From NCBI GenBank assembly GCA_034687125.1, contig JAQGBZ010000221.1:42411-106410 (forward strand): a DNA stretch of 64,000 nt. Direction: 5' to 3'. Shown here piece by piece: positions 1 through 64,000 of this stretch; position 1 is the first letter of the stretch, and the number at the start of each line of letters is the position of its first letter. Both the position numbers and the translations under genes were made by a program. The DNA is from Neelides folsomi (taxonomy: Eukaryota; Arthropoda; Collembola; Neelipleona; Neelidae). A model generated the notes under the pieces. That model saw nothing but the letters and a program-made list of their open reading frames with translations, had not been told where the DNA came from and searched no databases.

Positions 1-866
1 TACTACTCAAATGAACATGTTTGAATAAATCGGGATGCACCATCCACACTAATTTTAATTTATTTAAAAATGAAGGGTTGCTCAATAAAAGGATCATTAC
101 CCTTATTGGACCTTGGCCAAAATCTATGGATTTAATGATATTTAAAAACTTTTGAAAATTGGTCAAAGGGCAATTGACCATAAATTGCATCCAATTTCCA
201 GATATGGGAAATGTTCAACTTTCTCACATTTGGAATGTTTGGAAAATGAGGGATTTAATTTTGATCTCTTGTGAATTGATGTTGTGTGTGCCAAGACCGG
301 TTGAGTGACCTTAACGGGGGTTATGCGGGGGAGTCAATTCATCACCGCCCAGTTTTTTCCATCTTCTTCTTTTCATGAATGGATTGACGTCACTTTTTGG
401 GAAAACTCCGAGTCCGTACGGGAACTTTCTCCATTCAAAGATTTATAAGGATTAAAAAGTGTTTTGCAAGAGAGGAAAACCATTTTCCGAATCATTAAAA
501 TTAACAAGATTAAAAGGTCCTCCGTGAAGACTCCTTGGGACACTAACGACATCACACACACAATATGTAAGAGAGAAATATGGGCCAACTCTCTTTTAAG
601 GCTCCCTCATTATTATTTGGGAGGGGGAGATTACCATTGAGGATTTTTCTCAATGGGAGAAATTTTTCGAAGGGATTCGGTTTTAATCCTCGGGTTTCTC
701 TGACCATTATATTATAGAGCTTTTGATTGTCATTGGGTGAGATGGGGAAGGTCAAGGTTGGCTTTTCCACTTTGTGTCTGCCCAAATCAATGTTTCTTTT
801 ATAAAAAAGAATCGGATTTGACCCTCGAGTGTTTCCCGCCGATTTCCCGCACTTGTCTCTCATATA
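1..866. other. Left-edge spacer without a supported gene
   Basis: I see no gene here. Short open frames on both strands lack splice-linked partners, recognisable motifs or coding-like composition. The stretch is AT-rich and ends at the inverted-repeat transposon that starts near 867. Confidence 0.5.
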
Positions 867-1008
867 CAGGCTGAGTCGTCTCATTTTACACGACTCAAAT
901 ATCAGACCGTCCATGAGCTGAATTCCCGCCTGTATTTATTAAAACCCCTTGGAATTCAATTTTTTGTCATTCTTTGCTTTAATTATTACCATATTAAATT
1001 AATTCCCA

Positions 1009-1284
1009 ATGGGAAAGAAATTAAATCAAGAAGTTGGCGGCATGGTCAGAGCTCTTCTCGCAGGAAAGTTATCCTACCAAGTACACAATAAAGTTGTGTT
1101 ATTGGTACACCAGATATCGAAATCGACAGTGAGGAATATTGCCAAGAATATCGAGAAAAGAAGGCAAGCAAAGACCAATGACCTACCAACCCCGTCAATC
1201 ATACAACCCCCCCAAAAAAGTGGACAAAACATTAAAAAGAATTCAACAATTTTTATCAATACACCAATTTACCGCTCATCTTAA
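1009..1284 (+). pseudogene. Truncated transposase N-terminus, left arm
   Basis: A 91-codon frame starts with the same 20-odd residues as the inverted copy at 1521-1315, then shifts to a different HTH-like segment followed by low-complexity sequence. It has no catalytic domain and lies inside the inverted-repeat element. I read it as a decayed transposase fragment, not a host gene. Confidence 0.6.
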
Positions 1285-1314
1285 CTCATAACCTCATTAT
1301 GATATGTCGTTGAT

Positions 1315-1521
1315 TTAACTTTTCTTAATTAGCATTATTTTGTTTAATTTTTCTCTTAAAACACGGCATGCTGTCCTTTGACTTAAATTTAACCTTCTAG
1401 CCATTTCACGTTGACTTGGAGGATTTTCGGAAGAGAAAAGTTGAATAACTTGGTAGGATAACTTTTCTGCGAGAAGAGCTCTGACCATGCCTTCAACTTC
1501 ATGATTTAATTTCTTTCCCAT
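1315..1521 (-). pseudogene. Truncated transposase N-terminus with helix-turn-helix, right arm
   Basis: This 68-codon frame holds a homeodomain-like HTH of the type that binds terminal inverted repeats in Tc1/mariner elements. It stops shortly after the HTH, with no DDE/D domain, and mirrors the frame on the left arm. Confidence 0.6.
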
Positions 1522-1668
1522 TAGGAATTAATTTAATATTATGATAATTATTAAAAGAAAGAATGACAAAAAATTGAATTCCAAGGCGTTTTAATAGATA
1601 TAGGCGGGAATTCAGCTCTGGGGCGATCTGATATTTGGGTCGTGTGAAATAAGGTGATTCAGCCCCTG

Positions 1669-2239
1669 TATAAGCGATTGTAATATTCCCTCAAAGCCCG
1701 ACATGATTTATGAAAGTTATAAACAAGTCTTTGCTCTTTATTGGCACCAAGTCAAAGGAGGCTAAAAGTTTTCGGGCGAGTGGCCTCAGTCAATCAATCA
1801 ACAAATTTCCATACACCTCCAATATTAACAAAAACATCTTCCCCCAATATCAGGGGAACATTTGGATTCTATTGCAGATTTCTCAACTTACAGCTTTGTA
1901 ATAAATACGCTAAATGAAATTCAATGAACAAAGAATGCATAAAAGAGTTTTCAATTTTCTCCAATGAATCTCGATTGAAGTGAATTAAACCGTTTGTCCC
2001 ATTGAGTGTTGGTTAAAAAAGGCCAATCAAAACTTTAGGCCCGAAATTGTTTTAAAGCAGGGAAACCAAAGGGGTTTTCTACAGGGAGAGATGTTTTGGT
2101 GGGTGTGTGCGTGAAGGGTCCGTGACGTTGCATAATGACAGAGAGGGTGCGTGTGTGGTGCGTGCAGCTGCTCAAAACACAAACCCGAGAAATTCCTCGC
2201 AAGGACGACGTCTAAAGACTTTTTTCCCTCTTGAGGAAT
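1669..2239. other. Spacer upstream of tensin
   Basis: I see nothing coding that I can support. The last 200 bases, just before the tensin ATG at 2240, probably contain its 5' UTR and promoter. Confidence 0.4.
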
Positions 2240-5200
2240 ATGCGCTGGTGTTGTCCTTGTTGTTCATTGTCATCCAATTTCGACCACTTTGCTTCTCCCT
2301 CCGTCTCGGCCCCTCTCCACCTCATTCTCCAGGTGATCACTAATAAGATTAAGTTGATTGATTTATTGGAAGCAATTAACTTGTCATCGAGGGGTTTTGG
2401 TCAATTGGGCCAATTGGAGGGCGTTGGCTCAATTTGGTTTTATTCTCTTAGGCCCCTCGCCCCGTGCGTGACCACCAATGGACCCGAGCTGACCTCAACA
2501 AAACCAAAAAATCATCCTCCGACTTTTGCCAGGTTTTAAATCCAAAAAGATCCAAGATGGATTTAATTTTTAAAATTCCTCAGGTTTGCCATTTGTGGGT
2601 CGGAAGGAGCGGAAGCGTCCGCTGCAGCTTTTGTCGACTCACCGCCCACCCCCAATGCAGCGCCAACTTTAAACCGCCAAGTGTTAATTCCCCGTTTTGG
2701 ACAAATCCGACCAATTCGGAAAAGTCGGACGAGAAATCGGAGAATTATTCCAACTGGAGGGAATTCCTGGTAAGCTCAGTTTGTATCTCTTGGGGTTGGG
2801 GGTGTTGAATTGGGGCCACCACCACAACGTGAGGATCATCCACGTTGTTGCCGTTGTCTGAATGACCTTCTTTTAAAACACACACACTTGTTGGCCCACT
2901 AATGAATAAAACCCCGTAGTAGTTGTTGTTGGTCATGAGCTCTGTGACAAATCCACGAGAATGTTGGATATCAAACTCCGCTACAACGACGTCTCGAGGG
3001 TGAATCATTTCAATTTTATAAATATTTGATTTTAATCCCCTAAATTATGTGCAGATCATTGCGTTGTACAAGGATTGGAAGTTTGTCGAAGACTTGATTG
3101 CCATTTCCACAAACCAAACAACAACAGTAATCTAATCTCTCTTTAATCCTTATCAATGTCCACTTTGAATAAATAATAACGTGTTGAGTAATAATTCCAA
3201 ATGGATTCCCAGGTGGGTTTATTTCAATGTGTGTGCGTGTGTGAAATACCCGGGTAAAGTTGTGAGGTCTCGGGGGAGTTTGGTTGGCACTCGGTTGGGC
3301 ATGTGGATTTGATGTAAAAAGAGTTTTTTTGTTTAAATTCCACAGGGGACGACGGTGGTGGAGTCGGACAATCCCACAACTCCTGAAATACAAATTACAA
3401 CACCAATTGGTAAATCAAACATTTTATTTTAATCAAATTGAATCTAAAGGTTTAAGTTGGAATTTAAAGATGTGGTTTTAAAAACCCACGTGTGTTTTTT
3501 GTGTGAGAGGATTAAAAATAGTTTATTTTTTGTTTCAAGAAGAGGAAGGGTGTGAAATCAAATACCTCGACGGCCCCATCGACGGAGGTTGGAACATTTT
3601 TAAAAATCAATTTAAGATTTTAAATATTTAAAAGTCTGTGTTTTATAGCCTTGTACGCCACTGTGGTTCAGAACAAGAAACCTCCTTCGTCTTTGTCAGA
3701 GGTCGACTCGGGGATTTCGGTTGACGGGATGAAGGAGTTGGATCGGTTGTTGTCCGCCTTGGTGGCCGAAGCTGCTTCCATCCCTGAAGTAAAAGTCAAA
3801 AGGAGTGTTTCCTGTGTCGGACCCTCGAGGGTCATCAACAACAACATTCGAAGAATAGACCTTGATGACCCCGATGGATGGCTTAAAAACGCCCAACTTC
3901 GACTCAAAACCAAAAAGCGGAGTTGCAGCAGCCCAAAAGACAACTCGTAAAATTAAAAAAATCCCCAATGAATTGAATTTAATTGACATTGTTTTAAAGG
4001 TTGTTTTTGGATGAATTGAAAGCGAATTTGCCTTCTGTTTCTCCGTCAAGGGAATCAACAAGGGATGAGTTCCGCCCTCCCCCAACTCCCTATTTCAACA
4101 CGAGCAGTTGTTATCAATCGAGTCCGATCGAAAGGGACGACTTTGACCAAACACCAACAAGGAGGATTAAAAACGGCATTTACGCCCCTTCCAACAATTT
4201 GAACAAGAGCGACTTTGAGGAAAATCCCCAGCCAGGTGAAGATAAATCCAAATATGAATCTTAATTTGAATTAAATGTTTTAATTAGTTTTAGTTGGAGA
4301 GAACTGCGTGAGTTTTGCCAGGGACGTTTCTCCTTATTGGTACAAGCCGAATGCCTCGAGGGAAGAAACAATTGCAAGTTTGGTCCCCCACCCCGTTGGC
4401 ACCTTCCTCGTTCGGAATTCAAAGTGAGATTTAATTAAGATTTAATTGGAATTGGAATTTAATTTGAATTTAAAAGTTCCTTCCCGAGTGCCTTTGGACT
4501 TGCGGTGAAAGTCGGGGAAAGCGGGGATTTGAATTCCGTGCGCCACTTTCTGATCGAACCAACGAAATACGGAGTGAGACTGCGCGGGAGTTTGGTGGAG
4601 CCGGTGTTTGGTTCTCTGTCCGCCTTGGTCTACGCCCACTCTGTTCAACCATTGGCCCTTCCCGTCCTTCTAAAACTCCCACAATCAGACAATGGTGACT
4701 TTCTACTGGTTTTTTAAATCTCAATTTCTAACTTTGAAATTATTGTTTTCAGTTTTCCCCGTGTTTAACAAGAGCGGGACTGCGCAGCTTTTAAACCACG
4801 GGGCCCAATGCAACCTTCTCTTTATTGGTAGAAAATTTAAATCCCTTGTGGTTTTTTAATTGTAATTTGTTAATTCAGGGGAGTGGGGGGCCGAGTGGCT
4901 GGGTGGGGACTTGGCGGTCGAAAGAGCCGTTGGGTTTCTTTTGGCTTCTTCGACTCCTCTTTTGGTGGCTCTGCGGCTTTCAAACCTCGGTCTGGCAATC
5001 ACAGACGTCTTGAGGGAAAGGTTGGGAATTAATTAAAATTGAGATTTAAATTAAAAATATTAAATTTAAAGGTTTTTCCGTCGTCACTTCCCTCTGGATC
5101 AGCTTTTGTACGCTGGGTTGGACCCTCGAGGGCGTTTATTGAACAACCGACGTTCTTTTGGGATCGTCGTCAAGAAAGGAAACCAAAATGCCGTTTTGGT

Positions 5201-5328
5201 CTTTGTGGAACTCGAAGACGCCCAGTGAGGACAATTTTTTAATTTTAATTTGATTTTAAAATTTGTTAATTTTTAGACCCGCCAGTGCCATCTGTGGATT
5301 CCTCCAACGAGTTTTAACGTGGAATTAA
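2240..5328 (+). CDS. Tensin, short form (SH2-PTB, degenerate C1 finger, no PTP/C2)
   Basis: Focal-adhesion adaptor linking integrin tails to actin and signalling. Thirteen exons join with consistent phases: 2240-2332, 2584-2769, 3055-3126, 3346-3409, 3540-3587, 3649-3946, 4000-4235, 4294-4423, 4477-4694, 4753-4827, 4879-5020, 5072-5224 and 5277-5328, giving about 588 residues. The SH2 domain (exons 8-9) shows WYKPNASREE, the phosphotyrosine-pocket sequence GTFLVRNSNSF and FGSLSALVYAHS. The PTB domain (exons 10-13) shows ITDVLRERFFRRHFPL and ends QPASAICGFLQRVL. Exons 5-6 carry GPIDGALYATV and ELDRLLSAL, as in vertebrate tensins just after the C2 domain. The N-terminal phosphatase-like and C2 domains of long tensins are absent. 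Exon 2 has half of a C1 zinc finger (CSFCRLTAHPQC) with Trp in place of one zinc-binding Cys. The SH2/PTB identification is firm; exon 1 is the least certain part. Confidence 0.9.
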
Positions 5329-5355
5329 AAAAGTTTTTAATAAAATAAAAAACGT

Positions 5356-6697
5356 TTATTTATTTGAATGTTTCGTGCAAAACGCGGAGAATTTTGAAAT
5401 TTCGAGTTTCCATTTTGACTTTCGTGCGCATGGGAAATGAGCCCGGGCGCGGCATTTGGAGACTGCGCAGGAAACGGACGCGCCGAGTTTGAAACATTCC
5501 GCGCATGCGGACTTGGACGCGCTCAAAACGGCTTCGTCCAATCCACGCAGGCGTGCTCCGACCAAAACGACATCTCCCGCCCAAACGGCGCAATCTGATA
5601 ATTTAAAAAATGTTTAAATTCCATTTTTCGTATTTAAATGTTAATTCACCTTGGTGCATCCAAGTTTCCGTCTTTTGAGTCTTTTTCCCCTTTGGACTTT
5701 TCTTTTCCACAAAGTAGGGGCCGAACAAATCGCCGAGAAGGAAAAAGTCGGGCCCTCCGCGGCAGAAAACGCATTCCCAAGGAACTCCAACGTCGAACTC
5801 AACGCTTCGAACGAGTTCCTTTTTAAATAATATAAAATTTTTCATTATACATTTTGTTTTTAGATCGAAAAAGGGTCCTTTTTTTAAAATATTAAAATAA
5901 TGAATTTTTTGGTTTTTATTATAAATCCCCAAAGTCTAACCAAGGGAATAAATTTAAATAACAAATGATTTGATTCGTTTTAAAAATTAATTTCCAACCC
6001 AAAGGGTAAAAAATAAAAATTCACCGCAGTCGATGGGCGCGTAAAGTTTTTGTCCACGGCGTCGATTTCCACCGCCCCGGCGACAACTTTTAATTTTGGC
6101 CCGCCGTTAGGTTTTTTCAAAACGCCCGCCGGCGCTTTTTTCTTTTTGTTCACGACGGCGGGAATCGAAGCGGCCGCCCGTTGCTCCGCCGCGAGTTTAC
6201 GCATTCCCGCCTTTGTCCGCGCCACTTTTGAATTTTTCTAAAAAAATTTAATTTTAAATTTCAAAAGCTTTTTAAAAATTAAAAAATTAATTTACGTCAA
6301 TTCTGACTGGAATCATTTTAGTTTTATTCGGAGTCTTCGGTTCCTCCACGAAGCGACTCAGATTGGAAAGAGAATCAACGGCAAACTGATGGAATTAAAA
6401 CAAAATTAGTTTTCCCCTCTTTGATTTTAAATTCAAGACCTCTGAAGACGTTGGTTGTTGATCCATGACGGGTGGAAAGTCAACTGGCTGCTGAGGTTGC
6501 TGCTGCTGTTGATGGTAAAAGTCCTCTGTGGATTCTCCCCAATGGTTCTTGTCCTCGTTGTTCACAACTTGGGGCTGATTGTCGTAGAACCCAACAACTC
6601 CCTGACTTTGTATTTGAATCGGTTGTTGTTGTTGTTGGTGGTGGTGGTAGTTTCCGTTGTAGTATCCCTCGTACCCTCCGTATCCCCCAAACTCCAT
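5356..6697 (-). CDS. RAI1/TCF20-type extended PHD finger protein
   Basis: Probable nucleosome-binding chromatin factor. The C-terminal half is an extended PHD domain: CVFCRGG, then GDLFGPYF, then (next exon) WMHQ-G-DCAVWAGDVVLVGARL, CAECFKLGASVSC, FPCA and a terminal FCTKHSNK. The GDLFGPY signature followed by the W-x-H-x2-C-x2-W block and the GA-x-x-x-C turn is that of RAI1, TCF20 and relatives. The N-terminus from MEFGGYGGY (6697) is rich in Gly/Tyr, His and Gln (two poly-Gln runs), like the Q-rich N-termini of the vertebrate proteins. A basic middle exon (about 6240-6030) contains KKKKAPAG. At about 330 residues it is far shorter than vertebrate RAI1/TCF20 (about 1900). The final exon carries an AATAAA overlapping the stop codon. 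It is tail-to-tail with tensin, 27 bp apart. A start at 6775 is an alternative. Confidence 0.8.
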
Positions 6698-6957
6698 CCC
6701 TCCTCCCCCACTCAAGAGATCAACCAGAAAAGGACATTGACAATGACGAGAGAACCAAGATGACTTTTGTGACAATCCAAAAAGTCAACTCGGCAACTCG
6801 GGGCGCGGCAAATTGATTTTCTCTCCCTTCCCTCTTTTTAAATTCAAATCCCACCCTTGGTTTAGTTTGATGATCAACAATGTCTTAGTCACCCCGTATG
6901 GATTTAAATAAGAGTTTTTGTTAAATTCCAAAGAAGTTATTTATTTCAAAAGAGGTT

Positions 6958-7900
6958 TTAAAATCCGTATTGGACCATGATCTTCTCGTACGGTGCCGTT
7001 TGCTTCTTGGCCTTTTCACCAGCAGCAGCCGTCAGCTTCTACTCAAATTAAAAGTTTAAAAAGAACCCTCATTGGAAATGATTTTTAAATCTTGAGACTC
7101 ACCCTCTTGACCTTCCTCGTCTTTTGCCTGATGGCGTTCTTCATGAGTCTCCCACGCTCCAATCGTTTGACAACGTCCGTGTACTTCCACCCAACCTCTT
7201 TAGCCAAACGGCCCAAGTAGCAATACTGGAATTTAAATTATTAAATTTCATTTCCTTATGGGATTTATCAAATTACTTTTCTTCCGGGTCGGAGACAAAG
7301 GATCCTCATGGCTTGTGGAACAACCACGCGTTTCTTCCTATAATAATAAAATTATTAAAATCCCAATTGATCATGATTAATTTACTTGTCGTGTGGTGGA
7401 GGAATCCCCTCAAACACTTTGAGTCTTTTCATGGCGTCCTTCCCTCGCTCTGTCTTGTACGGGAGCATACCTTTAATTGAAATTAATTAAAATCTATCCT
7501 TATGATTAATTTTATTACCTCTGACGGTCCTTTTAAAGATCTCCGAAGGAGCACGGTAGTGGAAGGGCCCACGTGCGGGATTCACGTTACACCGACGACG
7601 AAGAAACTTTAAATACTTCAGTTTGTTCCTGTTGGATTAATTAAATTTAAATTGTAATTAAACAAACACTTGTGGATTTCCAATTTAGTGATCTCACCGG
7701 TAAAAGTTTCCCGAAATGTTGATGAGTTCGGCCCGGAAGATGATGACCTTGTTGCCCTGCAGGACCGCCTTGGCCACCGTGGCCGACAGCCTCCCCATCA
7801 TGTGACCCGCCCCATCGATCCGAAGACACTGGAAAACCAAAAACCGAATTATAACCCGGGTTTTTAATTCTTTTTAATTCACCTTGTGAAGCCCCGACAT
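6958..7900 (-). CDS. RPL13A: Cytosolic large-subunit ribosomal protein L13a (uL13)
   Basis: Structural protein of the 60S ribosomal subunit. The first exon encodes MSGLHK, and the following exons give [94 protein letters not shown] and [13 protein letters not shown]. This matches animal L13a from end to end at the usual length of about 200 residues. The stop codon is at 6958-6960, after IMVQYGF. The introns are very short (roughly 50-80 bp), so there is no room for the snoRNAs that vertebrate RPL13A introns carry. The ATG lies only 160 bp from the divergent MRPS6 start. Confidence 0.95.
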
Positions 7901-8060
7901 TTCTCTTCACAGCTTCTTGGCCACGACTGAATCAAATTACCACTTTACTCAACAGGCGGCGACTCCCACTCCTTCCACTCTACAATTCATACAAACCACG
8001 TGGGCAACTTTCAAATTCAGTAAATTCATCAATTTATTTAAGTTTTAATTTCAATTAAAA
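7901..8060. promoter_or_regulatory. Shared 160-bp divergent promoter of RPL13A and MRPS6
   Basis: The two start codons face away from each other with 160 bp between them, so both 5' UTRs and any core promoters must lie here. The part next to RPL13A is pyrimidine-rich, including the stretch at 7955-7985, as expected near starts of ribosomal-protein transcripts (TOP-type). The part next to MRPS6 is AT-rich. Confidence 0.55.
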
Positions 8061-8611
8061 ATGCCTCTTTACGAGTTGGCTATGATTCTTCGGAAAATGC
8101 CCATAACGGAAACGGCGACGGCCCTCAAAAGACTCTCCACAAAGATTTACGACACCAATGCCGTTTTCTACGGAATCCAAAACCTCGGCATGAGAAAACT
8201 CCCATTTATCCAAACGAGGCACTCGATGAAAAACACCGAAGCGAGGTTTTAAACTAAAAATTAATTCATTTAGATGGTAAATTAAATAAATTCGTTTTTA
8301 GTTTTTTTGTTCTCAAATTTGATGCCCCTCCTGACGCCCTCAGCTTCATCATTGACGAATTCAAAAGAGATTTAGACGTGGTTCGATCAGGAGTTAAAAA
8401 CATTGGGTAAATTAATTAAATATTTTAACATTAAATAAAAATTAATGAGTTAATGATTAATAGGGAAACTGATAAGTTTGAGTGCACGCTTGAAGGAGAA
8501 CTCCAACCGCCTGCATATCGGGAAGACGTCAAATTGCTCTTGGCCGAAGGAAAGAGAAAAGAAAGAAAGAAGTTCGAATTCAAGTCAGGACTCGATTACA
8601 ATCCTTTTTAA
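8061..8611 (+). CDS. MRPS6: Mitochondrial small-subunit ribosomal protein bS6m
   Basis: Component of the mitochondrial 28S ribosomal subunit. Three exons (8061-8245, 8302-8406, 8464-8611) join in phase to about 145 residues, close to the family's usual 125-150. The start MPLYELAMILRKMP, the segment ENLG-like NLGMRKLPF, and the second exon FFVLKFDAPPDAL with RDLDVVR correspond to the S6 ferredoxin-like fold. The C-terminal tail is Lys/Arg-rich, as in other animal bS6m. AATAAA follows at 8682. Confidence 0.92.
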
Positions 8612-8681
8612 TTTAAAAATTATTTAATTAGCCAAAATATGAAATGTATACAAATGTTAGTCATTTTTTTATATTTTTTTC

Positions 8682-8687
8682 AATAAA
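8682..8687 (+). terminator. Polyadenylation signal of MRPS6
   Basis: AATAAA lies 71 bases after the MRPS6 stop in a T-rich context. The 370 bases from here to the end of the next gene (9060, opposite strand) contain no supported gene and are presumably the two 3' UTRs. Confidence 0.6.
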
Positions 8688-9059
8688 GGATGAAATCGAT
8701 GAAAAATAATGTGGATTGTTAATATTTTGAATTGTTTTTATTCTTGTGCATTTTTAAAACATTTTATAATTTTTTTCCATTTTCCCAACATGAAGATTAC
8801 AAAAAAGTATACGAAAGGGGCGGGGTACGGTTGTAATAAATAAAATGGCAACTTAATTGTAATTACAATAAAACAAAAAAAGACTTGAGCCTTGAAAATA
8901 TTCCTCCACTTTTTATAACAAAGACATTTTTCCCTCTCTCAGCCTCTCACTGGGTACAAAAACTGAAAAAAATTAAATTCCGATTCAAATAAATTCAATA
9001 GATTATAAATTGTGTAAGATTTCCCCCATTTCCCTATTTTAGTGTTAAAAAGCATTAAT

Positions 9060-12000
9060 TCAGCGTTTCATCAAATTCTTAAGAAAGTAATGAGCTACAT
9101 GCGGTGGTTCGTTAACGTGTGAGTAATAATAAAAATGTTTGTAAAGGTGAAGAGGTCGTGTGGTACTTGTTTTAACACCATTAAGCTTATTGTGGTTAAT
9201 CTGATTAGGATTAGTTCTACGGTTAATCTGATTGTGGTTAACTCTACGGTTAATTGTGTTAATTCGTGCAATGGGTCTACTGTGATTCAAACGGTTAGTT
9301 GGCATTGAAGGCTTCCACTGGTGGTGATTTGCAATTTGTCTCTTGTTAATGTTATTGTTATTAATTGTGGGAATGTTATTGTGATTAACGGGCATTTGGG
9401 CTACCCGTTTTTTAAGCTGGTCATAATTAGGAGCTGGGATTTGTGTTTTGTGATAATTTAAATTCTTCACCTCCTTCGGGACTCCGCCGACGATCCTGGA
9501 AACTCTCACGATCCCTTGGACGTTCTTGTCAGTTCTCAGTTTCTTGGCCAAGTCCTCAATGTACTTGGGCAGCTTGGCCTCCTTCTTGATTGGAATCGGG
9601 GCGTGGAAAACCGTCCCCAATGTGTCTGACTTGGATTGGGCCTTTTGTTGGTTCTTTTGCTCGTTGGGTTCAGGGGCAAAGTCCTTGCGGTACTCTTCGG
9701 GAACGTCGTCCTTTTCCAATTCCTTCTGAATGATGGACAAAATGTCGGGGTCAACGTTTGACCCTCCGTATGGGTTATTTTGTTGCTGTTGCTGTTGTTG
9801 AGGTTGCTGTTGGGAAAACAATTGCTGTGTTAATGGAACGTGTTGGTAAGGGAGGTATTGTTGGCCAACTTGGGGAACATGGAAAAATTGTTGCTGTTGT
9901 TGTTGCTGTTGTTGCTGTTGTTGGGGGATGAACAAGGCTTGTTGGCCTCCTTGACTTTGTTGGACATATTGGGTTTGTTGGGTGAATTGCTGTTGGGGTT
10001 GCAAATGGGTGATTTGTTGAGATTGTTGTTGTGGCTGGGAATTGAAATACGATTGGGTTTGTTGGTATTGATGGTGTTGGGTGTTGGGCCCAGACAAGGA
10101 ATTGAGTTTGGTTAAAATGTCGTGGTTCCGAATTCCGCTCTCGTTGATGATTTGGACGTTGAGGCCGTTGGGGATTTGGGACCGAAGTTCCGCCTCGCTC
10201 ATTCCTTTCGGCTTGATGATCTTTGAAAAATATTTAATTAATTTTAATTGTTTAAATTATTGTTATTGGTTAAAGATAACTTACGGCTGCAATGTCATGA
10301 GTGTCTTTGATTTTCTAAATTAAAAAAATTAATCAGTTTAATTAAATGGTTTTGATTTTGATTTTAATTCCTCACGTAATATTCTGAAGAAGGAATGATT
10401 TCAATGTTTGATGACCCGAGGGGTTTTTCTGGATAAGACTTGACCGAATTGTAAGGATTTGAAGAATAAGAACTTGTTGGTTTTACAAGAGCTGGGCTTT
10501 TGTACTTGTCGGGTCTGAAGGGTTTGGAAGAGCTTGAAAAGTGTGAAGGGGAAGAAGCGTGTGACAACGACAAGGGCGGCGAGGAAGCCGCTGTCGAAGA
10601 CGGGTGATGGAAAGTCAAACCGGCTTTAAAGGTCATGTAGGGCTTTTGTTGGTGCCCGACGGGTTTCCATGAATCGGCAGTGTCCGCAGCTGCCTCAGCG
10701 TCTTTGTTTAAATCCGAACTTCCGTAGTTTTTCCATTCTTCGCCGCTGCTCTTTTCTTTGTTTTTGAACGAAAATCTGAAATTCAAATTGGGGCAAATTG
10801 AGAAATGCCCATCTATTGGACTTCAACTTAAATTAATAATCTTGTTTAAATTAAAACAGATGGCGACACAGAAAGTGCCAAATATATTTTGTACTCATTC
10901 CAACTCTATTAATATTTTTTAATTTTTAAATCAATTACTTGAAAAGCTTGACAAGATCATCAAAGGCGTGTCCGGATCGTGATGGTGGCTTCATGATCAT
11001 CATTTGCTCATACGTGGGAGTGGAGGGGCCGGAAAACAAAGTAAAGAGACGATCCCTAGCAGTTGTGAGTTCGTTCAATGAATATTTCCGCGTCAAATCA
11101 TCCCAAGTCATCCTTGAATTTATAAAGAATTCATTAAATGAAAATGTTAAAATTAAATTATTCATTAAAACGGGGTTTTACTCATTGGGGCTGAAGGTGG
11201 GTGGAGGAGCCGCGACAGAGAAAAAGGGGGACGATTCCCCAACGACCAAATCTTGAGCTTCTTTGGAATAATGAGTTCCGTACATTGACCGTCCTTCAGG
11301 TCTTTTCGTCGTCGTGGTCGGCTTTTCAGTTGTTGCTTCTTCAATTACGCCAACGTCCAATCTCCTCTTTTCTGAAGTCTCAAGTGCCCTATTTAAATCA
11401 ATTAATTTAAAATATGCAAATTATCCAATTAGTATTTTAATTGACATTTTTGGAGATTAAAATTTACTTGAGTCGAGAGATGATTTGTTGAAGGTAAGAA
11501 GCATTCATTGATTCTTCACTTCCCTTTTTCTTCCCTTGGTGTTGTTTCTTTTCCCTGCTCTGTCCTGGGTAATCCTCGTACCGCATGGTTCCATAATATT
11601 CTCTCGCGAATGAAGGACTCACCGTCACGGGCTTGAAACCTTAACATGATATGAGTCAAAAAGACATATTTGGATGAGTTTACAAAATTATATAAACTGA
11701 GAGATAGAAAAAAATCATAATTTATTCATCATTGTAATAGTCGTCCTCGTATTTGTCTCTATTGTAATTTTTAGTATTTTGGGTACCGGAAGGCGAAGCG
11801 AACAAATGCGGTCTTTTCCTGAAATACTCGAGCCCTTCGTCTCCTGTGGGTCGTTGGGATTGATGTTGTTGTGGGGAGTGGTGCGAAGAAGCTTGGTGAT
11901 ATTGGTCACGCTCACGTGAAGGGAACCGATTGTGTTGTTTCGATGGATCTGGACCAAAGGGATGTGAAGATGGTGACATTGGGTCATCAAAAGTGGCCGT

Positions 12001-13910
12001 GATCCCCGACAAGGAAGAAAGGCCATCATGGAGCATTCCGGTGATTGAACCCGTAACAGATTTTACTTTGGACAAAATCCCACCTTCCTTTGAATGACCC
12101 TTCAATGGAGGAGGTGGCGGCATCAATCCCTATACAAAATTAATACAAAAATTAATACAAAACTAAACACAACATGTAAAAAAGAATGTAAAATTAATAA
12201 AACATAAAATTAATGCAAAAATTAATAAAACAGGTAAAAATTAAAACATTGTTGCATTGTTTTAATAAAGCAAGTAATGCAAGAAAAATCATATATGAGA
12301 AAAATTTTTTCTTGTTTATTAGACTTATTTGGCTAAAGAGCTTGTAAAGATGAGGTTTTAAGGAATTTGGGGGGATTGGTCATTGAGGGTTATGGGGATT
12401 TAATGAGCAAATGTTTTGATGAACTCGTTTTTTGAATGGTTTCAAGCATGTGGGTATTGGAGGTGCAAGTGGTGTTCGCATTAACTTGGCCCCGTTAGCA
12501 ACTTCCTTCCTCGCTCTCACTCTTAGATAGGAAAAACAAGATTCACCTCGACACCCTTTCCATATTCATTTGAAATGAAGAGTCTTTGAAAAAGTCCAAT
12601 TCTCGTTTGCCCAAACGAGTTAAGTAAAAGTCAAATCCCATCAGGTGAAAGTCATTTTTCAAAGACGTGATCAATCCAGTTTAAACTCTGGTTAAATCCC
12701 TACCATTAGTCACCAATCACCTACAGTAGCATTAACATTGGCATTAAACTGACTTTGTTCATAATTCCTATAATCATAATAATCCTATCATAGGGTTCCT
12801 ACAGTCGGCCTTCCTACAGTTGGCCTAATGTGAAGAAGCATGAGATTTAAAGAAGCTAATGTTGAGAGCTAATGTTGATAAAAGATAAAGTTGTTTAAAC
12901 TCACATAATCCACACGGTCATGTTGGAGTGAAACTCGTCGTTCATTTGGCTTTTCCGTAGTGAGTGAAATGTTCTCGGCCGAGACTCGATGATAATCCCG
13001 TGTTAAAAGTCCTTCAAATTCACGTTGTTCTCGCGATTCCCCTTTCGGCTTCACGTCCACTTTCTTCCAATCATTCACTCGCCCGTAAATCCCAATTGGA
13101 GTGAAGAGCTGAAAAGTGTTAATTGGGACGATTACTAATTGAACTAATTGGAGTAATTGGGGCATAATGAGGAAGCTTGAAATTGAACGTTAGGGTTCAT
13201 GATCTTAATTACATTTGGAAGATAAAAGTATTTGGAAGCTACAGATAGAAGTAAGGGAGTTATTTGGAAGTAATTAATAGCTTACCTTGTTGAGTTTGTA
13301 AGCGACTGGGGTTGAAGAAGCTGTCGTGGATTGGATAATTAATGGAGTGTAGGGACGTCTTTGTCCGGATGGGACAGGGATCATCATCATTTGCCCATTC
13401 TTCTTTTCCTTCTTCCTCTTCCTCTCGACCTTTTTGGTTGGAGATGAAGTTGAGGGAGCTGGAGTTGAAGTGCTGGTCACACTGTCTTCCGTCACAAACT
13501 CTACCGATTCTGATGAACCAGAATAGGAACCGAGTTCAGGGGAATTTTCTACAACAACTGGAGCGACAGTGGTGGAGCTGGTCGTAGTTGTGGTCGTGGT
13601 CGAAGCATTTTTAAATATAATTTTTCTTGGGCGGGAACCTGGGGCAAGATTCAAGTTTCGTCTTTTTAAGATTTCCTTCAATGTTGATTTGCCCTCTGGA
13701 TTAAAATTAAATTAAAATTGTGATTAAAATTGAATTAAAGATGAATTAAAATTGGATTTAATTGTAAACGATAAATTGTGGTTTGTTTTTTAATTTCTCA
13801 CTAAACGAACCTCCTGGTTTTCTAAGTGAGATTGTGACCGAGACGTTGTTGACGGCGAGGGCGAGATGAAGGGCTGCTAGAAAGCAGAGAGCCAACGTGC
13901 CGGCGTTCAT
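9060..13910 (-). CDS. Secreted Gln/Pro/Thr-rich extracellular protein
   Basis: I do not recognise this family. Exon 1 (13910-about 13811) encodes a clear signal peptide, MNAGTLALCFLAALHLALAV. It splices in phase to a long exon with a basic start, KSTLKEILKRRNLNLAPG, then a Thr-run and Ser/Thr/Pro mucin-like region. Later exons are hydrophilic and rich in Ser, His, Pro and Gln. The last exon (about 10223-9060) starts IIKPKGMSEAELRSQIPNGL, then about 100 residues dominated by Gln (an uninterrupted run near 9885-9925), then a basic Asn-rich tail. A 30-nt microexon (10285-10314, KIKDTHDIAA) joins SSEYY to IIKPKG in phase. An exon near 12120 can either end at a stop at 11722 or continue from a donor 5' of it into the exon at about 11640. 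Disorder, secretion and low complexity suggest extracellular matrix or cuticle; the function is unknown. Confidence 0.65.
12180..12880. other. Large AT-rich intron of the secreted-protein gene
   Basis: About 700 bases between two coding exons of the minus-strand secreted protein. I see no coding segment inside. The left part repeats short units of the AATACAAAA/AATTAATAAAACA type; the rest is unremarkable. Confidence 0.4.
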
Positions 13911-16771
13911 GTCGAGGTCCTCCGAGCGAGTGAAGCTCTTGGTCCAACGAACCAAAGGAGGAGTTGAGGGTTCACCTGACCCAGTGACACATTGTAACCG
14001 GTTTTCTCTGCGAAAGAGAGAAACTTCAGACTCACTACTGCCCTGCTTAAAAAGGGAATCTGGACGAGTCACTTTTACCCACAACGTCGCTGTTTGAAGC
14101 CGCCTTTTTATTAAACCCTCAGCTCAACCCCCAAACCGATCCATTTCACATTCGACGACGACTCTTCGGGTCACCCTTTCGCCGCTCCTATAAACTCGTT
14201 TCCATTCAAATTCCTCCTCCGAGCCTTTTTGTTTTAATATTAAAACCATCCCCGACCTACTCGTTATAACCCAACCTTTAAACCATTTAATTGAGTTTAA
14301 TTCCTATTTAAACATTAACCAAGAGGGTAATAGTTTATTTGTGAAAATGAATCTTTTTGCTCTTTTTCATTGCGCCATTCTCTTATCATTATGGAGAAAA
14401 CATTTGGAATGAATGTAAAAAAGATGTTTAAAAGAATTAAAACTGGTTAAGAAAAAGCAAATTGAAAAATAATTTTTTTTCTCGCTCATTTTTTCTTTGT
14501 GTAATCTCTGTAACAAGATCCATTTTCCAATGTGAAAATGGGTTCTTGTGGGGATGAAGAGAAAAGCGTAATTGGGAAAAGGTGTAATGGTTAAAACTTT
14601 TCTTCAACACTTTTTGTATAATCAGAAAGTTGAGAACTTTTATCAGTCCTTGTGTCATTGTTCTCTTGAGGTCATGGAGGAACTTGTGGGAATCAATTGG
14701 TAATGAACTCTTTTAACAAGTTCATAACACCATTTGCACTTGCAACCTCCGAATTGAATTCCTATCCTGAAAACGATATCCACAAGACCTGTTGCCATCC
14801 TCGATCCTTTGAATGCATAATTGGAAATTCTCATTGTCAATCTGCATGGATCGTGTTTTTAAAGATTAACTTTTATACAAGTTTAAAAAGTTGTTTTTTT
14901 CCTCAATTATACTTTGTACATAACACATATTGTAAAAATCCAATAAAGGGAAATTTGTGTTATTGTTTAGAAAAATGTTTAATTCTTTTGAGTTTAATTC
15001 TTTAGACAAATTTTTGAGTAATTAGAATGCTTAGATTGTAATTCTTGGATCTATTGTTACAAATTACAAAGTGTAATGTGGAGCGAAGGGTGATGGCATG
15101 ATTGGCATATATAAGCACAGCAGTGTGTAATATTCCAAACCATTGAATTTAATAATGAGTCTATTCGTATTAAATTCGCTTCTTTGCCTGGTAATTTGAG
15201 ATTCCGTTCTGCTGACACACATAATGTCCATAATACGTCGACCCATGTAATACGTGACATATTCTTTTGTTTTCGGAGGAAATGGCCAAGCGGATTTGAC
15301 CTTGTTTGCTTTCTCACACACACAACAGAGCCAGAAGGTTCATATCAATTAAAGCGGTTAATTGGTTTTCTTTTGTTTCCTCCTCAAATTCCCTCAATAA
15401 CTCTAACCATTTTTAAGCCCAATAATTATAATTGAGACAATGAATTAAAATATTTTTTATACGTCCAATGACTCAAATGAGGTTTTAATCAAGTTGACAA
15501 ATGGGGGTTCATTTTTGCATATTTTATTGAGTCTCGTCTTGCATTAATTGTGGTCAACTTTCACACAGAGACACGAGGTAACGAATAAGGTGGAAAGGTC
15601 GAGGATTTTTACAATTTGTTGTAAACAGCATCCCAATCAGTCACGAAAAGTTTGTCAAGTTCAAGTGGAGTTCAAGAAATGAAAGAAATATAAAAACGAG
15701 CCAAAAACGCCTCGTTGTTGTCGAGCTTTCTAAATGTGCTGCTGGCAAAACCATATATATATATATATGTTTGTTAACAGTATGCTAAAGGTTAAAACGT
15801 CTCGCAATTTAATGCCAATTTAATAGACTTTTAAATGTTTCCCAAAGCCTTTTACATAAAAGCTCGAATTAAAATTGAAATTGTGTCTCATGCGTAAAAG
15901 CGTATGAATTGTATAAATCATTGGGATGAATAAATGCAATGATTTATGGTAATTCAAAGATATGCGGATGTGAATCAATCAAATGAAGGTTTTAATTGAT
16001 GAAATGGACCTTTTATTGTGCGCATAATTTTAATGACGAATAAAAGTCACCATATTTTTGTCAAACCCAAAAGGAATAAATTCAAGTTTAATATTTCCTG
16101 ACGTCAATGGGGAACATGATGGGGATTTAAACGTCATTAATTCAATTTGTCAATTGTTTGTATGATGGTTTGGATAAAATCGGTGTTGGTGTGTCGGCCT
16201 CGTTCTTGTACCCGGACCTTCTCTTTGGTTTTACTTGTTGAATCTAACGGAGATTGTTGAGGACATTCAACAATACACCCAACCTCCGCGCATGAACTCA
16301 CTCTACAACCTTGCCCAACTCTACATAAAGTTGGCCAACCAAACCAACTCAACAAGTGATTTCTCACAATTTAATTTAAAAATTCATTTATTTTGCAGTT
16401 TAAAATTTAAACAATGACTGTAATAACAAGTTAATGATGTTCAAAGAATATTTAACTGAATAAAATTAATTTATTTTAAAAAATAATTTTTAAATTGACA
16501 TTTTAAATGGTTTTAAATGATTCATCAATTTGATTAAACTCATTAATTAAAAAATGAATGACATAATTTTAAATGCATTAAAAAGTACAATTTAGACTTT
16601 AATACAATTAAAAGAACATAATTATTTGTGAGTAGATCTTGGAATGATGTGATGGTGAGTTGGGTGTGTGTGTGTGGTTGGGCTAGGTTTTTGTCTGGTT
16701 GGGGTGTTGGGTGTGAGTGGGAGTGGGTTACACGGATGTGTCTACACATCCGGGTTCATTACTGCCCTGCC
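13911..16771. other. Gene-poor region with one unexplained GC-rich island
   Basis: This is AT-rich sequence without a gene I can support. The first 200 bases hold the presumed promoter and 5' UTR of the secreted protein, and the last 100 those of the Regnase-like gene. A short (AT)n run lies near 15753-15768. The island at about 16180-16360 stands out as coding-like on both strands and is treated as a finding. Confidence 0.45.
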
Positions 16772-18122
16772 ATGGAGCAAAACAACAACGTGTTGGCGAG
16801 CAGCGAAAGACTCTCCGAATTCGGACTCAAACTCGGATACACCCAACAGCAAGTGGAGGTAGGAACTCTTTTTAATTTGAATTTACAACATTTAATTCTG
16901 ATTTGAATCCAACAGGTTGCATTGGGTTGTTTGGGGTCGGAGGCGAGCGAGGACAAGTTGTTGGCCGAGCTTTTGAAAAACGGTCTTGACCTTTCTTGCG
17001 GGGAAGAGGAAGAAACGACAACATTACTTAGACACGTCGTCATCGATGGGGCAAACGTCGCTCTCCAGTAATTTTAAATTTAAAAATTCCAATCAAAATC
17101 CTTAAATTTGTTTTTAATTTCACAGCCACGGAGGGGGAAAGGTCTTTAGTGGAAAAGGGATTTGGCTGGCAGTGGAACACTTTAAATCAAAAGGCCACGA
17201 GGTTTGTAATTAAAATTTAATTATAAAAAGAGATTTAAATGATTAATTCAAAGGTCACGGTGTTTCTGAGTGGAGGGAGAGAAAAAGACCTTGGGGAAGG
17301 GTGGAGGGAGAAGCTGGCTGGATATTTAAAAGAAGCCCCTTTGGGGCCGAAGGGACGGCGGTGCTACGACGACCGCTTCATCCTCCAGTTGGCTTCGTCT
17401 ACCAAAGGGATCGTGTTGTCCAACGACGCCTTCCGCGACATTTCCAACGAATCCCCCGAGTTCAAACACGTGGCGGAAACTAAAAGACTTCCCTTCACTG
17501 TAAATCCATTTAAAAAAATCCTCAATGAATTTTAATTAATTTTTAATTTGGTAGTTTTGCGGTGACTTGTTGATGTTGCCCGAAGACCCTTGCGGGCGGG
17601 GCGGACCTTCCCTTTTGGGTCTTTTGACTTTCGGCCCCCAAAGACCTCAAGACAAGAAATGTCCCTACGGATCTTTCTGCACTTATGGTTTTAATTTAAA
17701 TTTAAATTAATTTTATTTAAATTTAAATTTTGAATTAAAGGCGCCAAGTGTAAGTTCGGTCACGAGGAGCGTCGTCGCGTTCCGGTCAGCGCCGTTCTGC
17801 GTTCGCAAGCGCGGAAAGTCAATTCCGTGCCGCTCGTCGCGGAGCGCCAACTAGCGCGCACGCGCTCAGACACGGCCAACCGCCATCTGCCGTTACAACG
17901 CAAAAACGCCATCGACCCGGTAAAATTCAAAATTTAAAAAAAAGATTTTTTTAATTTTATAAATTTAAAAAGTGCCGGGTGGACGATGGGAGGCGAATCG
18001 TTTACAACAAGATGAGCGCTATTTTCCCCTCGTGGCAAGTCGACCACGTTTTGAATCTTTTCCCCGAAGAGGAAGAAGCCTCGCGGTTGTGCAGACACTT
18101 GGTCGAGATCTTCCACGAGTGA
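16772..18122 (+). CDS. Zc3h12/Regnase-like endoribonuclease
   Basis: Likely degrades stem-loop-containing mRNAs, as Regnase-1 does. The order is an N-terminal UBA-like helical region (ERLSEFGLKLGYTQQQVE), then the NYN/PIN nuclease domain (VVIDGANVALHHGGG, FSGKGIWLAVEHFKSKGH, RCYDDRFILQLASSTKGI, VLSNDAFRDI), then one CCCH finger (CPYGSFCTYGAKCKFGH). A conserved C-terminal helix block follows, with SAIFPSWQVDHVLNLFPEEE. The acidic catalytic residues expected of the family are present: Asp of VIDG, the DD of CYDD, and Asp of SND. It has about 330 residues in six or more exons, so it is compact and lacks the long disordered tails of vertebrate members. It is tail-to-tail with SYAP1, with 58 bp between stop codons. 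Confidence 0.93.
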
Positions 18123-18180
18123 AATAAAACGGAATTTAAGTTTTTGAATGTTTTTAATTAATTTCGACTACTCCTTGGGT

Positions 18181-19235
18181 TTATTTCAAATCCTCCGCGT
18201 CGTCCAACATGTCGAGGTCTTTGGCGAGTTCTTCCTCCTCCGACGACGACTCCTGGCGGCCGCCCTTGTCCACGCCCAAGCTCTCGCCCAAAAGATGAAC
18301 CCGGTAAAAGTAATTGCGCCAAAAAACGTCCTCGCTGATTAACTGCGAATAATTTAAAATCAATCAATTAAAAGAACCCTCGAGGGTTATTTAAAAGACC
18401 TTCGGAACGAGGTCGAATCGCATCTTGGCGAGGGCCGGATCGGCGTCAAGCAGGGCCGCAGCCGTGGGTTGGATCGTTTCCCAATCAAAGGGAAACTCAA
18501 CCGGAGGAGACCGAACAAAGTTCCGCTTGTCGCTGCTCAGCCCCAGAATCTCCTCCTTCAGCTTTTCCTCCTCGGGGTGACCCACCCACCTTTGGAATTA
18601 ACACAAATTAACATTCCAATCAATTAAATTTAAAATTTAAAATAACTCACGGCAAAGCACCAGGACTCTTCCCGTATCCAACCTGCAATTAATCAAAATT
18701 AATTAAATTGAATTTAAGAGATTTTGTTATAAAACCAAGCATTTAAATCAAAGGGGTTCATACCGACTCTGTCAGATCTTGAAAGAGGTTCAAATGGGTC
18801 TGCAAAATGATAAGAATAAATGAAAACAATAAAAAAGAATTAAAAGGGTTTTTATACGTTATCTTTAATCTTCTGCCCAGTGGCTTTGATGGTCGACACA
18901 AGGAAGGAACCAAGATTCTTCACTTTAGAGACGTTCCCTTCGCCAGTCCCTTCGGTGGACCCTTCAGCCCCCCCTTCGACTGCAGCAGCTGCTGCTGGAG
19001 TCGTCTCGGTATTCCCACGACTCATCCACGACGGCATCGACGGAAGTTTGCTCAACATCGTCGCTCCCCTGCTCCTTTGGAATTAAAACAATTGATTTAA
19101 AGACTTTGAATTAATTGGATTAGAAATTAACTGTGTTGGTTCGGCCGGAGGGTCGTCATTTGTCTTCCCTTCTTCGGCCGGGGTCTCGGCCTTGGCCAAG
19201 GGATTCTTGATGAGACCGCCGAGGGTGGAGAGCAT
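18181..19235 (-). CDS. SYAP1: Synapse-associated protein 1 homologue (BSD domain)
   Basis: Homologue of SYAP1/Drosophila Sap47, an adaptor in synapses and in Akt signalling. The BSD domain spans two exons: WVGHPEEEKLKEEILGLSSD, KRNFVRSPP, FPFDWETIQPTAAALL, LAKMRFDLVPK, then LISEDVFWRNYFYRVHLL, which holds the diagnostic FW of BSD domains. Upstream exons are Ala/Glu/Gly-rich with FLVSTIKATGQKIKDNV, like the amphipathic region of SYAP1. The C-terminus is short and acidic and ends DDAEDLK, so the protein is shorter than the vertebrate form (about 350). I prefer the start at 19235 (MLSTLGG), because family members begin M-(L/F)-x-G-L; a start at 19280 is possible. Confidence 0.88.
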
Positions 19236-22188
19236 TTTACGTCCTCGTCCTCTCCTTCTCGCCCAGCCCTTCTTCCCCACTATCGATCACGACAAACCAC
19301 AACTCCCTCTTCCCCCAAGTTTACAACCAACTTGACTTCTACTCCGACTACGACTCTTCTGCAATGCTCACAAATTGACCAAATTACATTAAATCAATAA
19401 CAAATAAAAACCCAAGGGTCAATTAACAGTCTTTATCCCATACATGTAAATTTAATACAATCAATACAAGTACATTTAATACAAAAATTATATACTGGTT
19501 GTTAATTTTAAATCACAATTTGGAATTATTTTATTAAATACGTAATTGAAGATCCTCTTTGACATTGCCACCTCAATCATATGGACTTTGCCCCCCTAAA
19601 GACATTCCCTCAATTGGAAAACCAAATGCAGATTTCTCCCCTTTTTCCTCAACAACAAACTCCCAACATTGTCGCAATGAACCCCAACGTTTATAAACAA
19701 TGCCAATTTCAAACTACTCGACCACTCTGTAAATGTAAAATTAAAATAAACCCCCCATTTGAATTTGAATAGACGAAATAAAAGTAATGCGATATCTTGT
19801 AACCACACACAAGTTTACATTAAATTCGTTTTGAATAATAAGAGTTCTCGGGTTGCTTGCAAGAGAGATTACAACCACAAGATGACAACTTTATAAATAT
19901 GCTCGGCCGGGTGATATGGGCGAGTAATTCATGAGTCGTTTCGGATAAGGGATTATTGATAAGCCATTTCCTATCAATTCCCATATTTAACATGTGTAAT
20001 GTGGGTGAGTCAAAAATGTAAAAAAAATGGTCAAAAGATGGACGGCATTATCTTATGGGTAGTTTTATTAAATGTTCTTCAATAAAAAGACTCGTTTATA
20101 AGATTAAAAGTGTTCTTAATGGTTCAAAAGAGATGATTGAGAATTTGATATCACCAAATACCATTATTCACTATAATGATAAGCATACGGAGAATTAAAA
20201 ACCAAGTGTAAAGACCTTATAAAATATATTTCAGCGTTGAAAGTTATTAAAATTAGTTTTACAAGTTTTTGTTAAAGGGTGGCCAAGTTGGAAATCTTTT
20301 CTTGGAAAAACTTTAAAATTTCTCTTTTGATTCCATATATATTTTCATATCCAGGAAAAGGCCACATTTCTTGCTAATTACAATACATTTAAATGGGAAA
20401 TTGTATGCGTCTTTGAATATGTGCGTATGTCTCAATTATCTCTGTATGCACATTGATTAAAATATTATAAAATGGTCCCATTATTATTCCCACATGATGG
20501 GCATGTGGGCGATGAAAAAGTGGTGCATATTGCTGCGTAGTCAGAGGATTGACGTCTGCAAGCGAGTTTTACAGGTTGGAGAACTGAGGGAATTTCGTAC
20601 ATAAACCTTATACACACACATGTTAATAAAATACATAGGAAATTGGAAGGCCATAAAGAAAAAGGCTGATGAGCTCATAACCAAGGCAGGTGAGGAAAAT
20701 GACTCCAAACTACCTGATTTATGAACCCTTCAACGACCCTCTTTAACTCTCCAGTAACAAATGTCCAACGTAATTCCTATCAAAAGACGTTGGTTAATGC
20801 GAAAATTAAATTATGCGAATTAAGAAAAAAAATACTCTTTTTTGCCTTTGCGACCTTTGAAAATTACCTTCATTCAAACCTTCATTTTTATGCTCATCCA
20901 AAGACATCAAAACAAAATATGTGAATCTTGGAATACACATGTGCGGCATAGTGTGAATTGCATAAATTGATAAGGCTTGTGTGCATTATTTTGCATTTTG
21001 ACTCGTAGTCGCGAAAATATGAATTGTGCAAGGCTGTTGGATAACATGGAGTTTATGAATCAGACTCCATCCGAATCTGATTTTTACAAATTATGAAACG
21101 ATCGAGCGAGTCAAAAGCTTTTATCATGTAAATATTTGAGTTTAACAACACCAACAGAAGCCAGAGTTGTTACGAGATTCATATTGGATATATTTGAGTT
21201 TTATGGAGATTTGAAAGGGAATTTCATTTTGAAGGAGTTTTGCAGATTTCCGAGAAAGATAAAAATTGGAAGTCTTGAGGAATTGGAGGTAAACAAATCC
21301 ATCACCGTTGTTTTCCCCGAACGAATCAAACCATTTGACCCGCCACTCTCTTTTTCATCCACAGCTTTAATCCCCCCTTCACATCATCAAACATAAACGG
21401 GTAATGTGACAGTAACGAGGTTCCGAGAAATGCTCTCGGGGTCTTTTAAATCGTCCCTTTATTAAAACCCTATCCTAAATGTTCAAAAATGTTCAAAAAT
21501 GGGGTGTAAATGGATTATGAATATTCACAAAAATGATGGATGCAATTGAACTCTGGACATGAAGGATCTCTCCCCTCCCCCTCTTTCTGTCTCTCTCAAA
21601 TATCTCAAATTCCAGGGATTTGTTCTTAAATTGACAATGCGACCATTATGATTGATGATGAATCTTTTATGAATCATTATGAATCGTAGTAAACAATTCA
21701 GCCAATCCGCCAAATTGAAGAGCATTAAAAAGCACCGAGGAATTTGGAGATTAAAAGGACGTAAAAGGTTGAGTCCTTTGAACTCGCAAGTCCTCCATGT
21801 ACAGATATTTTAAATCTGCAATGTCTGGGTATATCTGAATTAGCCCAAGAACGGTTTTTTGGCAATGTAATTATGAATGGAAAAAAAGGAAGTGGAGGGT
21901 CGTAAAACTGCCTAGTGTATCCATCATGTGTTAAGGGGCCGAATCGTAAAAAGGTTTTAAGTGCGTGTTTGTCTCGCCGACGTCTGGTGGTTTGATGGGT
22001 GCGATGTCCTTAAGTCCTCTCTTGCTAATCTCTTTTGGATATTAAAATGAGATTCAACAAGTAAGTCTTGTTGGAGTTGGAATTGGAATTGTGCGAGACT
22101 GCGTGAATGGGTGGGAGTGGGAGGGTGCCGTGACGTGTGAGCCGTGAGGCTCCACGTGCAGTGGAGAAGAAGTGCGCCGCAGAAGAGG
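19236..22188. other. Gene-poor spacer between SYAP1 and FoxO
   Basis: This is mostly AT-rich intergenic sequence. I see one isolated exon-like stretch at about 21106-21288, described as a finding. The last 200 bases are GC-richer and are probably the FoxO 5' UTR and promoter. Confidence 0.45.
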
Positions 22189-23679
22189 ATGGACCTCGAC
22201 GAAGACCTCGCGCTGCCCCGTTCGAGGGCAAACACTTGGCCCTCGGCCCCCTCAAACTCCTCCAACAACGTCCACCCAAACCCCGACCCGAAAAAGTCAA
22301 CCCGGAGGAACGCTTGGGGTAATTACCATAATTATTAAATTTAAAAATTTGTGTTAACTTTGATTTGGGTTGGGGGGCTGAAGGGAACATGAGCTATGCG
22401 GATTTGATCACGCAAGCCATTGGGACGTCGGCCGAGAAAAGGCTCACGCTCTCGCAGATCTACGACTGGATGGTGGCCAACGTCCCTTACTTTGCCGACA
22501 AGGGCGACCAGCAGTCTTCGGCGGGTTGGAAGGTGAAAAATTTTAATTCCAATTAAATCCCATCTACGAAAGTGGTTGGAGTTGGAGAGGCCTTGGAGGA
22601 AAGGCCGTCTATTTTTACGCGATTTCTCTCCCCTTCACTCTCCCTTTTGGCCTTCGTGGGATTCTCTTTGGGATTTCTCATCATGGACCCTTAGAATTAT
22701 TCCAAGGGACCCAGAACCCTTCTAATTTTACACACACTCGTTGGATTTCCCTTTCAACTCTTCTTCTTTTCCACAGAATTCCATCCGGCACAACCTGAGT
22801 CTCCACAATCGCTTCATTCGCGTTCAAAACGAAGGGACGGGGAAGTCTTCCGTAAAGACCCATATTTAAACACCTTATGAAATGAATTTTAATTAAGTTT
22901 AATTAATTAATTAATTATTAGTGGTGGATGCTTAACCCTGATGCCAAGCCTGGAAAGGCCAACAGACGAAGAGCCACGCTGGAGACCTCCAAACTGGAAA
23001 AGAAGGTTTTTTAAAACCCATGAGCGTCTTTTAAAATTGGAATCTAATAATTGGATTTAATTTGAAAAGAGAGGTCGGGTGAAGAGGAAGGAAGTGCCGG
23101 TGGAGGAAAACGTGGCCGAAGGGGCCAGTGGCGGGAGTTGGCACACGGCCGATAACAATCCCCTCCTTGGTCCCAACAACCTCAACAACCTCAACAACAA
23201 CAACAACAACGACACCATTGCGGAGGAAATGGCCGGTAAACCCATTAATTTAAACTTGATTGAAAAACCCAATTTTTAAACTTTTGATTTTGTTTTTAGG
23301 AAATTTCCAAAACTTCAGTTTGGGTGATTTTTACTACGGAACCAACGGGCCCTTCCCCCCTCCCCCGGTGGACGTCAAGCCCCCGCTGATGGTCCAACAA
23401 AACCCCCCGCCCTTTGAGCCATTCGACTTTAACCAAATCAACGTCGAAGAGTTAATAAAATTACAAATTAATTTATTTAATCAAAATCCCCCATGGATTG
23501 GTTTTAATTTTTTTAAATTAATTTGTAGGGTCCTTGGGCTGCCGAATTACGTGGGTGGAGGTGGCGGGGATTACTTTGAGGGCTTTGTGGAGTCGTCTTT
23601 GCCCAACGAGCTTTTCTTCGGGCAGGCACTCGAAGACCACAAGCAACAAAAGGCCGCTTCGACCACTTCTTGGATTTGA
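22189..23679 (+). CDS. FoxO: Forkhead box O transcription factor
   Basis: Insulin/Akt-regulated nuclear transcription factor. The forkhead domain is assembled across exons: [44 protein letters not shown] (the FoxO-specific insertion), [16 protein letters not shown], then [18 protein letters not shown]. The N-terminal Akt site is [10 protein letters not shown], with the RxRxxT motif intact, only about 10 residues from the start MDLDEDLA. The nuclear-localisation/second Akt region reads RRRATLETS, one residue shorter than the usual RRRAASMETS type. The C-terminus is Asn- and Pro-rich and ends with an acidic/aromatic segment ([16 protein letters not shown]) that may serve as an activation domain. 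At about 330 residues it is short for FoxO (450-670), and I see no third Akt site. A 78-base AT-rich in-frame segment near 23451-23528 is probably an intron. AATAAA overlaps the stop codon at 23679. Confidence 0.95.
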
Positions 23680-23684
23680 ATAAA
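23679..23684 (+). terminator. Polyadenylation signal of FoxO overlapping its stop codon
   Basis: AATAAA begins on the last base of the FoxO TGA. The 3' UTR would therefore be only about 15-30 bases, and the next gene on the same strand starts at 23823. Confidence 0.65.
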
Positions 23685-23822
23685 GTTTATGTTCCCTTCG
23701 CAAGCGCCATCTTTCTCATTGCTCCTCCAGTCCCATTGGATTGTTCTTCTTTAAAACCCAATTGATCTCACTTTTGCATTTAACTTAAAATCTCCTCCAC
23801 TCGTGTGGGGGGATTCTTCGAA

Positions 23823-26262
23823 ATGGACCACCGGGTCCTCTTGGTCTTTTTATTCTTATTGGGGACTTTCAACTTGGGGGCGACTGCGAGGGCGAGGAGG
23901 AGACCCCAACACAACAACCACAATGAAATACTAGAAGGCAGCGGGGACGACAACGAGGACGATGATGACGATGACGACCCCCAGATCATTTCCCCCCCTC
24001 CAAGGAGATCTTCAAACTTAATCGAACCCACCCCGGCCCTTCCACCCCACTTTCGCCCCTCCGTGGTTCCTTCAGGGGAGTTGTTGGCGGGATCGGGAGG
24101 AGGGATTCCCCTCGTCACGCCCACCCCGACCTTCGTCCTCCCACCAACGACGACTTCCACGGCCTTCCCCCCGAGGATAACGTGAGTTTCAATGAACCTC
24201 CCTAATGGGATTTGTAATTTCAATTTGGTTTGTAGACGAACATACGGGAAGCAGATCTTGGTTGCCGGAGTTCCCTTTAACTTGGCTTTAAACAAAAGTG
24301 GTCACTTCCACTCTTTGGGGGACTTGGAGTTGGAAGCGGTGGACGTCCCCGAATGGGCCACCTTCAACGGGGATGTCATATCCGGCCTTCCCACCAACCA
24401 AGACGTTTCGGAGTATATAGTGACCGTGACGGCCCTTGACGTGTCTTCGAGGTTGTCCGTGTCCCAGCCTTTGTCCCTGTCAGTGAGACAACGACAAAAG
24501 TCGAGACTGCACAATCATTTCTTCACCCTCGAGTTCAACGGGAACGGAAGCGAGGTCTACGGGGCTCTGAGTCGCTTCTTTGGATCTCAAGACATTGTCA
24601 TTGAAAAGAACGACCTTGCAGCTCCTCCCTACTCAACCACGTGGCTCTTTGACTCAATGCTCGGCTCAAACTCGTGAGGGTCAATATTTAAACAAATGAA
24701 AGATTTAATTTCAATTAAATTTTGAACAAAGGTGCCCGGTGAGTGGGCTGAGGGATGTTTACAAGAAGATGGTCGGCCCTGATGGGCAGCTCACTGGTGG
24801 CTTTGCCAATTCTTTAAAACCCCACTTGGTCGGAGTGTCGGTGGAAGTTGGAGTGGCCGGGAACTGTGCCGGGTTGGAAGACGAAATCACGGGGAATCTA
24901 AGAACTCGCCCTCCCTCCGTCAACTACCCGCCATCGTAATACAAACAACCCCAAAGGGTTAGGTTAAAATGAATTTGGCTTCAACAGGGTGAAGCAGATT
25001 GACGAGATTGTGTGCGAAGCGGGGAAACTGTTGGTTTACAAAGTTCCCGATAGTTTCTGTGTGGACCCTGAGGATCCTCCGAGTTCCCTGACCTTGGTTT
25101 TGCTCGACCACGACCGGAGACCGGCGGGGGCCTCGGGGTGGCTCCAGTTTGATGAAAAGAACAAAGAGTTCTTTGGCCTCCCCACCCAACACCACGTCGG
25201 AACCCACCAGTTCTTTTTGTAAGAATTATTCAAATCAATAGAAAGTTTTTAGTTTTAAAAATCCTTCAGGGTTTGCCGAGACAGCGGGGAAAAGGAAGCG
25301 TCCGACGCTTTAGAAGTTTTCGTAAAGTCCGGGGCCGAGTTGGATTATGGGGCCGAGTTTAGTCTCCACTTTGATGGGGGCTCAACGTGGGGGGAAATTC
25401 AAAAAAGGAGATTCATTGAGAAACTCGCAAGCGCCTTTGGTTCTTCCACAAATCAAATCAAAATCAGACAACTCGAGGAATTCCAAGGGACCGTTCACGT
25501 AAAGGTAATCAATTAACTTTAATTTACGAAATCTTAATTGTTTTTGAATTGCAGTGGGTGAATGCGAGCAACCCTTTGGGAGAGCAAGAACTGGGAAATA
25601 TCAGAAAGAGGTTTTTGAGTGCCGAGGGTGGGATTGACAAGAGATTCCTCCAAGTCTTCCAGCCCGAGTTCACCCTTTTGAGGGCCACTGGGTCCATGGT
25701 TCCCCTTGGGCCTGTCATAGGGGCCGAAACTCCTTTGTACTTTGAGCCCGAAGAGCCCAAGTTGAATATCGACGACGAGGGGTCTTCTGAGGTTGTCGTG
25801 GGCGAGTTTGCCTACGTGATCAACTTTCTCCTCCCCGCTGTTTTGATGGCTTTGATGGTTCTTGTGGCCCTCACGGTCGCCTGTCTCCTCGCAAGGAACA
25901 CGTAAAGGAATTTTTTAACTTTAAATCCCATTTTAATTTTGTTTTGATTAGCCGTGGTCGGAGTTTGAAAGAGCGCGAAGCTTTGAAAGCCACCGTTCCC
26001 GTCATTCTCTTTGGGGAAAACGAGGAGGAAATCCAAACAAACAACAAAGGTAATTTAAAACTTTGGAAACGAATTAAAATTAAAATTTGAATTTGAAATA
26101 GGCCGAGTTTGGGTTCACCCACGTGAGGCAAGCCCCGCCCCACTGCCACCGAGTTATTCGCGGGAGAGCTACGCAGCTCCGCCCCCTCTTTTGAATCCAC
26201 GCGGTGTTCAGAACAAACGCCACCCCCACCCACCCAACCCCGCCCCCTACATTCCCCCGTGA
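23823..26262 (+). CDS. Dystroglycan
   Basis: Basement-membrane receptor linking laminin to dystrophin. The order is a signal peptide (MDHRVLLVFLFLLGTFNLG), an acidic and Pro/Thr-rich mucin-like stretch, then a cadherin-like dystroglycan domain (YGKQILVAGVPFNLAL, VDVPEWATFNGDVISGLP). A second copy follows (CEAGKLLVYKVPDSF, GWLQFDEKNKEFFGLP), then a SEA-like domain with an LRATGS motif at the expected self-cleavage position. One transmembrane helix (INFLLPAVLMALMVLVALTV) and a Pro-rich tail complete it. The tail has an internal LPPSY and ends NPAPYIPP, corresponding to the C-terminal PPPYVPP dystrophin-binding site of other animals. It has about 690 residues in eight or more exons, shorter than vertebrate DAG1 (895). 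It follows FoxO by only 143 bp and is tail-to-tail with CARM1. Confidence 0.95.
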
Positions 26263-26353
26263 GCCCATTTTAAACCAATGGGAATCATTTAGTCAATTGT
26301 AGGACTTTTTTAAAAGTTTGAATAAAAAGGAAAAAGTAAAAAGTGTTTTATTT

Positions 26354-28180
26354 TCAAAAACTTGGGTTGTTTTGATGTTGCTGCTGGGGCTGTTGCTGGG
26401 GAATCCAATAGTTGACTTCGTTAGCAGGCAAAACCGAAAACCCAACTTCCCCACCCGGCTGCTAATTAATAAAATTAAAATCAATTTTTATTTTTAACTT
26501 CAATTTAAATGAATAAAGTTTAATTATGGATTTACGAGGATAAACTGCTGAACTGGATCCGATCCATTTACGACTTTGACCCCCTCGGCCCAGAGAGCTT
26601 CGGAAGGGGCGGTGGAGTGAAGGCCCGGCGGAGGGGCGGGCTGGCCGGTGTACCGGAAGTAAGGGTTCTTCAGATCCAAGCTGTTGCTGCTAATTTCAGA
26701 GCCATTACGGAGTTCGATGCTCACATCATAAGACTGACGACGATTGGCCTCCAACACGCACCTCCCCACCATTCGGCTCCCTAATTTAATTTAAAATTTA
26801 AAATCCAATCTAAATTGAATTCAATTTAATTCACCTTGCTTGCATAGAATGGGCCTTTCTACCAGACACCTCACTTGGTACCAGTGGGTGAGCGGCTCAG
26901 TGGGGGACGTGGAAAGCCACACGGTCCTTTCGGACTCAAAGGCCACATCGAACCAAAAGGCCAAGCCATGGACGTGGGCAGTCTCGAGGATCTCAAAGTC
27001 CAGCTGGAGGTCGATGGTGTGGAGGTCGTTCTCTTGGGCCAAGCTAAAGTCCACAACATGCTGACAACTCTTGGCCACGCACACCCTCACGTCGAAAGTG
27101 TCCACCACGGGCTGTTTGAAATATTCAGCGAGGGCCGCTCCGTGCAAGGAAGACAAATCAACCCCGTGGAAACTCTGCTGCTGCCTATTGAATTGATTAA
27201 TTAAAATCCAAATTAAAAAGGTGTTATGTAATACCAAAAGTTTGCTTTATTGGCCTGTTCGAGGTAAAGAGCGTCGTCGGAGAAGGGGGCCACATGTAAA
27301 ACTCCTTTTGATGGGAACATCTTTCCCCCCGGCTTGAGCCACTTCTTGGCGTGAAGGAAAGTCTCTAGCATCCTTTCGTTGAACAACATGTAGCCCATGG
27401 GCTCGCTCACGATCACGTCGACCTCTTCGGGAATGGAAACTTCCTCGACCTTCCCAGCAACGACAATGAGTCGATCTGCCACCCCGTTGGCCTCTGCAAG
27501 TCTCTTAGCGTGGAGGGCCATGGAGGAAGCCTCAATGGCGTACACTTTCCTCGCCCCGGCTTGAAGTGCAAAAAAGGACAAAATGCCCGATCCCGCTCCC
27601 ACGTCCAACACCACCTTTCCCTCAAAGTCCCCCAGGTTGGCCAAGATGGCCCGTTGATAAGTCGCTGTACGCACAAAGTCCTGCATCTAAACCATTATCA
27701 TTTATAAAGTTAAGAATTCTCTCAAATTGGATTTACATTGTAATTAAATCTACCATGTTCTGCTGCTGGCTGAGATATCCGTAAAACTATCAAAAAATAA
27801 ATAAAATTAATTTTTAACAATCAACCCAAAATGGAATAGATTTTACCTGAAAGTATTGGAGTGCCGAGGCGTCTTCAGTTCTCTCGTTGAAGCACGAGGA
27901 CCCGCTGGCCGCATCCAAAGCCTCTTCCACCTCTGTTATTTAAATTTAAACTTTACATTTGTAATTCAAATCAAATTGTAATTTCACCTTTTGGGTTTTT
28001 GAAAACAAATATGAGGTTTTTGCAGACAAGGGTTGATTCCCCGATGCGGGTCGAGGAATCCCGGGAGAGGTTAAAGTGACGCCCGCCAATGCAGAGACCT
28101 CCCCCGAGGTTCGAAGGCGCCCATTCACCGCTCCCAAGAACCCGTCGGCCCCCGCCCTCCAGCAACTCGGAAACTTCCAT
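26354..28180 (-). CDS. CARM1: CARM1/PRMT4 arginine methyltransferase
   Basis: Type I protein arginine methyltransferase that methylates histone H3 and coactivators using SAM. In order: a partial PH-like N-terminus, [27 protein letters not shown] (a 33-base exon at about 27755-27787), then the catalytic core. The core shows [20 protein letters not shown] (SAM motif I), [15 protein letters not shown] (double-E loop), [19 protein letters not shown]-like AFWFDVAF, and [10 protein letters not shown] (THW loop). The family-specific C-terminal strand [15 protein letters not shown] is followed by a short Gln-rich end. All catalytic motifs are intact. The vertebrate-type transactivation tail is largely missing. 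The start at 28180 ([10 protein letters not shown]) is consistent in phase but not proven; an upstream 5' exon is possible. Confidence 0.92.
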
Positions 28181-28782
28181 TTGGCCCGAAACCCGGGTTT
28201 AATTCATTCCCACAGACAATTAAAACAAAAGTTTAAAATTCTTCCTCCACCACCGTCGGCTTCAACTTCTCGATTAGGAAAACTCCAAAGGATTTTGGTT
28301 GGGAGCGGGAAGGGAATTCACCCTGCGAACTACGCGCATCCCCCTTCACGCACAACAGAATACAAACGACACTTTCTAATTTACAATGTTTATAATTAAA
28401 ACATCACACTAAAGTTTATCAGCTTTATTTATGTTATCAAAGATAATCCCAATTAAACATTTTTGCATTATTTTGTAATTAAATATGGTTAAATCATACC
28501 ATATCTACTCATGCATCGTATGTTGGTCTTGTACAAAATTAAAATGAACATAAATGTCAAATTTTAATAATTATTCAAGTAAATTAAAAATGACATTTTG
28601 ATCGTTTAATCATAATGGCTTAAATTTATTATAACTTGTGGTATAAAGTATTGCTAAATTTCTTGCATGTGAATGGAGATGCGCAAAGGTGTTTGATAAG
28701 TGCGGGGTCTAGTGTTTGGTTGGTGGACCTTGAAAAGACTCTTGAATCCTCCGCTGGGACGACGAGATCGAGAAATGGACTG
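28181..28782. other. Divergent spacer between CARM1 and Scm
   Basis: The two genes diverge here, so both promoters should lie in this segment. Its left part (28200-28340) is GC-rich and may hold CARM1 5' sequence. The middle (28380-28640) is very AT-rich with no gene seen. Confidence 0.4.
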
Positions 28783-30642
<1,860 letters not shown>

Positions 30643-31130
30643 CATCTTTAAAAGACTCTCAAGAGGAATCTCTATTTAAATCACACACAAAATAAAAAGT
30701 TTATTCTCCTTCAATTCATTCATCTTTTATTTTCATCATTTAAGGTTTATCGACAATTTAAAAATCATGGGAAAATAAGATAAAGAAAAAAATGTGAAAT
30801 CGGATAGCGATTCCACATCGAGTTGACTGGCAATTTAAGTTTATGAGAGAAAAGACATAAAACATCTTCATAATTTAGTTAACCTCCTTTAAAATAACTT
30901 ATTTCCTATTCCAATCAAGTAATTAATTTCGCATACAAACCCGTTGGGCTTTTGGCAAGGATCGTTGGGAAATAAGGAGAAATTTGTTTAGTTGGGAGAA
31001 TAAAACCTGAGAGAATCAGCAGCCAACTTTAAATTATTAGCACATGCTGTTGCTTTTTTCCTTCCCATTTGATTCAGAGAATTGAGATCATTTTAATTAA
31101 AAGTTTTAATAAAATTTAAACTTGCTTACA
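30643..31130. other. Spacer between Scm and LLPH
   Basis: AT-rich sequence with AATAAA near 30691, likely the Scm polyadenylation signal, and then the LLPH upstream region. I see no gene. Confidence 0.45.
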
Positions 31131-31584
31131 ATGGCAAAGAGTCTTAGAAGTAAATGGAAGAGAAAGATGCGAGCCACCAAAAGAGTCAAATACGAAAAAA
31201 GAGAGTTGGATCGACTTGTAAGCATTCTTCCCAAAGATGAAGGTTTGTTTGTTTATTAAAATGCCATTTTAATTTATTCGACCTTTGACTAAATGTAAGC
31301 ATTTTATTCAAACTTTGAAACTTGTCATTTTTTTAGTCGAGGTCAAAGAGGAGGAAATGAAGGAAGATAAACCCGAGGTCTCTGCCATTTCTTCATCACC
31401 ATCAGGGGAAGAAATGGACGAGGATGGAAAACAGATTGAGCGTAAATACAGCAGAAAGAGTCTCAAGGATCAATTTGGAAATTACCCACCCTGGATGAAC
31501 AAGCGAAGGATCGATGCGCAAAAAACAAAGAACCGGAAAAGGCTTCAACGAGGACGATCAAAGAGTGCCATGAAGCAAAAATAA
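31131..31584 (+). CDS. LLPH: LLP homologue (nucleolar, ribosome biogenesis)
   Basis: Small basic nucleolar protein, first described in Aplysia long-term facilitation and linked to 60S ribosome assembly. Two exons (31131-31242 and 31337-31584) join in phase to about 119 residues, near the usual 120-130. The start MAKSLRSKWKRKMRA is the near-invariant family signature. The C-terminal half has YPPWMNKRRI, matching the YPIWMNQRQ block of vertebrates, followed by a Lys/Arg tail. The middle is acidic. Confidence 0.93.
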
Positions 31585-32020
31585 TAATTTCCGTATTTTA
31601 ACGATTTCCATTTACGTTTATTTACAAATAAATAACAAACTTGCTCCACAAATTAATTTCTACTTTGACAATTTATTACTCTACTCACAAACTTGTCCCA
31701 CACTATAAGAATAATGAGTAAATGAGTTAATGCAGGACAAGTTCATTTTATTTTCTCTAAAATTTAAATTAAGAACAGAATTTGTAGAATGAGTGGATTA
31801 TGATTTAAAACTAAACAATGGCTAATATTCATAACTCCTATAATTCGATTCTTTGCAAGGTCATTCAACAAATAAAAACATTTAAGCTGAATAATTAACA
31901 TTACAGAATTTAAAAGTGAGACGAACAAATTGATCATTCCTGGGATAATTCATATTTAAGTGTGCATTTTTAATTATATGGAAGGTGAATGAAATTATGA
32001 TCCTCTTAATTTTGGTCCAA
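31585..32020. other. Convergent 3' spacer between LLPH and GTPBP1
   Basis: AT-rich, no gene seen. An 11-base inverted pair (AACTTGTCC...GGACAAGTT, about 31688-31742) could form a weak hairpin. Confidence 0.4.
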
Positions 32021-35000
32021 CTAAGAGTTGGTGTTCACGTTCGATGTTTGGGTTAGAGGTGCAAGAGGGATTTCCTTTGGGGGTAGATGCCTTTTCTTTC
32101 CTCCTCTTTTCCCTCGATGCTTCTTCTCACCCTCCTTTGCTTCCTCGCCTTCCTCCCCGTTCTCGTCATTCAAATGAAGCTTGGGAGGATATTTGACCAC
32201 TTTGCTCTTTGGCAAGGTTGGTAGGGCAAGTGGGAGAAGTTTGGTTACGTTCCCTACAGCCTTTGTACGACCCTCGCGAAACACCTGGAAATGTTTGATA
32301 GAATTTTAAACACTCAATATAAATAAAAAAAAAATTGAATCTTTAAGAATTTCAAAATTCTTACCAATCTTTGGTTGAGATTAAGGTACTCTGGATGTTT
32401 AATAAACTTGAAATGAACAAGGGCTTTGTCTCCTGAAATACAAAAAACATTTTAATTTTTTAAAAATGTTTTAATAGTCGTGAATTAAATAAAATAACAT
32501 TAACCTGTTCGAAGACAATCTTGTGACATTGATAAAATAGAAGCTGTTTGGCGAATGCTTCCACAATGAACTGTTAAATAAATTGTGAGTTAATTTTTGA
32601 TTGTAATTGGATTAAATAAAATTAAAAGATTACCCATGGCTTGGTAACGCGTTGAGATGGTTGTAGGGTGATGCAACACGAGGATTTCACCTTCGAATTC
32701 CCAACAGGCTTTGGGGTTCAAAGCCGGGGATACAAGTACCATGCCCTTCCGAATTTGGCTTCTTTTTATCTAAAAAGGATAAAACAAATGGTAATTGGTT
32801 TAATTGATTGGTTAATTTATTTTGTGGATGAATAAATTTTTAAAAAACTACAAACCTTCTTTAAAGAAAAAGAGGCCGTTTGTCCTCCTCGTACTTGTTT
32901 TACAGGCATTCGCTTCCTGTGAATCGATTTGATCGCAATTGGCTGAAAATGTCCAAGAGGGTCAGGACCAAGGAGAAGGATGTCATTGAGAGTTATCGTT
33001 CCTCGGAGGGCTGTTCCGCTTACTACGGTTCCTACGCCCTAATAATCAAACCAATGACATTGCAACAATATTCCCAAGTCAAATCGTCAAATTAAATGTG
33101 ATTTCATACAGGTACTGAATAGGTGTCGTCAATTTGGAATTCAGCAGGTTCATTTTCAAAAGACGGAGTTCGAGTTGTTAAAAGGTTCATGAACATTTTC
33201 AAAAGATCCAAATTTTCCCCTGTCACATTTGATACTTGGAAAACCGGGCAGAGTCTAAAATAATGTTTTATTTAACTACCCGATGCATTGGAAAGCTTTT
33301 TATTGATGTTAGTGCTAAAATTGTTTTGCATACCGTTCCGAAACAAAATTTGTGGCAGACAAAACGACATCGTCTGGAAATGAGTAAATCAAATCATTAA
33401 GATTTTTATCATTAAAAATCAGTAATGATTCGGTAAAAATAAACCAAATAACTTACCATTAGATTTCACAATGACTGGAACTTTTCGACAACCAGGTGAC
33501 TTGAGGACCTTTATTAAGAGCTGAAGTGTTTCTTGTAGTACGTTCGCAGGACACATGTCAATTTTGGTTATGACAACAAATACAGGAACGCTTAATGCCA
33601 AAGCCAATCCTGCATTTATGGAATAAGCACTTTAGTTCATAAAATTATGAATGGTGTTTAAATCAACATACATACAAGTATTTATGAATTTCAATATATT
33701 ACCCAAATGTTCTTTAGTCATTCCTACAATTCCTGCATTAGATCCGATCTGAAAAAAACCTTTGTTTTAAATTTTTGTATTTGTAAAGGTAATTTGGTTA
33801 AATTATTTGGCATGCAAATTCGCCAATTGAAGAATATTTAAATTACCATAAGCATTCCAAAATGAGGAGAATGTCCAGTCATTCCAAACACTAAAAGAAA
33901 TTACAAACATTACATTACATTTACATTTTTTGCAAAGTTTAGTAATAAAAATTAAAACTGTTTTACATAAAAGTCAATCATTTACCTGTTGTTTTCAAGT
34001 ATCTCTCATGGCCAGCGAGATCAATGAAGGTTATGACTTTAGACGACTTTTCACAAATATTGATCCAATCGAGTGACCCATGTTCTGACTTATTCACAAC
34101 TTTCCCTATATAAACCAATAACCAATTTATCATATTTTATCGTTATTTAGATTCAATTCATTCAATGAACTTTGATAAGAAATTAATTGATTAAATCAAT
34201 TAATTGTTCTGAAAATAAAACTGACCTTCGTGATCAAATCCCAGAATATCATTTCCGACCGACGAAGTTCTTCCACTCTCCATTTCGTGCTTGTGCCGAA
34301 AGAGTTTAAGCCGGGCAAGTCCTCGTCCATTGTCAAGTTCACCATGAGTGAGGACACCGAGTAGAGTTGATTTCCCAGCATCAACATTCCCCACCACAGC
34401 CACCCGAATTTCAGTAAAGTCCCGTTCTTCTGCCCTTGCTCTAACCAGAAATTGAGCCGTTTCACCTCCATTGACCACTTTCTTGCGTAGTGGGATACAA
34501 GAAGCATTGAGAGTGTCCCCAATAGATTCAAGTGTTGCGATTGACGCTTCCAAGTCTTCTTTGCTCAAACCACCATCACCATCAGAGCTAATAAAATTAT
34601 ATTTATTAATAAAATTAATTTGCTAATTTCTCATTTATAATTTTGTCGAAATCGAGGTCAATAGTGGAATTATGAGGTTACTTTTATTATTTAAAATTAA
34701 ATGTTTAATGTTTAATTTTATAAATTTTTAATTTTGATCAAAGTAAACAAGTTTAAATGAACAATTTACCTTTCACCTACAACAAAAATGGTTTCTCCAT
34801 TCCCTTCTTCAATCCTCACTTTGATCAACTTGACAAGAGCATCGAATTCTTCCCCATTTGGACTCACCAACTCGGTCTATATTCAAAATAATGGTTAAAT
34901 TGAGCTTAAATTATGTAACAATTTACTTATGGATGAATTTTACCTTCGACTCAATTCCAAAAGACGCGAGTTTGGGTTCTCTCGGGGAAGAAAGATCCGG

Positions 35001-35021
35001 TGTTTCTAAAACAGCTGCCAT
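32021..35021 (-). CDS. GTPBP1: GTP-binding protein 1 (translational GTPase)
   Basis: EF-Tu-like GTPase that acts in mRNA surveillance and ribosome rescue. Exon 1 starts [18 protein letters not shown]. The G domain is complete: P-loop [20 protein letters not shown], switch [15 protein letters not shown]3 [12 protein letters not shown] (about 34000-34040), and G4 [18 protein letters not shown]. Later exons encode [12 protein letters not shown] and the C-terminal barrel ending [16 protein letters not shown], then a basic tail ([12 protein letters not shown]). The [11 protein letters not shown] and TKIDMCPAN stretches are those of GTPBP1/GTPBP2; the [23 protein letters not shown] form favours GTPBP1. 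At least ten exons are separated by short AT introns. The stop is at 32021-32023. Confidence 0.92.
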
Positions 35022-37189
35022 CGAATCTCGACGTCTGTCCTTACATTCACCTTTCTACTCCTTCAATAACTACAAGAGGTTTGAAGTTTGTAAGTCAAAT
35101 CACAAATTGGGCAAAACAAGTGCTGATGTAAGTCTTGGAATATTTTCAAAAGTTGTTGACGTACAGGTTATATTATTGTTTTTATTATAAAACATTTATT
35201 TGTGTACCATATGACTTGTCGACGACTATCTCTCACTTCCCTATGCTCCACACGTAAATGTTGTGTTTCTCTTTTCAAACACCCCACAATCCCAAGCTAC
35301 CTTTAAACGTTAAGTTCTCTCTAACTTCATTTCACTTTCTCTTGAACGTTTTAGCAAAGCTCTGCAGAGTTAACAGACTACAAGATAGTTAAAGCTTATC
35401 CTGTCCGTCCTTAAATAAATACTAAATAACTATTTTAAATTATTCAAATTCGGGAACGTTCGTGTTCTCATTAATGAATGAACCAATAAATACGATTACT
35501 GATTGCTGAATTTTGTTCTTAAATTCTTAAAATCCATTCATGATGAAACTTGATAAAGATTACATAATACTTAGATTTAAATTTTGAATACAAGGCAAAA
35601 ATGCCGTCTAAATGTAAGTAGGTTTAGTTCATACTGCACTGAGAGATAATAATTTATTTCATACGGAATGAAGTATGATGCAAAATGTGAACTTATTTCT
35701 ATACCTATACAATGGTATTTTATGGCCTGTCTGCAATATTGAGTTTTTATCGATGATAATTTCGTACTTTATTGTTCATTAAGCTTTTTAATCAGCAATA
35801 TCTCACATATTGTATAAATTCTTACTTTTAGTAATTCTTCGATCTTCATTACGAAATATCAAAATAAGTCTCATATATCTCATACTAATGCATAATGCTA
35901 GATATGGTATATTAATCTGTTGGTTTAATATTGTTTAATTTTGCATAAAAATAAGAGCTGACCATGTGTTTATTGATTACTCTAATCGCATTTGACCATG
36001 AGTTAAAGAAAAACGGAAGTTGTGCACTTAACCAATTAGGACTAAATGAGATAGAAAAAGTTTTTGATGAGAAAGGGAAATGAGATAAAAGTTTTATGAA
36101 TATAAGGAGGTGCGGAATATCCGTACCAAGAGGATCGAGCATCGATTCAATTGTCCCAAATTCTCAGTGGTTGACCTGGTTCAATCTCTGTGAGAGCATT
36201 GCAAGAACAGCGAGACAAAGGGAATCTCTATTTGCTCAAATACATCTCATCGACACTTTTTTCTTTCATTTCCTTTTGTCTTGAACAAAGTGATTCAACA
36301 CTCCAGCAAGAAAATTTTCGATAAGTATTGGAGACAGAATTATATAGATAAATATTAGGTCGCCATTTCCATCAATAATTCAATAAATCATAAATAGTAG
36401 GCGATCGGTCAATTGAAGGAACTCACGCAGAAAAGGAAATAAATATTCAATTACTCTTGTTATTCTAAATAATTTGCAATCATTAGCGTAAGCAAACAAT
36501 TTAAATAATTAACCATTAAATATGGTATATACTAATCCAATAACTTTTTAATGTAAAAAATATAATATTTACAAGAAGCTCTTCGATTGTATTGTGTAAG
36601 TAAATTGCTTGTCTTTAATAAATGCATGTACGTATTTATATTAATATTTGTACCTATACATATATTTGTAGCTACTGTATATACTGTAGAGTACATTATA
36701 CATTAAATAATAAATACACATAGGTAAGTTGATTAACTCTTCAGAATCTCAGATACAATATCAAATAACCGGAAATCATTATTGTATCTAACTAACAATA
36801 AATGTAAGTACGAATATTGCTGATTCAATGATTTGTTCGTAGAGTGTAGATTCTTTATTTTATGTTAGGACTAAAGAGCAAATTAAACGCATCTATATGA
36901 AGAGATTTCCTTGAGGAAATGCAGAAAAAGTCAAAATATTGAGTGACTATTTCAATACACTTCCCTGCCTATTCCAAATATGTTCTATCAAATGTATTTT
37001 TGTTTAACTCTTGGACATTACTTTTACTAGTTACTAATATTCGAATGTGGAAATATTGTATAGTGCAATGTAGCATGTAAAAAAGGAGTTTTACGTCAGA
37101 GACGGTGTTTTGTCTCGGTTGTATTGATTGACGGGAGTTATTAAATCGATATGTTAACCGTTGTGGTTCGAGAGATTTGATTGTTTCTA
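35022..37189. other. 2.2-kb AT-rich intergenic region
   Basis: I find no gene. The sequence is strongly AT-rich with short tandem TA-type stretches (for example 36640-36720). It marks the boundary between the GC-richer left block of genes and the AT-richer right block. The final 150 bases become GC-richer where the next gene's first exon begins. Confidence 0.5.
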
Positions 37190-40017
37190 ATGCGGGCTTG
37201 CGAAGAGGCCGAGGTTCTCCTCTCCTCCATTTTATCAAAAGTGTCGACAATACAAGGGAGGAGACAGGAGAGAAATCCAATCTCCTATCTCTCAAACTCC
37301 CAATATTTGATAGAGTAAGTCCCTAGACGTTCTTTCTTATTTTTACCATCCTATTGCCATTATTAATTTGAGAAGTATATTTCATTCACTTATATTCTAA
37401 CGACAATAGTTCGAGACCAACAAACTTCTATACACCTCCAATCTATTCAGCACAAAGAACTATTAGACATAAAAGGTAAGATTTAACAAAATAATAATAT
37501 ATGCATAACCTGTAATTTATTACTGTCCTGTAATAAATTATATACTTCTGAATTTGTATATTAAGCTGTTCTTCAAAATAACAATTGTACCAAATAAATA
37601 AAATATTTCTAATACATGGCATGGTCCCTGGTCTATGTATGGTCAAGTCCTATTGAAATTTTCAATGTATGTATTCAATGTTAAACGTTGTATTTAACGA
37701 TAAACTTTATCATTATAAAGGGTTATAAACCATGAATTAAAAACATTTATCTTTTGAAGCAGTAAATAATCAATGAACTGACTTGTCTTTATAATTACCA
37801 AAAAGTCAATAATCTTCTAATACTAAACATTTAGTAGGCATATTTGTATATTCAAACATCTCCATTATAAATGAACTGGTCGATTTTATGAATTTTAGAA
37901 TGGATAAAGAAACGAGAGGAACGCAGACGGACGAGATTCCATCATCATCAACCACTTTCAAGGAAACTTCCACCTCCCCGATGAGTTCCCGGACATCGAG
38001 TGCAAAGTATAAGGCAAAACTCGCCGAGCTCGACAATCTCACCGGCCACATCATCATACACAAGTTCTTTACAAAGGAAGACGTGGACTTGGAGAGCTTC
38101 ATCAAAGAGTTGACAAAGAGAGAGCCAATGGCCAAAATATTTAACTCAACTCTCAACTCGGTCGTTTTTAGTAAAAATGGAACCCAAGAAGTGCAAGAAG
38201 TGAAAACATCTATCGAATTAGATAATAATGCCCAATTTACTACTAATAAAAACGATCCAGTTAAAACAGAGGAGATAGTCGAGAATGGCCACGAAGAAGT
38301 AAAGGAGAAAGAAAACAAAGCAGAGAATTCAAAGAAAAATGAACTTTGTGACCAGGAAAAATCAGTAGATAGAAATATTGTGAAGGATGAATTAGGAGAA
38401 ATCGGAATAAAAGAGAAAAAAATTGCACAGTTACGCACTCAGGGTCAGATATCATCATTTTCATTGGACAAAGTGGAAGATTCTTCAGCTCAAACTCCCC
38501 AAGAGAATCATCAACCCCCAACAATTACAGAAGAAATAAATGAAGAACAATCCGCAGAAAATGAGAATCCAAAAGCAATTAATAATGCTGAAGCAAATAC
38601 AACAAACAAAGCTGAATCAAAAACTATTGATAATGAAGAACCTCAAAATGTTGAAACCAAAGAAAACTCCAAGAATGAACCAAATGAAGATAAGAAAGAG
38701 AAAATGGAATATAGAATATTGGGAGTTGGGCAAATTGTGGGTAAGTCAAGCGAAAGTCGAGAAATAGCCGAAGAGCTTCTACTGAAAATAGAAGAAGAAA
38801 TCATAAATCCTCAAATCTCCAATTTACTTCTCAATCTCCCTTCTTCAACTTCCAATCCTGAATCAGCAAATGAGACCCACCAGGCTAACCAAAGTGTTCA
38901 AACAGAGAAAAATGAGAAAGAGAATAAAATTCAAGTTCCAATAAACGACCAAAATAAGGACAAATCTAAACTTGCAAATCAACCAATTCAAGTTCCCAAA
39001 TTCTCTTATGAGGATGCCGATGGGAATAAAAGTGAAAATGAGCCGGAAGGTTCCGAAGGACAAATCTCATCCGAGCTTATTACCATAATTGAACCCATTG
39101 AGGCTCCCAGTTCCAATGAACCGAAACCAGAAACAAAACAACCGAAACAAGATAATGAAACTGAAAATGGTGAAGCTGCCAAATGTCCATTAGAGCCAGG
39201 AGCCCAATTACCTATAGAATCTGTTGAATCTCAACCAAGTAAATCTATCGAACCTCCCAGCAATTTGTCCGATAAAAATGAAAATGAAGATGTGAAGAAA
39301 CTTGTAAGATCTCCTTCATTCGACAGCGGATTCAATACGAATACCAACACCATAACCGATTCTCCCGAAACAAGCTCAACTTTCACCCCACCAAAGACGG
39401 TGACAAGTGGAGGAAGCAATCTCCTCTTGCCCCCTCCGATAGCACAGTATGAAAACGACTCCATGGAAAAAGAGGAGGAAATGAAACTCGTATGTGCAGA
39501 GGAACAAGAAGCAATTTTAGTTCCAATCCTTTATGGCGACTCAACCGACAACCTAGTCCTTTTTAAGTCCGATGATGATAGTTCGATAGCTGTGGACGAG
39601 AATTACGATGCGAGGTCGGAGTCGTCAAATGTTTCAATTCAAAGCTCAAGGAATTCTAATTTGAGAAATATCAGCGTCCAGACGAGGAAGAAAGGAATGC
39701 GGAGTGGGGGGTTGATGTCAGGAAGCTCGACGGCTTCTTCGAGTGCCCAACTCATTGACTTGGAAGTTGTGTCCAAGAGAAGTTCGGTCATTGGTTCTTC
39801 GAGCCGACGTCTTTACTTGCCATCATCTTCCTCTTCGCTCAACGTGCTCAATTTGGACTTGAGCCTCAGCGCCGTGGATGAGCTGAAGCTGAATGTGAAG
39901 ATGAGTCCAGGACGAGAGAGGAGACGAATCAGCATCAAAGGACCTCCGAAGGAGATTGAAGGTAAAACAGAGAAAGTGAAAAGATCGTTGGAGAGGTTGG
40001 AGAAAGTTGTTAAATAA
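37190..40017 (+). CDS. Acidic disordered protein with several LC8-type QT motifs
   Basis: I do not recognise the family. Three exons join in one frame: 37190-37314 (MRACEEAEVLLSSILSKV..., in-frame TGA just upstream of the ATG), 37410-37475 (RPTNFYTPPIYSAQRTIRHK) and 37899-40017, giving about 769 residues. Donors are GTAAGT and GTAAGA, and the acceptors are clean. An ATG at 37888 lies inside the last intron's acceptor, so it is not used in this model. The large exon opens MDKETRGTQTDE, then a short folded-looking piece (KYKAKLAELDNLTGHIIIHK), then about 550 residues rich in Glu, Lys, Asn and Ser. A Ser-rich basic C-terminus includes RRRISIKGPP. The motifs GTQTD, SAQTP, SVQTE and SVQTR resemble dynein light chain LC8 docking sites. 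I infer an intrinsically disordered scaffold; nothing indicates an enzyme. Confidence 0.8.
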
Positions 40018-40650
40018 GGTTTATACAATTAATATTAAATGTAATGTATCCAATATTAAATCATATCTATAATGATGATGAACTTTAAATGTTGACGTGT
40101 CTCTCTAATAAACATATCTCAACATCCACAATTTAATTGGTAATTTAATAAAATAAAAAATGCAAGTCTTGTGTGATCGTGATTGTTTTAATTAAATAAT
40201 AAAAAGAAATGGTGGCTAGAAGTTAGTACAATATTGTAAATCCGTCCAAAGAAATAAAAATTTCGTCCATTTCAATTCTAACTTTTATTACTTTGAAATA
40301 CCATTAAAGTTAAAAAATAAGTTAAATGGTGCAATCTTTGCGACAAGGGACGATCTGGGCATCTAAATTCAGCCTTTGCAACTCAAAATTATACAGGCCG
40401 GGAGGAAGGCCAAAACAAAAAACAATGTGAAAATTTAACGAATTCTCTATTAAAATTAGTAAAGTTGATGCAAATTATAACTTCACTGTATTGTGATTTT
40501 TAATTTAATTAATTTTTAACAATTGACCTTGCAGTATATCTTCATCGTATCATTGTTCATTGTACTACTTTTGTTTACTTTTATTATATAAACTTTTATT
40601 TTATAATTAATTATACCTAAGCCATTTCATATAATCTTAACTGTCAAAAG
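40018..40650. other. Spacer upstream of EME1
   Basis: AT-rich, with no gene seen. It includes the 3' UTR of the preceding gene and the EME1 promoter. Confidence 0.4.
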
Positions 40651-42872
40651 ATGAATCATCAATTGGAACCTGATCAATTTCATTCTCAAAATTCTAATTC
40701 CTCAACTTCTTCGGTACAATCTGTGGAATATGTCATATCTGCAAAGTCTGTAGCTGCTAATGCAAAAGTGGCTGCTTTAGCAAAATCTATAAAGGTTGGT
40801 CAATTCCTCTCTTTTAAAATAAAACTTAAAATAAAAATACAAGTAACAAGACACAGTTAAATTGTTCTCAAAAACAAAAAAATAGAAAAAAAAGAATTTC
40901 ATAATGTCATTGCCCTTCAGGATAAGGAGTTGCAAGCAAAGAAGGAAGAAAAGGCCGCTGAAAAACTTCGCAAGAAAAAAGAAAGGGATGATAAAAAGGC
41001 TGCAAAGGCTGTTGATAAAGCATTGAAAGATGTGGACAGAGAAGTGGTAAAGTCGATGAAACCAGGAGAAGCTCAAAAGGTTCTAAAATTAAATTCGAAT
41101 ATATATTACATTGGGAGTTAAGGGAAATTTTGAATTCAAATTAAATATTAACTTTGTCCCAATTGTTTTTTATTTAGAATCTGACACTTTTAATTTGTAA
41201 TGAATTGGAGCAAAGATTTCAAGACTTGATAGAAATTCCCATCCTCTCTGCAGAAATGAAATTGGAATATGTGAATGATCCTCTTATCAAGAAATCAATT
41301 TCTTTTCAGAGAGAAATATTCTTTAAAGCTATCGGACCAGACATGAAAGTAATTGTAACATACTTTAATTATAAAATTTAATACTTACTTCTGACTCGAA
41401 TAACTAAATTTAATTTTTAATTAAGGTGAATAAAACGTCAACATTTCATAATGAAGATGACTTGATTACGTTGATCGATATGGAAGATGCGGTGAAAATG
41501 ATCAATGCACAAGTTGACAAAGACTCTTATGGCATGAACCTTCAAGTTTACATTGAATCAATGAAAACGGCAGCACCAGGGAAAAAAATCTCATTTTTCA
41601 TCATGGGTCTTTCCGATTATTTTAAGTAAACCATGATTTGAATTAAATACACTTTAAAACAATCTTTGTAAGAGATTAAAATTTTATCAGGTGTAAATAA
41701 TTTTCACAATTAATTTTATTAAAAGGAAACAGAAGCAAATGGAGAATAAAGAATTTCGCAATAAAGTTTTAGAAGGAGAAAATGGAAGTCCAACCAAGAA
41801 AAGAAAGAAAAAAGAAACACCATTTTCTTTACTTCCAAAGATATCCGAGTAAGTGATAGAAATTGGATGAATTTTATTTCTAATCTCATTTATGATCATA
41901 TTTAATTTATCAAGCAAATTTTAAATTTTTAGATATGACCTCCAGAGTGCCTTATGTGAAGTTCAGATAAACTGCTTGGCAAATATCCGACAAGTGAAGA
42001 ACGAGAAGGAATTTATTCCTTTGCTCCTTCAACTTGCTAGGGCTGTTTCAGATGCTCCGTTCAAGTAAATAATATTCTTTTAAATTATAATTTAAAATAA
42101 TTACTAAGTTTCAGCTTTCTGCCTGCTTCTCCATCACATAAAAAACATGAGCAATCCAATTGTAAGTTAACAATATATTTATGTAATATGAACTTATTGT
42201 TTTAAAATTGCAGGAAAGAAAAAATGAAAAGTGGATTTGATTGGCATGCACTTGCGGACTCTTATGGCGGAATTAAAGTTACAAAAGAAGGTGTTGGGAT
42301 GAAAGATCTTTGGGTAGCTCAACTCCTTCAAATGCCATCGACAACGATTGATATTGCCAAAGCCATTGCTAATAACTATCATTCCCCTCGAGCTCTTTTT
42401 GAAGTACTTAATTTTTTGTTACTAAATTGAAAGATTCAGATTCTGATTTACTAAAGTTCGGAATCGCTTTTTTAGATTTTACTTTTACTTTACCGTATAT
42501 AATAAATAACGAGTATTTTAGGTGTCTGAATACTCATTCAACTTCAACGTTCTATATTAAATAAGCATAAGAGTATTTAGAGATATTAATTAATACAAAT
42601 TACTTGTACTTACATGTTGAATATTATTTATTTTCAAGGCTTACAAATATTGCGGAGAATCCGAAGGGGAAAAACTTCTTCAGGACATCAATGTAATAAA
42701 TCGCTCTATTTTAACAAGGATCTTTTTGATGTAACTTTCCTTTATGGCTCTGTCTTAGGTGCGTATGGGTGTTGGGCCGCTGGCTAGGAACCGAAGATTG
42801 GGCCCTGAATTGAGTAAAAAATATTTCCTTCATTTTACTTCAACGAATCCTGAACGTTATTTGTCTCAATAA
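40651..42872 (+). CDS. EME1: Crossover junction endonuclease EME1
   Basis: Non-catalytic partner of MUS81, which cuts branched DNA during recombination and fork repair. Nine exons join in phase (40651-40794, 40921-41079, 41178-41348, 41426-41625, 41726-41848, 41933-42064, 42214-42403, 42639-42692, 42759-42872) to 428 residues. The N-terminus has a Lys/Ala/Glu coiled coil (KKEEKAAEKLRKKKERDDKK), then ERF-nuclease-like strands, YDLQSALCEVQINCLANIRQ, LLQLARAVSDAPFKK, and WHALADSYGGIKVTKEGVGM. The C-terminal helix-hairpin-helix region has QMPSTTIDIAKAIANNYHSP, YCGESEGEKLLQDI, and GPLARNRRLGPELSKKYF. The last block matches the SRRIGPELSRRIY signature of animal EME1. It is shorter than human EME1 (570), mainly at the N-terminus. 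Confidence 0.92.
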
Positions 42873-43365
42873 CCACATTAAAATAAAACGCAAACAAGTT
42901 ATTAAACGTTGTTCTAATCATATAACTTAGTTATTTTGAACATGAAAATGGCATATTTATGTTTAAACTTCATTTTCACGATACACTTGTAAAATTGACA
43001 AAATGAGAAGATAAACGAAATTTTGAGTATTGCAATATTGGCAATATCGGCGGAATTTTCTATATCCATTAATTGTTAATTAATAGTTAAACACTTAGTT
43101 TAATATTTAATTTAACTCGATTAATTAAAAGGAGAAAAGGAAAAAGAAGTTGAATTACGAAACGGTGAAAGCCGTGAAAGTTGGCACTATTTAGCATTAT
43201 TGCAGGTCAAGGGAACACTTCAATTTTTGGGTTCAAAGACCGGCCCGTTTGCTCCTGCGCAAAGTACTCGTCTTTGTCTCACTAAAGTTCTTTCACCTTC
43301 ACTGCTCTCTCTGGAAAGTTTCGGTCGCAGGTCACTCATCTTCTCGCCACAGGTCACAGTTAATC
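42873..43365. other. Spacer and 5' region of the next gene
   Basis: AT-rich, no separate gene seen. From about 43200 it becomes GC-richer and is probably the 5' UTR of the gene that starts at 43366. Confidence 0.4.
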
Positions 43366-45106
43366 ATGGATTTGCCAATTTTGGAGTCGGAGATGAGCAC
43401 CGAGGAGTATAACAAGGTGATCATCAGAAAAGACGAAGACGGAGTTTTGGACGACGAACTTCCTATTTTATTCCCAGAAGTGTCTGTCCCTGAGCCCAAG
43501 AAAAAGAAGTCAAAATCAAAGAACGGGTCAATGTATGTTGGAGTGCAAAACAGGTAAAATTTTAAAGTTCCTTAAACTTAAAACCCTTAAATCTTTCTAT
43601 AGAAGTCGTTAAAGTCCATCATCTTATAAAGACAATCTAATAACGTTTATTTTGTCCATTAAAAGGAATTTTTGGCTTGAGATTCAAAAGATGTATGGAT
43701 TCGATAACGCAAACAATTTCTCAACTTTCATGTAAGAACTTACATATATGAAAACTACTAAAAGAAAACTTAATTTGAAACATTATCACTGATTAATTCT
43801 AAAATTTATTAACAGGCTATCCAACATGGTCTTCTTCCACGAGTAAGTTATCCTTGATAAATACTCAGAATTTACAATGACGGGGGATCGTCGTAAAACA
43901 ACTCGAGATTGAGTTTTTCTCGGTTTCCGCCGAAACTCAAAAAATACCGCAAAGGTTCCAAATAAAAAAATAGTGCATTATAAGAGGATTATTAAGTTTT
44001 TAATACAATCTAGAGATATTTATATTATATATGGGGTTGATGCACTGCCTATTTTCAATGAATTATAACTTTAATACAGTACGTTCTATGATTAGAACCT
44101 TTTAATAAATGTAATGACACTTGATGGGTTATATATTATCCTATATTGAGTTGTTAAGTAGTAAATTTCTTACCCAAATTATTAAATCATTAACTGTAAG
44201 TACATTATTTCCGCAATTCATTAGAATTACCGAGATCATGACCAGCCCCACTCTATTTATACGAAAACTATTATATTCTTTCATGTTTTGAGGATTTAAC
44301 CGTTTCTTTTTACATATCATTTAATAGAATTTTATCTTCCTTTTCAATGTTTATTTAAAATTGGCAATGAGAAAACATTGTTTATATTGTAAACTTCTTA
44401 ATTTGGGGGATTTTAATGAACCTTAATATAAAAATTAAAACGAACAAAATTTAAATTGAATAGTGCACCTATAGCAAGTGGGTTATTATAATTAAATATT
44501 ATTGTATTTTTCGAGTTTCGCCAGAAACTGAGAAAAACTGAAAAAAAAACTCAATCTCGAGTTGTTTTACGACGCTCTCCTTCAATTAATGAATTCTGGA
44601 TTATAAATATTTTTAAGTTAATTTGTGAACAAACAGTGATATATTGTAAATAATCGCATTTATCTTGAAGGAATGTGATGCAAAGTGCGAAATTACTTGA
44701 AGATAAAGGGCTCTTTGAGATCGGAGAAGTGAAATGGTTGGAAGGGTATCCATTTTGCATTACTCCTGAAGGCAATGTCGTTCAACTCACATCAAATCCG
44801 GATGTTGGGAATGAAGCGAAAAAGAAGAAATCTAAAGTTGTGAATGAAGTTAAAAGGAAGAGAACGAAATCTGGGAATGAAGCTAAGCGGAAAAGATCCA
44901 AAGCTGCCAAAAGTCGCTCGAAAGAGATCATTGCTGAACCAGGACCTCAAGAGATTTGTGAAATGGACATGGACGAAATTCGGTCAGACAACAATCCCTA
45001 TGAAATCGAATCCGACCTCGAACTCAACAAGTCCATTGATTCATACCACACTGAAAATGACCTCGATGTTACGAATGATTCCATTGAAGGCTATGCTCAA
45101 CTCTGA
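43366..45106 (+). CDS. Unrecognised nuclear-looking protein with Lys/Arg repeats
   Basis: I do not recognise this gene. Four exons (43366-43553, 43666-43731, 43816-43842, 44671-45106) join in phase to about 238 residues. The start is MDLPILESEMSTEEYNK. A Lys cluster (PKKKKSKSKNG) precedes a small, probably folded core (NFWLEIQKMYGFDNANNFST, then MVFFHENVMQSAKLLEDKGL, FEIGEVKWLEGYPF). Three imperfect repeats of the NEAK(R)KR(T)KS type follow, at about codons 155-195, then an acidic tail. The two basic clusters look like nuclear localisation signals, and I infer a nuclear protein. The third intron (43843-44670) contains an inverted-repeat transposon. The 27-nt third exon is unusually small. Confidence 0.75.
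43889..44574. mobile_element. 686-bp MITE inside an intron
   Basis: The ends are inverted copies of about 60 bp: CGTCGTAAAACAACTCGAGA at 43889 and its complement ending at 44574, both continuing into TTGAG, a T-rich run and GTTTC-x-GCGAAACTC. There is no coding capacity inside. I cannot define a clean target-site duplication, so the superfamily is open. It sits wholly within the third intron of the gene at 43366. Confidence 0.8.
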
Positions 45107-45667
45107 TTTAAACTTTACAATCAGTCAAATAATTATGTTACTTTTAAATAATAATGTTTCTTTTATTGTTCAAATTAGTTGTATAAGAATTTATTTCCTT
45201 AAATGTTAAATGTCGAATGTTAGCTGAAAGTTAAATTCATTGTAATTAATCATGCATGATGCCCATTCGATTTTAATTTGTTAAAACAATATAACGAAAA
45301 ATGTTAATTGCACGCATATTTGATATGATATTTTAATGATGTAAAACTATAATTTTAAGTCAAATATTGAAAAATTGTTCGTGGAAAAATTAATAATGTA
45401 CTCATAATATTACACTTAAAATAAAATCTATTCATGTGCTCTTTATATAAAACGTAATCATAATGGGATTTCCATCAATTTATAAGTTTAAAGATTAAAA
45501 TGTCAAAATATAATTGAAAATTCGTTTATATTGTTGATTAAAGTTAGACATAATTATAAGATTGTAAATGATAGTTAAAATAATTATGGGTAAAACATTT
45601 TGGATATACATATAAGAAAACTCCCAATTTCAAAACATTTAACAAGACTAAACCAAATGTTGACTAA
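45107..45667. other. Convergent spacer
   Basis: AT-rich sequence between two convergent genes, with no gene seen. It should contain both 3' UTRs. Confidence 0.4.
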
Positions 45668-46000
45668 TTAATTTGCAAGTGTTAATAGAGCAGAGAGTCC
45701 TGAATCTGTCCATTTCTCTTCCATTTGTTTTGGTGTCAATGTTGGCCCTTGATCTCCGCAGTCAAGTTCGGGAAGATCTCCTGGAGGAACTTCAGCCTAC
45801 ATTCATTAAAAGGTCAAACATTAATTTAATACATAAAATTAAATATTCAAATGCCATGATATAAAATTTGTTAATTTACAACACTAATGAAGTTTAAATC
45901 AAATCTAGGTTCTTACTTCCCCAGGAGGTAATTGATCCTGTCTCCATCGATTGTCAATGATATTCGCTCTGTACCAGTTGAGTCTAACTTGGGAGTCCAT
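45668..46000 (-). CDS. ANAPC13: Anaphase-promoting complex subunit 13
   Basis: Small subunit of the APC/C cell-cycle ubiquitin ligase. Two tiny exons, 46000-45917 (28 codons) and 45796-45668, join in phase 0 across a GTAAGA...TAG intron to give 70 residues; the vertebrate protein has 74. The start MDSQVRLNWYRANIIDNRWR followed by QDQLP corresponds to the MDSEVQRDGRILDLIDDAWR / EDKLP block of APC13. The second exon gives VPPGDLPELD and then EEKWTDSGLSAL, matching the PLNELPEPE and E-x-KWTDLAL signatures. The gene lies within an otherwise gene-free-looking stretch and diverges from THADA, 420 bp apart. Confidence 0.88.
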
Positions 46001-46420
46001 TCTTAATAGGTTACTTGATGAAAACAGATGTAACTGCCAAGCTTAGCTGTTAGAGGAAAAGGTTATTCTTACATTAAATTAAATTCTTAAATACACGTAA
46101 TTCTAACAAAAAATTATTAATTGTATTTACATGACTTACGAGTTACAACCAACTCGAAACTGCTAAAATTGAAGATTTCAAGACGGATGATAAAATTTGA
46201 AATTATTGTGATATACAATCAGAGAGAGAGAGACAAAAAGTTGGGTTTTAGCCGCGATAATGAAATCACTTTTGAATTTCCTCGTGTAAAGAAATAAGAA
46301 ATCATAAAAATATTACATTGATATTACATTTACACAAGCCGAAGTTATTAGTTATAACTTTAACCACAGCTTTGAAGATCATTTAAATAAAGGTTTAATT
46401 GATTTTTTATAAATTCAAAA
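46001..46420. promoter_or_regulatory. Divergent ANAPC13/THADA intergenic region
   Basis: The two start codons face outward with 420 bp between them, so both promoters must lie here. It includes a short GAGAGAGAGAGA run at 46220-46231. I recognise no other motif. Confidence 0.45.
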
Positions 46421-49400
46421 ATGAACCAAAAATTCGACCTAATTAAAAATTTAGAATCATCAAGAGAAAATGAGATTAAAGCACGGTATACTAAAATATT
46501 TTATTGATTTTTTACGTGTTAAAACATTCATTAAATTATCCATTTCTCAATATTGAACATTTCTTAATAAGTTTAACCCTTTACCCTAATTTGTACTGTT
46601 GTTTATAATTCAATATCGTAAATATTTTCACAGGTTGAAGGAAGTTAGTGTTGAAAACAAAGATGATTATGAAGAAGTTCGCAAGTTCATTGAAAATCAT
46701 CTTCACAGAGAAGCTCAAGAAGAAATCTTTGATTCATTTCAAATCTCTGAAGTTCTCACTCTCCTCAAGAATGTCGGAGAAAACACCGTTAAGGAATTAA
46801 GAGGTGAAGAAATCTTATGGCGTTCAATTACTTCCCAACTCATCCCATTAATCTTCACCTATTTCTCTTCAATCCTCGAAGATCAAAAGATTCGTCTGGA
46901 AAAGAGTAAATCTCGAGATGAGGATGATAAACATCAACAATTGTCCGCTGTTGAAACTCAGCTCTTTTTCTCTACACTTCACAAGACCATTCGAACAATT
47001 GTTATTTTCCTTAAAGCCCTCATCTCCCTTCGTCACCCTTTGACCAAAGAAGTTGACAAAGTTGGGCATGACATTGCTGATATTCTTCTAATGTCCCGGC
47101 TTGACATTGCCCTTGATATCAAATGCAACATGGGCCTTTGTCTCACGCAAATGTTTATCATTTCTTTGGGAGAGGAATCAATTGACTTGCTAATGTTCAT
47201 TCTTAATCCTGAGGATGCCAAAGAAAGGGAAAATCCCCTCGAAAATAAAATGAAGGAACTTTGTAAAAGCGAAATGAACCGAATTGTTCTTTCTATCGGG
47301 ATTTTGAGTAGCTTTACAGAAATTGGTCAATTGAAGATTTCGGATGATCAAATTGCTTCTCTTTTATATGAACTTGGAAACGATCTTATAAAACTGGACC
47401 ATGGGTAAGTTATATTCAATTATCCGAGTACATCTATAATTGTATGAAATTGAAATTGGCATTAAAATAAAACTAAAAATTAAACAATAATGCATTAATA
47501 AACAAAATTATTAATTATTTCAAACAACTTTACTAACCCGTTGTAATTTTTTTATTTGGTTCATTTATGTTTGACTTTATTTTAGTTATCGTTTACTTTA
47601 CTTTTATAGGGCAAAGGAAATTAAAAATTTAGGAGCATCCAGAGCCCTTGACATTTGGCTTGACAAAATCGTTCAAAGAAAAGAAAGCGTAAAACTTCTT
47701 GATCGTTTAGCTCCACTTTTTCCTTCATTGGAATTTTTCATTTTCAACAAAATGGATTTTCACATTGATGCTGTGAAAAATTGTTGTCGGTCAATTCTCT
47801 GTAATCTTTCAATCCTTTATGATTATATGAGTCTGGAAGATGATTCTAATTTGTACAAATTACTGTTGCAATTATTTCGTAAACCTACACATGTTAAATG
47901 GGTAAATAATACTTATTTGTGAACCAATTACTAACTATACTAGAGACCATTGAATGGTCAAAATAATTGAATATTTAATTTTTATTCAGATCGGAATTTC
48001 CTGTGTTGTTCGAAATAGTCCAAAATCCCTTCACTCAATTTATCTAATTGAAAAGTCAATTCCTTTCTCTTTATTAACCTGCGAACGAATGTTCGTTCAT
48101 CCGGTATGTTAATATTGTAATATAAACTTGAATTTACCCTATGTTAATTACCAATCTTTTTATAAAGTCATTTTAAATTTTCGATTTTTAGGCAACTGAA
48201 GCTTACATTGCTTTAATGAAGCATCATTTTGAAGCGAAACATCCTCAATTTGAAGAGATATGGCTTGATCCATTATTTCACGTACAAGAAACATTAAGAA
48301 CTGAAACCAATTGGCCGCAAAAGCGAGCAATTTTGCTATCTCTCTTTTGCCCAACTCGAACCGGAAATGAAGGAATCGTGGAACTTCTTCTATCGTCAGT
48401 TCTTTCCAAAATGCAATGTGGGAAATTTTCATTTCCTCGAACAGAATCTTCCCTCCTTGCAGTGGAAATTTTAAAGGTGGCATCCGAGAGAAAAATGTCA
48501 TCTGTGATTTCCTCAAATGACAATAACGAGAATTCTTTCCGTGGGATTGTTCCGAAGGATGTTTTGCATTCTTGGTTCTTTTCGGCAAATAAACAGGTAC
48601 AATTGAATACAATATGCATAAAATTCAAGATTACTAAATTACTTATTAGAGGCACAAAAGTGTAAATTTGTTATTTGTGTATTCTTAAATAATGTCATTA
48701 CTCTTTCAGATTCGACTTGCAGGGTTTTCCTTATTAATCGAATCAAAGAAGAGTTCTGAAGTCTTTACAATCGCTGATTTTGAATCCCTCAAAGTATTTT
48801 TCAAATATAATATTGTGAATCAAAGTCCAGCATTTCGCCAACAATTTATCTCCTACTTTAAAAAGGTATAAAATTTTAATTTAATTGAAATATTAAAAAT
48901 ATTATCTTTGGAAGTTTGCTCAATTCTTTAATCTTAATTGCAGTTAATGAAGAGACTAACTGATAGTAGAAGTTTGCTAAAACGCCAAAAGAATTTGAAA
49001 GCTCTCGAATCCTATACGGATTTCTTTAATTGGCTTTGGAATTTCTTAACCGAAGATGAAGGAATTCACGAAGGGGCGAATTTTGCTCGTCGATGCCAAT
49101 CGCTCGAATGCCTCTCGCTTCTCACTGAAAACTTCAAAATGGAAGAATTCTTAAAATTTGAATTGAACAGTTCTCCTTTCTTTTCCTCCCTCATTGACAC
49201 TTATGAAGTTAACAAATCGAAATGTCTTTCCATTCTTTCTCGACTTCCCATCAAGGATTTTGATAAAGAAGAAGAATGTTTAAAATACATTTCAACTGCT
49301 TGTGAGAATCTCTTCAGTTCTCGCCCTCCCGAGTCGGTCACTGGGAAATACTTATTGCTACTCGTCATTAATAAGTCAACTTTTCAATCTTCCACTTCTT

Positions 49401-52400
49401 GGGCGATTCTTAATAAGTTGTTTAAAATATTAGATGAACACGTTAAGAAAGTAATCAGTTTGATTTATTTAATAGTCAGCTCTAATCATCTCAATTTTAA
49501 AAGTTATAAAAACTTAATATTTAAATTATTATTCGTAGATTGATGAAACATCTTTAATTGAAGTGGCTGCTAAAAGTCCTTTGTATGGTTGTATGGCCGC
49601 ATTGAGAGCTATTTTCTGTTCAACGAAAAATTTTATCAAAGAAAGCGAAGGAGGATTGCAAAGTTATATTAAGGAAATTGTAAATCTTTGCTTTAAAATT
49701 AATTACATTATGTTTCCGGTTCTTGGATCTCCTGCCCCTGAAGGATTTTTACCAGGTACATTTCAATAAACCTTTTGCTAATAAAATTATTTATGTGTAG
49801 TATAATTACAGTATTTAAAATGTTTTTCTAGGTCTTGCAGACTCTTCCGATGATAAGTTGGTCGTGAGGTCTTTAAGTGCTCAAATGCTTCTGGTTTGTT
49901 CATGGCGATCGATGAAAGAAGCCTGTCTTTTACTTTCTGATATTTCAAATGTTTTCCCCATTGAAGGAGAGAATGAAAACTTTATTGTTTCTTATGCACA
50001 AGTAAAATACATAATTTTTCTCAAAGTTACAAATATTTACACGATCGATTTATTTTAGGATCATATGAATTGTAATTGACTCTACATTTATTGTTTAGAT
50101 TGTCGAGATTGGGAATCATCTTTTATATTTACTAAAGAATTTGATGCATAGAGGAGTATTTGAACAAGTTTTCGTTGGTTTTAAAATACTTTCAACTCGA
50201 TTATGGAGGTGAGAAAGATCCAAAACTTATTTTTTGTAATGAATTAAACGATTTTTTTTATTTAGGAGTGGATGCCGTAAACTTAATGAACTTCCTGAAA
50301 CCTGGTTGAACGCAGTTGTAAAAGACGAAGAACTTGAATCAAAGTGTACAATTACGAGACGAAGTGGGGGTCTACCGTTCATTTTTCAGGTTAACAGTTT
50401 AATAAACTTTGTTAAAATTACTCTTATTCAAGGAGCTTAAATCATGGGCGTAAATATGATTTTATGTATTAGGCGCTCTTATCGGGGGAAAGTAACAACG
50501 AAGTGTTTTTTAACAAATGGATTCACCGATTATTCGTTCATCAAGAGTCGATCAAAATGAGGGTAAAATAAATTAATTCTTGATATTAATAGAGTTGTAA
50601 TATAATAAATTATTTGTTTAGATTCATTCAATGAATATTCTTCGGAGTTTATTCAGAGATGCTGGATTTTCTCGTGGAATGATGCCATTTGTTCCATTGG
50701 GACTTAAAATGGCCTTTAAGGGGCTCAAATCTGGAGATTGGAATGTAAGAATATTTATTTAGTAAATATTCATGTTATTAAAATTCAACTTTAGATCACA
50801 ATTAACTTAAACTGTATTGTAATTATTTAATTGGGCATTTAAAAATCGATAATTTAATTTTAGGAAAGAAATTCTGGGTTGATGTTATATGGTTCAATAT
50901 TAAGAAGAACTTTTGGACCAAAAATGAACCTCATGAGCGGCTCAACATTCTTTTCCAAATTTCCCTTAATGTACGATTTCCTTCTTGGTGAATTGGAAGA
51001 GTTGAGTGCAGGAGTTCACACTTTCTCTGATTACACATATCATGTGCTCCTCTTGATCGCCTCTTTTGCTCCTCCTGTCAGAGTCGAAGATGAGCATTTT
51101 AAAGTAATTTAAACTTAAGTTCCACTAATTTTAAACAAAAAATAATTGAAAACCTAATCATTTAATTTGGTTTACTCGCAGCTTAATAAGTTCATTTATC
51201 ATGTTCAAAAATGTGGATCTAGTCCTGACTCCCATGTCGTAAGAATTTTTATTAAAATACATTATTAAATTAGATTTTAGATAAAGTAAATAGTTTTTAA
51301 AATTTCAAGAGTTTATTTTTCAAACAAAGCATCTATTTTAATTGATAAAATTATTATAATACTTTTTTACATCGCAGAGGAGACTTGCAGCCAAAGCCAT
51401 CATTCCTCTTTTATTGAACAAAGAAGAAATGCTTTTATTTATTGCTACATCATGTGAAAGCATTAAATCAGATAGTAAAAGCAACGAAATACATGGAACT
51501 TTAATTCAGGTAATTATTGAAGATTTGACAAATGATACATTTACAACATTTACAGACAAAATTTTGAACTATTCAAATCCTCTTTTTAATCTTCAAATTT
51601 GTCTAAATAATGATCCTTTTGGTAATTGTAGATTCATGCAATCTTAAGCCTTTTAAAGAGTTCATGTATCGAAGAAGAATGGGAATTTTTAAAACATGAT
51701 TTGAAAAGATCAATTCAACCATTAATGACTTCTGAAAATATCACAAGGAAATGTCCGGCTATATTGGAAATCCTAGTCGATATCTCTTCTGAACTACAAG
51801 GAGAATTTTGGGAATCAATTTATTTATCTTATAGAAAATGCTACGGGAATGTAACAAATCGACGTTTTATTCCTTGTTTACCCAATCTTGACATGAAAAT
51901 TGTGAATATTGTGATTGAAAAGGAATTAAGCTTGAGTGATAATTATGAAAAAATGATTTCTTGGGTTGAAAATGAAAATTTGCATTTTCTAACTCAACTT
52001 CTCAATTTCCTTGTTTGTGATGATAACAATTTTTCGTGGAATTTTGGAGTCGAAAAGACCTACGAGTTTGTCGTGAAAATTTGGAGAAAGGTCATGAAAC
52101 TTGTTGAGGAATTGAATGGGAAAAATATCGTTGAAGAGAAAATGCTCCTTTTCTTTGCTATTCTAGATTCCAACGTATATTTAGAATGGTTAAAAAACAA
52201 TGAAGAGGAGTTTAAACAATTCTGGAAAAAACTGTTCAATTTTCTTTTTAATCCACACGGAACCATTGAAGCCAAAGGAGGATGCATTCGCTTGTTGTTT
52301 AACATTTTATTTCAAACGCCGTTCTCAATAATAAAAGTAAATTATCTATTTTTTAATTGTAGTTGAGTTGACTTCTTTTAAATCTATTTTATAGGATGAA

Positions 52401-54421
52401 GAATTTCGACTTTGTGATCTATTTTTTGAACTGACGGAATCTTCATGCGAAGACGAACTTCGACTTGCAATTGCTCATTCGGCTCCTCATATTCCAATTA
52501 ACAGCATAAATAAATTACAAGGTTTGTCTTTAAAACTCATTTGGATTAAACTGATTGTTATTTACAGGCTTGGAGAAAGTTTCACTTTTGACCCAGAGAA
52601 AGAAAGAAACTGAAATAAATGAAAATTTCTATTTATTTCACTTAAAACCTGCGAAACTTTCAAATTTCTTTTTCTTACTCTAAAAAATTTTTCCTTCTCC
52701 AAAGTTCTTTATATAAAACTAATATAATTTGTTGATTAATATTTTATTTAAAGATAAAAATGTCCCAATAAACTATAAATGTCAAGTTGTTAAACAAATT
52801 GTTTCAAAACATTCATGAACCACCAACAAAGAAACAATTTTCTTACCTATGCTTTAAATGCTTCAAAATTACTCCCGGTTGGTTGTACCGCAGACGAATC
52901 TGGGTGTAACGCAAACGGTTTATCTTATGATTTTCTTCTTTCCGAACTTTACTTCCGAATGCTTTAAGCTTTATCGACAGGCACTTTCTCATTAAATACT
53001 TTTACTTCCCTTTTTAAATTGTCAAAAACTCTTCTAAGAATTCGAATCTCTCATCTATTGTAGAATTAGCGACTGAGGGCCAATTGCTCAAAGAATTGTA
53101 GGAATCCATTAAGAAAATTTAGTTTTAATAAAATATATTCTACGAATACTAACCTAACAAATATTTGTCGATGGAATGGATGGAAAATAAGAATCAAATT
53201 CAAAATATTGCATATTTTAGTTGGATGGGAATGCCTTGATTTAGATGGCGTTAATTTTCTAAATTTCAGTCTAATTTTTCACTTTTAGTTATTGAGAAAT
53301 AAATAGAAACTTTCTGAAATATTTCACTTGGCCCAAAGTGAAATAAACTGAAATAAAGAAATATTTCAGAAAGTTTCTAATCCCAAGCCTGGTTATTTAT
53401 ATTTTTTGAAAGGAACAATTTACTAAACAATGACAATGAGTCAATGAGACTTTAAATTGTAATATAATGACCTAATTAAACTTTATTCATTTTTAGTGTT
53501 AAATCAATGTAAAATATTTATGGGAATATTTCGGCTCTTACAAGATGATGAGATTTGCGTTCGAGAAATTCTGCACCGGAAGCTTCCGAATGAAACTCCT
53601 TATTGTGATAGAAAATCGCTGGAAGTTACTGTAAGGGCTTTTTACAATATCCTATCATATCAAATTACATTTCCATTTTTCTTTTTAATGAATCTTTTTA
53701 AATCCCTCATTACGATTAAAATAGATGGGAGTTTACCTAAATAGTTTCGTAAGTTGTTTTCCGAACGAAGGCCTCGTGGCTCTCATTGGACTTTTATTTC
53801 GTCGAGAGAATGAAATCCGAGTCGAAGGAGACGAGAACGTAAATTAAAAATTTTAAATAATACAAATTGTATACCTGTATATGCGACCTATACCAATCTA
53901 CATATTAACTCTGCTTAGCCATTATTGATTCGTGTCATATTCCATAAGGTTAAACCTTTAAAAATGCACATTTAATATCACGCCTACGAATAAAAATTAT
54001 ATTTACGCATTCCTTAATATTTTCGTATTGTTTGAATGCGTAGGAGGAAGACGAGGATCGCGTATTTGATAAATCGGAAATGAACATTTTTGCTGAGGAA
54101 GTTTTACTTGCTAAAGTTCTTGAAGAAGAATTGATCAAATTGCCACAACTCCGTCTTCAGCTTACGGATTTCTTCCTCCATGGCATAATGACACCTTCAC
54201 TATATCAAATATTCCAAACTCTTTGTGGAGAAAGCTGGGACGAAGGGGAGATTTCGCTTAAAGCTATTCTTACCAACAAATTTCATCCAGACTCTCCACG
54301 GAATAATTCAACGAAAGTGGAAGGAGCAAAGAGGTTGGTAATGGAAATTATTATGAAAGTTCTCAATGAACCAATCCAAGCAATGACAAATTCACTAAAT
54401 GCATTTGATTTAAACACTTGA
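46421..54421 (+). CDS. THADA: THADA/Trm732-type tRNA 2'-O-methylation scaffold
   Basis: Large helical-repeat protein that works with the FTSJ1/Trm7 methyltransferase to modify position 32 of tRNA anticodon loops; it is also linked to energy balance in flies. Exon 1 (46421-46485, MNQKFDLIKNLESSRENEIK) joins in phase to a long exon at 46634. About 20 further exons encode alpha-solenoid sequence. The DUF2428 core shows SPLYGCMAALRAIF, VLGSPAPEGFLP, VVRSLSAQMLLVCSWRSMKE, ACLLLSDISNVFP, then TITRRSGGLPFIFQALLSGE, FRDAGFSRGMMPF and MSGSTFFSKFPLMYDFLL. A late exon has DRVFDKSEMNIFAEEVLLAK. The protein should be about 1500 residues, somewhat shorter than human THADA (1953). The intron at about 52520-53490 contains a hAT-like element. 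The stop is at 54419-54421. Confidence 0.92.
52565..53391. mobile_element. hAT-like MITE with 8-bp target duplication in a THADA intron
   Basis: The element starts CAGGCTTGG at 52565 and ends with the complement CCAAGCCTG at 53391. It is flanked on both sides by GTTATTTA (52557-52564 and 53392-53399). An 8-bp duplication and ends beginning CAGG are typical of hAT transposons. Subterminal blocks containing GAAAGTTTC and GAAATAAA repeat in both orientations, as transposase-binding sites often do. No transposase frame is present, so it is non-autonomous. Confidence 0.85.
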
Positions 54422-56222
54422 GGATAATTTGATAATTAAATGGTTTTGTTCATTGTTATTTTTCTAAGAAAAGTTGGAATTAATTTTTTTTAAATAGACC
54501 AAAAAATAAAGAATCAATGGTCAAAGCTGATGATTGTTTACTGAATCTAATTTTCAAATATTACTTGTACTTATATTTAGTCATTATTTAGAAAGAATCT
54601 TTGGCTTCTTTAGTGAAGCTTTCATTTACAGAAGGATTTACTCATTGTTTGGTCCAATCCTTCTGGCTAAATATTGTAAACATCCCTCATGTATTTCATT
54701 CAGAAAGTGATTGATTTCCTCATGTTCGGAATGGTTAAAAGAATTCTCACTGTTACTCGTATTTCATTCTTTGGAATTGATTGATTAAGAATAAGAATGA
54801 AAGTTGGAAAGGAAATTGAATCCAAAAAGGCAAACATTCACTTGAAGGTAAAAGAATGAAATTCGGTTTTTATACTGAAAAATCAGTTCATCGCTAATAC
54901 CAATTGAATGAATTCTTTCATTTCCAATTTCACATTGTCCAGGCTTCTATTTTTCAATGAGTTTTTCATTAAACTGTTAATTCATTTTCTGTGAATTACG
55001 AAGAATTTTCAATCCCTCAGACTCGTTTAACACATCCAGACTCATTTTAAGTAAGAGAGAAACTTGGGGAAATTAAATCTTTGAAAATTGTATTACCCTG
55101 CATTTTTCAGATATGAACAAAATTGGATTTTCCTTATTACCTATTTGCATGAATTGAATTTATATATTATATATATATATATATATATCATTTCCTTTCC
55201 AGCGTGGGAGTTTCCTCATATGAATTTGAAAGATTGAAAGTTTAGGCTTTTCTATTACATTGTGTGTTTTGTCTCTTCGTTTCTTCATTAATTTTATGCT
55301 AATAAGAACTTAAATGAGGTTCTAGGAACTTTAATCACCTTTAATATTCTCTCAATAAGTAACTTACCTGGAATAAGTTACGAAGACTATATATACATAC
55401 ATAATAATATCTAGGTAGGTATGTATGACATATTTATGTTTTAGGTAGAATACATAGGTAACTACATAAGGTATATTTTGTACTATACCTAAGTGTATAT
55501 CTACATATTTAGTAGTTTTTCTTTTGTATGATCCAATTTAGCTGAGTGAGTGAGTTGAATCACCTTTTGAAGATCAAAAATACCCGCCACTCTACTAAAA
55601 TTAGCAAAGTATCCAGGATGTAAAATTTTCATTTGATGTAAAAATACATTAGTAAACCTTCCTATAAAATTTTGTCCAGACTTAATTTATCAGTTATTAC
55701 ATGCGAAACTACTTACTTTAAATAGGTAAATTCAGGTAATATGTACTACTTATGGTTCACTTTGTACATGTAACAAATGTTATAAATTATAAAGCATGTA
55801 TTGTATTGTAATACAGTACATTGTGTACAATTCCTAGTGCTTCACTTTAACTATCATAGTCAGTTTCTTTAAGTTCATCGCTAGCAAATTGAAAAGGCCT
55901 TTGGCAAAGCATGTAAATGTCACATTATCTAATATTTAAGTGATTATAAAGCGTAGAATCTCTGAGAGTAAAAGCCATTGAGTGAAAGGGGGATGAAGCA
56001 TTTTTCATATTTATTTTCCCCTGACAGCCTGTTGCATTTGATTTAAAAAGCGTGGGAGTGAAATGAAAAGGGTCGGATACATCAAAGGTCTAAGGGCCTT
56101 CCTAACTCTTCCTCTACAATGAAGGTAAGTTGATTGACGCGAGTAAAGTGAGTGCGCGTGGTGGGTGATGGGCTTTTGATATAAAAAGAGAAAACATCCC
56201 AGGTTTCCTTTTCTCGAGAGCA
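54422..56222. other. 1.8-kb AT-rich intergenic region
   Basis: No gene found. It contains the THADA 3' UTR, a (TA)n microsatellite at 55161-55188 and TAGGTA-rich stretches around 55390-55510. The last 120 bases, GC-richer, are the likely promoter and 5' UTR of the LDLa gene. Confidence 0.45.
55161..55188. repeat. (TA)n microsatellite
   Basis: About 28 bases of nearly pure alternating T and A in an intergenic region. Confidence 0.8.
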
Positions 56223-58410
56223 ATGGAAGTGTGCGTGTTGTTCGGCCTTTGCTTTCTTGTCACCGTCACCATCGGTTCTGGGGAAATTCTGTTCCCCCGG
56301 ACAGGCCTTCAACCACACCATCAATTGGACAAAAGATATCCAATTCACATCGACCCGCTCTTCATTTCGCTTGGAGGCAAACTTTGGATAAAAACTGGAG
56401 GTAACAAAATTAAGTTAATTTTTTTAGAAATTTTGAAAACGCTCAATGGTGAATCTTTAACTAAATGAATATCTCGCGTAATGCTCTATCTACACAATGT
56501 TCCTTTCTGGATTTAAAATTTTTAGATGTCAATGTAAAAAGAGAAAAGAATTGCATATTTTTATGTCAATTCTGCATTTAGATTATGATGAACCTAAAAG
56601 TAAAGGTTATAATTACTGAAATTTAATTACTGTTGAAAAGAGAAAGCGTGGGTGAAATTTTGCAAGAAGTTCTTTTCTCAGTTTTGATTAAATAAAGGAA
56701 ACTTCTAATATTAGGCAATTTCACCCTATCTATCAAAAATAGAATTATAGTAAACTTTTACCGTTTGTTCTTTGTTCTTGCTCATAGTGAAATAATAAAA
56801 GACTTTCGTTTAATCAACCTAATTGACAAACCATTATTTTCAATACCGTGCTTATGTCAGTTGATTAGTGAAAAGAGTGAAACTTTTACCAACTGGAAAA
56901 TTCTGACATTCAAGGAAACACTATACAAAAACAGTACAAATTCACTTAAGCGCTGCACGCTTAAAGCATAATGCAGCGTAATGGCACTTGGATGGTGAAT
57001 AGAGGGATATAATATCTTCATTTTATACTATACATGTCTTCACGTAACATCGCTGTGACCGGAGTTATCAGCGTGTAACCAATTCCCATACATAGAAATC
57101 CTCAAATTTCAGATATTTCCACCTCATGAAACTTTTATTGATTTTAGATATACTGTAATGGAGGAGATCCAAGCGCAACCAAAAATTTCAATTGTCTCAA
57201 ATTCTCTAGCATGCTATCTTGTGCGCGCATATTTGGCATAGGATTGTCAAATAAAATGTATCCATACCTTTTATTATTAGGATACGTTTACTCATTGTCA
57301 AAATAAATAAAAGTTTATGAATTAAAACTGCGGGACGGCGGTTTTTCTTACAGATTATTTATTTTAATTTATATTTTAGAAAATTTGAACTTATAAATAA
57401 AGATTCATGACTATTTCTATATCCGGGAAATATATAAAAAATGAGAAGTTTTTGTGAACCCTGTAGCGTATTTTACTTAATCATCATGAGCCAGTTAAGA
57501 TTTGAATAGGTTTTGTATATGAACTATAGCTAACTTTTCATTGCGCACATATTTACTTCTATGACATACCTTTCAAATCCGAGAGACTTACGAGATATTG
57601 TGAAATCGTGTATTTTAAATGGACAAAAAGAAGCGTTATGGGGAAAATGAGACAATGAAATTTTGGGCTACGCCTGGATCTCCTCAATGATAAAAAATGA
57701 TAAATCATCACTCTCGTTGATGTTAAATAATGATTATTTAAATTTATCTATTTATGTAAAATACATTATCCCTATTAGGTAGTCTTGTATTACTTGGACT
57801 AGCCTGTACAAACATTCAGTCAATTTTGTAAAGTTGATTTATAAGTTCAAATTAAAGTTTTGAGCATGTTCACTTTCTTATTTATTATCAGAGTGTCCAA
57901 AGTCAATAGACGGTCATTCCAAATACTTATGTCCATCTCCATCGGAAAAATCTATTGGACCAAGCCGATGGATTTGCATCGAGGACTGGCAGGTGTGTAT
58001 TATCACTTTATTCTCCTTCTATTCATGCAAAAATCTTATTTTATCTTTTTAAATGTATTGAGTTTTAAAATGTCCATAGATTATCTACGTTTAAATATAC
58101 AATGATCTATTAACTACTGAATAAGGTTTGCGATGGAGTGGAGCACTGTCCAAATGGCGAAGACGAGGATCTCAAAGAATGCATGTTTTTTAAAGTCGTA
58201 AGTACGAAATACGCTTACCTATAATGTATTGTTAATGTTAATTACTTATTTAGCTTGTATTCTACTTTAACAACAAAATAAAAATCTTTTTTCTTTAAGA
58301 TTCAGACTCAGCTCGATATCCTAACAGCGACAGTTGGGAGAGCGGACAACGGGAACGTTGATGAAGAAAGCTTCAAGTTTTACACCCCGGATGATAATAA
58401 TGTAATTTAG
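56223..58410 (+). CDS. Secreted LDL-receptor class A protein, prohormone-4-like
   Basis: Four exons (56223-56400, 57892-57992, 58126-58197, 58303-58410) join in phase to 152 residues. Residues 1-20 form a signal peptide (MEVCVLFGLCFLVTVTIGSG). A dibasic KR follows HHQLD near residue 38, releasing a segment that starts YPIHIDPLFISLGGK. One LDLa module comes next, with six cysteines: ECPKSIDGHSKYLC, RWICIEDWQVCDG, EHCPNGEDEDLKEC. The calcium-binding D-x-x-x-D-x-x-x-x-DE pattern is intact. A short helical C-terminus (IQTQLDILTATVGRAD) completes it. Signal peptide, dibasic-flanked IDP/IDL-type peptide and then LDLa is the architecture of arthropod prohormone-4 / IDLSRF-like precursors, and I infer that kind of neuropeptide precursor; the peptide itself is not a close match. 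The first intron is long (1.5 kb). Confidence 0.8.
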
Positions 58411-59040
58411 TTATTGAAGAAGAACTGAACTAGCCAATAAATCCACCATTGAAATCTTCATTCAAGTTCATTTAATTCCATCTTTCACAATTCTCCACAT
58501 CATTTAACAAAACTACTACTACATATACATACTACCACAATGTATAAATTTTGTACAAATCCTTTTACTACTTTTATGTAATTTCAATTTGTACTCTCTA
58601 TTAGTGGTCTTATTTGACTTTAATTTCTAACAGACAGGTGCACAATATTTAACATTAACCTTACAACTACAGTCAACTTATCTTACTTATATTTACTATT
58701 ACAATACAGGTATGTAGCTGTAAGATTAGTACTGTCAACCTACAGTTCAAATATGAAATTGTATTAAATGTAGCTCTAAATCTTGTCCAAAAATAAATAA
58801 ATTACAAGGGAATTAAAAAGTAAATATGAGATTTAATGAAAGATTGGATACAAAAAACAAATAAACCAATTACATACTGACCGTATTAATAACCTCTTGT
58901 TCTTACTATAAAAACTTTAATACTTTTTGTTATTGACTAACTGTATGAAAGATTTTGGCGAAAACATCATAAAACCCATTTTTTTCTCAGAAATAACAAA
59001 CAAATAAAAACATTAATGTGAGATTAAAAATGCTTAAAAT
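58411..59040. other. Convergent spacer
   Basis: AT-rich region between convergent genes; presumably the 3' UTRs. No gene seen. Confidence 0.4.
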
Positions 59041-60099
59041 CTACAAATTGAGTATACAAATTCCTGAGTATTCTTCTTCCATCTGCTTCGTAAAGCTTAC
59101 AACACTGGTGAGAACAAATGAGATGAAAGAGTATGTGAAGAAGAAAGCCAAAAGAACATTGACCTTCTCAACTGAAAAGAAAATGGCTAAGACGAAGAGC
59201 GGGAAGAGAAGAAGAGACACAAGACACGTTCCCCAAAACCAAATCTTCAATTTCACCTTATTCATCTGTTAATTATTTTTTAAATGATGCATTTATTAAA
59301 AGTTGGATTTACGATTCTGAATATAACACTTATTTAGTTAACTAAACATAGGTTAAGTAAAGAAAAAAATTGTTTGTGTACCTCTTTGATTCCTTCGTAT
59401 AACTGGAAAGAAAAAGCAAGTTGAGCAGAAAGAACGAACAATATTGAAAGGAAGAAAACACCTTTTGACAAGTCTATAAAAATAAAATACCAAACTCATC
59501 CAAATGTCCCATTTAACTTATCAACTAAAATATACGTCAAAATACGTCTAAATAAATAAATACCCTCTGAACTCTGAAATGAACAAAAAGATTTACATGA
59601 ACAAACTTCAAATGAAACCAAATAAAAACTTCAAACGGCTGTTTTATGAAAAGAAGTAGTGAATTTCTATTGATGCTTACAGGTATACTCCAATGTTTAA
59701 TTTCCGAAAAGTGAATTCAGGTGAGTTCTAATTAAAGCTCTCCCTAAAGAGCGTGGGGCAGAGTTTCGTGGGAAAAGTTCTAGAAATAAAGAGTTCGAAC
59801 CGGTGAACGAGAGGAAAATTGCCAGATCCGAGTTATTCTGAGCGTCGTAAATCCTCCCACGACCGCACAAAACGACGATGGCTAGGAGGGTGAAGAGCAA
59901 AAGCCCCACGGTCGTCCCACACTGCAATTATAAATATTGAACATATTACAGAAGCTGTACGAAGTGAGTCAAGTGACCCATTTATTCTATTTACCAGGAA
60001 AATTTATGGGATTGAAAATGAAAGGCGTACGATTTGAAGGAGAGCAACGGCTCTTGTGAGTGTCCGAGCTGAATAGCCACACGGAACCTGAATACACAT
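59041..60099 (-). CDS. Four-transmembrane membrane protein, family unknown
   Basis: I do not recognise this family. The model starts at 60099 (MCIQVPCGYSARTLTRAVAL) and splices at a GTACGC donor, in phase, to an exon at 59921 that completes the first TM helix (CGTTVGLLLFTLLAIVVLCG). A second TM helix (GVFFLSILFVLSAQLAFSF, about 59470-59410), a third (WFWGTCLVSLLLFPLFVLAI) and a fourth (VNVLLAFFFTYSFISFVLTS) follow, ending ICILNL. Size (about 165 residues) and topology resemble MARVEL/claudin/clarin-type tetraspans, but no signature is clear. The 3' end of exon 2 is unresolved: the open frame runs on to a stop at about 59697. A tiny AGTTCAGAGG segment (59564-59573) with good splice sites might be a 10-nt microexon. 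Confidence 0.6.
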
Positions 60100-61507
60100 T
60101 ACACCCGAACGAGATGAACTTCAAATGCGAAATGAGTCTTTTACCTCCTCGACTCGCACGTGGGCGAGAGTCATATACACATACTCATATACGTATTCAG
60201 TCACGGTATTCTACTCATGGGATGTATTCCGATGTATGCGTATTTTTAATACTTCAAAGACTTCAAACCGTCGTCCTCCACTTTCTAGACACCTAGCCCA
60301 CTTTGGCACACGCATCATAGTTCTAATGAATTTACACCTTATTTAAGTATCTGTATTTACATATACCTATTTACATATACAATATACGGGTAGATCTGCA
60401 CACATTGGAATATGACATTTGTCCTATTAGTTCCATTCTTACGCTTTAACTAGTTGAATTACCATTGTGATTTATTTAAGATAGTTTAATATACGAGTAG
60501 TTTAATAGTGATTTAACATTAGCATTTGTACTTTATGTAGGAGAGCATTAGTATTATAAGCATTATGAGTTAGGATAAGAACGATACATGAAGATTAGTT
60601 AATTACATGCATGTACATGTGGAGCTCTTCGCACTATATCACTTTCGGTTCCAGATAGTCAGAAAGCTAATGGGAATTTTCTGTTAATTTGTGAAGCCTA
60701 TTTATAAGAAATGTAAATGGGAGTTGACGGGAAATTTTTTGTGCAAAAAATAAATTGGCAAAGTGGAGATAAATGTAATATTATCGGGTCGTTATTTGTT
60801 AAAAAAAGAGAATCGAGAGGAGCATTAATATTATCGACATGTCTTGTAACTCCTTGGGAGTTGATAAGACTTGGACATTCAGCACCTTGAAACTTTAAGA
60901 AAAGGAACGTGGGCATAAATGTGATTTGAACGGCGCAGTTTAAACCCTTCATTGCTTTGTAATGTTTAAGATATGTGTAAAAGGAGATGTTGGATTAGGT
61001 ATGTAGAAGTAATAGATTTATTGGTCTGAGCCTGACTCACGGAACCTTTGACCATTTTGGGAATAACAGGTGTCTTCGATTTCTTTATTTATTCGTCCTA
61101 ACGCAACCTCGCCCTCAACTACCTTCCTGCAAATTTTTTATCTCTCGACAAATAGCTATGCGAAAATTTGCTATATACCTAACAAGTGTTATACCATTTA
61201 GTATTATAACGAGATAAACACAATGCTAAATATTTTTAAATGTTCTTACTCGAATTTCTTTTCAGCTTTTAAAGGATAAAAGAATTACAATTAAGGTAAG
61301 AATCTTAATATATTCAAGAATTCAAGCTATTCAGAAGTTAATTTATAATGCGAATAAAATTCCTTATTTGATGTTAAATTTTATACCAAAATATGTACAG
61401 TACTGTATGTATTAAAATAAAACAATAAATATTTGTATCACCAAATATCAGTCTTTACAATTGTTTAAGTTTTAAGTTTTTGATTAAAAACATTTTATGT
61501 GAAAAAA
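60100..61507. other. AT-rich intergenic region
   Basis: 1.4 kb with no supported gene. It should contain the promoter of the tetraspan gene and the 3' UTR of the reductase-like gene. Confidence 0.45.
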
Positions 61508-63630
61508 TTAAAAATCTAAATCACAATATTGTCCAGTAAGCTTGTTCTTTACAAGAATGTTGATCATTACGGCAGTGATCACAGTACAGAAAATAATAAA
61601 GATAAGAAGGAGAGTTTTCCTCAACCCACCACCCTATGAAATAAAAAGAAATAAAAAAATCATTAGATAATCAAATAACAAAACAAATAAAGTCCTTAAT
61701 AGTTATTTATACAATAAGTCTGTCTTGGCTTACCGGGGCTTCGTCATCAAGAACTTTTTGTAGCGGAAATGTCAATGCTCGAGGGAATTCGTCATACGTG
61801 ACCCAACCTTTACTCCCGCTATAGTCAAAGTACGTCACAATGGTGGAGAATCCGATAAAGAAGGAGAGAAAAACGCAGACGAAAGCCACTACCAAATATT
61901 TCTCATCACATGGAGATAACTTCCAATGTGGAGTTAATCCAATGTTTAAAACTAAATTAAGAAAATTCTTAAATCAATTTGATTATTAAATTAACATTAA
62001 ATTAAACATTTAAGTAATCGACCATTATTTATGCTCAAATTTTGAATGTATGATGAAACCTCCTAAAGAAAATGCTGTGACTCCAATGAAAATGTGCCCG
62101 AGGTAAAATATTTTCCGTAAGAATTCGTTCGTCGGTGGGAACCAAATGAACCCACATTGAATGGCTATGAGTCCAATTGAAACTCCTCCGATGATCCCAT
62201 GAATGGATCCTTGGGGATTCGTAGGCCATTCGTAGTTATTTCTTATGAATGGGAAAATAGGAGCAATTAAGCCAATAATCAGACTTAAGATCATGCTTCC
62301 TCCATGAGCCTAAAATCAATTGAGAACTTTAATTGATAGCTGTATTAATGTAATGTTATACCAAAGGTATTTAATTGAAGGTTATTCTATATTTAAGTAA
62401 ACTGGCATTGAATGTGAGTTAACTTACGGTGAACCAAAGTCTTTTCTTTAGGATAAAAAGATGAAACCAAGTTTCTTTGAAAAATCTCCCAATAAGAATT
62501 GCAGTCGGTATAATGACAAAGTAGACAATGATCATCAAAGAACCGTGCACATGGATGAACGTTTCTTTATTGCTCTCCTCCTAAAAAGAGTAATTTTATT
62601 TAGTAAAGTTAAATAATTAAATACAGAATGCACCATAAGTATCTTTCTTTTTTACTTAGACAACCATATAAAAAAGAAAGATACTTATGGCGCACCCTGT
62701 ACATACTAATATTTAATCAACAATGAGTTTTTACCAGAATTTGGTCAATTTCGCTCGAGAGATTGAATCCTTTATCTCCACTTCCGTATGCAATTCGGTT
62801 CACATGCTGAATAATATCTCCTCCATGGGTCTTTCCAATAGCAAGAAGAACAAAATACAATTCTTTCTCGATATCAACTCCAAGTTCATTAAACTTGAGA
62901 GTTGGGCGCATATGAATTACACAAGTCAAGCGGTCATTTTCCATTGTTAAAGATTTTAATATGATACCTTCATTCTCCTAAAGGACATTATTTTAAAATT
63001 CATTTTAGTATTAGTACTTTAGCTCTGACGTTAAAATTAATGTTATTATGAAAAACTCATGTTTTAATTACCAAACTCTTTTTATTCTCATAGCCGACAT
63101 TTAGTGATTTTTTGACCGTGCCATTTTTAGAAGAAATGCACGTAATAACGCCATCGTCGCCCTAAAATATAAAAAAATTAAAATATCATTTAGGAACTTT
63201 AACTTATTTAAGTTAGCAAATGATTCAAGGATAATAATAAAGTTTATTTATAAATAAAATAAAATGAACCATTTTTCTATCCTTTGAAAATCCAACAGCA
63301 GAGTAAGTGTCTCCTCCCGGATTGGAGCCATTCAACGTTATTTCGTACCATTTATCAGTGGAATGTTTGGGAGTTTCCACCCTTCGAATTTTGAATGAAA
63401 CATCGCATTGACCAGAGAAATCCTTACACTCTGAATAAGAAATCCGTAATTGATTTAGCTACCTAATAATGGAATTTGATTCCACGACATTGAATGTGAT
63501 AAGAATAAAATTTAAGTAATTAATAACCATTTGAAGGAAGGTTAAAACAATGAACTCCTTTCGTTTTACAATCTGCTTCAGGTTCTTTTTCGATTGGCTT
63601 TTCGGTAGAAGTAGGAGGCTTCTAAAAATA
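61508..63630 (-). CDS. DOMON-cytochrome b561 ferric-chelate reductase-like protein (5' end missing)
   Basis: Membrane protein of the FRRS1 type, expected to pass electrons from ascorbate across a membrane. At least eight exons are seen. The most 5' visible exon (about 63620-63532) has CKTKGVHCFNLPSN. A DOMON domain follows (GQCDVSFKIRR, HSTDKWYEITLNG, YSAVGFSKDRKMGDD, then LTCVIHMRP, ELYFVLLAIGKTHGG). The b561 core of TM helices comes next, with heme-binding histidines in HVHGSLMIIVYF, WFTAHGGSMILSL, GSIHGIIGGVSIGLIA and FYLGHIFIGV. The last TM is LLLIFIIFCTVITAVMI, before the end QYCDLDF. No signal peptide or start codon is visible, so the 5' exons lie to the right, probably beyond the window. 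Confidence 0.85.
62624..62699. mobile_element. 76-bp palindromic mariner-like micro-MITE
   Basis: Two 30-bp arms, differing at three positions, face each other around a 16-base loop. The right arm, read inward, is CAGGGTGCGCCATAAGTATC followed by TTTCTTTTTT. Each outer end abuts TA, which fits Tc1/mariner target duplication. It lies in an intron of the reductase-like gene and carries no gene. Confidence 0.85.
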
Positions 63631-63682
63631 AATAATATTTTTAAACATCGATCATTACATAATTAAAATAGTAAATTAAATA

Positions 63683-63915
63683 CTCCTGAAACCAACCTAG
63701 CCGTGCAATTCGGGACTTTAGCGTCATCAATATTTGAATGTCTCATATTGCAATATGAACGTATGTTATTTACATGACATCGAAATTATCTTTTACTCTG
63801 TTCAGAAAGAAATTATAGAGAAAATGTTCAAAACGGTATAAAGGGCATTTTGAGAAATTCAAATATTGATATGACGCTAAAGCCCCTAAGTGCACGGCTA
63901 GGTTGGTTTTGGAAG
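63683..63915. mobile_element. 233-bp mariner-like MITE near the right edge
   Basis: The ends are inverted repeats of about 50 bp flanked by TA at 63681-63682 and 63916-63917. The shared core is AACCAACCTAGCCGTGCA, and both arms continue with a TTTAGCGTCAT-type block and an ATATTTGAAT block. There is no coding sequence. It is probably in an intron or the upstream region of the reductase-like gene. Confidence 0.85.
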
Positions 63916-64000
63916 TATTCTCTAGTGTAAGTTACGTACGAACTTTGACCGGTAACGGGGCGAGAAATATAATGTTATAATTGACCATTGTTTCATAATG

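Follow-up and report, generated by a model that had tools for sequence, protein, structure and literature searches.

A long open frame on the plus strand of Neelides folsomi DNA raises two questions: whether it belongs to a real protein-coding gene, and whether the QT motifs that it carries are docking sites for the dynein light chain LC8. The window analyzed here is a stretch of 64,000 nucleotides from contig JAQGBZ010000221.1, part of an assembly of 75.1 Mb in 840 contigs. The cuticle domain Chitin_bind_4 has 39 matches in the genome, and the mitochondrial cox1 reads open under the invertebrate mitochondrial code; both fit an arthropod. Only three 7tm_6 receptor matches were found (best E 8e-8), which suggests a non-insect, such as a mite. 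With somewhat better than even confidence, we favor the reading that the frame specifies a probably disordered arthropod protein of 705 or 769 residues, predicted from its sequence to be a client of LC8.

A sequence-only reading of the window had joined three exons into one uninterrupted frame of about 769 codons, and this join was confirmed. Joining 37190–37314, 37410–37475 and 37899–40017 on the plus strand yields 769 sense codons followed by the TAA stop, 770 codons in all. The stop that had been placed just upstream of the ATG is an in-frame TGA four codons 5′ of 37190. Both introns, of 95 and 423 bases, are GT-AG and phase-compatible; the donors are gtaagt (intron 1) and gtaaga (intron 2), and the acceptors end in aatag and tttag, respectively. 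Exon 3 (37899–40017, plus strand) holds an in-frame ATG at 37900, from which 705 codons run to the TAA at 40015–40017. The open frame containing this exon is 734 codons long. The longest frame obtained in 1000 dinucleotide shuffles was 231 codons, and the remaining five frames of the exon 3 stretch contain 17–67 stops. The frame looks like a real protein-coding gene for a long, floppy protein; exon 3 is secure as sequence, and its expression and splicing are predicted. Two donor-like GTRAG sites lie within exon 3 on the plus strand, at 38741 (GTAAGT) and 39304, and alternative splicing is possible.

The encoded protein is probably long, acidic and disordered. Ser, Glu, Lys and Asn together account for 43% of the residues, with Ser at 13%, Thr at 6.2%, Gln at 4.7% and Cys at 0.5%. 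The net charge is −32, and the mean hydropathy places the protein on the disordered side of the charge–hydropathy line. An AlphaFold2 (AF2) model of the exon 3 protein, built without relatives, has a mean pLDDT of 39, with the highest values in a short C-terminal helix. As a prediction, then, the earlier description of the product as mostly acidic and disordered stands. The single-sequence model also suggests, at low confidence, a helix at residues 348–375 (38749–38832, plus strand), ending 23 residues before Q398. By the TOP-IDP disorder scale, order-like stretches include residues 18–56, 102–148 (38011–38151, plus strand), 603–634 and 653–730, with short breaks. The 80 residues 91–170, modeled without relatives, reached a mean pLDDT of 58.5. 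A Foldseek search of this model against the PDB gave a best E of 0.61 and no match at E≤0.001, and for this reason no fold is claimed for the segment. The repeats found are two inverted pairs, both imperfect, and four families of short direct repeats, with nothing structured among them.

The host genome encodes a canonical LC8. When its two exons on contig C180 are joined, the product is identical at 87 of 89 positions to PDB 1rhw, dynein light chain 1, which we take to be the fly protein; given this identity, the rules established for human and fly LC8 should apply. Two more Dynein_light genes were found in the genome (L006 on contig C171 and L007 on contig C305), and both are presumably DNAL4-like rather than LC8. 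The four QT sites were found at the proposed positions, with GTQTD at 37918, SAQTP at 38485, SVQTE at 38893 and SVQTR at 39673. PMC10046861 describes LC8 as a hub whose partners number more than 100. We compared each octamer with the published position rules, which combine a (T/V/I)-Q-(T/V) anchor with allowed residues at −4, −3, −2 and +2; the cut-offs, such as which residues count as too small at −3, are our own reading of PMC6607443.

Three of the four octamers pass: site 1, ETRGTQTD (Q73; 37909–37932), site 3, ANQSVQTE (Q398; 38884–38907), and site 4, RNISVQTR (Q658; 39664–39687), all on the plus strand. Site 2, EDSSAQTP (Q262; 38476–38499, plus strand), has an AQT anchor and a small residue at −3; it fails the rules and is unlikely to be an LC8 site. 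Thus, three of the four motifs that had been called LC8-like keep that description, and SAQTP loses it. AF2 single-sequence pLDDT is below 50 at all four sites, and the TOP-IDP values for sites 1–4 are 0.21, 0.25, 0.28 and 0.11. Site 4 has two weak points, an Arg at +2, outside the favored P/D/E, and its position within an order-like stretch.

Site 1 is close to VSRGTQTE, a DYNLL ligand evolved in vitro, and to the EML3 site. It shares RGTQT exactly, and the changes at −4 and +2 are conservative; at −5, however, site 1 has Glu, where the evolved peptide has an affinity-raising Val (PMC3078936). According to the same paper, phage-selected VSRGTQTE binds with a Kd of 0.08 µM, and the SRGTQTE core without Val at −5 binds at 15.2 µM. 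The QSVQTE of site 3 also occurs in MAST1, and the SVQT of site 4 in RCVSVQTD of SON; both are tested LC8 binders (Table 2 of PMC6607443). This likeness compares peptides alone, and the present protein has no detected Pfam domain. A motif of this kind is an imperfect guide to binding: in that paper, 7 of 19 peptides chosen by PSSM bound LC8, SIQT peptides from DAZL and from FMN2 did not bind, and an AQT peptide of IRS1 is listed as a nonbinder. Several TQT peptides were nonbinders as well, including the GTQT peptides of POU2F1, MUC2, SH3RF2 and ITGAX, which carry T, T, S and N at −3, whereas site 1 carries R (PMC6607443).

LC8Pred-type scoring of the motifs, which the sequence-only reading had suggested, was approximated by a rough replica that carries little weight. 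It was built from 18 binder and 25 nonbinder octamers, leaving out viral and phage peptides, four "weak" binders, duplicates, and nonbinders that lack a usable Q anchor or have LQT or RQT. In leave-one-out scoring, a volume/polarity score of at least 2.7 was reached by 10 of the 18 binders and one of the 25 nonbinders. Sites 1, 3 and 4 reached this level (3.2, 2.7 and 6.2, with MAST1 and SON within the training set), and site 2 scored −3.9. The replica nevertheless gives the tight binder VSRGTQTE a score of −1.9, and its amino-acid part scores site 2 (14.9) within the range of sites 1, 3 and 4 (17.0, 14.1 and 13.9).

LC8 binding at one to three of the sites is plausible, because three octamers pass the rules, a canonical LC8 is encoded and the model confidence at the sites is low. 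In the proposed arrangement, an LC8 dimer would bind the R-G-T-Q-T-D strand of site 1 near the N-terminus, and the two S-V-Q-T strands of sites 3 and 4 may be bound as well. Two copies of the chain would then be held alongside each other at points that are far apart and independent. Both the binding of the present protein by LC8 and its dimerization are what we infer from the motifs.

The number of sites was compared with chance expectation. At least three rule-passing sites occurred in 0.37% of 20,000 shuffles of the protein; in the same shuffles, at least four xQT triplets occurred in 1.35% and at least three [TVI]QT triplets in 0.67%. The pattern [KR]xTQT[DE] appeared in 0.32% of 60,000 shuffles. 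We also scanned 57 mechanical ORFs, none shorter than 150 aa, from the window and from loci L018–L040 (12,222 aa, with the present ORF included and overlapping frames kept). A single rule-passing site, anchored by TQI, TQV or IQV, is found in each of three other ORFs, and the present ORF has three. For a single protein, this set of sites exceeds chance; it is notable there and not for a proteome. A rate of 0.37% per protein would imply that chance produces some tens of such proteins in a proteome, and many motif classes besides LC8 could have caught attention.

Searches for relatives gave null results. Pfam returned no family for the exon 3 protein at E≤0.1, and none at E≤10 for the exon 3 protein, three parts of it and the N-terminal 160 residues. 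The 769-residue protein had no sequence match in the PDB at E≤1. These missing Pfam and PDB matches say only that no library domain was detected. A protein search across the whole host genome found nothing beyond the exons of this gene, and no second copy. The exon 3 protein gave 55 pattern matches in a collection of prokaryotic contigs and 10 in a collection of viral contigs, none of which was confirmed; both are poor places to look for relatives. Among the literature matches listed, none was recognizable from its title or the beginning of its abstract as dealing with such an arthropod or mite protein, which does not imply that the protein is unpublished.

These results bear on an alternative that we consider quite possible, if short of even: this may be an ordinary disordered protein that evolves fast and abounds in S, E, K, N, T and Q. 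Its QT triplets would then have arisen by chance, and its function would have nothing to do with LC8. The Thr, Gln and Ser contents make xQT triplets common, with a mean of 0.98 per shuffle. The spacing of the sites is wide and irregular, one of the four is clearly poor, and Pfam, the PDB, the host genome and the prokaryotic and viral collections yielded neither a domain nor a relative. Such an origin is harder to reconcile with the rarity of three or more rule-passing sites among the shuffles and with the closeness of site 1 to the phage-selected optimum.

The start of translation affects the length of the predicted LC8 client. Putative exon 1 (37190–37314, plus strand) supplies 41 codons and 2 bases, and putative exon 2 (37410–37475, plus strand) supplies 22 codons' worth, including the NFYTPPIYSAQRTIRHKR region. 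This sequence had been presented as the N-terminus of the protein; it corresponds to residues 47–64 of the very model in which it was proposed. The ATG at 37190 lies in a weak context, with C at −3 and C at +4. The context of the in-frame ATG at 37900 is better (A at −3, G at +4), which makes a product of 705 residues a serious alternative; this product would begin MDKETRGTQTD, with LC8-like site 1 at its extreme N-terminus. Exons 1 and 2 would then be 5′ untranslated or belong to another transcript. We regard a start at 37900 as possible, and distinctly short of even. Exons 1 and 2 receive no support from a codon-usage test trained on 15 ORFs (3,937 codons), in which they were indistinguishable from other open segments; the test is powerless either way, as even the score of the first 100 codons of exon 3 was reached by 40% of random open segments. 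On the other side, both introns preserve the phase, and they use the only two GTRAG sites between 36901 and 37899. The GC content is 0.456 in exon 1, 0.348 in exon 2 and 0.246 in intron 2. When AT-rich flank was joined at random 20,000 times, a 5′ extension like exons 1 and 2 remained open in 0.5% of cases, a figure that flatters these exons because the flank pool is poorer in GC than exon 1. We consider it plausible that exons 1 and 2 are coding.

The LC8 proposal had also been made in a stronger form, in which the protein is a scaffold organized by LC8 through multivalent sites, with several LC8 dimers zipping two chains together in register. We consider this scaffold unlikely. More than one plausible site does lie within one disordered chain, but one of the four fails and the three that pass are separated by 325 and 260 residues. 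The linkers studied in fly ASCIZ are 3–41 residues long; those of 6/9 residues gave homogeneous complexes, and those of 30–41 residues already gave heterogeneous ones (PMC10046861 and PMC5963919). The short linkers of the ASCIZ type are absent here, and on this comparison in-register zipping, as in an LC8 zipper, is unlikely. Widely spaced sites do occur within one client, which can be read in favor of a scaffold: the LC8 sites of KIBRA shown experimentally lie at residues 283 and 892 (PMC12057147), and homologues of ASCIZ have extra sites flanked by extensive linkers (PMC10046861 and PMC5963919). Since such clients exist, the wide spacing is compatible with independent binding of LC8. The spacing therefore favors an LC8 client over an LC8-organized scaffold, and the proposal remains plausible in the modest form of a predicted client, whereas the scaffold is unsupported. 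A further conception, which we hold to be quite improbable, is that of a lineage-restricted, undescribed disordered protein whose LC8-bound dimer would be docked at three far-apart points, forming a looped parallel duplex that acts as a flexible spacer or tether and not as a rigid LC8 rod.

An EME1-like gene follows on the same strand, with its ATG 634 bases downstream, but it is highly improbable that the frame serves as an alternative 5′ part of this gene. EME1 proteins have disordered N-termini and the donor-like sites inside exon 3 could serve such a transcript, but the frame ends at its own TAA at 40015, the EME1-like ORF starts at a separate ATG at 40651 (A at −3), and the four AATAAA signals between them (40107, 40147, 40198 and 40253) mean that the two frames are best read as separate genes, so that this candidate was rejected.

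The EME1-like (MUS81 partner) endonuclease gene spans 40651–42784 on the plus strand, and its N-terminal part looks short; its exon at 42206–42427 matches EME1 in the PDB at E of about 2e-4 and PF21292 at 26.9 bits (cut-off 27.4). Upstream, a GTP-binding protein 1-like gene runs from 34622 down to 32820 on the minus strand; its exon at 34203–34622 matches GTP-binding protein 1 in the PDB at E 1.9e-46, and further exons show weak GTP_EFTU and GTP_EFTU_D2 matches. A CARM1 (PRMT4) gene runs from 27686 down to 26824 on the minus strand, with a methyltransferase exon matching CARM1 at approximately 8e-71 and PRMT_C in the next exon. The exon at 24186–24677 on the plus strand, perhaps part of 23784–25902, has a He_PIG domain (PF05345) just above the cut-off and is, we assume, a possible relative of sarcoglycan or dystroglycan. 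From 46590 to 54418, a long plus-strand run of open frames is perhaps one large gene; seven of its frames were scanned, giving one CRAL_TRIO_2 match below the cut-off and none above it, and one frame had no match in the PDB. A cytochrome b561-type exon lies on the minus strand from 62309 down to 62028, with PF03188 just above the cut-off.

If the protein is indeed an LC8 client, it would be a new one from an arthropod, its motif near-optimal and its sequence lacking detectable homology to clients already known, and would represent independent evolution of the motif. The effect would be modest unless conservation or a cellular role were shown.

KIBRA carries WW domains, and the present protein, unlike KIBRA, has none that could be detected. 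What the two may share is the placing of LC8 sites far apart in one chain (PMC12057147). With ASCIZ/ATMIN, the likeness lies in a disordered chain that carries several QT motifs; fly ASCIZ has in addition an N-terminal zinc-finger domain (PMC10046861 and PMC5963919), whereas Pfam detects no zinc finger in the protein described here.
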